From positions 62,001 to 126,000 of the forward strand of contig CALJOJ010000007.1 of assembly GCA_937981665.1 (NCBI GenBank): a stretch of 64,000 nt of DNA. The letters run 5' to 3'. The notes under the pieces were generated by a model. That model was not told where the DNA came from. It saw only the letters and a program-made list of their open reading frames with translations, and searched no databases. Positions 1-64,000 of the stretch are shown one piece after another. Position numbers and translations under genes: made by a program. Each line of letters starts with the position of its first letter. Positions within the stretch are counted from its first letter, which is position 1. Source of the DNA: an uncultured Rubritalea sp. (GTDB lineage Bacteria > Verrucomicrobiota > Verrucomicrobiia > Verrucomicrobiales > Akkermansiaceae).

Positions 1-1458
1 CGGGCTATCAAACCACACGCAGTCCTCGCTTTAACAGCCACCGCTACACGCAAAGTAGCCTCAGATATACGCAAGGCATTCCGTATAAAGACCGCACAGC
101 ATATAGCATCCTCACCGAAACGCGAGAACCTCAGCTATACAGTCATCCCTTGCACTAGCGAACAGCGACTCGACATTCTAACAAACACTCTCGCCCAGCG
201 AGAGCACCTGCCTGCCATCGTCTATGCCATGCAGCAGAAGCAGTGCGAAGAGATAGCGCATCATATCTCCACCACCGGACTACGAGTAAAATCTTATCAC
301 GCGGGAATGTCAGCTAGCTCACGCAAGCAGATTCAGGATGATTTCCTTGCCAACAAAACCCAAGTCATCGTCGCTACTATAGCCTTTGGCATGGGAGTGG
401 ATAAATCTAATATCCGCTCCATCATCCACTATCATTTACCCAAATCCCCCGAAGGCTGGATGCAGGAAAGTGGCAGAGCTGGCCGAGATGACAAAACAGC
501 ACACACGTATCTCTTAGCCTGTGGTGATGACATCATCCCGTTGACTAACTTCATCCGAGCTCGTGAGCTAGAAGAAACCGCCATTCACCGCTTGATCTGC
601 AAGCTCGTATCACAAGGCAAGACCGCAGCCATTCAGCCATACCAAACCCGTGTCGAACTAGGTATGCTCTCCACCACGCTCGATGTCATACTTGCTAAAC
701 TAGAGCTACTCAAGATAAGCAAATACACCCACACAACCTGGCGTTATATCCAGATGAATGTTCTCTATGGAAGAACTCTACAGCTCACCGACTACCCCAA
801 AAAGCATCGAGTGGCTATTCAAAGTATCATCGACTCAGAAGACCGCTACGACCTCCATGACACACTAGAAGACTTTGGTATCCCTAGTGAAAAAATTTAC
901 GAGACATTATTAGAAATCAAGATTTCTGGTGAATGTTACATGCGATTCTCAGGCTGGCAAAAACACTACAAGATGCTCAAAATTCTCGATAAAGATCAAG
1001 TCCATGATCTCGCCCGTGAACTCAATGACTACCATCAAAATCAGCTAGAGCACGACGAGAAACGACTCAATGAAGTGGTCCGCATCTCAACTACCAAAGC
1101 ATGTATTCCCGTACAGTTTGAAAAATGGTTCAGTGTCACCAAGGCCGAGCAAAACGCCTGCAACAACTGCTCTTCATGTAATGGCGATGTGCGCTCTAGA
1201 AAGCTCTCCACCTCATTTAAAAAGAAGCGTGGTTCGACCCACTCACTCACAGACCAGCAGTTAGAGAACATCAAAGAATTTCTAGATAAGAAGAAAAAGT
1301 ACCTGCATAGTCCAGCTCAGCTCACCTGTGTTCTCTGTGGCATCAGCACACCTTATGTCCGACACTACTACCTAAGTCACCACCCTATTTTTGGTAGCTT
1401 TGAGCATATCAGTTACGATGACATCCATCCCTATTCGATCGCTCTGATGCAAGGCTAG
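1..1458 (+). CDS. recQ: ATP-dependent DNA helicase RecQ, 5'-truncated by the window edge
   Basis: A 3'-5' superfamily 2 DNA helicase acting in recombination repair. The reading frame is open from base 1, so the gene begins outside the window and 485 residues are present. The fragment opens at helicase motif III (LTATAT, fragment residues 11-16). The conserved FGMGVDK segment lies near 129-135 and the arginine-finger motif SGRAGRD near 155-161. A RecQ zinc-binding region follows, with a lone Cys upstream of a C-x2-C-x2-C cluster (CNNCSSC). The Walker A motif and DEAH box must lie upstream. The C-terminal end looks like a short winged-helix/HRDC-type tail and I cannot assign it more finely. The ATG at 229 is internal, not the start. 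Confidence 0.93.
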   Translation, partial: RAIKPHAVLALTATATRKVASDIRKAFRIKTAQHIASSPKRENLSYTVIPCTSEQRLDILTNTLAQREHLPAIVYAMQQKQCEEIAHHISTTGLRVKSYHAGMSASSRKQIQDDFLANKTQVIVATIAFGMGVDKSNIRSIIHYHLPKSPEGWMQESGRAGRDDKTAHTYLLACGDDIIPLTNFIRARELEETAIHRLICKLVSQGKTAAIQPYQTRVELGMLSTTLDVILAKLELLKISKYTHTTWRYIQMNVLYGRTLQLTDYPKKHRVAIQSIIDSEDRYDLHDTLEDFGIPSEKIYETLLEIKISGECYMRFSGWQKHYKMLKILDKDQVHDLARELNDYHQNQLEHDEKRLNEVVRISTTKACIPVQFEKWFSVTKAEQNACNNCSSCNGDVRSRKLSTSFKKKRGSTHSLTDQQLENIKEFLDKKKKYLHSPAQLTCVLCGISTPYVRHYYLSHHPIFGSFEHISYDDIHPYSIALMQG

Positions 1459-1467
1459 TCTATTTCT

Positions 1468-1689
1468 CTAACATGCTATTATCGTGATTATCTCGTCTGT
1501 TTTATTTTCAAATTCAAACTCTATATTTACCACCTCAATATCCAGCTTCGTAGCCACCTCCTTCAGCGTCTTCACAAAGGTAAACTCAGCTCCCACTAAG
1601 GAAACTGCCATAACTGAATAAATCATCAAATATTCTAGTAACTTACCGAACATAATAGCAATATACCGCCATCTCGAATGGATTAGCAC
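1468..1689 (-). CDS. Possible small hypothetical protein
   Basis: A 73-codon frame lying between recQ (tail to tail, 9 bases away) and the rRNA methyltransferase gene (head to head, 29 bases away). The N-terminal half is hydrophobic (a possible membrane segment around residues 17-35). The C-terminal half alternates charged and hydrophobic residues and ends in ITIIAC. I recognise no family. It could be real, the remnant of a longer gene, or chance; an internal ATG around residue 13 would be an alternative start. It is kept only because it fills most of the gap in an otherwise dense region. Confidence 0.3.
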   Translation of the reverse strand: MLIHSRWRYIAIMFGKLLEYLMIYSVMAVSLVGAEFTFVKTLKEVATKLDIEVVNIEFEFENKTDEIITIIAC

Positions 1690-1718
1690 CCTAATCAGAG
1701 CACCACAACATTACCACC

Positions 1719-2999
1719 ATGCGCCCACAGAAGAAATTCAAACCAACTCCATTCCCACAGTTCCACGAACTAGAGCTCACCATAGAGTCTCTCTCTAACC
1801 AAGGTGACGGAGTCGCACGAGTGGATGTCCGTAATGAGAGACTCACCAACTGGGTGATCTTCGTCCCTTTCACCATCCCAGGTGAGACAGTGAGAGCACG
1901 TATCATCAGTAATAAGAAAAACTGTTCTCTCGCAGAACTCGTAGAAATCATCACTCCATCTGAGCGCAGAGTCGAGCCTAAGTGCAGCCTGTTCCAAAGC
2001 TGTGGCGGCTGCCAATACCAGCATATGGATTACGACCTTCAGGTAGAGTGGAAAACCAAACAAGTAACCGAGCTCTTGAAGTATATGATAAGTACAGAAT
2101 ACCAGGTCAATCCAACTATCGCCTCACCACAACCATACAACTACCGCTCCAAGCTCACGCCAAATTTCCGTAAACCATACAACGGAAAAATCTCTAATAT
2201 CGGTTTTGTTTCCAGGCAAGGTGGCCGCGAATATCTAGACATCACCACCTGCCCGATAGCCATGGAGGAGATCAACCTCGCTCTTCCTGAAGAGCGCAAA
2301 AAGACTCACTCACTCGCTAAGCAATACAAGAAAGACTCCACTCTGCTGCTTCGTGGTTCGTTAAATTCTGCCGGTGCCGAGCGCCGTGTCGAGACAGATC
2401 CAGAAGCTGTCATCAGCGAACAAGTCGGCGAACTCACCTTCAAGTTCCTAGCCAAGGAATTCTTCCAGAACAACCCATACATCCTTCCTGCCTTCACAGA
2501 CTATGCAGCTAAGCAAGCCACCCACTCTGAGAATACATTCCTCATCGATGCATACTGTGGCTCAGGACTATTCGCACTCAGTCTAGCCAAACACTTCAAA
2601 AAAGTAGCGGGCATCGAAGTCTCAGAAACTTCCACTAACTGGGCGCGCCAGAATACTAAGCTCAACGGAATCGACAATGCAGAATTTACCGCATCCAGTG
2701 CAGAAGCTATCTTTAAAACCATCGACTTCCCTGCCAAGGAAACAACCGTCCTCATTGACCCACCACGCGCAGGATGCTCCGAAGAATTCCTTGAACAACT
2801 CATAAAGTACGGCCCTGAAACCTGTGTCTACATCTCCTGTGAGCCAGCCACCCAGATGCGTGATCTCAAGCTATTCCAAGATTCTGGCTACAAGATCCAA
2901 GACATCCAGCCCTTCGATCTTTTCCCACAGACGCGACATCTAGAGTGTATCGTGACACTTGTTAGAGATGAGATATACACTACCAGAGTCCGTACTTAG
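1719..2999 (+). CDS. rlmD: 23S rRNA (uracil-5-)-methyltransferase, RlmD/RumA type
   Basis: SAM-dependent enzyme making 5-methyluridine in RNA. An N-terminal TRAM (OB-fold) domain spans about residues 15-75. Four cysteines for a 4Fe-4S cluster are visible as C89-x5-C95-x2-C98 and C178. The Rossmann methyltransferase core begins with DAYCGSG. Catalytic residues follow: the nucleophile in SCEPATQMRD (C374) and the base Glu in HLEC (E409). Length (426 aa) fits the RumA/TrmA family. RlmD (U1939) is the best match by the combination of TRAM and cluster, but RlmCD or another paralogue cannot be excluded. Its 3' end overlaps the convergent CPBP protease gene by 20 bases. Confidence 0.85.
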   Translation: MRPQKKFKPTPFPQFHELELTIESLSNQGDGVARVDVRNERLTNWVIFVPFTIPGETVRARIISNKKNCSLAELVEIITPSERRVEPKCSLFQSCGGCQYQHMDYDLQVEWKTKQVTELLKYMISTEYQVNPTIASPQPYNYRSKLTPNFRKPYNGKISNIGFVSRQGGREYLDITTCPIAMEEINLALPEERKKTHSLAKQYKKDSTLLLRGSLNSAGAERRVETDPEAVISEQVGELTFKFLAKEFFQNNPYILPAFTDYAAKQATHSENTFLIDAYCGSGLFALSLAKHFKKVAGIEVSETSTNWARQNTKLNGIDNAEFTASSAEAIFKTIDFPAKETTVLIDPPRAGCSEEFLEQLIKYGPETCVYISCEPATQMRDLKLFQDSGYKIQDIQPFDLFPQTRHLECIVTLVRDEIYTTRVRT

Positions 3000-3735
3000 C
3001 ATACTGTAGAGCGTAGATCCCCATCAATAGATTAGAGACGCCATGCATCACAATACAGGCAGCTAGGCTCTTGGTATGCACTGCTACGAAATACATGATC
3101 GTGCCGTATACAACTGCTCCAGCGTAGTCTACGGGATTATGGATTAAGACGAAGGCTAGTGTGGTGACGGTGAAGCTGAGCCAGCTGAATTTCCCGAATG
3201 GGACTTTCCAGTACTTGCCATCCATCTTAAGAAGGAAGCGCATCAGAAAGCCACGCCAGAAGATCTCTTCTACGAATGCCACGACAATAGCAGCTCTGAG
3301 AAAACGAAAAATCGTAGTCATCCAGATCGCTGTCGTATTACTCATATCAGCAGTACTGAACCCTTTTTCACGCGCATCTAGCCCAAGATGCTTTAGCCAA
3401 CCAACGGTATCTTCAGTGTAACCAAGCGTTGTATATAGGTGTGTCGGCAGGATCCAGAAGCCGATACCAATCGCGCCCATGATAGCACCGATGATGATGC
3501 GTCTATCCCACTTTATCTCATAGTGCTTCCAGAAGAAAATCAACATCGCACCACAGATCAGAGTCTGTAGTGGATAGAACCAGTGCTCGGTCATCTCGTA
3601 CCAAGCAGCATCTGGGTGATCCCACTTGAGTCCACTTTCATCAATGACGGATAGTACAAGGTTCAACACCATGAAGGTGGCGAGAGGTACTACATGGGCG
3701 TATGTTTTATCCTCTCTTATTTTAGCTAGATCCAT
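2980..3735 (-). CDS. CPBP/CAAX-type intramembrane glutamic protease, exosortase-associated subgroup likely
   Basis: A 251-residue polytopic membrane protein with about six to eight hydrophobic segments. The CPBP (Abi/CAAX) motifs are all present: EEIFWRG with the paired glutamates E156-E157 and R161, a second-motif histidine at H199 (LIHNP), and the third motif HGVSN (H231, N235). Family knowledge: these are intramembrane endopeptidases, and a subgroup called CAAX prenyl protease-related is found with exosortase/PEP-CTERM systems. A PEP-CTERM protein lies 7 kb away, which fits that subgroup, but no exosortase is in the window. Last gene of a probable Lrp - aminotransferase - CPBP transcription unit (18-base gap upstream). 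Confidence 0.82.
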   Translation of the reverse strand: MDLAKIREDKTYAHVVPLATFMVLNLVLSVIDESGLKWDHPDAAWYEMTEHWFYPLQTLICGAMLIFFWKHYEIKWDRRIIIGAIMGAIGIGFWILPTHLYTTLGYTEDTVGWLKHLGLDAREKGFSTADMSNTTAIWMTTIFRFLRAAIVVAFVEEIFWRGFLMRFLLKMDGKYWKVPFGKFSWLSFTVTTLAFVLIHNPVDYAGAVVYGTIMYFVAVHTKSLAACIVMHGVSNLLMGIYALQYAKYGLW

Positions 3736-3753
3736 GGTGTTTTATTAAAAATG

Positions 3754-4920
3754 TTAGAGCGAGATCACAAACTTCTCCATCCGGTTCATCGCCTCCACGA
3801 TTTGTTCCATGCTGGTAGCATAGCAACAACGAAGAAAACCTTCCCCACTATCACCAAAGGCATCACCAGGGACAGCAGCCACATTCGTAGCTTCTAATAA
3901 GCGCATGGCGAAATCTTTACTCGTCATCCCGAACTTACGGATGTCAGGAAAAACGTAAAATGCACCACCTGGCAAATGACAATCAATCCCCATCTCCTGA
4001 AGACGACGCACCATATAGTCGCGACGCTGATGATAAGACTCTTTCATTTCAGCTACTGCTTTAGCACCATTTTGCAGAGCTTCTATGGCTGCGACCTGAC
4101 TTGTCATCGGAGCGCATAGCATCGAGTACTGGTGTATTTTCATCATCGCGTCAACGAGTGGTGCAGGCCCACAAGCGTAACCGAGACGAAAGCCCGTCAT
4201 CGCAAATGCTTTAGAAAATCCGTGGAGAAGAATACAACGTTCCTTCATACCAGGTAGTGAGGCAATGCTCGTGTGAGGCTCTTCATCATAGATGAGTTCA
4301 CTGTAGATCTCATCTGTTAGAACAATCAAATCATGCTTGATACAAAGTGCCGCGATCTCTTCTAGATCTTCACGCGGAGCGATTGCTCCGGTTGGATTCG
4401 TTGGGAAATTCAGCATCAGCACGCGACTCTTCGGAGTGATTACTTTTTCTAGAGCCCCAGCTTTAAGTACGAATCCATCTTGCTTAGTCGTTGCTACTGG
4501 GACGGCCACACCATGTGCCATCACAATGCTAGGACTATAAGAAACGTAGCAAGGCTCGTGGAAGATCACTTCATCACCGGGATTGATCAATGCACGGAGT
4601 GCTAGATCGATTGCCTCACTGACACCCACTGATACGAGAACATCGGTATCTGCGGAATAGTCCACTTTGAAAAAATCACTAACATACCCAGAAATGAGCT
4701 TGCGTAATTTCACAAGTCCGAGGTTCGAGGTATAGCTCGTCTGACCTTTCTCTAGTGAGTAAATAGCAGCTTCACGAATGTGCCATGGCGTGGTGAAATC
4801 AGGCTCACCGACACCGAGAGAAATCACATCTTCCCTGCCCTGTACCAGCTCGAAGAAATCACGGATTCCTGAGCGTGGCACAGATGCCACTTGAGTGGAA
4901 ATTTTAGTACTGTAGTCCAT
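3754..4920 (-). CDS. PLP-dependent class I/II aminotransferase (aspartate/aromatic type)
   Basis: Fold-type I aminotransferase of 388 residues, close to the usual 380-400. Visible landmarks are the substrate-loop LGVGEPDF (35-42), N175 in PTNPTGA, D203 and Y206 in TDEIY, the Schiff-base lysine K237 in GFSKAFAMTGFR with R245, and an arginine near 364 for the substrate carboxylate. The family covers aspartate, alanine, LL-diaminopimelate and aromatic aminotransferases; the sequence alone does not fix the substrate. It sits 15 bases downstream of an Lrp/AsnC regulator, which suggests amino-acid-responsive expression. Confidence 0.9.
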   Translation of the reverse strand: MDYSTKISTQVASVPRSGIRDFFELVQGREDVISLGVGEPDFTTPWHIREAAIYSLEKGQTSYTSNLGLVKLRKLISGYVSDFFKVDYSADTDVLVSVGVSEAIDLALRALINPGDEVIFHEPCYVSYSPSIVMAHGVAVPVATTKQDGFVLKAGALEKVITPKSRVLMLNFPTNPTGAIAPREDLEEIAALCIKHDLIVLTDEIYSELIYDEEPHTSIASLPGMKERCILLHGFSKAFAMTGFRLGYACGPAPLVDAMMKIHQYSMLCAPMTSQVAAIEALQNGAKAVAEMKESYHQRRDYMVRRLQEMGIDCHLPGGAFYVFPDIRKFGMTSKDFAMRLLEATNVAAVPGDAFGDSGEGFLRCCYATSMEQIVEAMNRMEKFVISL

Positions 4921-4935
4921 ATTGTTAGAGATCTA

Positions 4936-5421
4936 TTATGGTGCTACAGAGAGTCTGCCTTCTGGCTCTTCTACTGAGAATAGAAGCCCGTTCTTCTTAT
5001 ATGTTTTAAGCTTAAAATGAGTCGCTGTAGAAATGACACCACCGATAGTGCTAAGCTTCTCAGAAACAAAACGTGCTACTTCTAATAAATCAGCACCGGT
5101 AACCACTACATTCAGATCATAGCCTCCACTCATAAGATAACAGGCATCGACCTGGTCAAATTTTGCAATACGCATAGCCACACGGTCAAATCCACCATCG
5201 CGTTCCGGCGTTAATTTCACCTCAATAAAGGCACTGACATTCGTATTTCCGGCAAGCTCAGGATTAACCATAGTTTGGTAACCAAGGATGGTTCCATTCG
5301 CCTCATAGTCCGCCATCTTGGCAGCTACTTCTGCCTCGTTAAGCGAGAGTAAGTCAGCCAATTCCTGATGCGTGTATCTCGCCTTCTGCGCGAGTAATTT
5401 GAGTAGTGGGTCAATTGCCAT
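4936..5421 (-). CDS. Lrp/AsnC family transcriptional regulator
   Basis: A 161-residue one-component regulator. The N-terminal winged helix-turn-helix (about residues 8-55; ARYTHQELADLLSL, then GTILGYQ) is followed by a RAM/AsnC ligand-binding domain (about 68-145; INPELAG-like strand, then YLMSGGYDLNV). Such proteins form octameric discs and bind amino acids. The gene is first in a co-directional run with the aminotransferase, so it plausibly controls that operon and itself. The ligand is unknown. Upstream lies the gene-poor IS66-remnant gap. Confidence 0.9.
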   Translation of the reverse strand: MAIDPLLKLLAQKARYTHQELADLLSLNEAEVAAKMADYEANGTILGYQTMVNPELAGNTNVSAFIEVKLTPERDGGFDRVAMRIAKFDQVDACYLMSGGYDLNVVVTGADLLEVARFVSEKLSTIGGVISTATHFKLKTYKKNGLLFSVEEPEGRLSVAP

Positions 5422-5897
5422 GGGAGTGATTTACAGCAAAACTATTGAACTGTTAAGCGTTAAGTGCCGTGATCTTGCGCTATTTTCTCCTCGACTTATC
5501 AACAAGCAAGTAATTTATAGCCAATATAAGCAACTTATCACACTCCAGATGCAACCTCCTAAATAATCACGAGCAAGAGAACAAGAGCGTCAGCCTTCAA
5601 TATCCTTCTCGTCACTAGGATTAGCTTTTGTACTAATAATAAACGGGGGAATCATACCAACTAAAGCTGGGACACCTTTTGGGTTAAACTCAGTAGTAAA
5701 CAAAAAGAGAATATTAAAGTAGCAGATTGAGACCTTTCATGAGATTAGCTAGAAGCTTCAGCAGATGAGCTGATAGAATTACCAACTATGCTAAACATAA
5801 ACTTACCTCAGGGCGCATTGAGGGCTTTAATAGTTTAGTTTCTAAATAGAAGGTCAAGGCTCGAAGAATCAGAGGTCTAGAATATATGAAGCTGAGG

Positions 5898-6089
5898 TTA
5901 TGCTACGCATCTATCATGCTCATCTGACGGAGAGCCTCTATTGTTAGAAAAGGCGTAGAGGAATTGAGCATTAAGATTAGCTATACTGAACTCGCGTAAA
6001 ACGCCGGTGAGACCATCGAAGCTTTTACGCATATCGACTGGCGGAAGGATGACTCGGATTTTTAATGCAGATGAAGATAAATTAATCAT
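5898..6089 (-). pseudogene. Remnant of IS66-family orf2 (TnpB)
   Basis: The first ~45 codons match the start of the IS66 orf2 protein: an N-terminal MINLSS, a strand ending in RVILPP, then the hallmark VDMRKSFDGL. After FSNNR the frame departs from the family (the expected RRR-K-LYWD continuation is missing) and stops after 63 codons, about half the normal ~115. No orf1 or the large IS66 transposase (tnpC) could be recognised nearby. Interpreted as a truncated, frameshifted insertion-sequence relic. Confidence 0.72.
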
Positions 6090-6179
6090 AGAACACCATT
6101 ACTCAACATTTGTCCTGGCCACATGTAAAAAACCGCTCGTGGACTCCCCCTCTGACATTATCCCATTTGGGATATAAAC

Positions 6180-6213
6180 AAAAAGACCCGTCACCCAATC
6201 GCGTAACAGGCCT
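6180..6213 (-). terminator. Rho-independent terminator after infC
   Basis: On the minus strand an 11-bp stem (arms 6203-6213 and 6184-6194, with several G-U pairs) encloses an ~8-base loop and is followed by a run of five T. It lies 40 bases past the infC stop and has the right polarity. It marks the end of the thrS-infC unit before any rpmI/rplT could be read. Confidence 0.6.
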
Positions 6214-6252
6214 TTAAAAATAGATTACTAGTAGAGAGTATATAGAATAAAA

Positions 6253-6897
6253 TTAGTCCTCAACTACTGCTTCGGTTTCTTCCTCTTCTACATCGTCTGC
6301 TTTATCATCAGAGTCATCATACTCTTCATCATCATGAGCGGTAAATTTACGCACACGCTTTTCTGCAGGTAATGGTGAAAGAAGCATGTTCACGTTACGA
6401 CCGGCCAATCTTGGCGGCTGGTCTACTGCTGCCATGCCAGACATGTCAGTGAGCACACGCTTAAGTACTTCCACTCCGAGCTCTTTGTGTGCATTCTCAC
6501 GACCACGGAACATAAGTCCCACTTTCACCTTATTGCCCTCATCGAGGAACTTCTCGATGCGTGAACACTTAAGGTTATAATCATGCTCTTCCGTACGCAC
6601 ACGGAATTTGATTTCTTTGACTTTCGGTGCAGCTTTCTTGTTGTCCTTCTTGAGTTTGGACATCTGATACTTGTGCTTACCGTAATCACAAATTTTACAT
6701 ACTGGAGGGTCAGACTTAGCAGTAATTTCTACTAGATCCAGACCTAACGCCTTCGCTTTCTGCTGTGCTTCTTGTGAACTCATGACACCCAACTGGTCTC
6801 CATTGTCCATGACAACACGTACCTTTGGTGCTCTGATGTATTGATTCACGCGAGTCATTTCGCGACGTTTTCTGAATGGCTTCTTTGGCTTAGCTAT
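6253..6897 (-). CDS. infC: Translation initiation factor IF-3, probable AUA start
   Basis: IF-3 binds the 30S subunit and checks initiator tRNA and start codon. The N-domain begins with RVNQYIRAPKVRVV and LGVMSSQEA; the linker and C-domain follow with KEIKFRVRTEEHDY and FRGRENAHKELG. An acidic tail rich in D/E (about the last 35 residues) is extra relative to the E. coli protein. Start choice: a perfect AGGAGG lies 8 bases before an AUA codon, giving I-A-K-P-K-K-P and 214 residues. A GTG at 6937-6939 would put that Shine-Dalgarno inside the gene, and a downstream ATG has no good site. A rare start fits known infC autoregulation (AUU in E. coli). Not followed by rpmI-rplT as is usual. Confidence 0.95.
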   Translation of the reverse strand: MAKPKKPFRKRREMTRVNQYIRAPKVRVVMDNGDQLGVMSSQEAQQKAKALGLDLVEITAKSDPPVCKICDYGKHKYQMSKLKKDNKKAAPKVKEIKFRVRTEEHDYNLKCSRIEKFLDEGNKVKVGLMFRGRENAHKELGVEVLKRVLTDMSGMAAVDQPPRLAGRNVNMLLSPLPAEKRVRKFTAHDDEEYDDSDDKADDVEEEETEAVVED

Positions 6898-6911
6898 GGT
6901 CTTATCCTCCT
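6895..6911 (-). promoter_or_regulatory. infC ribosome-binding site with AUA start codon
   Basis: AGGAGG at 6906-6911 (minus strand), an 8-base spacer, and ATA at 6895-6897 followed by GCT-AAG-CCA. This is the strongest Shine-Dalgarno I noticed in a window where most genes have weak ones, which argues that the AUA is the real initiation codon. Confidence 0.7.
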
Positions 6912-6958
6912 GTATTATTATTTTTTTATGGTTCCTCACACACTAGTAGAACTAATGT

Positions 6959-6974
6959 ACTTTCACGTGAAAGT
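6959..6974. repeat. Perfect 16-bp palindrome in the thrS-infC spacer
   Basis: ACTTTCACGTGAAAGT is a perfect palindrome lying between the thrS stop (7023) and the infC start. There is no T-run after it, so it is not a classical terminator. It may be an operator or an mRNA stem in the infC leader. Confidence 0.5.
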
Positions 6975-7022
6975 TGAGGAGAAAATTTTACCACATGTTG
7001 ATCGATGTGATTATTGTATCGT

Positions 7023-8900
7023 TTAGAGCGATTTCTCGCTAATTTCTTTTGATATATTAGAAACAAATTCATCGAGTGAAACAGTGCCGAGATCTTGTCT
7101 ATCTCGGTGTCGGACAGAAACTGAGTTAGTCTCCGCTTCCTGCCCGCCAATGACTAACATGTATGGCACTCTGCCCAATCTTGCAAGTCGAATCTTTGCG
7201 CCCAGTTTTTCAGATGCTCGGTCCACACTGACGCGCACGCCAATGTCTGCAAGGCGCTTAGCAGCAGCCTCACCATGTTCGATAAATTTATCTGAAAGCG
7301 GCAGTACCCTCACCTGCTCTGGAGCAAGCCATGTAGGGAACTTACCTTCAAAATGCTCTATCAGCAGACCGACGAATCTCTCAAGTGAGCCAAATGGCGC
7401 ACGGTGAATCATCACTGGACGGTGCGACTTGTTATCCTTACCTATATAACTGAGATCAAATCTCTCAGGTAGGTTAAAATCTAACTGAACAGTTCCTAAC
7501 TGCCAATCACGGCCGATCACATCCTTCACTACGAAGTCAATCTTAGGTCCATAAAATGCAGCCTCACCGAGTTCCACAGTATAGTCAGCTCCTAGCTTCT
7601 CAACAGCCGTCTTAAGTGATGCCTCAGCCTTATCCCAGACATCGCGCTCACCTACGTACTTATCTGAATCTGGATCAGAAAACGAAAGTCTCACACGGTA
7701 ATCATTCATACCGAGAGTTTTGAGGACCTTCTCAACTAGTGCAAGACAGCCCTGAATCTCGTCATCCACCTGCTCAGGAAGACAGAAAAGATGAGCATCG
7801 TCCTGGGTGAACCCACGTACACGAGTCATTCCACCCAGCTCACCAGATTGCTCCCAGCGGTAAACCGTTCCAAATTCAGCTAACCGCACAGGTAGGTCAC
7901 GGTAACTTCTGTGCTCACTACTATAAATCTTAATATGGTGCGGACAGTTCATCGGTCTGAGCATATAACCCTCGATGTCACCGGTCTTTAATCCATTCGT
8001 AAGCGCACCACATGGGGCATTCTCATCCGCTAACTTCTCAAGCGCTGAGCGCTCAGGAATAGCAGCATACTGACTATCTTCATAGTACGGGAAATGACCA
8101 GAAGTACGGTAAAGATCTAGCTTACCAATGTGTGGAGTGAACACCTGGCTATAACCCTGCTTATCAAGCTCAGCAGTGATGAAATCCTGTAACTGACGTC
8201 TCACCAATGCTCCTTTGGGTTTCCATAAAATCAACCCTTGTCCCACCATCTCATCAATGTGGAAAAGCCCTAACTCACGGCCTAACCTCCTGTGGTCACG
8301 CTTCTTAGCCTCCTCTAATTTCTCAAGGTGATCATTCAGCATAGTAGCATTCTTAAAACACGTACCATAGACACGCTGAAGTGACTCACGTTCTTTATCT
8401 CCTTTATAGAACGCACTGGCAACACTGAGTAACTTGTGTGCCTTGCAGTTACCTGTGCGTCCCACATGAGGACCTGCACAGAGATCCCAAAAATCATTAT
8501 TCTTATAAACTGAAATTTCCTCACCTTCAGGAATGCTACTAAGAAGATCCACCTTAAATTTACTCTCTGTATTACGTTCACTGATACCACCTAGTCTTCC
8601 GCTCACCGCTAGCTCGAGTGCCTCTTCACGAGATACCACCATTCTCTCAAACGGAGAGTTCTCCTTAACCACCTTCTTCATCTCAGCCTCGATCTTAGGG
8701 AAATCATCCGGGCTAAGACGGTGCGCCATTTCTAGATCATAATAAAAACCACTCTCCACAGGCGGCCCACCAGCAAGCTGGGCATCCGGCCATAGACGAA
8801 GAATCGCCGTCGCCAAAACGTGAGCACAACTATGACGCAACCGGTCCAAGTCACTCATATCGTGACGTTCCTCAAGTGATTTTCTTTCTTTATCTGACAT
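7023..8900 (-). CDS. thrS: Threonyl-tRNA synthetase lacking the N-terminal TGS domain
   Basis: Class II synthetase charging tRNA-Thr. The editing (N2) domain is complete, with H23-x3-H27 in HSCAH and C141/H145 in CAGPH. The catalytic core carries the zinc ligands C319 (MNCPHH), H370 (DDAH) and H499 (IHRAP), with motif 2 around YRWEQSGE. The HGTP anticodon-binding domain occupies about 525-620. The ~60-residue TGS domain of the E. coli enzyme is absent, and an in-frame TAG 18 bases upstream of the ATG rules out a longer start. An insertion of roughly 27 residues (about 281-308) precedes MNCP, so total length (625) still looks normal. Upstream of and co-directional with infC. Confidence 0.96.
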   Translation of the reverse strand: MSDKERKSLEERHDMSDLDRLRHSCAHVLATAILRLWPDAQLAGGPPVESGFYYDLEMAHRLSPDDFPKIEAEMKKVVKENSPFERMVVSREEALELAVSGRLGGISERNTESKFKVDLLSSIPEGEEISVYKNNDFWDLCAGPHVGRTGNCKAHKLLSVASAFYKGDKERESLQRVYGTCFKNATMLNDHLEKLEEAKKRDHRRLGRELGLFHIDEMVGQGLILWKPKGALVRRQLQDFITAELDKQGYSQVFTPHIGKLDLYRTSGHFPYYEDSQYAAIPERSALEKLADENAPCGALTNGLKTGDIEGYMLRPMNCPHHIKIYSSEHRSYRDLPVRLAEFGTVYRWEQSGELGGMTRVRGFTQDDAHLFCLPEQVDDEIQGCLALVEKVLKTLGMNDYRVRLSFSDPDSDKYVGERDVWDKAEASLKTAVEKLGADYTVELGEAAFYGPKIDFVVKDVIGRDWQLGTVQLDFNLPERFDLSYIGKDNKSHRPVMIHRAPFGSLERFVGLLIEHFEGKFPTWLAPEQVRVLPLSDKFIEHGEAAAKRLADIGVRVSVDRASEKLGAKIRLARLGRVPYMLVIGGQEAETNSVSVRHRDRQDLGTVSLDEFVSNISKEISEKSL

Positions 8901-9282
8901 GTCTACGCCTAAAAACCACTACGCCCTCTAATTTGCAATGAAAAAGCGTCATCATCCGTGATTTCAAACCACATTTCACAAGCCAGTAATTGTCAACTTA
9001 CCACACCTCTCACCTTTCTGACAAAAGGAATCTAAAAAATAAAGCCTTCATAAACATCCGAGCTTTAGCTTATAAAATCACATCGAACACTATTTTTTAT
9101 AAAATATGGTCAATTTAGTGAATACAGTGCATGCTGGCATCGTCACAAATAGAGACAACTCTACAAAAAAAGACATAAAACACTCAAAATACAGTAAAAT
9201 AGCGTTATTTTAAAAAAAATTACAGAAATCTTTAATTTAAACATTTACATATAAATAATTTTAATTTAATTTGATCAACGTT
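8901..9282. other. AT-rich intergenic region between divergent thrS and the LysM gene
   Basis: About 380 bases with no coding frame I can support. The right half (9100-9280) is very AT-rich, with many A/T runs, typical of a promoter and long leader for the LysM gene. No convincing -35/-10 pair or riboswitch fold was recognised. Confidence 0.6.
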
Positions 9283-10281
9283 ATGAAAAAACTACTTATC
9301 TCAACCGCCCTTTTCACAGCTCCATACGTTGGCGCCGTGTCCGCCCAGACTGCTACGAGCACTCACACTAAACTCATAAGTGAACAAAAACGCCAAATCA
9401 CTGAGCTTAAGACTGAGAACGCTTCACTTAGATCACTCATCAACCTAGAGCGTCGTAAAAACGGCAAAGCAGGTATTCCAGTAAGCTCCGCTACTGCTGC
9501 CAAGTCATACAACTCAACAACTTCACACACAGTGAAGTCTGGAGACACCTTCAGCAAAATCTCTAAGAACACAGGAGTGAGTATAAAAGACCTCATTGCA
9601 GCTAACCCAAATGTGAAGCCTTCTAATATGAAGCTAGGACACAAACTTGTGATCCCTCGCTCATCAGCTAAAACAGCGACTAAAAAAGCAAGTTTTGCAA
9701 ATACAGGTTCAACCACAATTTCAAGCTCTTCAAGCACATACAAAGTAGCTAAAGGAGACACATTCTACAATATAGCTAAGCATCACGGAATATCACTCGC
9801 TTCACTATCAGCAGCGAATCCAGGTCTGAACCCTAGCAAACTTTCTATCGGTCAGACGATCCGTCTCACAAAGAGTACATCCAGCACAAGCGTTAAGAAA
9901 ACTAGCCCAAAGGCAGTGAAAACAGCCAAGTCTTCAGGACGTGCATACAAGCAACTTCCTAAAGTAGTACAGAACACAACAACACCTACTAAGAAGACAC
10001 TCCCTCAAGCAGACTTCGCTAAGCCAGTGTACACAATCACTCCTAAATCTAAGCCAGTACTACCTGAAATCATCCCAACCATGCCTGAGCCTACAGAGTC
10101 ATATGTACAGCAGTCTGGCAAGGTAGCTCGCACCGTTCCAGTAAGCTACGAGATGACTTACGGAGCATTCGCAAGACAGCACGGAACAAACATCGCAGTG
10201 CTCAACACACTCAATGGTCTAGATCTCCCAGCTGACGAGCCAATGGCTGCTGGATCCGAGCTCTTCATCCCTATCAGATAG
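9283..10281 (+). CDS. Exported LysM-domain peptidoglycan-binding protein
   Basis: A secreted cell-wall protein of 332 residues. An n-region MKKLL with a hydrophobic stretch gives a signal peptide cleaved near VSA-Q (about 21). A short coiled coil rich in E/K/L follows (about 30-60). Two clear LysM domains lie at about 82-126 (HTVKSGDTFSKISKNTG, ending LVIPR) and 152-196 (YKVAKGDTFYNIAKHHG, ending IRLTK). A third, weaker LysM sits at the C-terminus (about 285-332, ending LFIPI). Linkers are Ser/Thr/Lys/Pro-rich. No catalytic domain is visible, so it probably acts as a wall-binding structural or adaptor protein. ATG at 9283 is preferred to the in-frame TTG at 9271 because it starts the signal peptide. 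Followed by a strong terminator. Confidence 0.85.
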   Translation: MKKLLISTALFTAPYVGAVSAQTATSTHTKLISEQKRQITELKTENASLRSLINLERRKNGKAGIPVSSATAAKSYNSTTSHTVKSGDTFSKISKNTGVSIKDLIAANPNVKPSNMKLGHKLVIPRSSAKTATKKASFANTGSTTISSSSSTYKVAKGDTFYNIAKHHGISLASLSAANPGLNPSKLSIGQTIRLTKSTSSTSVKKTSPKAVKTAKSSGRAYKQLPKVVQNTTTPTKKTLPQADFAKPVYTITPKSKPVLPEIIPTMPEPTESYVQQSGKVARTVPVSYEMTYGAFARQHGTNIAVLNTLNGLDLPADEPMAAGSELFIPIR

Positions 10282-10339
10282 GAATATCTAACATTTTATT
10301 TCATTGGATAAGTACTACTGCGGAGGCAGTAGAATAAAG

Positions 10340-10370
10340 TGCCTAGAGGCTATAATCTCTAGGCATTTTT
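10340..10370 (+). terminator. Rho-independent terminator after the LysM gene
   Basis: A perfect 9-bp stem TGCCTAGAG/CTCTAGGCA (10340-10348 with 10357-10365), an 8-base loop and a TTTTT tail, 60 bases past the stop codon. Confidence 0.88.
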
Positions 10371-10455
10371 GCGTACTGGCACAAATGGTAAACGGATATT
10401 TAATAAATATCTAGACAAATGAAATCTTCATATTCATTTTTTGGGGTAATCCATA

Positions 10456-11175
10456 ATGCAACCAACCCCCATGAATATAAAACCCATATTAACCGCGTTA
10501 GCCGTCAGCTCATCCACTTTATCAGCACAAGTAATCTACACTGAAGATTTTGATAACATGACACTACCACCCAATACTCAAGCCACGTTTGGGTTCTGGA
10601 ACAATAACTCAACATTTGATCAGATCGTAGCATCAGCCAGCACCTCCATCCTTAACGACGCAATTGCCGTGACTTCAACAGGTGCATTCCGTGGTATTGG
10701 TATCGCCATTGATCCTAATACTCTCCAAGGTGCTGGAACCTACACCTTTTCCTTTGATGTCATAAGCTTTAGTGATAGCAACAACTCAGTGAATACAAAC
10801 ACCAATAGCACCATTGAGCTCTCTGTATGGGAAGGCAGCGGCTATGACCTCGCCAACAATGCTGACTACATTCGATTAAACGCACAATCTAACATACTGA
10901 CAGCAGACGGATCCGCTGTAGCTAGCCAAGTAACTAACAGCTCATTCACTAATTCCACGATAGGTACAACCCAATCTGTAACTTTCACATCTGACGGAAC
11001 TAGCGCGCTCATCATTTATCTTGGAGCAGAAACAACTAACTTCCCGCATCCTACTGTTACCTTTGACAATCTCATCTTAGAAGTTGGCGACACAACTATG
11101 ATTCCTGAGCCATCTTCATCGCTACTTATTGGGCTGGGATTCACCCTCCTAGTATTCCGCAGACGTAGATCATAA
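10456..11175 (+). CDS. PEP-CTERM sorting-signal exported protein
   Basis: A 239-residue secreted protein. The N-terminal signal peptide runs to about LSA-Q; the second Met (codon 6, base 10471) is an equally good start. The central body is rich in S/T/N/G, with strands such as VTFDNLIL typical of beta-sandwich PEP-CTERM proteins. The C-terminus carries the full sorting signal: PEP at 217-219, a hydrophobic segment and a terminal RRRR cluster. Family knowledge: an exosortase (EpsH/XrtA type) cleaves this signal and the protein is attached to the surface or exopolysaccharide. No exosortase gene is in the window. Single gene between two terminators. Confidence 0.88.
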   Translation: MQPTPMNIKPILTALAVSSSTLSAQVIYTEDFDNMTLPPNTQATFGFWNNNSTFDQIVASASTSILNDAIAVTSTGAFRGIGIAIDPNTLQGAGTYTFSFDVISFSDSNNSVNTNTNSTIELSVWEGSGYDLANNADYIRLNAQSNILTADGSAVASQVTNSSFTNSTIGTTQSVTFTSDGTSALIIYLGAETTNFPHPTVTFDNLILEVGDTTMIPEPSSSLLIGLGFTLLVFRRRRS

Positions 11176-11197
11176 TACGCTCAACCCCTATCCACTC

Positions 11198-11234
11198 ACA
11201 CTCACTTTCATCAGAATAGTGAGTGTTATTTTTT
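11198..11234 (+). terminator. Rho-independent terminator after the PEP-CTERM gene
   Basis: A perfect 9-bp stem ACACTCACT/AGTGAGTGT (11198-11206 with 11218-11226), an 11-base loop and a T-rich tail, 22 bases past the stop. Confidence 0.82.
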
Positions 11235-11274
11235 ATAGATAAGTGCCCCTCCTATCCATAAAATAAATGAAAAT

Positions 11275-11634
11275 CTAACTCTCCATAAAGGTCCAAGCTA
11301 AAATCCGAGTCACCTTATACCCCTGCTTCATCTCTATTTCCCTTACATCCGCAGCTTCTAGCTTTCGTAAAATTTTGTAACACGGCTTCAGACTTTCACT
11401 TTTAGAAACCAAGGTAGTGAACCTACGGCATTGCCCGCCGAAGTTAAACACTGGTGACGACTGCTTTCCTTTAGTCAGGCTCTCTACCTTCCTCTGATTC
11501 GCTCTAACAGCTTCCTCCTCAGAAGCATGAAATGGAGGATTACAGACACTGACATCATAGCTCTCACCCTCTAAAATAATATTTTTGAAAACACGCGCGT
11601 TATCCTTCTGTAAGCGAACACTCAGGCGCGATCA
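11275..11634 (-). pseudogene. Remnant of rlmF (YbiN), 23S rRNA m6A1618 methyltransferase
   Basis: Reading the minus strand from 11631 to a stop at 11275 gives about 118 codons. They match the C-terminal half of RlmF: the catalytic SVCNPPFHASEEEA, then NFGGQ, RFTTLVSK, and the C-terminal RILAWTF. The 5' half, including the SAM-binding motif, is missing, and two consecutive TGA codons (11632-11637) precede the open part. Between NFGGQ and RFTTLVS about 30-35 residues expected in the family (the ELWCEGGE region) are deleted in frame. It therefore cannot encode an active enzyme and is a decaying gene. Confidence 0.82.
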
Positions 11635-11952
11635 TCAATCAAATAGAAACCCTACTCACCACCAACCGAGCAAACTATCGCCCCAGCGAAAGCTGTGTAA
11701 GCGTCTTAAAAGAAGACAAAAGCCAGGCACCTGTTAGAGAAAAAGCTCCACCTACTTTGCAAGCAAAGCTTATATATTCAAAATACGACCCTTCGGGCAA
11801 AAGAATAAAACTACGTATAGCTTCGTTCCATATTTAAAAAGGATACTTATCCCTTTTAAATATGCGCCTTGCTCTACTTGTTTTATTCTTTTGCATCAAC
11901 ATCGCTAGTTTCCAGAACTACCCTTAAGTAAATTTAGTATAGCTAAATGCTA
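11635..11952. other. Degenerate gap between the rlmF remnant and typA
   Basis: No intact gene. On the plus strand bases 11628-11836 can be read without a stop for about 69 codons (a piece containing LLTTNRANYRPSES), with a coding-like composition and no start or recognisable family. It may be the tail of another lost gene. The right part is occupied by the large inverted repeat at 11797-11894. Confidence 0.5.
11797..11894. repeat. 98-bp imperfect inverted repeat (hairpin or MITE-like element)
   Basis: The outer 15 bases GCAAAAGAATAAAAC (11797-11811) recur inverted at 11880-11894. The inner 16 bases at 11830-11845 are the inverse of 11848-11863 with one mismatch and only two bases between. 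The segments between inner and outer arms are partly complementary. The whole can fold into one long hairpin. It has no T-run typical of a terminator and lies 58 bases past the typA stop. Its size and form resemble a miniature inverted-repeat element or REP-type hairpin; no second copy was noticed in the window. Confidence 0.7.
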
Positions 11953-13776
11953 TTAAGTGTTCTGATCATTCTTCTTCTCAGCACGCTTACGCTCGTTAGG
12001 GCAGAGAATACGCTTACGGATACGCAAGTTACTTGGAGTAGCTTCCACTAGCTCATCAGCATTGATGTACTCGATCGCACGCTCAAGCCCCATAGCTATT
12101 GGTGGAGCAAGTGTCGTAGTATTATCCTTACCTGCTGAACGGTGGTTAGTGAGAGCCTTTTCCTTAATAGGGTTTACCGCGAGGTCAACCATACGTGGGT
12201 TCTCACCAATGATCTGACCTTCGTAAACTTCGTCACCAGGCTTAATGAATAACTTACCTCTATCCTCTAAAGGAAGAAGTGAGTACTGGATCGCAGTACC
12301 GGTAGCCATTGAAATGAGTGTACCTGTAGAACGTGTAGTGATCTCACCACAGTATGGAGCATACTCTTTAAATAGGTGAGACATGATACCGTGACCACTT
12401 GTGAGACCGAGAAGCTCAAACTCGAAGCCAATGAGACCACGTGTAGAAACAGTTGCTTCCAGAGTAGAACCATGAGCATTCATTCCCATGTTCTCTACTC
12501 TTGCCTTACGGTTAGCGAGAGTCTTCATCACACCACCGAGAGCATCTTCAGGACACTCTACATAGAGAGTCTCAAACGGCTCAAGCTGCTTACCATTTTC
12601 ATCCTTCTTTATGATAACACTAGGACGAGAAACGAGAACCTCGAATCCTTCACGACGCATAGTCTCTACGAGAACCGCAATCTGCATCGCTCCACGTGCT
12701 GCCACGTTAAATACACCAGCACGGTCAGAATCACTCACCTCAATAGAGATGTTAGTCTTCACCTCACGCATAAGGCGCTCACGGATAGCACGAGATGTTA
12801 CATGCTTTCCGTCTCTACCTGCATAAGGTCCATTGTTGATGCTGAACTGCATCTGGATAGTAGGTGGGTCAATATTTACGAATGGTAATGGCTCAGCGTC
12901 TTCTGAAGCAGCAAGTGTCTCACCAATGTCAATGTCTTCAAAACCTGCGATACCAACGATATTTCCAGCAGAAGCCACAGCAGATTCAGCACTTGCGTTT
13001 GAACCATATTCAAATACACGGCTCACTTTGCTCTTTACCTTAGTGCCATCTTTACGAAGTAACCAAACACCGTCACCCTTCTGGACAGAACCAGAGAGTA
13101 CCTTTCCGAGAGCAATTCTTCCAACGTAGTTATCCCAGTCGATATTAGAAGCTAACATGCGGAATGGCTCATCAGCTTTTGCCTCAGGAGCCGGCACACT
13201 GTCCACGATACCCTGAAGTAGCGGAACCATGTCTTTATGATCTTCTTTAAGATTTCCAACGAAAAATCCATTCTTAGCTGAACCATAGAAAAATGGTGCC
13301 TCAAACTGCTCTTCAGATGCTTCAAGCTCTAAGAAAAGCTCAAGTACCATATCATGAACTTCGTCAGGGCGAGCGAAATCTCTATCCACCTTGTTTACCA
13401 CAACGATAGGGTGAAGACCCTCAGCGAGTGCCTTTTTAAGAACAAAACGCGTCTGCGCCTGTGGACCTTCATAAGCATCCACTACAAGAAGAACACCATC
13501 TACCATCTTCATCACACGCTCCACCTCACCACCGAAGTCGGCGTGTCCTGGTGTATCTACGATGTTAATAGTGTAGTCTTCCCACTTAATTGATGTGTTT
13601 TTAGATTTAATCGTGATTCCTTTTTCCTTCTCAAGATCCATGGAATCCATCGCGCGCTCTACCTTCTCTTGGTTGTCACGATATGCTCCACCTGCTTCTA
13701 ACAACTTGTCTACTAATGTAGTCTTGCCGTGATCAACGTGTGCAATAATCGCAATGTTTCTTATCTTGTCAGTCAT
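11953..13776 (-). CDS. typA: Ribosome-associated translational GTPase TypA/BipA
   Basis: A 607-residue EF-G-like GTPase that binds 70S ribosomes and is needed under stress and low temperature. G1 is AHVDHGKTT, the switch region [11 protein letters not shown]3 [12 protein letters not shown], and G4 [10 protein letters not shown]. The EF-Tu domain 2-like barrel, the EF-G III/V-like domains and the BipA-specific C-terminal region ([24 protein letters not shown]) follow, so the protein is full length. Its upstream region is shared with the divergent glutamine synthetase gene (269 bases). Confidence 0.97.
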
Positions 13777-13964
13777 AAATTTTTCTAATCTTTAATTAAG
13801 CGGGCACAATCTCCAGATTTCACTGATTTGCAACCACAAACTCAGTCAATAAGAAGAAAATTGCACATTTCTTGAAACTCGTGCTCGACAATAAAATAGA
13901 CCATCGCTAGAAATAAGCATGATTTTTAGAGATTACCTCACTACAATGAGCGTCTCTGACATCT

Positions 13965-13980
13965 TGGCACGCATTATGCT
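13965..13980 (+). promoter_or_regulatory. Sigma-54 (RpoN) promoter of the glutamine synthetase gene
   Basis: TGGCACG-N4-ATGCT matches the sigma-54 consensus TGGCACG-N4-TTGCW at all but one position. The invariant GG (13966-13967) and GC (13978-13979) are at the required -24/-12 spacing. Transcription would begin about 13991, leaving a ~55-base leader before the ATG at 14046. About 100 bases upstream, GCAC-N14-GTGC (13863-13884) could be a loose activator site, but its spacing differs from the classical NtrC box. Regulation of glutamine synthetase by sigma-54 and nitrogen status is classical. Confidence 0.78.
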
Positions 13981-14045
13981 GGTCAACACTCAACAATTTG
14001 AGCTCAGGCTCAATCATATTATCCAATAACATTAAATAGAATAAC

Positions 14046-15059
14046 ATGGCTAAATATAGACTAGATTACATCTGGCTGGACGGTTACACACCAGTTCAGA
14101 ATCTCCGCACTAAGTGCATGATCAAAGAGTTTGATGATTTCCCAACTCTTGAGCAGCTCCCTGAGTGGGGCTTTGACGGTTCTTCAACAAAGCAAGCAGA
14201 CGGTGGTGACTCAGATTGTGTTCTTAAGCCAGTTGCTCTCTATCCAGATCCAGCTCGCGCTAACGGCATCCTCGTAATGTGTGAAGTAATGCTTCCAGAT
14301 GGTTCAGCTCACCCATCTAACTCACGCGCTACTATCCTTGACGATCCGGGTGCATGGTTCGGCTTCGAGCAGGAGTACTTCCTCTACCAAGACGGACGCC
14401 CACTCGGCTTCCCTGAAGACGGCTACCCTGCTCCACAGGGTGAGTACTACTGTGGTGTTGGATTCAAGAACGTTGGTGACCTCGGAAGAGAGATCTCTGA
14501 CCTCCACCTTGACTACTGCATCGAAGCAGGAATCAACCACGAAGGAATCAACGCAGAAGTTGCTAAAGGTCAGTGGGAATTCCAGATCTTTGGTAAAGGC
14601 TCTAAGACAGCAGCTGACCAGATCTGGATAGCTCGCTTCCTTCTTGAGCGTCTCTGTGAAGAGTACGGCATCGACGTTGAGTACCATTGTAAGCCTATTA
14701 AGGGTGACTGGAATGGTTCAGGAATGCACGCTAACTTCTCTACTGATCACCTCAGAGAAAAAGGCGGCAAGGACTACTTCCTTAGACTCATGGATGCTTT
14801 CGAAGCAAACCTCGAAGAGCACATCGCAGTATACGGACCTGAGAACGACCAGCGTCTCACAGGACTTCACGAGACACAGTCTATCGACACCTTCTCATGG
14901 GGTGTTGCTGACCGCGGTGCATCTATCCGTGTACCACACAGCTTCGTTAAGGACGATGCATACAAAGGCTATCTTGAAGACCGCCGCCCGAACTCACAGG
15001 GTTGCCCATACAAGATCTCATCTCGTATCCTCCAGACAGTCCAGTCTGTTGCTCTCTAA
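14046..15059 (+). CDS. glnII: Glutamine synthetase, type II (GSII)
   Basis: Makes glutamine from glutamate, ammonia and ATP in the cytoplasm. At 337 residues it is the short, eukaryote-like GSII class, not the ~470-residue GSI. Landmarks: the beta-grasp N-domain with LPEWGFDGSST, the metal/glutamate-binding GFEQEYFL, the GINAEVAKGQWEFQ block, KGDWNGSGMHAN, the ATP-site NDQRLTGLHET and the RGASIRVP motif. All are intact. GSII enzymes are not adenylylated, so transcriptional control through the upstream sigma-54 promoter is likely the main nitrogen switch. A strong terminator follows, so the gene is monocistronic. Confidence 0.96.
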   Translation: MAKYRLDYIWLDGYTPVQNLRTKCMIKEFDDFPTLEQLPEWGFDGSSTKQADGGDSDCVLKPVALYPDPARANGILVMCEVMLPDGSAHPSNSRATILDDPGAWFGFEQEYFLYQDGRPLGFPEDGYPAPQGEYYCGVGFKNVGDLGREISDLHLDYCIEAGINHEGINAEVAKGQWEFQIFGKGSKTAADQIWIARFLLERLCEEYGIDVEYHCKPIKGDWNGSGMHANFSTDHLREKGGKDYFLRLMDAFEANLEEHIAVYGPENDQRLTGLHETQSIDTFSWGVADRGASIRVPHSFVKDDAYKGYLEDRRPNSQGCPYKISSRILQTVQSVAL

Positions 15060-15087
15060 TTCATCTTCGAACTAGAAAACATTTTTC

Positions 15088-15119
15088 AAAAGGCTCCTCA
15101 TTGATGAGGAGCCTTTTTT
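15088..15119 (+). terminator. Rho-independent terminator after glutamine synthetase
   Basis: A perfect stem AAAAGGCTCCTCA/TGAGGAGCCTTTT with a TTGA tetraloop and a T-run, 29 bases past the stop codon. Confidence 0.95.
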
Positions 15120-15153
15120 GTGCCTTAATACTTCTGCCTAACCCTAAAGCAGA

Positions 15154-15196
15154 CAAAAAAATAAGCTAGGCAACTCATATTGGAGCCACCTAACTT
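15154..15196 (-). terminator. Rho-independent terminator after lysC
   Basis: On the minus strand a 13-bp stem with several G-U pairs (arms 15184-15196 and 15163-15175) and an 8-base loop is followed by seven consecutive T. It lies 35 bases past the lysC stop and converges with the glutamine synthetase terminator. Confidence 0.72.
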
Positions 15197-15230
15197 ATAT
15201 AAATTCCCTCTCTAACAGAAATTAAGATAA

Positions 15231-16460
15231 TTAAGCTACAGGAGCCTTATCCAGCTCGAATGCTTCGTGCACAGCGCGGGCTGCATCTTCAATCTTCTCC
15301 TCATCCACAGTGACAGCTACTTTGATCTCAGAAGTAGTGATCATGCCGATGTTGATACCTGCATCACCGAGAGCTTTGAACATTTGGGCAGCTACTCCTA
15401 CGTGAGAGCGCATGCCAATACCTACACATGAAAGCTTAGCTATGCCTGCTTCAGTGAGCATGTCAGAATCTGCACTCAGCTCAGCGATCACCGGCTTAAG
15501 AGCTGCTTGCGCTCTTCCTAAGTCATTACTATGCATCGTGAATGAGTGACGAGCTAGACCATCATAAGCGATGTTAGAAATAATCATATCAATATTCACC
15601 TCAGCATCTGCTAGGCAAGTAAGGATAGTGGCGGACATACCTGGCTCGTCTGGGATACCAGTGATGGTGACTCGGGCTTGTGAGCGCTCTATTGATACGC
15701 CTCTGATGACTACTGCTTCCATTTGATCGTGTTCTTCTTTAACTATTGTTCCTGGATTATTATTGAGGCTGGAGCGGACCTCGAAGACGACTCCATATTT
15801 CTTTGCAAATTCTACTGAGCGTGACTGCATCACTTTCGTGCCTGATGATGCCATCTCTAACATCTCGTCATAAGAGACTTCAGGTAGTTTACGCGCATCC
15901 TTCACTACGCGTGGGTCACTGGTGAACACACCATCCACATCTGTAAGGATCTGGCAGATATCTGCCTTTAGCGCTGATGCCACTGCGATAGCTGTTAGGT
16001 CTGAGCCACCACGACCGAGCGTGTGGATCATTCCGTCGGTACGAAGCCCCTGGAACCCCGCACAGATAATCACCTTACCTTCATCGAGAAATCCTTGCAT
16101 CATTTTAGGATCTATCGCCTCGATCTTACCGCGAGTGTGTGACCCCTTAGTCGTTATTCCTGCCTGACGACCAGTGACTGATACTGCATCTATTCCCATT
16201 TCCATGAGTGCCATGGTCACGAGAGCGATAGACTGCTGCTCACCAGTGGAGAGAAGTACGTCCATTTCACGCTCAAGCGGATCTGAGGAGAGCTCATTAG
16301 CCATAGCGATAAGCTTATCAGTAACTCCGCCCATAGCAGATACAACAGCTACAACTTGGTTCCCCTCTTCACTGAGAGCTTTGATGCGGCTGGCCACATT
16401 ACGAATACGGTCAAGTGACCCTACTGATGTTCCTCCATATTTTTGTACGATGAGTGCCAT
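15231..16460 (-). CDS. lysC: Aspartate kinase (aspartokinase)
   Basis: Phosphorylates aspartate, the first step to lysine/diaminopimelate, threonine and methionine. The 409-residue protein has the amino-acid-kinase domain first (KYGGTSVGS at 7-15, then a GGSDLTA nucleotide motif near 153-160 and TDVDGV near 178). Two C-terminal ACT domains follow (about 265-400; VTITGIPDEPG and SCVGIGMRSHVG), which normally bind lysine and/or threonine for feedback control. The length is that of monofunctional, single-chain aspartokinases. No other diaminopimelate-pathway gene is adjacent; the gene stands alone with its own terminator. Confidence 0.96.
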   Translation of the reverse strand: MALIVQKYGGTSVGSLDRIRNVASRIKALSEEGNQVVAVVSAMGGVTDKLIAMANELSSDPLEREMDVLLSTGEQQSIALVTMALMEMGIDAVSVTGRQAGITTKGSHTRGKIEAIDPKMMQGFLDEGKVIICAGFQGLRTDGMIHTLGRGGSDLTAIAVASALKADICQILTDVDGVFTSDPRVVKDARKLPEVSYDEMLEMASSGTKVMQSRSVEFAKKYGVVFEVRSSLNNNPGTIVKEEHDQMEAVVIRGVSIERSQARVTITGIPDEPGMSATILTCLADAEVNIDMIISNIAYDGLARHSFTMHSNDLGRAQAALKPVIAELSADSDMLTEAGIAKLSCVGIGMRSHVGVAAQMFKALGDAGINIGMITTSEIKVAVTVDEEKIEDAARAVHEAFELDKAPVA

Positions 16461-16596
16461 ATTGATTTGAAAATTTTTCTTAAGGTAGGTGGGAGTAAAT
16501 AGAAAATGATCGATTATGCAAGTACGAGATGAGAAATATTTCTCCCCTGCTGGTATGCTTACATGAGTTAAAATCGTTTATTACTAGGTCTATTTC

Positions 16597-16633
16597 AAAA
16601 AAAGATCCACCCAGAATGCACTGGATGGATCTT
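16597..16633 (-). terminator. Rho-independent terminator after ilvC
   Basis: A 13-bp stem (arms 16602-16614 and 16621-16633, AAGATCCACCCAG against CTGGATGGATCTT) with a 6-base loop, followed on the minus strand by seven T. It lies 27 bases past the ilvC stop. Confidence 0.9.
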
Positions 16634-16659
16634 AGTAAATATTAATGAATCAGCTAAGA

Positions 16660-17706
16660 TTACTTAGAAGCTGAAACGTAAGATGCCTGAGATACGCCTT
16701 TGCCGATCTTAGATGTCTTGATCCAGCTCATTGTACCGCGAAGCTTTTCACCGACCTTCTCGATCTGGTGCTTCTTACCTTCTTCACGGATCTTGTTGAA
16801 ATTCTTACATCCACCTTTGTACTCAGCCATCCACTCTTTAGCGAATTGACCTTTCTCGATGCGCTTCAGCTGAGCAGCCATGCGCTTCTTAACAGACTCA
16901 TTGATAATCTTAGGTCCTACTGTTACGTCACCGTACTCAGCAGTCTCGGAGATAGAGAAGCGCATTCCTGCGATACCGCTTTCAACCATGAGGTCAACGA
17001 TAAGCTTAAGCTCGTGCAAGCACTCAAAGTAAGCCATCTCTGGAGCGTATCCAGCTTCAACGAGAGTCTCGAATCCAGCCTTAACAAGCTCAGATGCACC
17101 ACCACAGAGAACTACTTGCTCACCGAATAGATCAGTAACAGTCTCTTCTTTAAAGTTTGTCTCGAAAACACCAGCGCGTGAGCCACCAATGCCTTTTGCC
17201 CATGCAAGAGCGATGTTCTTAGCTTTACCAGTAGCATCATTCTCGATGGCGATGAGTGTTGGAACACCCTTACCATTTACGTACTGTGAACGAACTGTGT
17301 GACCAGGTCCCTTAGGTGCAACCATGATTACGTTAATGTCATTAGGTACTGAAACGAAACCGAAGTGAACTGCGAAACCGTGACAGAAAATAAGAGTCTG
17401 ACCTGCCTTGAGGTTAGGAGCGATCTCAGCTTCGTACACCTCTGGGATCACTGTGTCTGGAAGAGCGACCATGATAACCTCACAGTTTTTAACTGCGTCA
17501 GCTACAGATGACACTGCGAAGCCTAGCTTCTTAGCTACTGCGTTTGACTTTGATTTTGCGTAAAGACCGATGGTCACGTCGCATCCACTCTCTTTGAGGT
17601 TAAGAGCGTGAGCGTGTCCCTGTGATCCAAAACCAATTACTGCAAGCTTCTTACGCTTAATGCTAGCGAGGTTACAGTCCTTATTTGTATAAATTTTTGC
17701 CGCCAT
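16660..17706 (-). CDS. ilvC: Ketol-acid reductoisomerase (NADP+), class I
   Basis: Second common step of valine, leucine and isoleucine synthesis. The N-terminal Rossmann domain has GFGSQGHAHA (about 26-35), and the cofactor loop LYAKSKSN would decide NADPH/NADH preference. KGPGHTVRSQY and the knotted C-terminal domain with metal-binding acidic residues (FGEQVVLCGGASELV, ETAEYGD) are present. The 348 residues fit the short class I form. It stands apart from ilvB/ilvN and leu genes, flanked by its own terminator, so it is probably transcribed alone. Confidence 0.96.
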   Translation of the reverse strand: MAAKIYTNKDCNLASIKRKKLAVIGFGSQGHAHALNLKESGCDVTIGLYAKSKSNAVAKKLGFAVSSVADAVKNCEVIMVALPDTVIPEVYEAEIAPNLKAGQTLIFCHGFAVHFGFVSVPNDINVIMVAPKGPGHTVRSQYVNGKGVPTLIAIENDATGKAKNIALAWAKGIGGSRAGVFETNFKEETVTDLFGEQVVLCGGASELVKAGFETLVEAGYAPEMAYFECLHELKLIVDLMVESGIAGMRFSISETAEYGDVTVGPKIINESVKKRMAAQLKRIEKGQFAKEWMAEYKGGCKNFNKIREEGKKHQIEKVGEKLRGTMSWIKTSKIGKGVSQASYVSASK

Positions 17707-17931
17707 CTGAATGAATGTATAATGTAGTTAGTATCCGCCTAGTGTAGGTTATTTCTGATTGAAATCGGATGTAGATCACCTGCATAGATGCATTTACTAC
17801 TAAAAGTCAAGTCATTCGAGTAAGTAATCAATAAAAAGCTCTGTATTATTATCTTCTCTCCTCACATTTACAGTTGCCCCTGACCGATCTTTATTCATAG
17901 CATCGCCAACATCGAAAACCTAAGCACTCTA

Positions 17932-18492
17932 ATGACCCAAACACTGCCTGACTCCTTGGAAAAACTCGAACCCATTCCTCTTAGAAAACATCTCTTTAGT
18001 TCACTAAAAAAACGCCCGAAACGTATCGTGTTTACCGAAGGTGAAGATGTTCGCGTTCTAAAGGCGCCTGGACAACTAGTAGAGAAATTAGTCATCGCTC
18101 CTATTCTATTAGGAAACAAGACATGCATGAAGGCAGTAGCTCTCGTAAACAAGATCGACACAACGTTCACCCACATGCTAACCCCCACAGAAGCAGCCGA
18201 ACTCCCCCTTTTCTGTGAGCGCTTAGATAACTTTCCTAAATACCAAGATACAGCTGCGTCGCAGCGGCAAGAGCTACTTTCTCGCACGCATAAATTCTCA
18301 GCCATGATCGTCCAGTATGGACAGGCTGACGGAATCGTAGCTGGCGCAAACAGTTTCAGTACCTTAATTAAAGGGCTTGAGCGACACGCTACTCAAGTAC
18401 CAGTCACAGCGAGTGTGGATATGATTATTGGCACAGACGCACTTGTGGCTTGCGAATCTGTAAAATACAGAGAACTCTACCCCGAAGACTAA
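17932..18492 (+). CDS. Half-length phosphate acetyl/butyryltransferase-like protein
   Basis: The first ~150 of 186 residues resemble the N-terminal half of the PTA_PTB family: RIVFTEGEDVRVLKA (about 31-45), IAPILLGN, and GQADGIVAGANSFSTL (about 127-142), where the family has GxADGMVSGA. The ~150 C-terminal residues that complete the active site in Pta are missing, and the frame ends at a stop six bases before tmk. Some conserved positions are altered (APG where AAR is usual). It could be a truncated, decaying pta, or a short family member with another role. It probably shares a transcript with tmk. Confidence 0.6.
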   Translation: MTQTLPDSLEKLEPIPLRKHLFSSLKKRPKRIVFTEGEDVRVLKAPGQLVEKLVIAPILLGNKTCMKAVALVNKIDTTFTHMLTPTEAAELPLFCERLDNFPKYQDTAASQRQELLSRTHKFSAMIVQYGQADGIVAGANSFSTLIKGLERHATQVPVTASVDMIIGTDALVACESVKYRELYPED

Positions 18493-18498
18493 ATTCTT

Positions 18499-19110
18499 AT
18501 GAACCGTAGCGACTCAGGATTATTTATAGTTATCGAAGGAATCGATGGCACAGGCAAATCTACTCAAGCAAAAATGCTCCAGCAAGCACTCCAGCAGGCT
18601 GGCCATACCGTCATTCTAGATCACGAACCGTCAGATGGTCCCTACGGAAAAATTCTCCGTGATAGCGCCACTACTGGGAGACTCTCCCCACAAGAAGAAC
18701 TAGACTTATTTCATAAGGACAGAAAACATCATGTCGATGAGCTCATCATGCCTGCTCTTCAGCGTGATGAGACAGTAGTTCTTGATCGTTACTATTTCTC
18801 CACCATGGCATACCAGGGGCAGCGAGGATTTGATAAAGACGAGATCCGCGAAACAAATCTCAGCTTCGCGCCAAATCCAGATATTCTCTTCATACTTGAT
18901 CTAGATGTAGATCAGGCGAGAGAACGAATCGGTATAAGAGGAGACACGACCAATGAATTTGAGAAACGTGATGCTCTTCAATACTGCCGTGATACTTTTC
19001 TAAGCGTACGCCATGAAGACTTCGCGCATGTGATTGACTCCTCACAAAGCATTGAGCAGATGCACCAAGAAATGCTAAGCATCGCACTCGCTAAAAAAGC
19101 AACTTTATAA
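18499..19110 (+). CDS. tmk: Thymidylate kinase (dTMP kinase)
   Basis: Phosphorylates dTMP to dTDP for DNA synthesis. A P-loop GIDGTGKST sits at about 14-22, the DR(Y/H) substrate motif appears as LDRYYFST (about 94-101), and a short LID region lies around RIGIRGDTTNEFEKRD. Length (203) is normal. It follows the Pta-like gene by six bases, so translation may be coupled. The 3' end faces the DUF58 operon with only a 7-base gap. Confidence 0.88.
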   Translation: MNRSDSGLFIVIEGIDGTGKSTQAKMLQQALQQAGHTVILDHEPSDGPYGKILRDSATTGRLSPQEELDLFHKDRKHHVDELIMPALQRDETVVLDRYYFSTMAYQGQRGFDKDEIRETNLSFAPNPDILFILDLDVDQARERIGIRGDTTNEFEKRDALQYCRDTFLSVRHEDFAHVIDSSQSIEQMHQEMLSIALAKKATL

Positions 19111-19117
19111 GCTAGAC

Positions 19118-20569
19118 TTATACTCCCTCTCGGTCAGCCAGATAACGGTTAGCGAGAGCTACTGGGAGATCTTGAGCTGTAGCGTCCACGGTATTTATTC
19201 CATAACTCTCTAGTTTAGCCATCACCGCACGTCTCTCATCTAGATACATCTGGGTGGCTCCTAATGTCAGAGCATCATCGAGACCAGTCACCTCTTTATC
19301 ATAACGATCTAGAATTTCCTTCTCCTGTAAGTTCACCACCATCACAACGTGCTTCTGGCGAATCTTACGCAATGGAGCAATCAGCTCCTCACCATCTTCA
19401 CCACGGACATTTGTCAGGACAATCACGAGTGACCTTCTACGCTGATGTGTGAGCAGCCTCTCCGCCGCCTCCGAGAAGTCACTTGGACTAGGAGTCGTCT
19501 TATAATTATATAGATGATTCAACAACGTGGTCATCGACTGTATCCCCTTCACTGGCGGAAGCCAGCGCTGAGTCCCGCCAAAGCTAAGCACCCCAACATT
19601 ATCGCCCTGCCTAAGAGCCACGTAGGAGAGTAAAAGCATCGCATTCAGACAATGATCAAACTGAGGAACCCCTTGATCAACAGCTCGCATTCTTCTGCCA
19701 CAGTCCAGCAGCAAAATCACACTCTGATCTTTTTGTTCCTGATACTCTCTACTGATCAATGAACGTTTTTTAGATGAAGCCTTCCAGTCAATCTGAGAAA
19801 GCATATCTCCCAGCTGGTAATCTCTCAGCTGATGAAATTCCTTACTCATCCCCACACGGTTCTTCATTACGATCCCCATCTGCTCGGGGCTACTCTCCAT
19901 CGTTAGCAGAGCATATCTAACAATCGGCTCGTAGTTCGGGTAAACCTTAGTTTTCTCAAGCTCACCAGTTCTAACCTGTCGGGACCATATACCTAACACC
20001 GTCTGGTATTCTATGTATGACTGCTCTATCGTGGCATCACCACGCTCGATAAACTCTAGCGGATAAGTCACTTTATTATAACCTCGAGCCGGCAATTTTC
20101 CAGACCACGGAAGCACTTGGCATATTGCCTCGGCAGGTAGACCATCATGGAAATCTATATAAAGCGGGAATGCCGAACAGTTAGAAATTTTCACCTCTAT
20201 CTCACTACTCACACCACTCGCAAAACGAGTCGGAACTTCACGAGTAGACTGAGGCACTGGCTGCAGCATGAGAAAAGCAAAATCTAAAACTACCAAAGCG
20301 ACAAAAAACAGTAAGCCATAACCGCAAACCATACCAAGAACAGAGTCCAAGACGCCTGACTCACCATCACCAGCGAAAGTAACTAACTGCCACGCCACCC
20401 ATACCACTATCCATAGCGATATACCCAATATGATTTTCTGGGTAGGCCGCACATGAAGCTGGCTCCACATCACTGTGCACACCAAAATCGGTGTCACTAT
20501 AAAGAGTGCCAGGTTCTTAAAAAACTCCAGATAAACTGCAGCTAGTAGGATGGAATTTTCTTCTAACAA
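19118..20569 (-). CDS. DUF58 membrane protein, last gene of a MoxR-type operon
   Basis: A 483-residue membrane-anchored protein. Two or three N-terminal transmembrane segments (about 15-33, 46-65, 80-103) precede a beta-rich stretch. The DUF58 signature follows: REY-type pattern LRDYQLGD, IDWKASSKKRSLISREY (about 249-276), then a VWA-like region starting ILLLDCGRRM (285-294), in which the MIDAS serines are absent. DUF58 proteins usually pair with a MoxR AAA+ ATPase, here 18 bases upstream. The role is envelope-associated and unproven; the MoxR chaperone probably remodels or loads metal into the VWA partner. Confidence 0.88.
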   Translation of the reverse strand: MLEENSILLAAVYLEFFKNLALFIVTPILVCTVMWSQLHVRPTQKIILGISLWIVVWVAWQLVTFAGDGESGVLDSVLGMVCGYGLLFFVALVVLDFAFLMLQPVPQSTREVPTRFASGVSSEIEVKISNCSAFPLYIDFHDGLPAEAICQVLPWSGKLPARGYNKVTYPLEFIERGDATIEQSYIEYQTVLGIWSRQVRTGELEKTKVYPNYEPIVRYALLTMESSPEQMGIVMKNRVGMSKEFHQLRDYQLGDMLSQIDWKASSKKRSLISREYQEQKDQSVILLLDCGRRMRAVDQGVPQFDHCLNAMLLLSYVALRQGDNVGVLSFGGTQRWLPPVKGIQSMTTLLNHLYNYKTTPSPSDFSEAAERLLTHQRRRSLVIVLTNVRGEDGEELIAPLRKIRQKHVVMVVNLQEKEILDRYDKEVTGLDDALTLGATQMYLDERRAVMAKLESYGINTVDATAQDLPVALANRYLADREGV

Positions 20570-20587
20570 AATAATCTCACGCTTAAT

Positions 20588-21628
20588 TTAGACTCGTGGC
20601 GCTTCCACATTCTCAATGATCGTATTTAATGCTTCATCCACATTCTGACCACTGATCGCAAGCTCAGCCGCTAGTTGGATTCTGTGTCGAAGCACAGGAA
20701 TAGCCGCATACTTAACATCATCTGGAGTAACAAAATCTCTACCGGACATCACCGCTACCGCCTTACCCACCTTGATCAGACTGATAGCTCCACGTGTACC
20801 AGCCCCAAGACTAATCCCCTGCGCATTACGAGTGGCTCGGCATATATTCACCGCATATTGGACCACCTCTTCCACACAGCGCACTTCAGTGACACGCTTC
20901 TGAGCTACCACGATAGTCTGTGGATCACAGATTGTTTCCACCTCAGTTGCATTCAGACCACTACCACTAGTCACCTGATTCACCACAGTAGCCTCATCCT
21001 GCTCATTAGGGTAATCTATGATCACCTTCATCAAGAATCTATCAAGCTGAGCTTCAGGAAGCGGATAAGTCCCTTCTTGTTCGATCGGGTTCTGAGTAGC
21101 TAGAGTCATAAAAGGAGAGTCTAACTCATGAGATGTCCCATCAATAGTCACCTGCTGTTCAGCCATCACCTCTAACAACGCTGCCTGAGTTTTTGCCGGT
21201 GCACGGTTGATTTCATCTGCTAAAAGTAAATTTGTGAACACTGGTCCCTTCTTCACCTGAAACGTCTGACTCTGCATATCGTAGAGAGTGAAGCCGGTCA
21301 CATCACTCGGCATAAGATCAGGGGTGAACTGAATACGGCGAAAATCACCACCAAAAGTACTCGCTAGAGCCACCACCAAATGCGTTTTACCTAGACCAGG
21401 CTTACCTTCTAACAGTAAATGTCCACTAGCTAGAAATGTCGCCAGCACCTGGTCCACCACCACATCTTGACCGAAGAACACACGCTTAAGCTGTTCTCTA
21501 ATCTGGCTCACCAGTAGCTTCACTGGATCTTCAGCTACAGGAGCTGCCAATGATGGTCTTGACTCTACATTCTCTGGGGCACCTGCATTCAGCTCACCTC
21601 CACTTTGGGTTTCTTCGTATTCATTCAT
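20588..21628 (-). CDS. MoxR-family AAA+ ATPase
   Basis: Cytoplasmic chaperone-type ATPase. About 35 low-complexity N-terminal residues precede the AAA_3 domain: Walker A GKPGLGKT (75-82), DLMPSDVTG, Walker B LLADEINRAPAKTQ, the sensor-1 block LATQNPIEQEGTYPLPEAQLDRFL, and a C-terminal lid ending before VEAPRV. Its ATG overlaps the stop of the upstream DUF4350 gene by four bases (ATGA), a sign of translational coupling. This is the first of two MoxR proteins in the window. Confidence 0.93.
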   Translation of the reverse strand: MNEYEETQSGGELNAGAPENVESRPSLAAPVAEDPVKLLVSQIREQLKRVFFGQDVVVDQVLATFLASGHLLLEGKPGLGKTHLVVALASTFGGDFRRIQFTPDLMPSDVTGFTLYDMQSQTFQVKKGPVFTNLLLADEINRAPAKTQAALLEVMAEQQVTIDGTSHELDSPFMTLATQNPIEQEGTYPLPEAQLDRFLMKVIIDYPNEQDEATVVNQVTSGSGLNATEVETICDPQTIVVAQKRVTEVRCVEEVVQYAVNICRATRNAQGISLGAGTRGAISLIKVGKAVAVMSGRDFVTPDDVKYAAIPVLRHRIQLAAELAISGQNVDEALNTIIENVEAPRV

Positions 21629-22866
21629 AATGATTTCAATATGGTTTGTAAATTTTTAGTGACCCTGACCATGTCGCCAGCATCATTAATACCTTTCCTA
21701 GAAATAGCCTCAATAACCTCCTCCACTCCTAAGCCACTTTTCTCTGCAAAGCTTTCGATAAGTAACTCATCTGAGTCCCCCTCAGAGTTAAACATCCCAC
21801 TCGCTCGGAATAAATTATCTCTCATTGCGGTAAGCAGCACATAAGCACCCTTGTACGTCCAGAGGAAGCGGCCGGTGTTAGAAACAGCCTGTGCATAGTC
21901 TCTAGCGTGGCCTTCTCTTATTTCTAATAATGGCCCAAACCTCGGTATATTCTTCCACAACCAAAAGACCAATAAGAAGAACACTCCTAACAACGCAGGC
22001 CCAGCATAATTCCCCATAAGCGACCAAAAACCTCTGCGATTACCATAGCAAAAGATAATCTCGCCATAACTATCGTAACTATCATCTTTCATCAGCTCTA
22101 ACATCTCAGCATGATCATTCATACCGATGTATGCATTTCTAAAAAGTCTGCTTTCTGTGATAAAATAAATTTTCCCCGCACCATGCTGTAGTCCCAGAAA
22201 ACGATGGTAATCACCTTCCTGATATAAATCATCATCAGATAGCTCCCCATCATACTCGATCACATGAGTACCACCTATTTTTAGATGTAGTTTCTTATCA
22301 GAATAATCATCGATTGGAATATACACATCCTCTACAAGAGGTAACTCATCACCTAGCACTACAGGGTCCTTTGGCTTACTATAGTAGTGATCTCCTCCTG
22401 TAGTCTTACCACTAGGCTCATCGACTAAACGAACATCCATCTTCTCTAACAGATATAACTTGGCCTCCCTACTCTCGTTATCAACCTTCCAGCTATCGTC
22501 CCATGAATCAGTATCATGATCACACCCTTCGCCAACATCGACCCAGTACTTATCGCCACGCTGAAGCAAGCAGACATAGACGCCTCCATCACTCACCCAG
22601 TTCAGCATCTTATCCACCATGAACTCAGAACTCAGAGCTGATGCAGGAGAGACTACCATCGCTACTTCATAGTCATACTTCACGAAGCCATTACGGACTT
22701 TCACTTCACCTTCATGAGTATCTCGTAATAGTTCTTGAGCAGCTAAATATGGGTTCAGCTTCGCCTTCCCCTTATATCCATCTGTGTGGTCTGTTATCAC
22801 CACAGTTCTTTCACCACAACAAGTTAGAAAACAGAGTACCATCATTAGCAATAACCGCTTCATCAT
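21625..22866 (-). CDS. DUF4350-type membrane protein
   Basis: A 413-residue protein with an N-terminal hydrophobic segment (residues 4-16) next to two cysteines. It could be a lipoprotein signal, but the residue before each cysteine does not fit the lipobox well. An extracytoplasmic domain has the DUF4350-like strands YDYEVAMVVSP and MVDKMLNWVSDGGVYVCL. A transmembrane segment follows at about 285-305, then a cytoplasmic tail with NIPRFGPLLE and GRFLWTYKGAYVLLTAMRDN. Family position is inferred from this layout and from the neighbours: four-base overlaps with both the MoxR and DUF4129 genes. Confidence 0.75.
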   Translation of the reverse strand: MMKRLLLMMVLCFLTCCGERTVVITDHTDGYKGKAKLNPYLAAQELLRDTHEGEVKVRNGFVKYDYEVAMVVSPASALSSEFMVDKMLNWVSDGGVYVCLLQRGDKYWVDVGEGCDHDTDSWDDSWKVDNESREAKLYLLEKMDVRLVDEPSGKTTGGDHYYSKPKDPVVLGDELPLVEDVYIPIDDYSDKKLHLKIGGTHVIEYDGELSDDDLYQEGDYHRFLGLQHGAGKIYFITESRLFRNAYIGMNDHAEMLELMKDDSYDSYGEIIFCYGNRRGFWSLMGNYAGPALLGVFFLLVFWLWKNIPRFGPLLEIREGHARDYAQAVSNTGRFLWTYKGAYVLLTAMRDNLFRASGMFNSEGDSDELLIESFAEKSGLGVEEVIEAISRKGINDAGDMVRVTKNLQTILKSL

Positions 22867-24443
22867 TTCAGACCTCCATTCTTGATTCCTTTTTCAAAAG
22901 GCCAGTGATCGCACATCTCTAACACCTCAGCCTCTGATGGTAAATTCTCACCATAAGCTAATGTCACCCATGAGCTTGTTAGACCGGCAAAAAACTGACC
23001 TTTCCCCTCATCGATATCTTTGGCAAGAACACGTCTAACACAATCATTCTCCGTATCACTCTCCACTATCGGCACACGTCCCTGATTCACCATCCATGAA
23101 ATAGCACCACGGTACAGCAGACTCATCGCGGTATGGTGCTCTCCGCGAAACCAAGCATCACGCGCTTCGTCAGACAGAGCTTTAGGTAAGCTCTCAGGAG
23201 TCACATCCATTCCCATCACAGACTTCACAGCTGGCAGCTCATCAGGTTCAGCTAAACTATTAGTCTTATTTAAAGCATGCTTATTCTTAATGATCACCCA
23301 GATAAGTAGAGCCACTAAAGCCACCACCATCACCCAGAAAATAATTAAGAAAAACCCCTCAAAAATAAACGATGCTCCACCGCCACTTCCAGAGCCAAAT
23401 AATGAACCCGAGGAAGAAGAACTAGTTGAGCTGCTAGAACTTGATTTCTTTTTACTCTTATAGCTCTTTTCCTGACGCTTATGCACAGTGTATTCATCCC
23501 CACTAAGGATCCGTTCTACTCGTTTTTTAGCAGCACTCTTATCTTCACTATCACTCAGAGCTTCTGCTATTGGGGAGGAAAATAAAGTCAACCCGATCCC
23601 CATCATCGCTAGTAGCATACCCTTACCCTTCTTAACATCAGAAGCGACATCATCTTTTCTTTCTCTAAAATTCACCTTTAGCCTCTCTGATAACCGCTTA
23701 AAGGAAAGCTCGATGTCCCAGCCTTCGGTAAGAGTCCGGCTATTCACATACATCGCAAAGCCTGCTCCGACATATAACGGCTCAATGAGCGTAACTCCTA
23801 CAGCGTAAAACAACAAGAACAGCCAGCCAGCAGATGACTCCTCACTATAGATAGTCAGATCCTCAAAAAACATCTCCATCAGCTCATTCTCACCATAGAA
23901 CTGGTACACCATCATGATGAAAAACCAGCAAGACATAACGATCACTAGCACCATAAGAAATGCAACCAGAGACGCTTGAGTCGCACCATCTCCACCGTTT
24001 CTTAAAAGTAAATTCACCCTAGCCTTATAAGTAGCGCCCTTCAAGCCTTCAAGCTGAGTTACCGGCATGGATAGACCGCGCGTCACAGAAAACCTACCAA
24101 ATATCCCCTTCCAGCTATTCCCAAACAGCATACTAGGCCACGCCTTGATCACCTGCCAAGCTGTCACTTTTTCACCGAACAACTCTCGACTTACCACATG
24201 TAATGGCAGCCTTCCCATGATCCCCAGTGATAACCAAATCAACACAAATGACCACCATACATGCCAGCCACCATCACAAATCATCCCCAGACCAATGACC
24301 CCAAGTGCCCACAGCGGCCAGACACAAACCATCCATGCAAGCAGGATAGGTCCATAGCTTCTACGAGCCATCGCACATCCTAAGTCTATGCTCTCCCATC
24401 TCGATCTAGGACGGATCTTTGCCGTGACATCTTCTAACTTCAT
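22863..24443 (-). CDS. Multi-pass membrane protein with C-terminal DUF4129 domain
   Basis: A 526-residue membrane protein. About five or six hydrophobic segments occupy residues 30-235, and another spans about 353-382. A low-complexity Ser/Gly stretch (about 325-352) precedes the last membrane span. The cytoplasmic C-terminus carries the DUF4129 pattern: EARDAWFRGEHHTAMSLLYRGA, then ENDCVRR and WVTLAYG. DUF4129 proteins are regularly encoded with MoxR, DUF58 and DUF4350. Overlaps both neighbouring genes by four bases. Function unknown. Confidence 0.8.
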   Translation of the reverse strand: MKLEDVTAKIRPRSRWESIDLGCAMARRSYGPILLAWMVCVWPLWALGVIGLGMICDGGWHVWWSFVLIWLSLGIMGRLPLHVVSRELFGEKVTAWQVIKAWPSMLFGNSWKGIFGRFSVTRGLSMPVTQLEGLKGATYKARVNLLLRNGGDGATQASLVAFLMVLVIVMSCWFFIMMVYQFYGENELMEMFFEDLTIYSEESSAGWLFLLFYAVGVTLIEPLYVGAGFAMYVNSRTLTEGWDIELSFKRLSERLKVNFRERKDDVASDVKKGKGMLLAMMGIGLTLFSSPIAEALSDSEDKSAAKKRVERILSGDEYTVHKRQEKSYKSKKKSSSSSSTSSSSSGSLFGSGSGGGASFIFEGFFLIIFWVMVVALVALLIWVIIKNKHALNKTNSLAEPDELPAVKSVMGMDVTPESLPKALSDEARDAWFRGEHHTAMSLLYRGAISWMVNQGRVPIVESDTENDCVRRVLAKDIDEGKGQFFAGLTSSWVTLAYGENLPSEAEVLEMCDHWPFEKGIKNGGLK

Positions 24444-25429
24444 TTTGTCAATTTAGCCACTCTCGTCACTCTGTTAGAATTTCGCCCAGTAAACATAAAG
24501 TACACCGCTAGTAAGAACCACCCCATATATCCTACCCAGTACTTAAGCTCAACAGGATGAGGATCAGCTGACCAAAATCCTTCAACTATCGCCGCGATAA
24601 ACGTCAGCACACAAGCACCGACAATCAATGGCATTCCCTCTTTCCCACTTACCATCAGAGCTTTCCCGCGGGACAACTGTCCAGGTCTTATCATCGCCAA
24701 CCCTATCTTCATCCCAGCCATAGCTGCCACGATCATCCCTAACAGCTCATACGGAGCATGGCTCGAAACAAAGCTTAACAAACGCTCAGGAGATCCCTCA
24801 TTTATCACATATCCAAGAGCAGCGCCCATCTGTAGACCATTAGAAAAAATCAAAAACAAGCTCCCCACACCCGCAAGTGCTCCACCTGCAATAATCAATA
24901 AATCAATTCCTATATTATTGTTCACGTAGTGGCCGAACATCATAAAATTAGAGCCAAATTCATCCCGCATCGTTCCCGTGCTACCTTTACCATACCACTC
25001 ATCCATATTCGCCCTTTGGCCCTCACCTAGTAGACTGTAAACCCACTCTGGATCATGCTGATAGCTCAGGTAAATAGCAAAAAATGGCACTAAGAAAAAT
25101 AACCAACACACCACAAGTAACCTCCATTCACGACGCATCGCCTGCGGAAACCCTTCTACAAAAAAGTGCAGCATCTTCTCGCGCACCCCACTATCAGACT
25201 TCGCCACGATGTTATGCCCTCGAGTCACTTGATGGTTCAGGTACTCGCACATCCTATTACCATATAGTCTATATCTAGCTAGTGAGAGATCGAGACAGCG
25301 CGCACGCACTTCACTAGGCACCTTAGCCACATCTACGAGCTTAGGATCACCTTTCTCTAAGAGATCAAGGGTAACATCAAACTTCCGCCATTCCTCAGTA
25401 TTTTTCGCTTCAAAATCTTGTTCTTTCAT
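24440..25429 (-). CDS. SpoIIM-family (stage II sporulation protein M-like) membrane protein
   Basis: A 329-residue protein: a charged N-terminal helix region (1-90) with an RCLDLSLARYRLYG-type pattern, then FPQAMRREWR leading into about five transmembrane helices, and GAALGYVINEG and LSFVSSHAPYELLGM matching the SpoIIM core. In non-sporulating bacteria this family occurs in MoxR/DUF58/RDD operons and is presumed to be an envelope protein; no sporulation is implied. Four-base overlap with the downstream DUF4129 gene and seven bases after the RDD gene. Confidence 0.87.
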   Translation of the reverse strand: MKEQDFEAKNTEEWRKFDVTLDLLEKGDPKLVDVAKVPSEVRARCLDLSLARYRLYGNRMCEYLNHQVTRGHNIVAKSDSGVREKMLHFFVEGFPQAMRREWRLLVVCWLFFLVPFFAIYLSYQHDPEWVYSLLGEGQRANMDEWYGKGSTGTMRDEFGSNFMMFGHYVNNNIGIDLLIIAGGALAGVGSLFLIFSNGLQMGAALGYVINEGSPERLLSFVSSHAPYELLGMIVAAMAGMKIGLAMIRPGQLSRGKALMVSGKEGMPLIVGACVLTFIAAIVEGFWSADPHPVELKYWVGYMGWFLLAVYFMFTGRNSNRVTRVAKLTK

Positions 25430-25436
25430 CTCAGCT

Positions 25437-26195
25437 CTATCTCTTCTCCTTGATCCATTTCGCCATCCCTAACAGCCTGCTCATGCCAGCCATTCCTTCT
25501 TTCTGAGTCATTACAGTAACGTGATCTGAAAGCTCTATTCTTCGAGCCTCACTCCACATCCCCGCACGATGGTAATAATCTACAAGCGCAGCCTGCTCAT
25601 CTTTTGCCAGCGCCACTGTCGGAGCCACCATATTCACCTGCGGTTCCTGACCGGTCATCTGTAGTTCCGGCTCGGTATAAACCACGATCGTATTCGCCAC
25701 TAAGTCACCGATCCTCTGAAACTTCTTCGTCATCAGACAACTAAAAAAACCTAACCCAAAACTACCTATCAGAAATCCTGCAGAAGTCGTAGGAATCCCT
25801 GGCAGCATATCTACCAGTCTTAAAATATTTCTAACAAATGCCTGTCCGCGCGTGATATTATTTCCAGATCTATCTATCACTCGCAGCCCCACCGTCCGCT
25901 TACCAATCGTCGCACCACGCTTACCAGACTCAAAATAATAGAAATATCCCCAAGAGACAAAGAAGGTAACTATGAGCATGATGCCCCCCACCACATTTGA
26001 CAGATCAAGATTAGCGATCGCAAAAATCCCCATGATAAAGCTGAACATCACCATCGCACCAAAAATAATCAAGGTATCTAACAGTAATGCCAGAGCCCTA
26101 GGAAAGGGCCCTGCTATTCTGAGATGGATCTCGACACCTTCCCCAAGCTCGACACTTTGACGGGTATCCAAAATATTTAATTCACTTTTTGGCAT
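25437..26195 (-). CDS. RDD-family membrane protein
   Basis: A 252-residue protein that begins the operon. The RDD domain (about 24-165) shows the arginine of the first helix (GPFPRALALLLDTLII), three membrane segments and the GKRGATIGKRTVGLRVIDRSG loop. A soluble ~80-residue C-terminal tail follows. RDD proteins are small integral membrane proteins of poorly defined function, some linked to ion or osmotic stress. Divergent from lipB, with 109 bases between, which must contain the operon promoter. Confidence 0.88.
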   Translation of the reverse strand: MPKSELNILDTRQSVELGEGVEIHLRIAGPFPRALALLLDTLIIFGAMVMFSFIMGIFAIANLDLSNVVGGIMLIVTFFVSWGYFYYFESGKRGATIGKRTVGLRVIDRSGNNITRGQAFVRNILRLVDMLPGIPTTSAGFLIGSFGLGFFSCLMTKKFQRIGDLVANTIVVYTEPELQMTGQEPQVNMVAPTVALAKDEQAALVDYYHRAGMWSEARRIELSDHVTVMTQKEGMAGMSRLLGMAKWIKEKR

Positions 26196-26304
26196 TTAAC
26201 TAATACAAAAGATACCGCCCATAGAAAGAACGTAAAGTATAATTCATACTTATTATCCTCATTTCCAGATTGCCATCTGTTCTCTTAGATACCAACCTAC
26301 CACC

Positions 26305-26943
26305 ATGAAGCTCAAGACAGAATGGCTAGGAAATAAAGTCACCTACGATGATGCATTAACCATCCAAGCAGCCAAGCTGCAACAAGTACTCGCTGGCTCT
26401 GCACCTGATACATTCTACACTTTAGAGCACGCGCCCATCTACACCATTGGCCGCACCAAGGATAAGAGCTCGCTGTTAGATTCTGATTCTCTCCCACACC
26501 CACAGTTAGAAACTAACCGTGGAGGGCAAGCCACCTATCACGGTCCTGGCCAGCTAGTAGGCTACAGCATCGTAGACCTCAGAAATCTAGGTAAAGACCT
26601 GCACACATTTATTCACTCTATCGAAAGTGCGCTCGTGCTCACCTGCCAAGAATTCGGGGTCAATGCCTCAGTCAAAGACGGTCTAACTGGTGTATGGGTC
26701 GGCGAGAAAAAACTAGCCTCCATCGGTGTCGGCGTTAGGAAATGGATCTCCATGCACGGCTTCGCTATCAATATAACCAAAGAGTCACTTAGTGGCTTCA
26801 GTCACATTACCCCCTGCGGCATTTCCGGCGTCAGCATGACCACGCTAAATGATGAAATGGAAGCAAACACCACACCACAAGAGTTTGGCACTGCCCTCAC
26901 CCCTCATCTCGAAAGCGAATTTTCCAAACTCGTGACAGTCTAG
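26305..26943 (+). CDS. lipB: Octanoyltransferase (lipoyl/octanoyl-ACP:protein transferase)
   Basis: Transfers octanoate from acyl carrier protein to lipoyl domains, the first step of protein lipoylation. Family motifs are complete: YTIGR (46-50), NRGGQATYHGPGQLVGY (71-87, with H79), the catalytic lysine K136 in EKKLASIGV, and the catalytic cysteine C171 in TPCGISGVSMTTL. Length (212) is typical. lipA, the usual partner, is not in the window. Confidence 0.96.
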   Translation: MKLKTEWLGNKVTYDDALTIQAAKLQQVLAGSAPDTFYTLEHAPIYTIGRTKDKSSLLDSDSLPHPQLETNRGGQATYHGPGQLVGYSIVDLRNLGKDLHTFIHSIESALVLTCQEFGVNASVKDGLTGVWVGEKKLASIGVGVRKWISMHGFAINITKESLSGFSHITPCGISGVSMTTLNDEMEANTTPQEFGTALTPHLESEFSKLVTV

Positions 26944-26958
26944 TCTAGGCACTTCTCC

Positions 26959-26987
26959 TTGACATACCTAACACTTGGGTGAATATA
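26959..26987 (+). promoter_or_regulatory. Possible sigma-70-type promoter before the metallopeptidase gene
   Basis: TTGACA (26959-26964), a 17-base spacer and AATATA (26982-26987). The -35 is perfect and the -10 is weak. The predicted start falls at the ATG (26993), which would give a leaderless or nearly leaderless mRNA. Confidence 0.35.
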
Positions 26988-26992
26988 TCATC

Positions 26993-28063
26993 ATGCTAAC
27001 GTCTACTTTCAACCGTCATATCCGTTACAGCCTTGGCGCACTCACCATCAGCTCCCTAGCTCTGACATCGTCCGCGAAAGAGACCATCACAGCCCAAGAA
27101 GTCAGTCGCGCTTCTAAGGCGAGCATTACCGAAAAATTCCCTACAAAAGACAACTTTGATGCTCAGTGGCCAAAGCTCGTAAAAAGCTCCGCACCAGAGA
27201 TCACCATCGTTAAAGAAGACAAAGAAAAGAGCAACTTTATTTATCACAGCACGAACTATGAATTTGTGTGTAACGTGCAGCTCTCTAAAAACGTGCTGAA
27301 GAAATTCTCAACCCTCTTCGAAGCCACTCGTAACTACTGTAAAGAGATCCCCCTCTCTATGGTTAAGGCGCACATACCAGATGAGACGGTTAGGTTCCGC
27401 ATCCTTCTCTTTGATACAGAAGCCGCGTACTATCAGAACGGTGGACTACAAGGTTCTGCTGGATTTTTCAACCCTAATTCAGGTGAAATCCTCATCCCTC
27501 TAACAAGTCTAGGTGTCAAAAAATTAGGCAGCAGCTACGCATACGACTACAAAAGCACGAATAAAACACTCCCTCACGAAATCGCCCATCAGCTCACCAA
27601 CACCGAGTACTTTAGACCAGGTGCAATGGGATGGTTCTCCGAAGGACTCGCCGAGTACATCGCCATTACAGACTACCGTTCAGGTAAATTTATGGTCAGC
27701 GGTAACCGAACTGACATCGTCAAATACGTCACAGAAGTCTCTAAAAAAGATAACCGAGGCCGCATGCTAGGTGATGAAATCACCGCCCCTGATCTCAAAA
27801 AATTCATGCTCATGGACTACAGTGATTTCCGTCAAAATGGAAATTTCAACTACGGCTTCAGCGCCCTTCTCACCTACTACTTCATCCACATGGACGGCGA
27901 AGGCAAGCGTAAGAACCTCAACAAATTCCTCACCGCCCTCAATGAAGGCAAACAAGGCGAAGAAGCACTCAACGAACTCCTCGCCGGCAGAACCTTCGAT
28001 GAACTCGAAAAAGAAATCTCCAAAGCCTGGAAATCTCGCCGAGTGGAAATCACGTTCAAATAG
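26993..28063 (+). CDS. Secreted HExxH zinc metallopeptidase-like protein (DUF1570-like)
   Basis: A 356-residue exported protein with a signal peptide ending near TSSA-K. The gluzincin-type motif HEIAH (H195, E196, H199 counted from the ATG at 26993) is followed 18 residues on by the third-ligand motif WFSEGLAEYIA (E217). Around it lie RFRILLFDTEAAY and GFFNPNSGEILIPL, a pattern typical of DUF1570/peptidase MA-like proteins of Planctomycetes and Verrucomicrobia. An in-frame TTG at 26975 exists, but the ATG gives the better signal peptide. Six bases before the HupE-like gene, so co-transcription is likely. Substrate unknown. Confidence 0.78.
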   Translation: MLTSTFNRHIRYSLGALTISSLALTSSAKETITAQEVSRASKASITEKFPTKDNFDAQWPKLVKSSAPEITIVKEDKEKSNFIYHSTNYEFVCNVQLSKNVLKKFSTLFEATRNYCKEIPLSMVKAHIPDETVRFRILLFDTEAAYYQNGGLQGSAGFFNPNSGEILIPLTSLGVKKLGSSYAYDYKSTNKTLPHEIAHQLTNTEYFRPGAMGWFSEGLAEYIAITDYRSGKFMVSGNRTDIVKYVTEVSKKDNRGRMLGDEITAPDLKKFMLMDYSDFRQNGNFNYGFSALLTYYFIHMDGEGKRKNLNKFLTALNEGKQGEEALNELLAGRTFDELEKEISKAWKSRRVEITFK

Positions 28064-28069
28064 GTATTC

Positions 28070-29212
28070 TTGAGCTCACTGATCACAGGCAAGTCATCAC
28101 CCTACTTAAAAGCATTGCTTTTAGCCTTTTTCTGCGTCCTCACTCTCACCTTAAAAGCCCACCAAGTAGAGCAATTTTACGCGGATTACTCGGAATCCAC
28201 CAACACCATCATCATCCAGTTCGATGTCGCCTATGCCATCCCAGAAACTCGTGACAACCCCTCCACATCACAGCCAAAACGTACTTGGCTGTTAGAGCTA
28301 CCCCCAGAACAACACGCATCTCTCAGAGCCGAAGCTGAACACTATCTGCGAGGCTACCTAGAACTACATTCTGGAACTAATAAAATACACTTCGACATCA
28401 GTTTCCCAGATTTTGATTCATCGCCCCCTCACTTCATCAACCTTCTCAATCAAGGTGCCTACTACAGAATCAAACTCAGCCCAAGAGAACAAAGCACTGA
28501 AGCAATAAAACCTCGCATCATCCACCCCGAATCACCAAACCTACTTCTCGCACAGATCTCTGGAGACACAATCAGCTACACCACTATCAATGCACCCAGC
28601 CAATACACACCTGCTGAAGCAACCACCTCACCTAACTCTACTCCCCACTCATCTACCATCAGCCTAGGCTTCAGACACGTTATCCCTGACGGCCTCGACC
28701 ACATCCTTTTCATCATCGGCATCTGCCTAACAGCCAGCACCCTCCGACAGCTACTATGGCTATCAATCAGCTTCACCATCGCTCATGCCATCAGCATGGC
28801 GCTCATTATTTCTGGCGTCCTCCCCATTTATAACTACTCCGGCTCAGCCTACATCGAGCCGCTCATCGCTCTCAGCATTGCCTTTATCGCAGCTGAAGTC
28901 ATCATCCAGAAAACCAATCTCAAATACCGCTACCTCATCATCGCCATCTTCGGGCTCATTCATGGCTGCGGCTTCGCCGGCAGCCTAGGAAGTTCCCTTC
29001 AGTCTCTAGACTCAGATAACTGGATCACCTCATTAGTCATCGCCAATATCGGCATCGAATTAGCTCAAGCACTCTTAGTCGTTACTTCATACGTACTTCT
29101 CCACTCCCTTAGAAAAGTCACCTACCTTAAGCTCTATGAACAACTCACCAAAGCTACCGCATTGAGCATCATGATCACAGGCCTCATCTGGTTCTTTCAG
29201 AGGCTCCATTAA
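28070..29212 (+). CDS. HupE/UreJ-like membrane protein with exported N-terminal domain
   Basis: A 380-residue protein. A signal peptide or first membrane segment (about 12-30, ending in LKAHQ) precedes an extracytoplasmic beta-rich domain to about residue 200. Six hydrophobic helices then carry the HupE/UreJ_2 motifs: [41 protein letters not shown], and LIHGCGFAG. Histidine and acidic residues in these helices suggest metal (nickel/cobalt) binding as in HupE/UreJ, but no hydrogenase or urease gene is present. Start: TTG at 28070 is the only start in reach after the upstream stop that leaves a full signal peptide. Confidence 0.8.
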
Positions 29213-29264
29213 ACTAGGTGAAAATTCTAATGACAAACGTGCAGAATTGGTAAAAGATATAAGC

Positions 29265-29750
29265 ATGCGCACGGCAGTTTATGCAGGGTCATTTGACCCA
29301 CCTACGAACGGACACCTCTGGATGATAGAACAAGGACTCAAACTCTTTGATCACCTGTATGTAGCTATTGGTTCTAACCCAGCGAAGACTTACACTTTCA
29401 CTGTAGGTGAACGACTCAAGATGCTACGTGATAGCCTACCATCATGTGAACGGCTCACTATCTCACATTTCAATAATCGCTACTTGGTGAACTATGCTCG
29501 CTCAGTGGATGCAAGCTACATCCTCCGTGGTATCCGCTCACCTAATGATTACGAATACGAGCGTGGCATGCGCCATATCAATGCTGACATGGCTCCTGAG
29601 ATCATCACTTCATTTCTCATGCCTCCACGTGATATCACTGAACTATCTTCTAGCATGATCAAGGGACTCATCGGTCCAGATGGCTGGGAAGACATGGTCC
29701 GTCGCTATGTACCCGAACCAGTTTTCAAAGAACTTGAGAAAAAATGTTAA
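29265..29750 (+). CDS. coaD: Phosphopantetheine adenylyltransferase
   Basis: Penultimate step of coenzyme A synthesis. The start at 29265 gives [19 protein letters not shown], the canonical N-terminus with the T/HxGH nucleotidyltransferase motif. [12 protein letters not shown] (about 88-99) and the C-terminal motif [10 protein letters not shown] (about 128-137, ISSS in the family) are intact. 161 residues, the normal length. An upstream in-frame TTG (29247) would add six residues before the conserved start and is less likely. Confidence 0.95.
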
Positions 29751-29804
29751 GCGAAAACCTCATCGCAACTCGCTAACTTAATAACCTAATACAACATTTC
29801 CCAC

Positions 29805-30788
29805 ATGAATCACGAAGAGCTCGCTGAAATAGTACAACAGAAACACACTTGGACTAAATCTCTCAAAGCCGAAATAGCCAACGTCCTCGTCGGTCAGGAA
29901 GAGCTCGTTGACCGCCTTACTGTAGGTCTACTCTGCAGTGGTCACATCATTCTAGAAGGTGTCCCTGGGCTGGCGAAAACATTAGCGATCAACTCATTAG
30001 CAGGCTGCCTCGATACAGGATTTTCTAGAATCCAGTTCACCCCAGACCTTCTCCCAGCTGATCTGTTAGGCACGATGATTTATAATCCACAAGAGATGAG
30101 TTTCAGCACAAAAAAGGGACCCATCTTTAGTAATCTCATCTTAGCAGACGAAATAAACCGAGCACCAGCCAAAGTGCAATCAGCTCTCCTGGAAGCGATG
30201 CAGGAAAAGCAGGTAACCATTGGCGACACCACATACGCTCTACCTGATCCATTTCTAGTACTTGCTACCCAGAACCCTATTGACCAAGAAGGAACCTATC
30301 AGCTCCCAGAAGCACAGCTCGACCGATTCCTCCTTAAAGTCCACGTGGACTACCCGACCAAGCAAGAAGAGCTAGAAATACTCAACCGCATGGCAACCTC
30401 CGCTAAGATAGCTACCACCAAGAAGATCATCTCTATTGAAGAAGTCCAAGCATCACGCGACATCGTCAACGAAATCTACATTGATGATGCAATCAAGAAC
30501 TACATCGTAGAGCTTGTCCATAGCACGCGCCGCCCAGGAAAAACAGATCCAAGCCTAGCTCCACTCATCCGCGCAGGCGCATCACCACGTGCGACTATTA
30601 ATCTTGCACTTGCATCAAAAGCAAAAGCCTTCATAGCTGGCAGATCCTTCGTCACTCCACAGGATGTGAAGGATTTAGCTCCTGATGTATTCCGTCACAG
30701 AATCATACTAAGCTATGAGGCTGAGGCTGAAAACATCTCTACAGATGAAATCATCCAGCGCATCTTACAACGCGTCATCGTACCATAA
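29805..30788 (+). CDS. MoxR-family AAA+ ATPase (second copy)
   Basis: A 327-residue AAA_3 ATPase: VGQEELVDRL, Walker A EGVPGLAKT, FTPDLLPADLLGT, Walker B LADEINRAPAKVQ, and the LATQNPIDQEGTYQLPEAQLDRFLLK block. Closely related to the MoxR of the DUF58 operon but without the ~35-residue N-terminal extension and with no DUF58 or VWA partner alongside. The next gene is the large AsmA-like protein (89 bases later). The DUF58 partner may lie elsewhere, or the ATPase may serve a different client. Confidence 0.93.
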   Translation: MNHEELAEIVQQKHTWTKSLKAEIANVLVGQEELVDRLTVGLLCSGHIILEGVPGLAKTLAINSLAGCLDTGFSRIQFTPDLLPADLLGTMIYNPQEMSFSTKKGPIFSNLILADEINRAPAKVQSALLEAMQEKQVTIGDTTYALPDPFLVLATQNPIDQEGTYQLPEAQLDRFLLKVHVDYPTKQEELEILNRMATSAKIATTKKIISIEEVQASRDIVNEIYIDDAIKNYIVELVHSTRRPGKTDPSLAPLIRAGASPRATINLALASKAKAFIAGRSFVTPQDVKDLAPDVFRHRIILSYEAEAENISTDEIIQRILQRVIVP

Positions 30789-30812
30789 GAGGCAGAGTAT
30801 CGCCTACTCACT

Positions 30813-30833
30813 TTCTATTGCATTGCAATAGAA
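30813..30833. repeat. Perfect 21-bp palindrome between moxR and the AsmA-like gene
   Basis: TTCTATTGCA-T-TGCAATAGAA. No T-run follows on either strand, so a terminator is unlikely. Position 45 bases before the ATG of the next gene suits an operator or a leader hairpin. Confidence 0.55.
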
Positions 30834-30877
30834 CAGATAGATGGTAAACTTACCCTAAGTTAACCTCAATCATTTAC

Positions 30878-33800
30878 ATGCTATTTCGCCGTATCATCAG
30901 CAGACTACACATCACCCTAACGATCTTGCTTTTTTTCGGTGTATTGTCAGTCATCGGTGGTCTCTTATATCTCAATAGCACGGGACTCAATAAAGATATC
31001 TGTAAACACATCTCTAGTGAGCTTGAAGAACGCGGAGTCTATGTGGAGTTCGATTGTCTCAAATATCACCTAAGTGATGGTCTAGTAGCTAAAAATGTCC
31101 AGTTGTTCGATAATGAAAGCCGCGATAAGAAACTAGCTACACTCCCCGAAGTATGTATTAACTTAGACAAAACAAAACTTCTCCGAGGTATCCGTAAAAT
31201 CAATAGCCTTTCGCTGACGAATACAGATATAGAAATCCCTATTAATCCCGAAGACCCAAACTCACCACGAATTTCGATCAAGAACATCAATGGTGATATC
31301 AAAATCTCTAACAATGATTCCATTTCATCGAGTAAACTGACCGCTCAGTACATGGGAGTAGACATCACACTCGCAGGCAATCTCTGGCAAGAAACCAATA
31401 ATGATGATCAAGAAGAGTCCCCTGAAGATCTAGCTAAACAACGAGCCCTAGCTTACCAGAATTTCCTAACATATATCAACCGCTGGCAATGGGATCCATC
31501 CACGCCCCCCAAGCTCAACCTCTTCTTAGAAGGCGACATCAGCTCACCACAGAAGATCAAACTAGAGTATACCCTGGATGCACCTGCTGTTACTTATCAA
31601 GGATACGCACTACATGATATCAAGTCTAATGGAAACCTTACCCATAAACTCATCACAGTCGATGAAATGGAGTTTTCTAACAATAATAAAAAAACCTCGA
31701 TCAGCATGGACTACGACTTCACTCTTCGAGACGGTAGATTTGACATCGACACAAACATCCAAATACAGCAGTTTTTCTCCGCCTTCTTCGAGCGTGAACT
31801 TTTCAAAGGCTTTAACATCTTAGGAGATTCGCAAATCAAATCTAAAGGATATTTCAAACTCCCAGATTTAGCCACTGCGCGTAGCTTTAGCACCATGCTT
31901 CCCGCATTCATCCAGCCAGCTCCAGCCAAGATACAGCTTGAAGCTATGGGTAGTGCTAAGCTTACATCCTTTGAGTACCTCTGCACTAAGTTTGACTCTT
32001 TCTGCTCAGATTTCTCATGGAACAATGGCGACGTTTACCTAGATCGTCTACTTGTTAAAAACCCCACCGGATTCCTCAAAGGCAGACTACTTTATAAAAA
32101 ACAACTGATCACATACGACACTGAAACCACATTCAGTAAAGATACTTTTACCCCCTTCATCAAAGCTGGTGGAAAAATAGACCAAGCACTCAAGCAAGTA
32201 AAGTTAGCTCCTGACTCCAATCTACTCTTCAAGTCTACTGGAAAGATAAACACTAAGGACATCACGGACTGGGTCTCAGATGGTGAACTCTATCTCACTA
32301 ATATCCAGTATCAGGACTTCAACGTAGCATCATTCAATAGCAAATTTCACTGGGAAGACTGCGCACTAAAAGGTAATATCACCATCAGTAATAGTAGCTA
32401 CAATGACTTAAAAGTGAATTCACTAGATAGTAGATTCGAATGGGTTAATAATGAACTAACAGGAACGGCTGTCGTAAAGAATGCTTCCTACAAAAATCTC
32501 ACAGTGCCTACGATAAACAGTGAGTTCCAGTGGGCAGACAACAAACTCAACTGCACAGCCACACTGAAAAACACAAAATACCAAGATCTCGCTATCGCCT
32601 CACTCAACAGTAAATTTCAATGGGAAAATAATACATTGACCGGTAATGCCACGCTAAAAGACACAAAGTTCAAAGAATTCTCATTCAAACAATTAGATTC
32701 ATCAATCAGCTGGAAAGATGGTTCCTTAAACAGTATGGTTAATCTCACCAAACCAGTGATTAAATCTGCAGAGTTCACATCTCTCAAAGCCTCTGTGCAA
32801 TACAAAGATAAACAGATATACATATCTGACATTCTCGCCAGACACCCTACTGGTAATCTCTCAGGCAGTTTGCACACTGCCGATAAATACTGCCATTATG
32901 ATCTAATCTCCACGGTAGATCCGTATCTCTACCTCCCATTTCTCAAGAACGAAGACACCAAAAGTTTCTTAAAGAAAATCAAGCTAAACGATCAGTCAAA
33001 ATACTATATAACAGCTAAAGGTCAGCTCAATAAAACAGACATTACTGATTTCCACGCTGAAGGATCTGCCACATTCAACGGTCTTACACTCAACGGAGTA
33101 GCCTTAGATTCCGTTAGAAGTGATTACCGTCTAAACCACGCGGGAATGCTTATGGAAAGTGGCCGCGTCGTATTTGATTACTCAAACTACACTCTCCACA
33201 AGCTCTTCAAAGGACAACCTAAAGGTGAAGCTACTATCGCTAGTTGCTACATTGATAATAAAGCTAAAACCGTTTCTTTAGATGGAATAAAAGCCAGAAG
33301 TTTCCCCGCCCCTACCGCACGTATGTTCCATGATGAAATAGCAGATCACTTAGAAGAATATCAGTTTTACCAACCACCCACCATCACCGCATCTGGTGTA
33401 TTTGACCTCATTGATAGACCGATCAAAGACCAAAAGCTAAATTTCAAAGCCCAACTCTCATGCCCAGATTTCAATGTTAGATACATGGTTCTCGACGGTA
33501 ATCTTCTACTAAGGAATTTTTCTGCAAATATCGACATCATCAAGAATCAAGTAAACGTCAAAAAAATACGTAGCCAGATCTTTGATAACGGCATCGTCCA
33601 AGGCAACCTCTTCTTTACCATACCAGATAAAGGTGATGCATACTGCCATGGTAATATAAACTGGAACAATATCGATTTTAGGAAGGTCGGCATCACTTAT
33701 AGCTTTGATGAAATACCAAGAGGAAAACTCAGAGGAAACGTACAGTTCTCAGGCCGAGGTGACGATATTTCCAGCTACAATACAGCGCCGAACACCATGG

Positions 33801-34312
33801 CAACCTTCGCTCTCCAAGACGGAGAATTAATCTCCATACCTATCCTTGGACCTGTGAGCTCTATCATTAATCCATTCATCTCTCCGCTCGCTGGAGAAAA
33901 AGCGCTCAATGAAAGACTCAAGGACATATCGGCACGCTTTAAAATAGTCAACGGCGTCATCATTACCGATGATATCCAGTCACTCACACCCAGTCTCACA
34001 TTCTTCGGAGAAGGCTCTATCAATCTAAACGACGACCAGATCGACGTAACTATCCGAGTCAACTATCGTGGACTGTTAGGTAAGGCCATGGAACTCGGTG
34101 GCGAAATCATCAAGCTCCCTGTCACAATGCTCCGCGCTGTTTTCCTCAACAAAAAGCCCGCTGAAACTGGGCTCATCCAAATTCGTGGTAGAGGGCATTA
34201 CAAAGACTCATCCTGGAAACTTGTCCCCTTCGACCCACCAAGAGACTTCAACACCCCACTCTTCAAACCAGGAAAAGCCCAAGCCATCCCACAAGCGCAA
34301 CCAGTCGAATAA
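30878..34312 (+). CDS. Large AsmA/YhdP-like envelope protein with tandem 30-residue repeats
   Basis: A 1144-residue protein with one N-terminal transmembrane anchor (about 10-33) followed by a very long, beta-rich periplasmic region. The opening pattern after the anchor (LEERGVYVEFDCLKY) and the C-terminal block (GEGSINLNDDQIDVTIRV, GLLGKAMELGGEIIKLPV, IRGRGHYKD) match the AsmA-like/DUF3971 proteins, now understood as bridge-like lipid-transfer proteins of Gram-negative envelopes. Residues 483-632 contain about five tandem repeats of exactly 30 residues, each with an N-S-x-F-x-W core. The C-terminal tail is Pro/Gln-rich. Role in outer-membrane lipid traffic is inferred from the family. Confidence 0.75.
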   Translation: MLFRRIISRLHITLTILLFFGVLSVIGGLLYLNSTGLNKDICKHISSELEERGVYVEFDCLKYHLSDGLVAKNVQLFDNESRDKKLATLPEVCINLDKTKLLRGIRKINSLSLTNTDIEIPINPEDPNSPRISIKNINGDIKISNNDSISSSKLTAQYMGVDITLAGNLWQETNNDDQEESPEDLAKQRALAYQNFLTYINRWQWDPSTPPKLNLFLEGDISSPQKIKLEYTLDAPAVTYQGYALHDIKSNGNLTHKLITVDEMEFSNNNKKTSISMDYDFTLRDGRFDIDTNIQIQQFFSAFFERELFKGFNILGDSQIKSKGYFKLPDLATARSFSTMLPAFIQPAPAKIQLEAMGSAKLTSFEYLCTKFDSFCSDFSWNNGDVYLDRLLVKNPTGFLKGRLLYKKQLITYDTETTFSKDTFTPFIKAGGKIDQALKQVKLAPDSNLLFKSTGKINTKDITDWVSDGELYLTNIQYQDFNVASFNSKFHWEDCALKGNITISNSSYNDLKVNSLDSRFEWVNNELTGTAVVKNASYKNLTVPTINSEFQWADNKLNCTATLKNTKYQDLAIASLNSKFQWENNTLTGNATLKDTKFKEFSFKQLDSSISWKDGSLNSMVNLTKPVIKSAEFTSLKASVQYKDKQIYISDILARHPTGNLSGSLHTADKYCHYDLISTVDPYLYLPFLKNEDTKSFLKKIKLNDQSKYYITAKGQLNKTDITDFHAEGSATFNGLTLNGVALDSVRSDYRLNHAGMLMESGRVVFDYSNYTLHKLFKGQPKGEATIASCYIDNKAKTVSLDGIKARSFPAPTARMFHDEIADHLEEYQFYQPPTITASGVFDLIDRPIKDQKLNFKAQLSCPDFNVRYMVLDGNLLLRNFSANIDIIKNQVNVKKIRSQIFDNGIVQGNLFFTIPDKGDAYCHGNINWNNIDFRKVGITYSFDEIPRGKLRGNVQFSGRGDDISSYNTAPNTMATFALQDGELISIPILGPVSSIINPFISPLAGEKALNERLKDISARFKIVNGVIITDDIQSLTPSLTFFGEGSINLNDDQIDVTIRVNYRGLLGKAMELGGEIIKLPVTMLRAVFLNKKPAETGLIQIRGRGHYKDSSWKLVPFDPPRDFNTPLFKPGKAQAIPQAQPVE
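32324..32773 (+). repeat. Five in-frame 90-base repeats inside the AsmA-like gene
   Basis: Units begin at 32324, 32414, 32504, 32594 and 32684. Each encodes a pattern near S-[FIL]-[ND]-S-x-[FI]-x-W, an acidic/Asn patch, L-x-G, then K-[ND]-x-x-[YF]-x-[DNE]. Spacing is exact, but DNA identity is only partial, so they are old duplications. Confidence 0.75.
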
Positions 34313-34350
34313 TCCAACTTAAGGCTTTTCTTCAGAACTAAGGCTCGTCT

Positions 34351-34533
34351 CTAGTCATCCATGCCAATGGCATATGCCTCATCTTGAGAGACCATCACTC
34401 GCATAGGCCGGCAGCAGACTTCACAGTCATAGTCCATCTCTACCTTCTCTGCTACCATTTCATCCTGCTGAAGAGTAAAAGAAAACCACTCAAAACAACT
34501 TGGACATTGAATCTCTGCTAAATTTTCGCGCAT
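34351..34533 (-). CDS. CPXCG-motif cysteine-rich zinc-ribbon protein
   Basis: A 60-residue protein. C10-x2-C13 (CPSC) and C37-x2-C40-C41 (DCEVCCRPM) form the zinc-ribbon pattern of the CPXCG family, with the usual E/D-rich spacer and hydrophobic C-terminal strand. The second knuckle and the CCRP string are diagnostic. Function unknown; possibly nucleic-acid or protein binding. It lies 19 bases upstream of the HerA-like ATPase gene and is likely co-transcribed with it. Confidence 0.82.
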   Translation of the reverse strand: MRENLAEIQCPSCFEWFSFTLQQDEMVAEKVEMDYDCEVCCRPMRVMVSQDEAYAIGMDD

Positions 34534-34552
34534 CTCTCTTCTCTACATACTG

Positions 34553-37018
34553 CTAGTCTAACAATGCGTTATCGCGTTCATCAAAAGGAATCCAAAGCAA
34601 GGACACAGAATCTATATCAATGTCTTTCTTATAAGGTTTCACCTGAATCGTCTCTAGCTCAATAGTTAGTGGATCAAATTTACTAGCCAGTTCATCGAGC
34701 TCTTCACGCATATAAACTTCTAACTCATCAATTTCTTGCTGAAGACCTTCGATCTTATCTTCAGCTCTGCGCACATCATTCTTTTGCTTTCGAGCTCGAC
34801 TGATAGAGCTGGCGGCACTTCTACCTCTGCTAATGTTTGACGCACTCATTTTACGCTTACCAAAGATCATACCCGCAATAGCGCCTAATACATTACCAGC
34901 AGTCTGCATTTTAGCACTAGATGCCTCTGACTCTTCTTTATCTAGGGTCGCTTCAGCACGCTCTAACTGCCCTTCCTTAGTATCTATCTTCTTCGTAAGC
35001 TTCTCTCTCAGAGCCTCGACAGCTTCATCACGCATCTCACGAGCCTCATGAGAAAGTCTACCACGGAAATCACCTTCACTCTCACCCATCTTAGAATACT
35101 CTTTTACTAACTCAGCATAAAAAACATTCACCCGCTCATTACGATAGACCCAGTCTTCGAAATCATCCTCGACGCCCTTATAGTTTTCCTCATTCATAGC
35201 GAAGGCAGGCAGCTCATCATAGCCAGCTCCTTTACGAGGATCACTCTCTAACTTATTAAGAGTAACGCCAGAAACCACATTCTCTTTCCAGTTAATCCCT
35301 TCTTCTGACATCATATTGATAAAGCGAACTCGTCGCGAGCCCTCTACCCCTGTTTTGGATGAGCTAAAGTGTACGTTTGCCTCACGTAATAAGTGTGGCT
35401 TGTAAGTGACCCCATCTGCCTCACCTGTGAATGGTAAAAATGACTCCTTCACCCCATTCCCGACAGCAGGTCTCTCAGAAATTTTCTTCGCAGGAGAAGT
35501 TCCTGACGACGGCATCCCCATAGGGTTAGCGTTCGCATTAGTTGGCTCAGAAATCACTATCCCTCCTACCTCAAAGGCATCACGCTTAGGATCCATCAAG
35601 GTCTTGATCTGTCGGCGAGTCATCGGACCACGTAAATAACTCATCACCCAGCGCACATGGAAAACCACCGGCTCAGACTCATGCACATTATTCATCAAGA
35701 ACACCCTGCTACCAAGCCCAGCTAACAGTTCTTCCATAGCACCTCTATCAAAGCCTCCATCCTGACTAGCTGCCGCACCTTCAAGACCATCTAACACACG
35801 TGCTTTATCACGCTCAGTCTGAAGTCTACCTAGCCACCATGTCCCTATGTTAGAGAGTGCTTTGTAATCCAGATCTACCGGGTTCTGAGTAGCTAATAGA
35901 ACACCTAGTCCAAAAGCTCGCGCCTGCTTCAGCATCGTCATCATTGGCTTCTTGCTCGGTGGATTCGCTGTAGGTGGGAGATATCCATAAATCTCATCCA
36001 TATACAGCATCGCTCTCAGACTTGTCGTTCCACTCTGCGCGCGCATCCAACCTAACATCTGGTTGAGTAAAATACTGACAAAGAACATCCGCTCGCTGTC
36101 ATTAAGATGTGAAATCGAGAAGATAGAAACACGCGCTCTACCGTCATCGTGATACATCATTTTCTGAATATCCAGTGATGGACCTTCCATCCATGTTGAG
36201 AACCCTGGGCTAGCTAAGAGATTATTAAATTTTAGCGCAAGCCCCTGACGTTTCTTCGCAGGGTAAAAACTCTCCACATCAATGATCCCTACTTTACCAA
36301 ATTTCGGTTTCTGAATATTCCGGATCAGAGATTCTATACTGAGGTTCTCATCAGCCGCCCATGCGTGCTGAAAAATAGAACTTAAGAGCACTGCCTCTGG
36401 ACTCTGGATAGGATCAGCATCCACTCCCACGAGAGATAGTAGAGAACTCACCGTACTCTCTATTCTTTCCCCTAACATTTCTCCATCATCCATCACCTCA
36501 AATGGAGGAACATCGAGCGAGCCAAGAATACTCACAGGTATACCAGCCTTACTTCCCGGCGTAAATACATTCACATCCACTTTATCTCTAAATTCTCGAA
36601 CCCTATCTCCATCCTGCCCCCATTGGCCTAGTCCGTCTTCCCACATTTTAGCAGTATTCTCTGCATACTCCGCAGGCGTAAGACCTTTCTTTCTAGCGTC
36701 ATCCTCATTGACCCAAGGCTCAAAATCTCCACCCTTGAAGTCTGGAAATGCCAACATCATATTCGCAATGTCTCCCTTAGGATCTATCACGATCGCCGGT
36801 ATATTATCCATGACAGCTTCCTCTAACAGACCAATACACAAACCAGTCTTACCCGACCCCGTCATCCCTAACACAACACCATGCGTCACCAGGTCCTTCG
36901 AGTCATACATCACCAGCTCATCTTCAACCTCAGCCTTCTTCATATCGTATTCACGACCTAGATAAAACTGCCCTAACTTCTCGTAATCTGACTTTTCAAT
37001 ATTCATACCAGAGTTCAA
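34553..37018 (-). CDS. HerA-like (FtsK/HerA superfamily) ATPase with C-terminal coiled coil
   Basis: An 821-residue P-loop ATPase. Walker A GMTGSGKT is at 51-58, followed by AIVIDPKGDIANM, a Walker B-type LYMDEIYGYLPP (about 344-355) and LLATQNPVDLDYKAL, typical of HerA/VirB4/DUF87 motors. The C-terminal third (about 640-780) is a long charged coiled coil interrupted by a hydrophobic, glycine-rich piece (AGNVLGAIAGMIFGKRKMS), a layout I know from bacterial ATP-binding proteins annotated as HerA-like. HerA proteins translocate DNA in repair or defence, often with the nuclease NurA; none is adjacent here. The molecular role is open. Confidence 0.8.
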   Translation of the reverse strand: MNSGMNIEKSDYEKLGQFYLGREYDMKKAEVEDELVMYDSKDLVTHGVVLGMTGSGKTGLCIGLLEEAVMDNIPAIVIDPKGDIANMMLAFPDFKGGDFEPWVNEDDARKKGLTPAEYAENTAKMWEDGLGQWGQDGDRVREFRDKVDVNVFTPGSKAGIPVSILGSLDVPPFEVMDDGEMLGERIESTVSSLLSLVGVDADPIQSPEAVLLSSIFQHAWAADENLSIESLIRNIQKPKFGKVGIIDVESFYPAKKRQGLALKFNNLLASPGFSTWMEGPSLDIQKMMYHDDGRARVSIFSISHLNDSERMFFVSILLNQMLGWMRAQSGTTSLRAMLYMDEIYGYLPPTANPPSKKPMMTMLKQARAFGLGVLLATQNPVDLDYKALSNIGTWWLGRLQTERDKARVLDGLEGAAASQDGGFDRGAMEELLAGLGSRVFLMNNVHESEPVVFHVRWVMSYLRGPMTRRQIKTLMDPKRDAFEVGGIVISEPTNANANPMGMPSSGTSPAKKISERPAVGNGVKESFLPFTGEADGVTYKPHLLREANVHFSSSKTGVEGSRRVRFINMMSEEGINWKENVVSGVTLNKLESDPRKGAGYDELPAFAMNEENYKGVEDDFEDWVYRNERVNVFYAELVKEYSKMGESEGDFRGRLSHEAREMRDEAVEALREKLTKKIDTKEGQLERAEATLDKEESEASSAKMQTAGNVLGAIAGMIFGKRKMSASNISRGRSAASSISRARKQKNDVRRAEDKIEGLQQEIDELEVYMREELDELASKFDPLTIELETIQVKPYKKDIDIDSVSLLWIPFDERDNALLD

Positions 37019-37128
37019 CCTATTCTAACTCGGATGAAAAGTCACAAGATTGAGAAATTCACCAAGATTTCATAGCCCTGCTATTTTATGCGTGCCAAGC
37101 CATAGCCATTGGTTGTATAAATAAGAGT

Positions 37129-37524
37129 ATGAGAAACCTCAAAGACGGAATCAGATCATTGGTTAAAATCGACTTCTACGGCAATGTCCATAAGTACTTC
37201 CGCGGTACCGATGCCGATAAGCGCGCCGTTAATGAAGCTCACGTCCTAAAAATATTAGAAGAACGAGACTGCCCTAACGTTCCTCGGCTACTGGATTTCA
37301 CCCCTGAAGAAGACTACATCATCACCACTAATTGCGGTAGCCCTGCCCCAAGACTCACCAAGAAAAAAGCCGATACCTTATTCGCCGAACTCAAGGAACG
37401 CTATGGAGTGATACATGATGATCCAGAGCCTAGAAATGTGACCTATAATGAGAAAACTGGTGAGTTCAACATCATCGACTTTGAACTCGCTACAGTCATT
37501 CAAGACTTCATAAAACCATCCTAA
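37129..37524 (+). CDS. Compact protein-kinase-like protein (131 residues)
   Basis: A very small kinase-fold protein. All catalytic landmarks seem present in miniature: a beta-3 type lysine K22 (VHKYF), an alpha-C glutamate E36 (NEAHVL), a hinge around IITTNCG, a catalytic loop HDDPEPRN (H96, D98, N103; HRDxKxxN in normal kinases) and a metal-binding D117 in IIDFE (DFG equivalent). No room remains for an activation segment or the helical C-lobe, somewhat as in Bud32-like and other small-molecule kinases. It ends one base before a PP2C phosphatase gene, so the two probably act on the same target or pathway. Substrate unknown. Confidence 0.7.
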   Translation: MRNLKDGIRSLVKIDFYGNVHKYFRGTDADKRAVNEAHVLKILEERDCPNVPRLLDFTPEEDYIITTNCGSPAPRLTKKKADTLFAELKERYGVIHDDPEPRNVTYNEKTGEFNIIDFELATVIQDFIKPS

Positions 37525-37525
37525 C

Positions 37526-38332
37526 ATGGCAAATAACTTCCAGTGGAAAGCCTCCTCCGTTTCGGGCACTAAAAAGCCAGAAAACGATGACGACTGGGCA
37601 ATTATCTCATGTGGTATCAACGGCTCTACCAACCTTCACTCTGAAGGTAAGTTCTCTAACACCGATGAAGACATTATCTTTGCCGTCTCTGATGGCATGG
37701 GTGGTGGAAATGCTGGCCACCTTGCTTCAGCACTCATTTTAGAACACCTTAGTGAGATCATACCACACACCCTCAAAGCAGCAGCCACCGGATTCCACCC
37801 AGACTACCTAGAGCTACTTGAACTCGCTATAGAAAAAATCCACACCGAGATCAACCTCGCTGCAGCAAAGGATGAAGCGCATCACGGCATGGCTGCCACT
37901 CTAACATTAGCATGGTTCACACCAGGTAATCTTTACCTAGCACACGTCGGAGACTCACGTCTCTACTTTCATCGCAGTGGTGAGACTCGCCAGCTTACCG
38001 ATGACCACACCCTTGTTTGGAAAAAGTTCAACCGTGGTGAAATTACCGAAATGCAGATGCGTAGACACCCACGCAGATCCGTTCTCTATCAGGTAGTCGG
38101 TGCAGGTAACCAATCACCTACCGCTCAAATTGGATCGGTTCCCTACCAAGCTGGAGATCAATTCATCCTATGCACAGATGGAATCATCGATGGAGCTTAT
38201 CAGAAGCATATCGATGCAGCCTTTGTGAACCACATCAATGAGCCTGAATCACTGCATGATGACCTACTCGATACAGCACTGAGAAATTCTGGTTACGATG
38301 ACACCACTATCATCGCAATCAGTGTCAGCTAA
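37526..38332 (+). CDS. PP2C-family serine/threonine phosphatase
   Basis: A 268-residue soluble metal-dependent phosphatase. Motifs in order: KPENDDDWAII (metal-binding Asp in the ED-like position), FAVSDGMGGGNAGHLAS, GMAATLTLAW, LYLAHVGDSRLYFHRSG with QLTDDHT, FILCTDGIIDG, and YDDTTIIAI at the end. No membrane or sensor domain is attached, so it is a stand-alone catalytic domain. Translation is probably coupled to the mini-kinase gene just upstream (one base between stop and ATG). Confidence 0.93.
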   Translation: MANNFQWKASSVSGTKKPENDDDWAIISCGINGSTNLHSEGKFSNTDEDIIFAVSDGMGGGNAGHLASALILEHLSEIIPHTLKAAATGFHPDYLELLELAIEKIHTEINLAAAKDEAHHGMAATLTLAWFTPGNLYLAHVGDSRLYFHRSGETRQLTDDHTLVWKKFNRGEITEMQMRRHPRRSVLYQVVGAGNQSPTAQIGSVPYQAGDQFILCTDGIIDGAYQKHIDAAFVNHINEPESLHDDLLDTALRNSGYDDTTIIAISVS

Positions 38333-38480
38333 ATAGCTAAAATCTAAACCTAATCTTCTGAGTCAGACTCTAAATAAATGAATACTCAGCACCCCTCGGA
38401 AGCCATGGATAACTATTGATTTATTATAAAGCGTCATACAGAATGAATAAAACTTAACTGGATAAGTCCTACTAGTAACA

Positions 38481-39308
38481 ATGCACTTACTATCTACCAA
38501 CAAACCAAGAAGCAGAAGTCGCTTTACTATAGTCACGAGCCTTGTAGCGAGTATCTCCATAGCTGCTACAGCAAATGCCGACACCTCATGGATTAAGAAA
38601 GTAAAGCCATTTAAAAACGGTCCACACTCTGCACTAAAGCCACAGAAGCTCGAGTACAAACTCAGCTGGAAAGGTACTATCAAGGCGGGTTCGATCACCT
38701 TTGAATTTAATAAAAAGGACAAGCGCTACCCGGGCTTAGACATTAGTCAGGCATATGGCAGATCACAAAATCTAGCCTACGCCGTATTCCCCTATCATTT
38801 CAGTATGACCTCTTTCGCAAAGTCAGGAACCCATCAACCGATCATTTTCGTAGCTGACGAAAAAGACAAGCGTGAGAAAGTGAAGACAACGAATAACTTT
38901 AGAGCGAATGGTGTGACCCACTCTTCCACTAAAGATAAATTCATCGATAATACGATCAAGAAGCGTGATCACCTCTTCAAGTTCCCGAATGCACACGACC
39001 CTATCTCTGCGATCCAGTACATTCGCCGTCAGACACTCAACAATGGTGAAAAACTACACCTCTGTCTGCACCCATTCCGCTCACCAATGTTCTGTGAGAT
39101 CACAGTGCTTGGAAGAGAAAACCATAACGGCAGAGCCTGTATCAAGCTCGATGTGAAGCTCAACAAGATCAACAAAGAAACACTGAAACTAGAAGATTAT
39201 TCTAAGCTCAAAAAAGCAACTCTCTGGATCAGTGATGATGCGGACCGCGTGCTTACCGAGCTAAGATCCCAAGTATTCATCGGTGATGTCCGGGCTGTGC
39301 TTCAGTAG
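38481..39308 (+). CDS. Exported DUF3108-family protein
   Basis: A 275-residue secreted protein. The N-terminus has basic residues followed by a hydrophobic core and ATANA-D, a signal peptide cleaved near 33. The mature part shows the DUF3108 pattern: LEYKLSWKGTIKAGSITFEF, then a GRSQNLAYAVFPYHFSM stretch, AISAIQYIR-like DPISAIQYIRRQTL, and C-terminal strands ATLWISDDADRVLTELR. DUF3108 proteins are presumed periplasmic lipid- or polysaccharide-binding barrels; no enzyme activity is known. Single gene convergent with the TonB2-type operon. Confidence 0.8.
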   Translation: MHLLSTNKPRSRSRFTIVTSLVASISIAATANADTSWIKKVKPFKNGPHSALKPQKLEYKLSWKGTIKAGSITFEFNKKDKRYPGLDISQAYGRSQNLAYAVFPYHFSMTSFAKSGTHQPIIFVADEKDKREKVKTTNNFRANGVTHSSTKDKFIDNTIKKRDHLFKFPNAHDPISAIQYIRRQTLNNGEKLHLCLHPFRSPMFCEITVLGRENHNGRACIKLDVKLNKINKETLKLEDYSKLKKATLWISDDADRVLTELRSQVFIGDVRAVLQ

Positions 39309-39357
39309 TAAACCCCACTCTAACAGACTACATCTCTACTTGCAGGGCTATGCCATA

Positions 39358-40785
39358 TTACTGGCTAGCCTTAGCGAGTTTCTCAACAGCATCAATGTAA
39401 CTCTCTAGTTGCTTTACTTGAGCGCCTTCTGCATAGATTTTATAAGAGTTTATATCTTTCAGAGCTTCTTTATATCGCTGTAATTTAACCAGCAGTTTAC
39501 CTCTCTCTAGCAAGGCTGTATTTCTCCTCAGGCCCTTCCCCTTTGAAGCCTGCTGAAAATGCAATAAAGCTAACTCCAGCTGCTGATGTTCCGCTTCACA
39601 CTGAGCTAATAAGTAGAGCGAATCAGCATCTAAAGGATCACTTAATATCAGTTTTTTAAGAATCTCAAGAGCCTCTACCTTAGACTCATTCACCTTAGCT
39701 ACAGATTCATCTCCAGCTTCCTCCATCGCTACTTGCGAGAGAATTATCTGAGCTTGCTGACGCTGATAACGTCTCGCTAGTGACCGCTCCTTTACCAGCT
39801 CTGGCTTGACCAAGCTATGGAACTCCTCAGCTAGCTTGATGTCGCCACGCTGAATCACATCGTCTATCGCATTCATCGCGAGCTTACCTTCCTTCAGTTC
39901 ATCTGACTTAAGAATTTCACGCACAATGTCCGCACCAATCACCGTACTACCATCACTGAAATGTAACGTACCTAACAGGAACAGCCCAGCAGGATCTAGC
40001 TTTTTCAGTCTGCGTAAATAATCTAGATTCACGATCGCCTCGCTAATATTCCCTGTCTTCTGATAGAGATTAATGAGTAGCATTTTATACTGCACATTAT
40101 CTGGCTTCTGCTTAACAAGCACCTCATAAAGGTTCAGCGCCTTGGCATCATCACCTAATGAATCGTAACAATACGCCTCACCTATCTTCCATTCTAGATT
40201 TTCAGGATCAGTCAGCTGTGCATTCTTAAACGCTTGTAACGCAGACGTGAAATTTTCTTTCTGCTGGTAACAATAGCCTAACATTCCCATCACAGGGCCA
40301 TCCTGTGAACCGAGCTTCACCACCTCTAACAGGGATGGAAACGCTTTATCGTAATCATCTTCACGCGCATAAACAAAGGCAAGGTTCTGATGAGCACGCA
40401 GAAAGGTTGGGAACTTCTTGATCGCAGCTAGATAGCATTTCTTAGCTTCTGTTAGATCCCCCGTTTCAAAGGCGAAGTTACCAGCATTAAACATCACCGC
40501 TGCTGAAGTCTCAATAAGTGAACTAGCCTTCAGTTTTTTTAGTGCTTCTGCCCTATCGCCCTTTGCCATCAGCTCTTGGACAGATACTAACAGGACGCGT
40601 TCCTTAGTATCTACGAATGGCTCAATACGCGCATTGATTCGGTATGATCCATTGAATGCTTTCTGAAATGAACTACTCTTCCAGTAGTCTTTAGACACAG
40701 GAAATGGATCAGCAGCTTGAGCGGATAAAGCACCCAGAGTCAGACTAGTGAGGATAAATTTGGTCGATGCAGATGACATGATCAT
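39358..40785 (-). CDS. Exported TPR-repeat protein of the TonB2-type operon
   Basis: A 475-residue protein with a signal peptide (ending near LSAQA-A) and roughly ten tetratricopeptide-like helix pairs; clear units include NAGNFAFETGDLTEAKKCY, LAFVYAREDDYDKAFPSL and LEWKIGEAYCYDSLGDDAKAL. It is the last gene of the operon and its start overlaps the TonB stop by one base. In Vibrio TonB2 clusters a periplasmic TPR protein occupies the same position and is thought to stabilise the transport complex. Confidence 0.86.
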   Translation of the reverse strand: MIMSSASTKFILTSLTLGALSAQAADPFPVSKDYWKSSSFQKAFNGSYRINARIEPFVDTKERVLLVSVQELMAKGDRAEALKKLKASSLIETSAAVMFNAGNFAFETGDLTEAKKCYLAAIKKFPTFLRAHQNLAFVYAREDDYDKAFPSLLEVVKLGSQDGPVMGMLGYCYQQKENFTSALQAFKNAQLTDPENLEWKIGEAYCYDSLGDDAKALNLYEVLVKQKPDNVQYKMLLINLYQKTGNISEAIVNLDYLRRLKKLDPAGLFLLGTLHFSDGSTVIGADIVREILKSDELKEGKLAMNAIDDVIQRGDIKLAEEFHSLVKPELVKERSLARRYQRQQAQIILSQVAMEEAGDESVAKVNESKVEALEILKKLILSDPLDADSLYLLAQCEAEHQQLELALLHFQQASKGKGLRRNTALLERGKLLVKLQRYKEALKDINSYKIYAEGAQVKQLESYIDAVEKLAKASQ

Positions 40786-41537
40786 TACGGTTTCTTAAGA
40801 TGATACGTTTTAGTGAACCTCGCTTTAACAGCTTTTCCACGATAAATAGGTGACGTATAGCGGCTACCTATAGCAACCCGCTTCGCTGATGATATTAAAT
40901 TAGGATCAGTCGATGAAGTGACGCTTATCACCTTCACTTTACCCGAAGTGCTTATCTCTAACACCATCTTCACCGTGCCTGAAGTCCCTATAGCGCGGCG
41001 AGGCCATGTGAAGCTACCTTGGCGGATAGCTCGTGGAGCACTGTCCAGCTCACCTGTTGAATAATAAGCTTTAATCACCGGTTTAGGTGGAGGTGTGTAC
41101 TTGGGCTTCGTCTTAACTTTTGGCACGTATTTAGGCTTCGGCGTGTACTTAGGTTTCAAAACAGGTTTCGGCACGTACTTTGGCTTAGGCTTAGGTGGAA
41201 TAGGTAGATATGCTGGTGCTCGGTCTATCTCGAAAGAATCAACCGCTAACTCAGGACTGAAGCTTGCTGTCGTTAATGGCAGTGACACTACATCCAACTC
41301 CACATTCTGCAAAAGGTCTAGTTTAGGAACGGGAGGCTGTGGTAGATCTTCTGAGAGTTCCTCTTCCACCACTTCCTCCATTGGAGGTTCAGGCTCTGGC
41401 TCAATGAAGACCTCTTCTAACTCATACAGTACAATTTCCTCAGCCTTTGTCTTACTATCCATCAGACGTGTAGCCGCTAATACAGCAACGAGAATAACTG
41501 TAATCAACGAGCCTGTGATGATGGATTTGGTAAGCAT
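40785..41537 (-). CDS. tonB: TonB-family energy-transducing protein
   Basis: A 250-residue TonB: an N-terminal transmembrane anchor (about 8-22), a Glu/Pro-rich then Lys/Pro-rich spacer with repeated KPKYxPKP units (about 115-155), and a C-terminal TonB domain (about 170-250; SFTWPRRA, GTVKMVLEISTSGKVKVISV). It spans the periplasm to transmit ExbB/ExbD proton-driven motion to outer-membrane receptors. The spacer is short, as in TonB2-type proteins. One base after the ExbD gene. Confidence 0.88.
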   Translation of the reverse strand: MLTKSIITGSLITVILVAVLAATRLMDSKTKAEEIVLYELEEVFIEPEPEPPMEEVVEEELSEDLPQPPVPKLDLLQNVELDVVSLPLTTASFSPELAVDSFEIDRAPAYLPIPPKPKPKYVPKPVLKPKYTPKPKYVPKVKTKPKYTPPPKPVIKAYYSTGELDSAPRAIRQGSFTWPRRAIGTSGTVKMVLEISTSGKVKVISVTSSTDPNLISSAKRVAIGSRYTSPIYRGKAVKARFTKTYHLKKP

Positions 41538-41538
41538 A

Positions 41539-41952
41539 TTAGTTCGTAGCTGTACTGATAGAAACCGACTTCACACCAGCTTCAGTCGCTGCACCTATCA
41601 CCTTCGTTATGATGCCGTGCTTAGCTGCATGATCTCCTTGAACAATAAGTGGTAACGGATCACCACCGCCCTGCGCCACAGCTACCGCCCCAGCCACACC
41701 TTGTACCCCAATATTTCTTCCTGCATAGTAAACCTGTCCATTACTAGTAACCGCTATCATGATGGCATTACTATCGAGAGACTTACTGCTACTCATTTTC
41801 GGCGGCTTCGCTACATCGACTCCTGCCTCGTTATTAAATACAGTAGTCACTATGAAAAAGATGAGTAGTATGAAAACCACATCAATCAGTGGTGACATAT
41901 CGATACTCGCTTCATTCTCTTTGTTCGATGAAAAATGTCTCATTCGTCTCAT
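41539..41952 (-). CDS. exbD: Biopolymer transport protein ExbD/TolR
   Basis: A 137-residue protein with the ExbD signature: a charged N-terminus with MSPLIDVVFILLIFFIVTT-type membrane helix carrying the essential aspartate (about D24), then a periplasmic domain ending SVSISTA. Works as the proton-translocating partner of ExbB. Overlaps the ExbB stop by four bases (ATGA). Confidence 0.93.
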   Translation of the reverse strand: MRRMRHFSSNKENEASIDMSPLIDVVFILLIFFIVTTVFNNEAGVDVAKPPKMSSSKSLDSNAIMIAVTSNGQVYYAGRNIGVQGVAGAVAVAQGGGDPLPLIVQGDHAAKHGIITKVIGAATEAGVKSVSISTATN

Positions 41953-42515
41953 GATGGCTCTCCTCTCATTTCAGACATATGGTGATACATCTTCTGCTCT
42001 AAATGCCCTTCTACTCCTCGCGTCTGGCTGCGGATAATAGCCAGTAAAATAGCCCCAGGAATAGCAATGAATAGACCAGCCTGAGTCGTAATCATCGCGG
42101 ATGAGATTCCCGCAGAAATCGTATCAATCGGCTTTGCTGACGCTTGGCTAGCAAGACCACTAAAGGTCACAAACATTCCGAATACCGTTCCTAGTAATCC
42201 AGATAAAGGAGCGGCGGCTACCAGCACGGCAATCATTGGTATGCGACGTTTCACCCAAGAAAATCGATCCAGTTCAAAGATAGCAACATCAGCAGCTATC
42301 ACTTTTACATGGTCAAAGTCCCAGTCGCCCTGCATGTCCTCATCGAGTGAACAATTCAAAATCTCAATCTCTTTCTTTACCTTATGAAGACCGGTCCAAG
42401 TAGAAATAATCAACCCATAAAGAATAGCGGAAACCACGATAATCACCCACAGAACTGGCCCGCCTTGTATTAAGACGAGCTGAATTTCTGAATAAAGTTG
42501 TTCGAGGATTTGCAT
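41949..42515 (-). CDS. exbB: MotA/TolQ/ExbB proton-channel protein (ExbB2 type)
   Basis: A 188-residue three-helix protein: a first helix around 20-38 (VLWVIIVVSAILYG), and the paired helices IAVLVAAAPLSGLLGTVFGMF and ITTQAGLFIAIPGAI with the conserved channel Thr/Gly residues. Lacks the long periplasmic part found in the next protein upstream. Forms the pentameric stator around ExbD. Directly abuts the TtpC-like gene (no spacer). Confidence 0.93.
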   Translation of the reverse strand: MQILEQLYSEIQLVLIQGGPVLWVIIVVSAILYGLIISTWTGLHKVKKEIEILNCSLDEDMQGDWDFDHVKVIAADVAIFELDRFSWVKRRIPMIAVLVAAAPLSGLLGTVFGMFVTFSGLASQASAKPIDTISAGISSAMITTQAGLFIAIPGAILLAIIRSQTRGVEGHLEQKMYHHMSEMRGEPS

Positions 42516-43853
42516 TTATTTCTTACGGATACAGTTCACTACAGTGAGACCTATCTTCTCAGTAGTCTCGACGATCCCCTGTGAACGTCTGGATAAAAGT
42601 GAATGCAGTACCAAAGCTGGAATAGCGACCACAAGACCAAAGAGCGTCGTCACTAGTGCTTCAGAAATTCCGCCTGAGAGTAATTTAGGATCACTCGTAC
42701 CTACCACCGACAAACCAGTGAAGGTCGTGATCATTCCAGAAACGGTTCCAAGTAGACCTAGCAAAGGAGCAATCGCAGCAGTCACAGCAATAAATGGCAA
42801 CCATTTTTGCTGCTTACTCTGGACATCGATCATCTGCTCATAAATGATTTCTTCCACCACATCCGCGCCCCTATGCATACCTGTTAGAGCTTTCTGTACC
42901 ACTAGCCCTACTGGATGCTTAAGCTCGCCACAAGTTCCACCTACTTCTTCAAGGTTACCTTCACGGACATGCTCTAACAGACCACTAAGCCACCCTGATT
43001 TCGGATTCTTGATTTTTGATAACTGTATAAATTTTAAGATCGCACAGATGAGCGACACCAGAGCCACAGCAACGATCGGCCAGATCCACGCTCCACCTTT
43101 CTTGAACAGATCTAATGGCGTATTAGTGATAGAGGCTAAGGCTCGTGCCTTGCCACCAGTCAGATCCATTTCTAGGCTCACTGGCTGTGCTGCTATCAAT
43201 TGACTAATCTCTGCACTTCCTTCTCCAACGAGTGTTGAGTTACGTGAGGCTTTATCCACAGCAATAGCTCCAGAAATACTATTAGACTCGTTTGAAAACC
43301 AGGCAACTGGCCCAAAGCTCACTAATTTCCCTTGCTGAATCTTACCATCAGCGTCAGCTACCTCAGCATCTACCACAGCACCACCAAGATGGATCTCTAA
43401 TCTCTCTATACCAGCTTCTAACAGCTTCATCCGCTCAGTCAGAGAATCATCTAGAGCCGTATATTTTAAGGCTAGTGGCTCACCTTGATAGAGTGAGCTA
43501 AGAAATTTCCCTTGGAAACCACCAATCTGTGAACTGAGGTAATCGACCTCACCAGATCTCGATGCCGCCTCACTGCGTAATTTACTAAGAACTATTCTTC
43601 GGTCCGCATTCGCCATAGCTGCGAGCTTTGCCTTTCGACGTTTTTCCGAAAGCTCCGCCTGAGTAGTAGTTAGCTTTCCTGCTAACTCTATCTTCTCTGC
43701 TGACACAGAATCACGATATATAGTAAGATTCTTCGAGCTCTCTGCTAGGTCTTTTTTAGCACTTGTTAGAACAGCAGTCTGAGCATGGGCTAGTGAGACT
43801 GCTCCCAGAGAAACACCTAATAATAACGAATTTATCTTTATAGTAGACTTCAT
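42516..43853 (-). CDS. TtpC-like ExbB protein with long periplasmic N-terminal domain
   Basis: A 445-residue MotA/TolQ/ExbB protein. A signal peptide (to about AHA-Q, 25) and a ~220-residue periplasmic part with coiled coil (TTQAELSEKRRKAKL) precede three transmembrane helices: IWPIVAVALVSLICAIL, FIAVTAAIAPLLGLLGTVSGMI and TLFGLVVAIPALVL. This architecture and the gene order match TtpC of Vibrio TonB2 systems, where it is needed for TonB2-dependent siderophore uptake. It follows the DUF3450 gene by one base. Confidence 0.85.
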   Translation of the reverse strand: MKSTIKINSLLLGVSLGAVSLAHAQTAVLTSAKKDLAESSKNLTIYRDSVSAEKIELAGKLTTTQAELSEKRRKAKLAAMANADRRIVLSKLRSEAASRSGEVDYLSSQIGGFQGKFLSSLYQGEPLALKYTALDDSLTERMKLLEAGIERLEIHLGGAVVDAEVADADGKIQQGKLVSFGPVAWFSNESNSISGAIAVDKASRNSTLVGEGSAEISQLIAAQPVSLEMDLTGGKARALASITNTPLDLFKKGGAWIWPIVAVALVSLICAILKFIQLSKIKNPKSGWLSGLLEHVREGNLEEVGGTCGELKHPVGLVVQKALTGMHRGADVVEEIIYEQMIDVQSKQQKWLPFIAVTAAIAPLLGLLGTVSGMITTFTGLSVVGTSDPKLLSGGISEALVTTLFGLVVAIPALVLHSLLSRRSQGIVETTEKIGLTVVNCIRKK

Positions 43854-43854
43854 C

Positions 43855-44595
43855 TTATTTGAGTTTAAGTGGAAGTTTAATAAGCTGAGGCTGAGTCTTC
43901 TTATCGAATACTTCTATTGCCTTTTTCACCTCAGTAAGGATCGCATCATTACGCTCCCACTGCCAGCCATCAACACCAGGATAACCAACGCCAGCTTTAG
44001 TCCCAACCCAGAAATAGCTCTGGCCTAGTCCCAGATACATCACTTCTGCTTGCCAGTCTTCGTCACCAAGAGTCACCTTCTGACTCGTGCGGTACACCCC
44101 ACCATTAAAACTATTACCTGCATCGAGAATGTTCAACATCGGTGTCAATAGATCACGAGCGGAAGCGTCTAATCCAGTAGCCTCAAGAGCAAGAACAGCC
44201 TCATTGATCTGATCCTGAAGTGGTACAGGAAATTTCCCAACAACAGATAGCACTCGTGGCTTCAGCCCTAGTAAAAAAACTTTCAGCTTCGCTCGCATAG
44301 CATCCGCATCTTTGATCTCCTTCTCAAAGCCCTGCTTTTTTTCGTCATCCATTTCTACAGATGGCACTGCAGCAAGCTCCTCATTAAGGAGGGCTAGTTC
44401 TTTGGCATAAAGTTCTAACAGCTCGGACATATGCGCCTTTTCCTCTCTCCATGCATCCTTCTCATTACCTAATAACTTCTCAGCATCGACCCACTGACGG
44501 ATGACTTCTTTGATGTCTTCTCCTTCATTCGCTTGCGCTTGAGAATGAATCTCAATAACAAATAAAGAGCTAAAAAGGGCTAGAAATGATTTCAT
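43855..44595 (-). CDS. DUF3450-family exported protein, first gene of the TonB2-type operon
   Basis: A 246-residue protein with a signal peptide (to about AQA-N) and a long N-terminal coiled coil (about 30-110; repeated E/K/L residues such as LLELYAKELALLNEEL). The C-terminal globular part carries the DUF3450-like strands AEVMYLGLGQSYFWV and GWQWE. DUF3450 genes stand at the head of TonB2/TtpC operons in Vibrio and other marine bacteria; the protein probably works with the periplasmic part of TtpC. Confidence 0.85.
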   Translation of the reverse strand: MKSFLALFSSLFVIEIHSQAQANEGEDIKEVIRQWVDAEKLLGNEKDAWREEKAHMSELLELYAKELALLNEELAAVPSVEMDDEKKQGFEKEIKDADAMRAKLKVFLLGLKPRVLSVVGKFPVPLQDQINEAVLALEATGLDASARDLLTPMLNILDAGNSFNGGVYRTSQKVTLGDEDWQAEVMYLGLGQSYFWVGTKAGVGYPGVDGWQWERNDAILTEVKKAIEVFDKKTQPQLIKLPLKLK

Positions 44596-44905
44596 GAAAA
44601 TTAGTTAATTCGTTGTAATAGAATAAATAGTATACGAAAAACGACCTAAAAAGGTCTCGCGATAAGAAATGCAATTTAAACGTAAAACTATAAAAAACCA
44701 GCCTAAAATCTCATTTTCATATAAAAAATCTACCAGAAGACAGATCTTAAATTTCTAGCTTAATTTTAGAAATCTGGACCGACAGAATTAGCCCTCCTCT
44801 CCGTGGATCTTAACTATAGATCACTCCCTATCTACGAGAAATAAAAAAGCCACTTGCTACGAGAGCAAGTGGCTTTGAAAAATAATATATTTAGGTCACT
44901 GACTA
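44596..44905. other. Intergenic region between ahcY and the TonB2-type operon
   Basis: About 310 bases, no coding frame. It contains the ahcY terminator (44843-44876). Near 44643-44656 there is a 5-bp inverted repeat GACCT-AAAA-AGGTC, next to a possible minus-strand -10 box (TATACT at 44629-44634) that would serve the DUF3450 operon. No clear -35 was found; the repeat could be an operator, for instance for iron control, but it does not match a Fur box. Confidence 0.5.
44843..44876 (-). terminator. Rho-independent terminator after ahcY
   Basis: A perfect 13-bp stem AAAGCCACTTGCT/AGCAAGTGGCTTT (44846-44858 with 44864-44876), a 5-base loop and six T on the minus strand, 30 bases past the stop. 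Confidence 0.94.
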
Positions 44906-46321
44906 TTAGTATCTGTATGTCTCAGGCTTGAATGGACCTTCGACTGGTACGTGGATATAGTTCGCTTGCTCTTTAGAAAGGGTCGTGAGCTTAGCTCCGA
45001 TCTTGTCTAAGTGGAGACGTGCTACTTCCTCATCAAGAATCTTAGGAAGAAGGTAGAGCTTGTTCTCATACTCATCCTTATTTTTCCATAGGTCGATCTG
45101 TGCGAGAGTCTGGTTAGCGAAGCTGTTAGACATCACGAATGATGGGTGACCAGTTGCACAACCGAGGTTGATAAGGCGACCTTCAGCAAGAAGGAAGATA
45201 CAATTTCCAGTCTCTGGGAATGTGTACTTATCTACCTGTGGTTTGATGTTTACGTGATCGATACCCTTGTAGTTCTGTAGGTTTTCGACTTGGATCTCAT
45301 TGTCAAAGTGACCAATGTTACAAACGACTGCCTGATCTTTCATCTTCTTAATGTGATCGATTGTGATGATGTCTTTGTTACCAGTAGTAGTTACATAAAT
45401 ATCAGCAGTACCGAGTGAACTCTCGATCGTGTTTACCTGATAGCCTTCCATAGCAGCCTGAAGCGCACAAATAGGATCGATCTCAGTAACTGTAACGATT
45501 GCACCCATTGCCTTTAGAGCAGCAGCTGAACCTTTCCCCACATCACCAAATCCACAAACAACTGCATGCTTACCAGAGATCATGAGATCAGTAGCACGCT
45601 TGATTCCGTCTACAAGTGACTCACGGCAACCATAGAGGTTATCAAACTTCGACTTAGTCACTGAGTCATTCACATTGATCGCAGGGAAAAGAAGTTCACC
45701 ATGCTCCACCATCTGCTGAAGTCTGTGAACACCAGTAGTAGTCTCCTCAGATACTCCCTTACAGTCAGCTACCACACCACCCCAGAACCCTGGCATTTCA
45801 GTTGCCATCTTCTTGAGTAGATCTTTGATACACTGTTCTTCTGTGCTATCAGCTGGGCCATTTACCCAGTCAGAACCATTCTCTAGATCGTTACCTTTAT
45901 GGATAAGAAGAGTCGCGTCACCACCGTCATCAACGATAAGCTCAGGACCTTTATTTCCAGGGAAAGTAAGCGCATTACGTGTACACTCCCAGTACTCCTC
46001 AAGTGTCTCACCTTTCCAAGCGAAAACAGGAACACCTGCTGCTGCAATAGCTGCTGCTGCGTGATCCTGCGTTGAGAAAATATTACATGAGCACCAGCGT
46101 ACGTCAGCACCGAGGTCTACGAGAGTCTCGATAAGTACTGCTGTCTGGATAGTCATGTGTAGTGAACCCATGATACGAACACCATTAAGTGGCTTCGCTG
46201 CTGCATGCTTCTTACGGATAGACATGAGACCTGGCATCTCGTGCTCAGCCACATCTATTTCCTTACGTCCCCACTCAGCGAGTGAGATATCTGCGATTTT
46301 ATAATCCTGTGTAGTTGTCAT
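44906..46321 (-). CDS. ahcY: S-adenosylhomocysteine hydrolase
   Basis: Reversibly hydrolyses SAH to adenosine and homocysteine, relieving product inhibition of methyltransferases. Length (471) fits the bacterial form with the ~40-residue insert. The substrate region has [16 protein letters not shown] and [12 protein letters not shown]; the NAD-binding Rossmann motif is [10 protein letters not shown], followed by [11 protein letters not shown] and [10 protein letters not shown]; the C-terminus ends with the conserved FKPETYRY, whose Lys and Tyr reach the neighbouring NAD site. 33 bases after metK, same strand; an operon for the activated-methyl cycle with a terminator at its end. Confidence 0.98.
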
Positions 46322-46354
46322 GTTTTTATATGTCTTTGTTAAAATAATAATGTT

Positions 46355-47533
46355 TTAAGATACAGCACTTGCAAGAGCTTCCACCATATTAGTTTTCTCC
46401 CAAGTAAGAGCGTCTAGATTATCCTCACGCCCGAAGTGACCGTAGTTCGTTGTATTCTTATAGATTGGTCTGAGCAGATTTAGTTGTGTAATAATGTCTG
46501 CTGGCTTAAACGAGAATACATCTAAAATTGCCTTTTCAATGACCTCTTCAGCCACGGTATTCGTACCGAATGTATCCACGCTTACACTCACTGGATGTGG
46601 GTGACCTATCGCAAAAGCTACCTGAAGCTCTGCCTTTGTAGCGAGTCCCGCTGCCACGATGTTTTTCGCTACCCATCGGCACATATACGCTGCGGATCTG
46701 TCCACCTTGGATGGATCTTTTCCAGAAAATGCACCGCCACCGTGACGGCCAGTTCCACCATAAGTATCCACGATGATTTTGCGTCCTGTTAGACCCGCAT
46801 CACCCTCTGGCCCACCGATCACAAACTGACCAGTAGGATTAATAAGTAACTCAGTATCCTTAGTAATAAGATCAGCCGGGATCACTCTTCGGATGAGATC
46901 TCTCTCTAAAATCTCTCTGATCTCAGGAGTCGTGATGATGTCAGCATGCATCGTAGATACCACTACAGCAGTCACGTGAGTCGGCTTACCATCTACATAC
47001 TGCATAGAAACCTGAGTCTTAGAGTCCGGTCTGAGCCATGTGTGCTGACCAGACTTTCTGAGAAGCGTCAGTTCCTTCCCTAGCTTATGTGACCATGAAA
47101 TAGGGGCAGGCATCAGCTCCTTAGTCTCATCACATGCGAAACCAAACATGATACCCTGGTCTCCAGCGCCCTGCTCTTCTGTTGTCTTGTGATCGAAGCC
47201 ACCTTCATCCACTCCTTGAGCGATGTCTGGTGATTGCTGACCGATAAGGTTATTGAAGAAGAAACTATCCGCATTGAACTTACATGCTTTATCCGTGTAG
47301 CCGATCTCACGGATCGTCTTCTCTACTATCGCTCTGCTGTCGAAGTCCGCATGAGTAGTGATCTCCCCTGCGAGGCCCACTACATTATCTTTTACGAAAG
47401 TCTCGCAAGCTACGCGGCTATTAATATCCTGCTCTAGACAAGCATCTAGAATAGCATCGGAAATGGTATCACATACCTTATCTGGGTGTCCTTCTGTTAC
47501 GGACTCTGAGGAAAAAATAAATGGTCTTGGCAT
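46355..47533 (-). CDS. metK: S-adenosylmethionine synthetase
   Basis: Makes SAM from methionine and ATP. N-terminal [14 protein letters not shown], the [10 protein letters not shown] block, the [16 protein letters not shown] hexapeptide region, [20 protein letters not shown] and the P-loop-like [19 protein letters not shown] are all intact. 392 residues, normal. First gene of metK-ahcY. Only 61 bases separate it from the divergent SahR-like regulator, too short for a SAM or SAH riboswitch, which points to control by that protein. Confidence 0.98.
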
Positions 47534-47553
47534 AATCTTTAATTCTTGTTCTT

Positions 47554-47577
47554 ATCAACAAATCTTGATACGTTGAT
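47554..47577. promoter_or_regulatory. Putative operator between metK and the SahR-like gene
   Basis: ATCAA-N6-TTGAT (47554-47569) forms an imperfect palindrome, with a further TTGAT at 47573-47577. The outer elements also make an inverted repeat TATCAAC...GTTGATA. A perfect TATAAT (47579-47584) for the plus-strand regulator gene lies directly beside it, so occupancy would affect both divergent promoters. Binding by the adjacent ArsR-type protein is inferred. Confidence 0.6.
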
Positions 47578-47594
47578 ATATAATCCAATTTCCC

Positions 47595-48512
47595 ATGCAG
47601 TCAATTTTTAATTCACTAAAAATCATTTCCGATCCCACTCGTCTGAGAATCCTCCATTTACTCACTGACAATGAACTCAGCGTCGCTGACCTCCAGGAAA
47701 TCCTCAACATGGGACAGAGTCGCATTTCCACCCAGCTCTCTCGGCTCAAGAATGAGCACCTCGCCACTGACCGGCGCGCTGGTAAGAACAGCCTCTACAC
47801 TGCTACCATTCCTGAGAAACTTACCGCCATCGTAGAAGCTGCCGCCAGCGAACTCCCTGAGCTAAAGCTAGATCAAGCCGCCCTCCAGCACCTTCTCAGC
47901 AAACGCACGGATAAGTCTAAAGAATACTTTGACCAGCTAGCTGGAAAATTTGGTAAGCAATACGTCCCCGGCCGATCTTGGAAAGCACTCGCCGAATCGC
48001 TCCTAAAGATTCTCAACTACGATGTCGTCGCCGACCTCGGAGCTGGCGAAGGCACCCTTTCCCAGCTACTCGCTCAGCGGGCGAAAAAAGTCATCGCTGT
48101 CGACACCTCAGAAAAAATGGTCGAATTCGGCACCAAGCTCGCAAAAAAACATGACCTACCTAATCTCGAATACCGTCTAGGCGACATCTCCGCACCACCG
48201 ATCGATGACGAAGCCGTAGACCTCGCCATATTTAGCCAAGCTCTACACCATGCCGAACGCCCAGCGAAAGCTCTCAACGAAGCATTCCGTATCCTCCAGT
48301 CTGGCGGAGCCATCATAGTCCTAGACCTGCTCCAGCACAACTTCGAGCAAGCCAAAGAACTCTACTACGACATCCATCTCGGCTTCTCTGAAGTAGGACT
48401 CTACAGCATGCTAAAAGAATCCGGCTTTACCAATATCGACATCGTCATCGCCGATAAAGAATCCGAGCCACCCCACTTCCAGACCTTACTAGCCGTAGCA
48501 AGGAAACCGTAG
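47595..48512 (+). CDS. ArsR-type regulator fused to SAM-dependent methyltransferase domain, SahR-like
   Basis: A 305-residue fusion. Residues 1-90 are an ArsR winged helix: LKIISDPTRLRILHLL, ELSVADLQEIL with recognition helix QSRISTQLSRL, and a wing ending NSLYTA. The metal-binding ELCVC motif of ArsR is absent. Residues about 130-300 form a class I methyltransferase domain with motif I VVADLGAGEGTLS and IAVDTSEKMV. This architecture is the one reported for SahR, which represses methionine-cycle genes and is released by SAH in Proteobacteria. Divergent position next to metK-ahcY, with shared inverted repeats, strongly supports that role here. A true methyltransferase with DNA-binding capacity is the alternative. 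Confidence 0.8.
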   Translation: MQSIFNSLKIISDPTRLRILHLLTDNELSVADLQEILNMGQSRISTQLSRLKNEHLATDRRAGKNSLYTATIPEKLTAIVEAAASELPELKLDQAALQHLLSKRTDKSKEYFDQLAGKFGKQYVPGRSWKALAESLLKILNYDVVADLGAGEGTLSQLLAQRAKKVIAVDTSEKMVEFGTKLAKKHDLPNLEYRLGDISAPPIDDEAVDLAIFSQALHHAERPAKALNEAFRILQSGGAIIVLDLLQHNFEQAKELYYDIHLGFSEVGLYSMLKESGFTNIDIVIADKESEPPHFQTLLAVARKP

Positions 48513-48654
48513 CTTAGATTTAAGAGAAATAATAACTCTGCTTCAGATAAAAAACTACTATGTCAATAAACCTGAAGCACAGAGACAGGCTACTTCTCTA
48601 GAAATGTTCTAAAACTAAAAATGAGGTTGATCTATTAATTCACCAATCCTTAAG

Positions 48655-49647
48655 CTATTTTTTTGGTATCGTCGCTTTAACAAAATCAGTTAATTTATCT
48701 GACGGCTCATAGCGAGAACCATATACAATAAAGTTCTTTATGAACTCCTCACTATTAGGATGATCTCTAAGATGTAAGGCCATTCCCTTCTTCACCTCTT
48801 TCCAATCCACAAGCTCGTAACGATAGTTAACCAAACTTTTACCAAATCTTTGTGAAGTTAAATATGCTCCCACTTTTAGAGCATCATCTTCTTTCATATA
48901 ATGCTTTAGCCTACTCACATAACGGTAGTCATCACCATCATTACCACCCCATCGTGGTTGTAGAGTGTACATTATAGAAATATGTACAGGATAGTAATTG
49001 GGCCACACCTTAATCACAGGATCTAGTAGTTCATTGTGTATCTTTCCATATGGTCAGCTAGCACCTAACGCTAAAGTCGAGGCTGCACTATAAAATTCAG
49101 TGCACGGTACATTAGCTTTTGGATATTCTCTTTTTAGAGCTTGGTAAACTTTATCCGCATTTTGTAATCTCTTACGAAACACTGCCCATTGCTCTTCTTC
49201 TACTTGATGAGCAAAACCTGAGCCTCTCGCTTTCCAAGCAAACGCTGTCCAGAAAGCTAATTCAGCTGTTTTAGCAAATGCGGATTCAGGATGCTTTTGT
49301 TGCCATTTTTTCACCTTAGCTAAGTAGACTAGCCAAGCATCATCCGGCATTTCACTTGTATAATATTTTTCAACATCAAACCCACCAAAGTAGAAAGTCA
49401 AAATAGTGTAGCCATTATTGAGTGAGGATTGGTTCTTTTCTGCTTCCGTGAGAATGCCTTCTAACTTATCCCACTGTTCACTCTCAAATAACTCTTTTGA
49501 TTCAACTAGATACTTCACTCCCTCCTCTTTAGCGGTAATAAAGAAAACATCCTCTTGAGCTAGTATGGGTAAAATACTAATAAGAACGAGTAAAACTGGA
49601 GTGAAAATCCGCAACTGTAATTGACGGGTGATGAATGAATAAGGCAT
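48655..49647 (-). pseudogene. DUF4034-like exported protein interrupted by one in-frame TGA
   Basis: Two same-frame pieces (197 and about 134 codons) are separated only by TGA at 49054-49056. Across it the reading continues without a frame change: GAS-stop-PYGKIHNELLDPVIKVW, then LQPRWGGNDGDD, the PRWGG core typical of DUF4034-type proteins of Verrucomicrobia and Planctomycetes. Signal peptide MPYSFITRQL... ending near LAQ-E. At the TGA the family normally seems to have Trp, so TGG to TGA is the simplest lesion. Total would be 330 residues. Either a recent nonsense mutation, a read-through product, or a sequencing error. No neighbour suggests a function. Confidence 0.72.
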
Positions 49648-49785
49648 TTAAAATATTTAAATAGAGATTTTTATAAAACGAACATCTCTAGCAATCATAT
49701 TAGCCTTGTAAAAAAAAGAAAATAGTTCGCACAAATATATCTCAGTTATCATTTACTTTATTTTCTCAATACATAGAGCGTATCT

Positions 49786-51321
49786 CTACATCAATAACTT
49801 CCGATCTAATGTCCGGTACTGAACAGCCTCTAACAAATGCTGGATCTGGATATCCTCTTGGCCTTCTAGGTCAGCTAGCGTTCTAGACACTTTAAGTATC
49901 CGGTCATGAGCTCGGGCTGAGAAGTTTAGCTCATTCATGACTTGCTCTAGGTAGTCTGAGGTCTCGCTATCTAGGCCACAATACGAACGCATAAGTCGGG
50001 ATGGAATAGTGGCATTACATGTGACCCCTATGTCTGATTTAAATCTGCTAGATTGACGATTTCTAGCTTCGATTACTCGCTCGCGAATGACGGCACTTTT
50101 CTCTCCGCCATCACCAGAGTTCAATTCCTTGTACTCTAACAAGGGCACTTCAACGTGGAGATCGATCCTATCTAATAGAGGCCCAGAAATACGCTGGCGG
50201 TATCTCTCTATCTGTGGAGGTGAACAGCGGCACTCACGCTTAGGATCGCCATAGTAACCACAGGGACAAGGATTCAAAGCAGCGACTAACAGACACTGAC
50301 ACGGAAAGGTAATACTCCCAGCAGCTCTTGATATGGTAACATGTCCATCTTCTAGGGGTTGTCTCAGAACCTCCAGTGTTTGTCGTCTAAACTCAGGAAG
50401 CTCATCCAGAAACAAGACACCATGGTGAGCCAGACTTACTTCACCAGGACCAGGATTAGTCCCCCCTCCTAAAAGCCCTGCATCAGAAATAGTATGGTGT
50501 GGGGCTCTAAAAGGGCGAGTCACCATGAAGCCTTTGTCTTTCAACCTGCCCGCTATACTGTTAATTTTTGTCGCCTCGATAGCTTCCTCTTCTGTCATGT
50601 CCGGAAGTATGGTTGGCATGCGCTTGGCTATCATTGACTTTCCTGTTCCAGGTGGCCCGACCATGAGCATATTATGACCTCCAGCTGCAGCTACTTCCAG
50701 CGCTCTCTTGACCTGATGCTGACCTTTCACATCTGACATATCTTGTAAATATGTTTTCTGCCTACTGAAAAATTTTTTTCTATCTAAGTAGTAAGGGGTG
50801 AAAGCCTTCTGTGCGGTGACTAGCATCCAAGCATCATGCAGATGCTCCAGACCATAGACCTCTATTCCTTCTACTACAGCCGCCTCTTCCGCATTAGCCA
50901 GTGGTACTATTAGTCTAGTCCGTCCTCGTCTGCGGGCTTCTAGAGCAATCGATATCACACCTTTTACAGGCCTCAACTTTCCATCAAGCGCTAACTCCCC
51001 GACTAAACAATACTTTTCTATATTAGCTATTTCTTCCTCCATACCAGCCGCAGCTGTAGCTATCGCAATAGGCAGATCAAAACTAGGGCCTTCTTTTTTA
51101 AGGTCTGCTGGAGCGAGGTTTATGGTATTTATACCACTGCCGAACTGCATAGCGCTATTTGAAATAGCACTCATCATACGTTCTAGACTCTCTCTCACAG
51201 CGGCGTCAGGAAGCCCCACAATGGTAATTTTAAACTGATCTCTGGGAACATGATTCACCTCTACCTCTACTTCTGTGGCTTCTACTCCTTGTAATGCTGC
51301 TGAAAAAAATCTTACTAACAT
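49786..51321 (-). CDS. comM: YifB/ComM family AAA+ ATPase (Mg-chelatase-like)
   Basis: A 511-residue protein. The N-terminal ChlI-like domain has [14 protein letters not shown] and [19 protein letters not shown]; the AAA+ core has Walker [28 protein letters not shown], Walker [12 protein letters not shown] and the cysteine cluster [10 protein letters not shown]...CRCSP of the family; a C-terminal domain ends LDRKLLM. ComM is a hexameric helicase that promotes branch migration during natural transformation; the same family is present in many bacteria without known competence. No other competence gene is close, although the pilus/T2S-like genes at 59-64 kb could contribute to DNA uptake. Confidence 0.94.
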
Positions 51322-51439
51322 CCTAATAATCTAACAGTTTCACAACAAATGACAACACAATAAATGTTCAAGCAAACACAACACATAGATAACTAAATTT
51401 ATTCTCGTCTCTACGATCATCTCTTCTTAGTCTGCACGT

Positions 51440-52039
51440 ATGCAAATCCATTCCGCAGAGTTTGAAACCAGCTCAGCTAATCTAGAGAAATGTCCACCAG
51501 CAAACTTACCAGAGTTCGCGTTTGTGGGGCGATCCAATGTCGGTAAATCTTCATTAATTAATATGCTTTCTGGAAAGAAAAAAGACATTGCGATAGTCTC
51601 TTCCCGTCCAGGAAGAACGCAGCTAATCAACTTTTTCGACATCAATAAAAAATGGAAACTCGTAGACCTACCAGGCTACGGATACGCTAAGACATCAAAA
51701 GCATCTCAGGAAAAATTCCAAGAATTCGTCACCGACTACTTGCTGAATCGCGAGACCTTACGTTGTGTATTTGTCTTAATAGACTCTAAGCTTCCACCAC
51801 AAGCGATAGATCTAAGATTTACCCAATGGCTGATGGAGTCAGAAATCCCCTTCGTACTCATATTCACAAAGGCAGATAAAGCATCTAAAGGAGCTGTAGA
51901 AAGTAATCAAGATGCTTTCCTTCACGCTATGTCTCATTTCTGTGAAGGCTTACCAAAGTTCTTCACCAGTTCATCAAAACGCCGTGACGGAAGAAGAGAG
52001 ATTCTCAGCTTCATCGGTTCAGCTATTGATTCAATATAA
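51440..52039 (+). CDS. engB: Ribosome biogenesis GTP-binding protein EngB/YsxC
   Basis: Small essential GTPase for large-subunit assembly. G1 VGRSNVGKSSLIN (about 29-41), a switch with SSRPGRTQLINFF, G3 DLPGYGYAK, G4 FTKADK and G5 TSSSKRRDG. 199 residues, normal. Eleven bases separate it from the beta-propeller gene, suggesting co-transcription. Confidence 0.95.
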   Translation: MQIHSAEFETSSANLEKCPPANLPEFAFVGRSNVGKSSLINMLSGKKKDIAIVSSRPGRTQLINFFDINKKWKLVDLPGYGYAKTSKASQEKFQEFVTDYLLNRETLRCVFVLIDSKLPPQAIDLRFTQWLMESEIPFVLIFTKADKASKGAVESNQDAFLHAMSHFCEGLPKFFTSSSKRRDGRREILSFIGSAIDSI

Positions 52040-52050
52040 AACCTCACCTC

Positions 52051-53493
52051 ATGAGACTCGCCTCCCTTCTCTCCTCACTAATATTCAGTAGTATCTGCAC
52101 AGCTCAGATCCAGCCTCTCATCCACACCTACCTAGGTGATGAACAGCGTAACTACTACGGTAATATCGCCCCAACTAAACTAACCGTAAAATGGAAAACC
52201 CACTTGGGTTCAGGCTACACAATGCTTGGACAAAAGAAAAAAATCTGGAGTGGCGCTGGATGGACTGGACAGCCACTAGTCATTAGTGAGAATAACGAGC
52301 TCTTCCTCATACAACCGACACTCAGTCACTACCTGAGAAAAATTCGAGCTTCAAATGGAGCCATCATATGGAGTACTAATCTCGGAGATGTGATTAAAGG
52401 TACACCTACCTTTGTGACCACATCTAACAACGATCCTGAAAAACGCTTCCTTATTATCTCAGGATCTCGCAGAGGAGTCCATTGCGACTTCATGAGCGAC
52501 CCTGCCTACAGCCTTCACGGGGTATCCTATTTAACAGGAAAAAGACTCTGGCAGCATAATACAGTGAGAACCCAGTCTAACTCACGCGATGTCGATGCAT
52601 CTGGTATTATGGTAGCTGGAAAATTCTGTATTCCCACAGAAAACGGCAAGCTCACCTATCTCGATCCTAATCCATCGAAAGCCAAATCTAATAAGTACAC
52701 AGGCATACCAGAACCTAAGGTTTATAAACAATACTCTCTCTTTACCCAAATTGATCTCCAGACTTACCATAACGAGCTATCCTGTGAGTCCTCACCTACC
52801 GTCTACAAAGGAACGGTATACACAGCTGCAGGAGCGGGCACGGTATATGGTCATAAGCCAGGGCTCTTCCGTGGTAAAAAATGGAATTTCAAAACTGGTG
52901 GCGACCTCAATGGCAGCATGCCACTTACCAATGATAAACACCTTCTCTTAGGCATCGAAAAACAGTTTATACCTGGCCAAGGTGGAGTAATGAAAATAAA
53001 GCCAAAAGCAAAGCAAGGAAAAGCCGAATGGTTCTACCCCTTACCTAACAAGCAATGGTATGAATGGCAAGGTGGTCTCGTAGGTTCTCCAGCAGTAAAC
53101 CACCGTACAGCTGGTAAAATCTCCACCTCTCGTACCTCTGGTGATCTAGCCTGCTTTGCAGGTGTCGATGGCACACTGACACTGATCAATCACAAAAAAC
53201 TTAGTCCTAACAAGCTGGTCTGGGGACCAATGAAAAGAAAACAATACTCAAGCCCGCTAGTGCTTGATCGCGTAAAACTACCACAAGGTACTATTTCCAC
53301 TCCTCTCTTTATTGATAACAAAATCATTATTGGTTACGATAATGGCATGGACCTTTATCAAGTCACTCAAGATCAGAAACTTCAGCTACTTGATAGATTC
53401 TCTGGTCCAATGTTTGACGCCACTCCTACGGTCTGGAATGGTCGTATCTATGCTGCATCAAAAAATGGTTATTTATACTGCCTAAGTGAATAA
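52051..53493 (+). CDS. Exported PQQ-like beta-propeller protein
   Basis: A 480-residue secreted protein: signal peptide MRLASLLSSLIFSSICTAQ, then repeated propeller blades with the pattern of a strand ending in W or G plus IYAAS/VYTAAG: GAIIWSTNLGD, GTVYTAAGAGTVYGH, GRIYAASKNGYLYCLS. PQQ-like repeats of this kind are often scaffolds with no cofactor, as in BamB, and this one lacks the catalytic features of quinoprotein dehydrogenases. Could be an outer-membrane assembly or surface-binding protein; nothing in the neighbourhood decides. Possibly co-transcribed with engB. Confidence 0.82.
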   Translation: MRLASLLSSLIFSSICTAQIQPLIHTYLGDEQRNYYGNIAPTKLTVKWKTHLGSGYTMLGQKKKIWSGAGWTGQPLVISENNELFLIQPTLSHYLRKIRASNGAIIWSTNLGDVIKGTPTFVTTSNNDPEKRFLIISGSRRGVHCDFMSDPAYSLHGVSYLTGKRLWQHNTVRTQSNSRDVDASGIMVAGKFCIPTENGKLTYLDPNPSKAKSNKYTGIPEPKVYKQYSLFTQIDLQTYHNELSCESSPTVYKGTVYTAAGAGTVYGHKPGLFRGKKWNFKTGGDLNGSMPLTNDKHLLLGIEKQFIPGQGGVMKIKPKAKQGKAEWFYPLPNKQWYEWQGGLVGSPAVNHRTAGKISTSRTSGDLACFAGVDGTLTLINHKKLSPNKLVWGPMKRKQYSSPLVLDRVKLPQGTISTPLFIDNKIIIGYDNGMDLYQVTQDQKLQLLDRFSGPMFDATPTVWNGRIYAASKNGYLYCLSE

Positions 53494-53583
53494 ATATATC
53501 TTCAGCAGACACATCGAAAGCCACTCACTTTCAATGCATTTTAGGGTAACCATCAAGTCGCTCAAAAAAAGTAAACAGAAGGA

Positions 53584-53611
53584 TTGCCAAACATTAGATT
53601 TTAAGTATATT
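53584..53611 (+). promoter_or_regulatory. Sigma-70-type promoter of the tRNA gene
   Basis: TTGCCA (53584-53589), a 16-base spacer and TATATT (53606-53611), followed by a GC-rich discriminator (GCGCCG), as is usual for stable-RNA promoters. The start would fall about 15 bases before the tRNA. Confidence 0.6.
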
Positions 53612-53632
53612 TGCGCCGTTCTCAAATGAGAC

Positions 53633-53708
53633 GGGGGAGTAGCTCATCGGTTAGAGCAGTCGACTCATAATCGATTGGTGGAGAGTTCAATTCTCTCCTC
53701 CCCTACCA
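53633..53708 (+). tRNA. tRNA with CAU anticodon, probably tRNA-Ile2 (lysidine type)
   Basis: A full cloverleaf: acceptor GGGGGAG/CTCCCCT (first pair G-U), D-stem GCTC/GAGC, anticodon stem-loop GTCGA-CTCATAA-TCGAT, 5-base variable loop, T-arm GAGAG-TTCAATT-CTCTC, and an encoded ACCA end. The anticodon is CAU. The region AGAGCAG-CGACTCATAATCG-TTGGT resembles tRNA-Ile2 more than elongator tRNA-Met, and it is not the initiator (which has three G-C pairs under the anticodon loop). tRNA-Ile2 would need TilS to convert C34 to lysidine for AUA codons. Confidence 0.92.
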
Positions 53709-53767
53709 TTTCCTTCTCAATCAATCACTTTGATGATTTAGAAAATTCTATTTATAGGTTATCCTGA

Positions 53768-55426
53768 TTATTTTCCGCTCTTCATGCTATAGCAAATCAC
53801 TTCACATGGACGAACGTCTTCTAACTCTAGACTCTCATACTCATAGTCACCTAGCCAAACTCTGGCTTCTATAGAGAAAAATATTTCCACATTATGCATA
53901 GTTTCTGTTGGGTGGAAATTAATTACGACAAGATAAGCCTGTCCGCTATCCATGTCATACCTCAAGAAGGAATACAACCAATGGCCACTGACGATCTCGC
54001 CTTTAAGCCTGCCGTATTTTTCATTGTCTCTATTACAGGAGTTAAGCCCGTATGTACCACCTCTATGGAAAGCGGGCTCGCTCATCAAATTGCACCATTT
54101 TGAATACCAATCACGTAGCGTTTGGCTTTCCTCGCTCAGTCCAGCCCCATCATAGCGTTGGTTATTGGTCCACTTTTGGAGTTCCGGCAATGTCGTATAG
54201 TCAAAGATGCTTGTCCTACCATCATCCTCACTATAGCCCCCTACACCTCCCCCCTTCTCTCCTACTTCTTGACCATTATAGAGCAGACATCCACCAGATC
54301 CTATTCCATAAAGAAAACCACAGACAGCTTTACCCACATTAGCTCCATGTCCACCCCATTGACTAGGCGATGCTAGACGAACTTCATCATGATTCTCAGC
54401 ATATCGTATCATCTTGTGCAAACGTTTCTTATCCCAGATAGCGTCATCTAGATCATTCGCCCATTTACCAGACTCATAGATATCTTTTATAACATCATAA
54501 CTTTCGCTATCATAAACCTCGTCGAATCCAGCATTAAGTAATTGATTTAAAACTTTACCTTCAGCTACCTTCTTTGGATCTTGTGCATATGCCTCCCCGA
54601 TGAAGACAACATCTCCAGAACGCTCTCTTGCAAGAGAAATAGCGTATTTCCAGAATGCGATAGGAACCATGTGCGCCATATCACACCGGTAGCCATCTAC
54701 CCCCATTTCTTGCCAATATGCCAAGACTTCATCCATCATTTTCCACGTCCGAGGGATGCTACCATCATAATAGTGCTCAAGGTTATTTACAAAATCATAA
54801 CCATAATTGATCTTCACCGTCTCATACCAGTCACTGACAGAAGGAGTCGAAGTAGCAACGTTATTCCCTGTCACCTTTGGTGGCATCTCAGTAGGATACG
54901 CACCTCCAGGTAGAAGTAACTCACCTTCATTTAAATAATAAAAATTGTTATCAATTCCACAGAACTCTTCTGTATTATCGCCCAAGCCGAGATTAGACCC
55001 TAGACGAACTTTACTCTTATATGATCTAGCCACATGGTTCGGTATAAAATCTATCAGCACTTTAAGATTTGCGTTATGACATCGCTGAATTAAGCACTTA
55101 AACTCATCTATACGCTTTTCTATATTAACGGCTAAATCTGGACTCACATCAAAGTAGTCACGAACAGCATAGGGACTTCCAGCTATGCCTTTTAAAATTT
55201 TAGGGTCATCAGCTGGCATACCTGCATAAGGGGTTCCAGTAGCGTGGTTTAACACACCAGTCAACCAAACATGAGTAACCCCCATTCTCTTAATAGCTTC
55301 AAGAGCAACAGCTGTTATGTCTTCAAATTTACCACAGCCATTTTCACTCAAGCTCCCATTTTCCTGAGGAGTAATATTAGAGTTACTGAAGTGCCTAACA
55401 AATAATTGATAAATGATTTTTTTCAT
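53768..55426 (-). CDS. Alpha-amylase family glycoside hydrolase (GH13)
   Basis: A 552-residue TIM-barrel enzyme acting on alpha-1,4 glucans. The four GH13 regions are visible: I VLIDFIPNHVARS (about 122-134), II GYRCDMAHM with the nucleophile Asp near 249, III VFIGEAYA with the acid/base Glu near 275, and IV RYAENHDEVRLA with the third Asp near 343. No signal peptide precedes the IYQLFVRHFSN start, so it is probably cytoplasmic, acting on maltodextrin or glycogen with MalQ, encoded 102 bases upstream on the same strand. Exact specificity is not decidable here. Confidence 0.9.
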   Translation of the reverse strand: MKKIIYQLFVRHFSNSNITPQENGSLSENGCGKFEDITAVALEAIKRMGVTHVWLTGVLNHATGTPYAGMPADDPKILKGIAGSPYAVRDYFDVSPDLAVNIEKRIDEFKCLIQRCHNANLKVLIDFIPNHVARSYKSKVRLGSNLGLGDNTEEFCGIDNNFYYLNEGELLLPGGAYPTEMPPKVTGNNVATSTPSVSDWYETVKINYGYDFVNNLEHYYDGSIPRTWKMMDEVLAYWQEMGVDGYRCDMAHMVPIAFWKYAISLARERSGDVVFIGEAYAQDPKKVAEGKVLNQLLNAGFDEVYDSESYDVIKDIYESGKWANDLDDAIWDKKRLHKMIRYAENHDEVRLASPSQWGGHGANVGKAVCGFLYGIGSGGCLLYNGQEVGEKGGGVGGYSEDDGRTSIFDYTTLPELQKWTNNQRYDGAGLSEESQTLRDWYSKWCNLMSEPAFHRGGTYGLNSCNRDNEKYGRLKGEIVSGHWLYSFLRYDMDSGQAYLVVINFHPTETMHNVEIFFSIEARVWLGDYEYESLELEDVRPCEVICYSMKSGK

Positions 55427-55528
55427 GTCTCAGAATAAAATAGATGTTCGCCAATATGTACTATAATATAATGCATTTCATATAAATTGCAATCTAACGA
55501 TTTAATATAAAATTATTAATAACATACA

Positions 55529-57211
55529 TTATCTCCCCATTGCAAGCTTTTCCATTTGCTTCACTACCTTATTAGGTATATTTTCAAATTTCCAGTCGGT
55601 TCTATATGACCAATTACCGTCATTCTTAGTTCCTGGAATATTTATCCTCTCCGTGCTATCAAGAATATCATTGATCATCAAAGCTGAGTAGCGAGCATTA
55701 GACCTCATTAGAGCGTTAATTAATGACCACTTGATCCGATCACTATATGCTGGGCACTCTTCTGTATCCTTTATATCTAACGTTGCAAACTCACTAATAA
55801 CCTTCAAAGTTTCGAGTGATTTCACATCACCAGCATCACAGTTGCTTCGCAGTTCTTCCCACATAGCTGACAGTGATGGATGATCATGGGTGGTATAGGT
55901 AGCAAATGAGCAATACGGGTGCTCTTCTGGCATCACCGCACCACCAACTATGTCTCGCTCCCAATGACACACCTTAAAACCAGCAATCCCTAACTCTAGT
56001 AGATGAGGTCTTACGTAATCAGGCACACAGCCTAGATCCTCTCCTACTACTTCAGAATCTGCTGCCGCCTCCATGATAGCTTGGATATACTCATCACCAG
56101 CAAGCAGATTCTTAGCCTTATTCACCATCGTGTCATCTGCTCTTGGGTAGAAATGAGGTAATTCGCCAGCAGTACGTTTTTTCGCTTCTTGCTCTGTTAA
56201 TGGGAGAAATTCTTGATTACGTTTAGGATGCCACGGAAATGCATAGATGCGATAAAATCCTAAAATATGATCGACTCTAAAGATATTAAAAATATCCGTA
56301 AGCTTGCTGATCCTCCGCCTCCACCAAGCGAAACCATCCTCACGGAGAGCCTGCCAATCATACAAAGGAACACCCCAATTCTGTCCCCACTTACAAGCAA
56401 AGGCATCATCTTTAAAGACTGTCTCAGGAGGTGCACCACCATACCAACCAGACTCAAACCACTGTGGCTCGAAAAACACATCAGCGCTAGAGTTTGATAC
56501 ACCAATTGGGACATCCCCCATCAACTTAATTCCCATCCTGTCCGCGTATTTCCTGACAGACCTCCATTGAGTAAAGGCATGCCATTGCACCCAAGCATAG
56601 TAGTCTTGTATCCTTCTAGGCTCACCATCACACCGTAGATTTTTCTCAGCTTCATAGATAAGCGCCTTTTCGGCTGAGTTATATTCATGCGCCCAAGTCG
56701 TCCAGTCCTCTTCCCCTTCCGCCTCCTCCATCAGCCAGCGATATTTACAATAAGAGACTAACCACTCAGCTTCCTCAGCTTTAAAATTCTTAAAGCTCTC
56801 TGGCTCTTCACCAGCATCTAAGAAGCTAGCATAGCCAGCTCGGAGTAATCTTGATTTCACCTCCTTCACTTTGACATAATCCACCTTACCAGCACTCAAC
56901 CAGCCACTAGCACTTTCATTCTGAACTTTCTCTACATCTGCCACTTTCACCTCAGGGATCTGAAGCACATCGAGATAAATAAAATCTAGAGCTATAGAAC
57001 TAATCGCACTATATGGACTGTGATCTGAACCACTCACATTAATGGGCAGTAATTGAAGAAACCCTACACCATAGTTGTTAAGCCAATCAATACATAGACG
57101 TACTGACTGAGTGTCCCCTATTCCAAGGTCTCCACTTCTACGCATAGAAAACACAGGAAATAAAACACCTGACAGTTTTTCATTATTTTTAGGAGATTGT
57201 ACGTCTAACAT
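55529..57211 (-). CDS. malQ: 4-alpha-glucanotransferase (amylomaltase)
   Basis: A GH77 enzyme of 560 residues that moves glucan segments between alpha-1,4 chains. N-terminal LFPVFSMRRSGDLGIGD and FLQLLPINVSG match the family. Catalytic residues: nucleophile Asp in FRVDHILGF (about 314), acid/base Glu in VGEDLGCVP (about 390) and Asp in THDHPSL (about 440). No signal peptide. Forms a probable starch/glycogen utilisation pair with the downstream GH13 enzyme; a possible internal promoter lies in the AT-rich 102-base gap between them. Confidence 0.95.
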   Translation of the reverse strand: MLDVQSPKNNEKLSGVLFPVFSMRRSGDLGIGDTQSVRLCIDWLNNYGVGFLQLLPINVSGSDHSPYSAISSIALDFIYLDVLQIPEVKVADVEKVQNESASGWLSAGKVDYVKVKEVKSRLLRAGYASFLDAGEEPESFKNFKAEEAEWLVSYCKYRWLMEEAEGEEDWTTWAHEYNSAEKALIYEAEKNLRCDGEPRRIQDYYAWVQWHAFTQWRSVRKYADRMGIKLMGDVPIGVSNSSADVFFEPQWFESGWYGGAPPETVFKDDAFACKWGQNWGVPLYDWQALREDGFAWWRRRISKLTDIFNIFRVDHILGFYRIYAFPWHPKRNQEFLPLTEQEAKKRTAGELPHFYPRADDTMVNKAKNLLAGDEYIQAIMEAAADSEVVGEDLGCVPDYVRPHLLELGIAGFKVCHWERDIVGGAVMPEEHPYCSFATYTTHDHPSLSAMWEELRSNCDAGDVKSLETLKVISEFATLDIKDTEECPAYSDRIKWSLINALMRSNARYSALMINDILDSTERINIPGTKNDGNWSYRTDWKFENIPNKVVKQMEKLAMGR

Positions 57212-57276
57212 TAATTCTATATTACTTCACCTAGATCAGACTCTGCAATCCAAAACACTCTCTACATCTAGAAAGC

Positions 57277-58827
57277 TTACTCCACAGGAATAGCCTTAGG
57301 CGGCGTATCTATAGCAGGTTCCCTATCAGTATTAGGAATAGGTAACCTTTCAGGAATAACAGGTGCAGGAGTTACTGGTTCTTCGACAGGCACCGCTCTG
57401 GGGACGGCACGCTCAGGAGTAAGAACAGGTTCTAGGAGAGGCTCTACGACTATAGCTCTGGCTGGTGCGGGTGGCGACTCAGGGATAGATTCTGATGCAG
57501 TTTCACCTACTGGCACAGCACGCGGAGCTACTGGCTCTGGTATCTTTTCTGGCATTACTTCCTCAACAACACCCTCTTTAGTAATAGCCTTTTCAGGCTC
57601 CACATAAGGATCCACATAAGGTAATGGCCTCAAAGCTGGAATTTCAGACTCTCTATCTGTAACACTTGAGTCAGCTGGCAGAGCAGGTGGTTCTTCTCTA
57701 GCCTCTGGTAAATTAGGGTTACGTCGTGGCTTAATAATTCTAGCTTTTCTCACTACTTCCGGTGTAGTTTCCAGTTCTCTATTGATCACCGGAGGAGCTT
57801 CATTACGCATTTTAATTTCTACACGACGGTTAATCGCCTGCTCATATTGATCACCCGCTAGTACAATAGGCTTAGATTCACCCAGACCTATGACATAGAG
57901 ACGCTCATCAGCTATTTTCATCGAGTTCACCAGCCAGTATCTAACAGCCTCTGCTCTTGCTATAGAAAGCTTCACATTATCTTCTTCAGAACCTATCAGA
58001 TCAGTATGGCCTTCTATCCAACATTTCATATTAGGGTTCTTATCAATCAAAAGAACCACCTTTAATAAACTATTTTTAGCGCTTTCCTGAAGCGTTGCTT
58101 TATTAAAATCAAAAAGCAAATCAGAACCAATCATCCCTTTGGCCTTAGCTAATTCAGACTGAGAGAGACGAGTCATCTCGGACAAAGGTGTAAAACCTTC
58201 CATTACCCCATCACGAGTTTCCCCGCCAGCACCTTTTGCTAGTTCTACATTAAATAAATCAGGGTCAAATTCATCAGCAGCCTGCTTACCCGGGTCAATC
58301 GTGATCTGCCCAGCTGCCGCCTTAATAAAATCATCAGTGCTACCTAGATCCTCCACTATTTCAGAAATATCCATTCCTGATGTTAGATCCATAGCACTAG
58401 CATCAAAGCCACCAGCCATCGCTGGTGCTTCCATAGGCACTGACATCTCTAGTGCATCAACCTCCGGAGAGAAATCCATTTCCATGTCCTCAGGTATTTG
58501 CTCTAGCATTTCTAGCTCTTCAAGAAACGCATCGGCAGTAGCAGTGGGCGCATCTATTTCTTCCTGAGGCACATCCTCACTAGGGGTTTGGATATACTCT
58601 CGATCCTCCACATTGCGCACTACCACACTCTGAGTAATCTTATTATCAGCACTATCTGACTGAAAAAAAATCGGCATTTTCTTCATCGCCACTAAAACGA
58701 CGATGTGGCAAATAACCGCGAGTAATATAGCAATCAAGATCCAACGAGTAAGTGGATCAGATTGGGTAGTATTATCGCACTTTCTATAGCGGACATCTTC
58801 CCAGTTGTATTGATTATATTTCGACAT
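57277..58827 (-). CDS. Membrane-anchored OmpA-domain protein with proline-rich C-terminal tail
   Basis: A 516-residue protein. A cytoplasmic N-terminus and one transmembrane helix (about 29-48) lead to an acidic, Met-rich stretch (100-190) and an OmpA/MotB-type peptidoglycan-binding domain (about 233-340; LLFDFNKATL, CWIEGHTDLIGS, LSIARAEAVRYWLV, NRRVEIKM). Unusually, the OmpA domain is central: a ~175-residue Pro/Glu/Val-rich tail with recurring RAVPVxE units follows. The anchor and tail recall TonB. It is the last gene of the GspE-GspE-GspF-GspG run, so it may brace the secretion or pilus machine to the wall. Confidence 0.8.
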   Translation of the reverse strand: MSKYNQYNWEDVRYRKCDNTTQSDPLTRWILIAILLAVICHIVVLVAMKKMPIFFQSDSADNKITQSVVVRNVEDREYIQTPSEDVPQEEIDAPTATADAFLEELEMLEQIPEDMEMDFSPEVDALEMSVPMEAPAMAGGFDASAMDLTSGMDISEIVEDLGSTDDFIKAAAGQITIDPGKQAADEFDPDLFNVELAKGAGGETRDGVMEGFTPLSEMTRLSQSELAKAKGMIGSDLLFDFNKATLQESAKNSLLKVVLLIDKNPNMKCWIEGHTDLIGSEEDNVKLSIARAEAVRYWLVNSMKIADERLYVIGLGESKPIVLAGDQYEQAINRRVEIKMRNEAPPVINRELETTPEVVRKARIIKPRRNPNLPEAREEPPALPADSSVTDRESEIPALRPLPYVDPYVEPEKAITKEGVVEEVMPEKIPEPVAPRAVPVGETASESIPESPPAPARAIVVEPLLEPVLTPERAVPRAVPVEEPVTPAPVIPERLPIPNTDREPAIDTPPKAIPVE

Positions 58828-58947
58828 GAGTTATCTTGAACAAGCGTGCTGGTAGTAGATACGGTCATTATCTAATGACTTTATCAACATACACGCCAAC
58901 CCATAGCCCATACGAAGGCATTTTTCAATACCAGAGGAAAGAAATCT

Positions 58948-59547
58948 CTATTCTAAAATAATATTGTCCAGTTCAGCATCATTTCCATCAAACATTTCGT
59001 CTGGACCAGCAGACTCAAGGTCAAAGCCATTATCATGATTATTGTGCTCACCTGGGAAAGTGTAACGAAGCGGATTACCCCAAGCATCTACGATCACCCA
59101 GCTATCATCCCCACCGAGATTTTTAATGAACGCATTACCATTTTCTAAAATGACTACCTGGTCTAACATTGGCCTCACTCCATCATCAGGAACTCCATCC
59201 CTGTTGTAATCTCCTGAAATATAATCAATGAGAATAGATGTACCAAACTCATCTGATCTATCACCGTCTGGGTATGTTCGTCCATCAGGAATCCCGATAT
59301 CAGTACGTTGTGCACTAGTAATATCCTCAGCACGTGCCTCCATAGCCGCAGCTACAGCAGCTATTCTAGCTTTTGTATCACTCCCTTTTGCATTCTCAGC
59401 AATCTTAAAAAACGTCCCAAACCCGATCACCGCCAACCCTGCAATAATAGCGATTACAACGAGTAGCTCTATCAAGGTAAACCCTCGATTCAAATGAGAT
59501 TGCTTATAATAGCTGTCGGAACAAAGAGTGCGTTTTGATAATTTCAT
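58948..59547 (-). CDS. gspG: Type II secretion/type IV pilus-like major pseudopilin (GspG-like)
   Basis: A 199-residue prepilin. A 22-residue basic leader ends at RG-FTLIELLVVIAIIAGLAVIGF, the type III prepilin cleavage site with Glu at +5. The mature part has a long alpha-1 helix and, near the C-terminus, WVIVDAWGNPLRYTFPGEHN, the conserved GspG motif. A DxNxDGxxDD loop (about 115-125) suggests calcium binding, as known for GspG. Longer than the ~145-residue proteobacterial GspG because of that insert. A peptidase (GspO/PilD) is needed but not in the window. Confidence 0.87.
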   Translation of the reverse strand: MKLSKRTLCSDSYYKQSHLNRGFTLIELLVVIAIIAGLAVIGFGTFFKIAENAKGSDTKARIAAVAAAMEARAEDITSAQRTDIGIPDGRTYPDGDRSDEFGTSILIDYISGDYNRDGVPDDGVRPMLDQVVILENGNAFIKNLGGDDSWVIVDAWGNPLRYTFPGEHNNHDNGFDLESAGPDEMFDGNDAELDNIILE

Positions 59548-59668
59548 AAGAATAAGTAATTTGAATAAAGTAGGACTCTCACCCTACTATGTATTTACAT
59601 TAGCATTCTGTAGCCACTTTGCCAATACTAAATTCATATTGGCCAAGTGACTCTGAATGAGTTGGAGA

Positions 59669-60961
59669 TTACGCACCTACTGTTTCGATGATCTGAATGA
59701 GTGGTAAGAACATCGCAATAACAATGGTACCAACAATTACAGCAAGAATAATAATCATGAGTGGCTCAATAATAGAAGTAAGCGCATTCACAGCATTATC
59801 CACCTCATCATCATACACATCAGCTACTTTAAGAAGCATGTCAGGTAACTTACCAGTCTCCTCTCCAACATCAACCATGCTGATCACCATTGGAGGGAAT
59901 ACCGTACTTGCAGACATTGGAGTCACGATAGACTCACCTTCTTTTACAGCACTGTGAATGTCCGTAATAGCATTAGCTACTACTACATTACCAGAGGTAT
60001 CACTAGTGATCTTGAGAGCCTGAAGAATAGGGACACCAGAGGTTACCAAGGTACCTAAAGTACGGCTAAATCTAGAAATAGCGCTCTTTCGCTGGAGGTC
60101 ACCTAATAACGGCATTTTTAGCTTAAAACCATCAATCTTTTCTCTACCACTGACCGTTTTACCCCACTGGAAGAAGAGGAAGACCAAGATTCCAGTTAAA
60201 AGAACAAGCCAGACAACTACTGGCATGAAAAGAACATTCTTCATCAGCCCATCAGAGAAATTAAACACTAATTCCGAGATCGTAGGAAGTTTCTGATCTA
60301 GATCCTCGAACATTTTCTTAAACTGAGGAACCACCACAACCATCAAGAAGATCAAGATAGCTACTGCAATGAACATTACAATAAATGGATACACCATCGC
60401 AGAGACAATCTTATTCTTAAGCTTGTTAGCCTTCTCCATGTACTCAGCAAGACGCGTGAGCACTATTTCTAGTACACCACCGAGCTCACCAGCTTTCACC
60501 ATGTTCACATAGAGCTTATTAAATAACTTCGGGTGCTGAGCTAAACTCTCGGAAAATGTAGAACCACCTTGAACTGAATCCGCAATACTGTTGATCGTAG
60601 ATTTTAAAACTGGATCAGGCTCCTGTTTAGCCAGAACATTAAGACCTTTCAGTAAGGGCAAGCCTGATTCAATGAGTGTAGCAAGCTGACGAGTAAAAAT
60701 CATCATCACTTTTGGCTTCACTTTACCGTTAACAGCTTTCTTTGACTTCTTCTTTTTACCCTTACCCTTACCTCCACTAGATGAAGACTTAGAATTACCA
60801 GCAGTTGCGCCAAGTTCTCCTTTTCCCTGTGCCACAACTTGTGTAGGATAGAGTCCATTTGCTCTGATTTGAGTGATAGCATCAACCTCAGAAGCTGCCT
60901 CTATCGCACCCGTTGTTTGCTCACCTTTAGCATCAAGTGCTAGATATTGAAATTGTGCCAT
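59669..60961 (-). CDS. gspF: Type II secretion/type IV pilus inner-membrane platform protein GspF/PilC
   Basis: A 430-residue membrane protein. N-terminal FQYLALDAKGEQTTGAIEA is the GspF start. A low-complexity Ser/Gly/Lys stretch (about 56-77) precedes two repeated GspF domains (about 85-210 and 285-412), each with a hydrophobic segment, e.g. PFIVMFIAVAILIFLMVVV and the C-terminal PLMIIILAVIVGTIVIAMFLP. Conserved LLKGLNVLAKQEPDP and VPILQALKITSDTSGN are present. Ends one long operon step from the GspE gene (89 bases). Confidence 0.94.
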   Translation of the reverse strand: MAQFQYLALDAKGEQTTGAIEAASEVDAITQIRANGLYPTQVVAQGKGELGATAGNSKSSSSGGKGKGKKKKSKKAVNGKVKPKVMMIFTRQLATLIESGLPLLKGLNVLAKQEPDPVLKSTINSIADSVQGGSTFSESLAQHPKLFNKLYVNMVKAGELGGVLEIVLTRLAEYMEKANKLKNKIVSAMVYPFIVMFIAVAILIFLMVVVVPQFKKMFEDLDQKLPTISELVFNFSDGLMKNVLFMPVVVWLVLLTGILVFLFFQWGKTVSGREKIDGFKLKMPLLGDLQRKSAISRFSRTLGTLVTSGVPILQALKITSDTSGNVVVANAITDIHSAVKEGESIVTPMSASTVFPPMVISMVDVGEETGKLPDMLLKVADVYDDEVDNAVNALTSIIEPLMIIILAVIVGTIVIAMFLPLIQIIETVGA

Positions 60962-61050
60962 ATTTGTCTATTTTGAAAGTTATGTTAGATTTTAAACTAT
61001 TTGCCCATAGGTTGAAAAGCCCAAAGATTAGTTAATTTTGAAATGGATTA

Positions 61051-62745
61051 TTATGTGTACTTAAGTACCTCTTCGATAGTGGTTTTACCGCTATAAATAT
61101 TACGCATTCCATCTTCACGGAGAGTCTGCATACCTAGCTCGATAGCCCTTTGGTTAATTACTACGGATGGTGAACGTTTAATAATGAGTTCCCGGATGGG
61201 ATCAGAAATATCTAATAATTCGAAAAGACCTTGTCTGCCTTTATAACCATTTCCACACACACTACACCCTTGACCAGTATAGAATTCTTTATCACCGAGT
61301 TCATGCGGGGATAAGCCTAACTGATTAATCAACGCTTCACTTGGCTCGTAAGATGCTCTACAAGAATGACAAATCGTTCTAACAAGTCGCTGAGCAAGTA
61401 CACCTTCAAGAGATGCCGCTACTAGGAATGGCTCCACTCCCATATCTACTAATCTCGTCACAGCACCCGCTGCATCATTAGTGTGGAGTGTAGAAAGAAC
61501 CAAGTGACCAGTAAGTGATGCTTGGATCGAAATCTGTGCAGTTTCCTTATCTCGTATCTCTCCTACCAAAATTCGGTCTGGGTCTTGACGTAAAAAGGCT
61601 CGAAGAATTCGAGAGAAGTCGAGATCAATAGCCTCGTTAACCGGAATCTGAATAATTCCATCAATGTCATACTCCACAGGGTCTTCCGCGGTAAGAAGCT
61701 TCGAGTCTATCGAATTGATCTTTCTTAATGCGGCATAGAGAGTCGTTGTCTTACCTGCACCAGTAGGCCCAGTTACGACAAAAATTCCATTTGGCTTATG
61801 AATCGTCTCATTGATATATGAGTACATATCATCAGGTAAGCCAATCGCCTCCAGTGTCAAATTCACGTTACTTCTATCTAGAATACGAAGCACCACACTC
61901 TCCCCATGCTGAGTAGGTAGTGAGGAAACACGCATATCTACCTGCTTGCCCCCCATATTTTTAACAATACGCCCATCTTGAGGCACACGTGTCTCAGCGA
62001 TGTTCATATTAGACATGACTTTGATGCGCGAAATAATAGCGCGCCCTAGGTTATTAGGCGGTGGGGCCATTTCAAATAAAGCTCCATCCACACGGTAGCG
62101 GATTTTAAACTCTTCTTCAAATGGCTCAAAGTGAATATCTGACGCTTGCTCATTGATCGCTTGGAACATCACCAAGTCAACATAACGAATAATAGGTGCG
62201 GAATTAGCCTCGGACTCCAGATCCTCTGCACTTAGTTCACCCATTGCAGCGGCATCTAAATTATTGAGCATTTCCCCCATTGTGTCTCCACCGTCACCAT
62301 ATAGCGTATTAATCTTTTCTTCAATCTGGTGATCAGGAGCAACGACAACAATGATCTGCTTCCCTAACGCAAAGCGTAAATCTTCAGCTGTTTGTGGATT
62401 TAGAGGATCAGTTAGTGCTACAGAAAGACCTTCTGGACCAATGTCTACTGGTAAAGCTCCGTGCAACCTTGCCATCCCCACAGGTATCTGTGATAAGAGT
62501 TCATCAGGTGGAATAAATAGATCGAGATCCATCACCTCAGTACCTAGCTCAGAGGCAATAACTGGCCAGATATCATCTTTACTCGACGTAATCTCAAAGT
62601 CAGCCAATGTCTCAGCAATATCTTTACCGCTCGTCTCAATCGAGGAAAGCATCTCTTCTGCTAAATATTTATCGACCATCCCTCTTCCCATGAAAAGGTC
62701 TATCACTTGTTGGTTGTCCATAGTTTTACTAAAAATTGAATTCAA
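61051..62745 (-). CDS. gspE: GspE/PilB-type secretion/assembly ATPase (complete copy)
   Basis: A 564-residue hexameric ATPase. The N-terminal GspE-N (MshEN) domain (about 10-160) is followed by the ATPase core: ASDIHFEPFEEEFKIRYRVDG, Walker A GPTGAGKTTTLYA (about 327-339), Asp box LTAEDPVEYD, Walker B LRQDPDRILVGEIRD, His box TGHLVLSTLHTNDA, and a tetracysteine zinc module (CHSC ... CSVC) near 456-500. Normal for the family. Next to a second GspE-like gene (43 bases), the two differing in zinc-loop length and N-terminal part. Confidence 0.95.
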   Translation of the reverse strand: MNSIFSKTMDNQQVIDLFMGRGMVDKYLAEEMLSSIETSGKDIAETLADFEITSSKDDIWPVIASELGTEVMDLDLFIPPDELLSQIPVGMARLHGALPVDIGPEGLSVALTDPLNPQTAEDLRFALGKQIIVVVAPDHQIEEKINTLYGDGGDTMGEMLNNLDAAAMGELSAEDLESEANSAPIIRYVDLVMFQAINEQASDIHFEPFEEEFKIRYRVDGALFEMAPPPNNLGRAIISRIKVMSNMNIAETRVPQDGRIVKNMGGKQVDMRVSSLPTQHGESVVLRILDRSNVNLTLEAIGLPDDMYSYINETIHKPNGIFVVTGPTGAGKTTTLYAALRKINSIDSKLLTAEDPVEYDIDGIIQIPVNEAIDLDFSRILRAFLRQDPDRILVGEIRDKETAQISIQASLTGHLVLSTLHTNDAAGAVTRLVDMGVEPFLVAASLEGVLAQRLVRTICHSCRASYEPSEALINQLGLSPHELGDKEFYTGQGCSVCGNGYKGRQGLFELLDISDPIRELIIKRSPSVVINQRAIELGMQTLREDGMRNIYSGKTTIEEVLKYT

Positions 62746-62788
62746 ATTACCTTACGACGTCTAAAATAACATTCTGATACTCTTTGCT

Positions 62789-64000
62789 CTACGCATTATC
62801 AGACATTGTCGTTCCTATAACCTCAGATGCGGAGGTCATCCCCGATAGTACTTTTCTAATACCATCTTCTCTAAGAGTTCTCATGCCTAACTCACGTGCA
62901 CGCTTACGTAACTGTGGTGACGAGAGGTCGTCATTGATCATATGGCGAACCTCGTCATCTATTTTAAATAGCTCAAATAAACCTATTCGGCCTTTATAGC
63001 CACCGTTTCTGCATTTTGGACATCCAGCCGGTCCATAGATGGAACTATCGCTCATCTGGTTCACATCCACATTCAATAAGCGCATTTCATTCTCTGTTAG
63101 ATTGGCTGGTGCCTTACAAACACTGCAAAGCTTTCTCACCAACCTCTGGGCAGCTATCGCTCTTATAGCTGAAGCAATAAGGAACTTCTTCACTCCAATA
63201 TCAGCTAATCGAGCAACTGCACTAGTAGCATCATTCGTATGCAATGTAGAGAATACCAGGTGTCCAGTAAGTGCCGCATTGATAGCAATGGATGCCGTCT
63301 CCTCATCTCGGATCTCACCAATCATGATAATGTTAGGAGCCTGGCGAAGCATCGCTCTAAGAGCTGCTGCAAATGTCATCCCTATCTCGGTCTTCACCAT
63401 TACCTGGTTAATACCAGCCATTTCATATTCCACAGGATCCTCCACAGTAATAATCTTCTTATCTGGTCGGTTGATCTCATTAAGGCAGGTGTAGAGCGTC
63501 GTAGTCTTACCACTACCTGTCGGCCCAGTGACTAAAATGATACCATCGGGCAGGCCTAACAGCTTTTTAAATTCATCCTGATCGTCAGAAAGAAAACCTA
63601 ACTCAGGAAGACCTAAGAGCAGTCCTGACTTATCAAGAATACGCATAACAATACTCTCTCCGTGATTACTAGGCACACTAGATACACGAAGGTCTACATC
63701 CCTACCTCCCACTTGAATCTGAATTCTTCCATCTTGAGGTAATCGTTTCTCCGAAATTTTCATTGTACCACTCATCACCTTGAGACGAGCAATGATAGCG
63801 GGCAAGAGCCTTCTAGGATGGTTAGCTACTTCTAATAACTTACCATCCACACGATACCTGATACGCAATGATTTCTCCATTGGCTCAATGTGAATATCAC
63901 TAGCCTTCATCTTAAATGCTTCCACCAACATAGTAGAAACTAACTTAATAATCGGTGCATCATTCGCTTCTGCCCCCTCTTCACCTCCCCATTCGAGACC
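62789..64000 (-). CDS. GspE/PilB-type ATPase, 5'-truncated by the window edge
   Basis: A second, tandem GspE-family ATPase. The frame runs open to base 64000, so the N-terminal domain lies outside; the ATG at 63931 is internal (upstream codons read DAPIIKLVSTM, the usual lead to the ATPase core). Present: KASDIHIEPMEKSLRIRYRVDG, Walker A GPTGSGKTTTLY, ITVEDPVEYE, Walker B LRQAPNIIMIGEIRD, GHLVFSTLHTNDA, and two zinc pairs (CSVC and CPKC). It may power a pilus or be the secretion ATPase proper, with the downstream copy in the other role. Confidence 0.95.
   Translation of the reverse strand, partial: GLEWGGEEGAEANDAPIIKLVSTMLVEAFKMKASDIHIEPMEKSLRIRYRVDGKLLEVANHPRRLLPAIIARLKVMSGTMKISEKRLPQDGRIQIQVGGRDVDLRVSSVPSNHGESIVMRILDKSGLLLGLPELGFLSDDQDEFKKLLGLPDGIILVTGPTGSGKTTTLYTCLNEINRPDKKIITVEDPVEYEMAGINQVMVKTEIGMTFAAALRAMLRQAPNIIMIGEIRDEETASIAINAALTGHLVFSTLHTNDATSAVARLADIGVKKFLIASAIRAIAAQRLVRKLCSVCKAPANLTENEMRLLNVDVNQMSDSSIYGPAGCPKCRNGGYKGRIGLFELFKIDDEVRHMINDDLSSPQLRKRARELGMRTLREDGIRKVLSGMTSASEVIGTTMSDNA

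Follow-up and report, generated by a model that had tools for sequence, protein, structure and literature searches.

Initiation of infC, the gene encoding IF-3, at AUU, AUC or AUA has already been documented in other phyla. AUU is the start in both Escherichia coli and Bacillus subtilis (PMC1805508), and the factor was found in E. coli to repress its own start, a form of autocontrol that is lost when the codon is changed to AUG, as recounted in a report on Streptomyces (PMC5472188). In Streptomyces itself the infC start is ATC, and such starts are often misannotated (PMC5472188), while the Listeria monocytogenes gene begins with ATT, in a species where a reporter ranked ATG > ATA > ATT (PMC13068326). 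In Staphylococcus aureus, retapamulin ribosome profiling (Ribo-Ret) demonstrated that infC initiates at AUA; reporters for three other genes, carrying AUA or AUU starts, yielded about 10% of the AUG level, with one of them reaching up to 30% in rich medium (PMC13009471).

The infC gene described here occupies 6253..6897 on the minus strand of the window (the whole stretch of DNA that was analysed, 64,000 nucleotides), and comprises 214 codons plus a stop when read from an ATA at 6895..6897. On that strand an AGGAGG Shine-Dalgarno sequence (6906..6911) is followed by the 8-base spacer ATAAGACC, the ATA, and then GCT AAG CCA, and the frame is open from the ATA down to the stop at 6253. The product is a full-length IF-3 containing both domains (Pfam IF3_N, 2.7e-27; IF3_C, 2.8e-32), and can be aligned with the E. 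coli and Thermus proteins of solved complexes. The locus shares with its S. aureus counterpart the gene, the AUA codon, a strong extended Shine-Dalgarno sequence and a proposed autoregulation, and differs from it in phylum and in the nature of the evidence, which is profiling there and comparison only here (PMC13009471). The Streptomyces gene likewise has an AUN start, in that case ATC (PMC5472188), and the L. monocytogenes start is likewise fixed at a non-canonical codon, ATT (PMC13068326), both in other phyla. The window gene thus joins these documented cases as a well-supported addition; papers on infC starts in Verrucomicrobiota were sought, and none was found in the part of the literature that was searched.

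In E. coli, thrS lies upstream of infC, and infC, rpmI and rplT form one unit. The window resembles that arrangement in its AUN start and in the presence of thrS (threonyl-tRNA synthetase, by Pfam) upstream on the same strand, at 7023..8900 (minus), and differs from it in the use of AUA rather than AUU and in the location of rplT, which is found on another contig of the window genome (G000:C10:47110-47424) and lies 1.5 Mb from infC in the congener G005. Since rplT is elsewhere, and since infC is followed at its 3' side by a terminator-like hairpin of 13 pairs with a T-rich tail (6182..6215, minus strand), the E. coli-type infC-rpmI-rplT arrangement is absent. The infC leader is unstructured (folding z of 0.06 against shuffles), and a regulatory hairpin over the start was rejected because the leader folds no better than shuffled sequence.

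IF-3 was searched for in 57 relatives and the corresponding loci were fetched; the genus set consists of 12 genomes, including that of the window, from the genus that holds Rubritalea profundi. AGGAGG-N8-ATA-GC is common to all 12, R. profundi SAORIC-165 among them. The ATA is invariant, and column conservation, which is 43-47% at positions -60 to -31, is 100% over the six bases of the Shine-Dalgarno sequence. ATA is fixed as the start even though it is scarce among the internal isoleucine codons of the same infC genes, which comprise 49 ATC, 23 ATT and only 3 ATA (3/75, or 4%). The original prediction had described the sequence around the start correctly, and its proposal that infC initiates at AUA behind the Shine-Dalgarno sequence is borne out by these 12 genomes and by the rejection of other starts; the comparison that it had suggested, of whether ATA, ATT or ATC behind AGGAGG is conserved in relatives, gave a clearly positive answer. 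Judged from sequence comparison, the infC start is almost certainly the AUA at 6897.

The string by itself adds nothing to that assignment. AGGAGG-N8-ATA occurs once in the window against 0.57 occurrences expected from shuffles, and alone is therefore no evidence, and AGGAGG is no commoner in the window than chance would have it (20 found against 33 expected); as read from the aligned loci, it is position and conservation that raise the infC site above chance. Shine-Dalgarno use was also scanned in 42 window ORFs of at least 200 aa, at ATG, GTG or TTG codons within 40 codons of the first start, these ORFs being taken mechanically, such that some may not be genes. None of the 42 displayed AGGAGG before such a codon, a single one had 5 contiguous Shine-Dalgarno bases, and 31 lacked even 4; a full Shine-Dalgarno sequence is thus unusual in this window. 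Given the scarcity of matches of at least 5 bases among these ORFs, the lineage may use Shine-Dalgarno sequences sparingly, which, if true, would make the infC site special. A 16S rRNA gene, sought for its anti-Shine-Dalgarno sequence by family search and by pattern, was found neither in the window genome nor in nine congeners.

A comparison across the phylum covered 211 infC loci. At the 93 loci with a strong Shine-Dalgarno sequence (at least 5 contiguous bases), the best-placed codon was ATC in 32, ATT in 29, ATA in 23, ATG in 4, CTG in 3, and TTG and GTG in one each, so that ATA, ATC or ATT is indicated at 84 of them; about 17 loci, whose N-termini were long or ambiguous, were given no automatic start label. 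At 67 of the 211 loci, the stretch from the upstream stop to the conserved domain contains no ATG, GTG or TTG at all. Across the wider family and the phylum, one and the same position is filled interchangeably by ATA, ATC or ATT, and the original suggestion of AUA 'in this lineage', which holds for the genus, was therefore too narrow; it was also less new than implied, given the S. aureus case (PMC13009471). These results extend the AUN-start rule for infC to Verrucomicrobiota with strong comparative support, and imply that gene callers limited to ATG, GTG and TTG will miscall the infC start in most of the phylum. At five Chthoniobacterales-like loci (L078, L171, L181, L182, L187), the sole candidate placed by a Shine-Dalgarno sequence is a CTG with GGAG 11-12 bases upstream, and a CTG start is possible there on sequence grounds.

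On a fast single-protein tree of IF-3, the 138 rows with non-canonical and the 53 with canonical starts require 6 changes, of which at least 4 are forced by well-supported branches, a number that is approximate because the tree has weak forks. In an Akkermansia-like genus, g3 (L058-L071, L037), GTG is the only infC start that fits, and has no clear Shine-Dalgarno sequence; this start, which contrasts with the AUN codons used elsewhere in the family, seems to represent a natural loss of the non-canonical codon. An ATG start, often as TTG-ATG, is found in a further, mostly Opitutales-like set (L083, L086, L088-L092, L094-L103, L194, L196, L201, L217). The existence of such relatives indicates that a non-canonical infC start is not indispensable, and these sister lineages offer a natural setting in which to test whether control of IF-3 depends on the codon. 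Four metagenome-assembled genomes titled 'Akkermansia muciniphila' (L142, L153, L167, L172) carry infC from other Verrucomicrobiota lineages, and those titles look like loose naming.

Natural variants of the G-C pairs of initiator tRNA occur in mycoplasmas and rhizobia, and the selection of the three pairs by IF3 is a feature of E. coli that is not strictly required for codon discrimination. The three pairs are highly conserved in all domains, according to a review (PMC7949028). The initiator tRNA of the window genome was located at G000:C26:27622-27640 (L220), with those of relatives within L218-L231. In all of these the anticodon stem reads A29-U41, G30-C40, G31-C39, such that two of the three conserved pairs are kept and the first is replaced by A29-U41; the C1xA72 mismatch is kept in the window genome and its congeners. 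A pattern search of 155 phylum genomes, in which any base was allowed at 29 and 41, matched in 142, and A29 and U41 were present in every initiator tRNA among the matches listed, except for three weak two-mismatch hits. Five g3 genomes, checked separately, have A29-U41 as well. This tRNA may be of more interest to specialists than the infC start itself.

For the window gene, the only reading that fits is that the initiator tRNA, aided by the strong Shine-Dalgarno sequence, initiates at AUA. In the mechanism proposed, that tRNA would start translation at AUA 6897, and the strong, unstructured Shine-Dalgarno sequence would compensate for a weak codon-anticodon match. IF-3 would in turn destabilise initiation complexes on codons other than AUG, GUG and UUG, and for that reason rising IF-3 would most likely repress its own mRNA, in a homeostatic loop similar to that operating on AUU in E. 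coli. As the leader is unstructured, control is likely to be exerted at the codon itself. Autoregulation of the window gene is here argued by analogy; the statement as a whole, translation from AUA together with control by IF-3, is considered probable.

Its most serious competitor accepts AUA as the start and holds that the codon only keeps IF-3 low, with no feedback in this lineage. That account draws on the S. aureus reporters, in which AUA and AUU simply give about a tenth of the AUG yield (PMC13009471), on the relatives in which canonical starts have taken over, and on an initiator tRNA that is unlike that of E. coli at its three G-C pairs. Set against it are the conservation of IF-3 with both domains and the discrimination of IF3 against non-canonical starts, which was shown in E. 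coli and is supported in Streptomyces (PMC5472188); the account is judged unlikely, at roughly one chance in five. A broader reading appears more doubtful still: that infC of Verrucomicrobiota was ancestrally AUN behind a strong Shine-Dalgarno sequence and changed several times to AUG or GUG, that, with an initiator tRNA lacking the first G-C pair throughout the phylum, start discrimination by IF-3 may follow rules other than those of E. coli, and that canonical-start lineages would control IF-3 by another route.

Initiation at AUA must also be weighed against starts at other codons of the same frame. An ATG at codon 14 (6856..6858, minus strand), a possible miscall, would yield a protein of 201 aa that leaves both Pfam domains intact, with the ATA merely part of the leader, and it is found at the same place in 11 of the 12 congeners. 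This ATG has no Shine-Dalgarno sequence, however, is TTA in the congener L013, and is absent from other family members (L019, L026, L032, L035). In seven close congeners, moreover, codons 2-13 vary in 1, 4 and 9 of the 12 columns for the first, second and third codon position, respectively, and their pN/pS is 0.18 in the infC frame, compared with 6.5 and 0.59 in the alternative frames, a pattern by which these codons are read as translated. Because they are under protein-coding constraint, the ATG at 6858 was rejected as the main start, a role for which it is now very improbable, and it may serve as a minor second one.

Upstream of the ATA, the GTG at 6937..6939 (minus strand) is, as the original prediction had noted, the sole in-frame ATG, GTG or TTG; a TAG at -48 closes the frame, and a gene caller could pick the GTG. 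In 8 of the 12 congeners an in-frame stop lies within 18 bases of the ATA (at 15-18 bases; TAG in seven, in each of which it overlaps the Shine-Dalgarno sequence, and TAA in one), and in the remaining 4 in-frame stops are found at -36 to -48; 11 of the 12 have no upstream ATG, GTG or TTG, and only the window genome has an intervening GTG. Although that GTG is the first such codon in the open frame, translation of a 228-aa IF-3 from it has next to no probability, since it has no counterpart in 11 congeners, in-frame stops intervene, the leader is not conserved, and an extended protein thus cannot be the conserved product. Conservation of the GTG frame at the protein level is thereby excluded, and the span originally given, 6253-6939, proved to be that of the GTG-extended ORF rather than of the gene, 6253-6897.

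Directly after infC, a short ORF at 5898-6089 (minus strand) displays a sub-threshold match to IS66 TnpB (5.9e-05), and is probably a transposon remnant.
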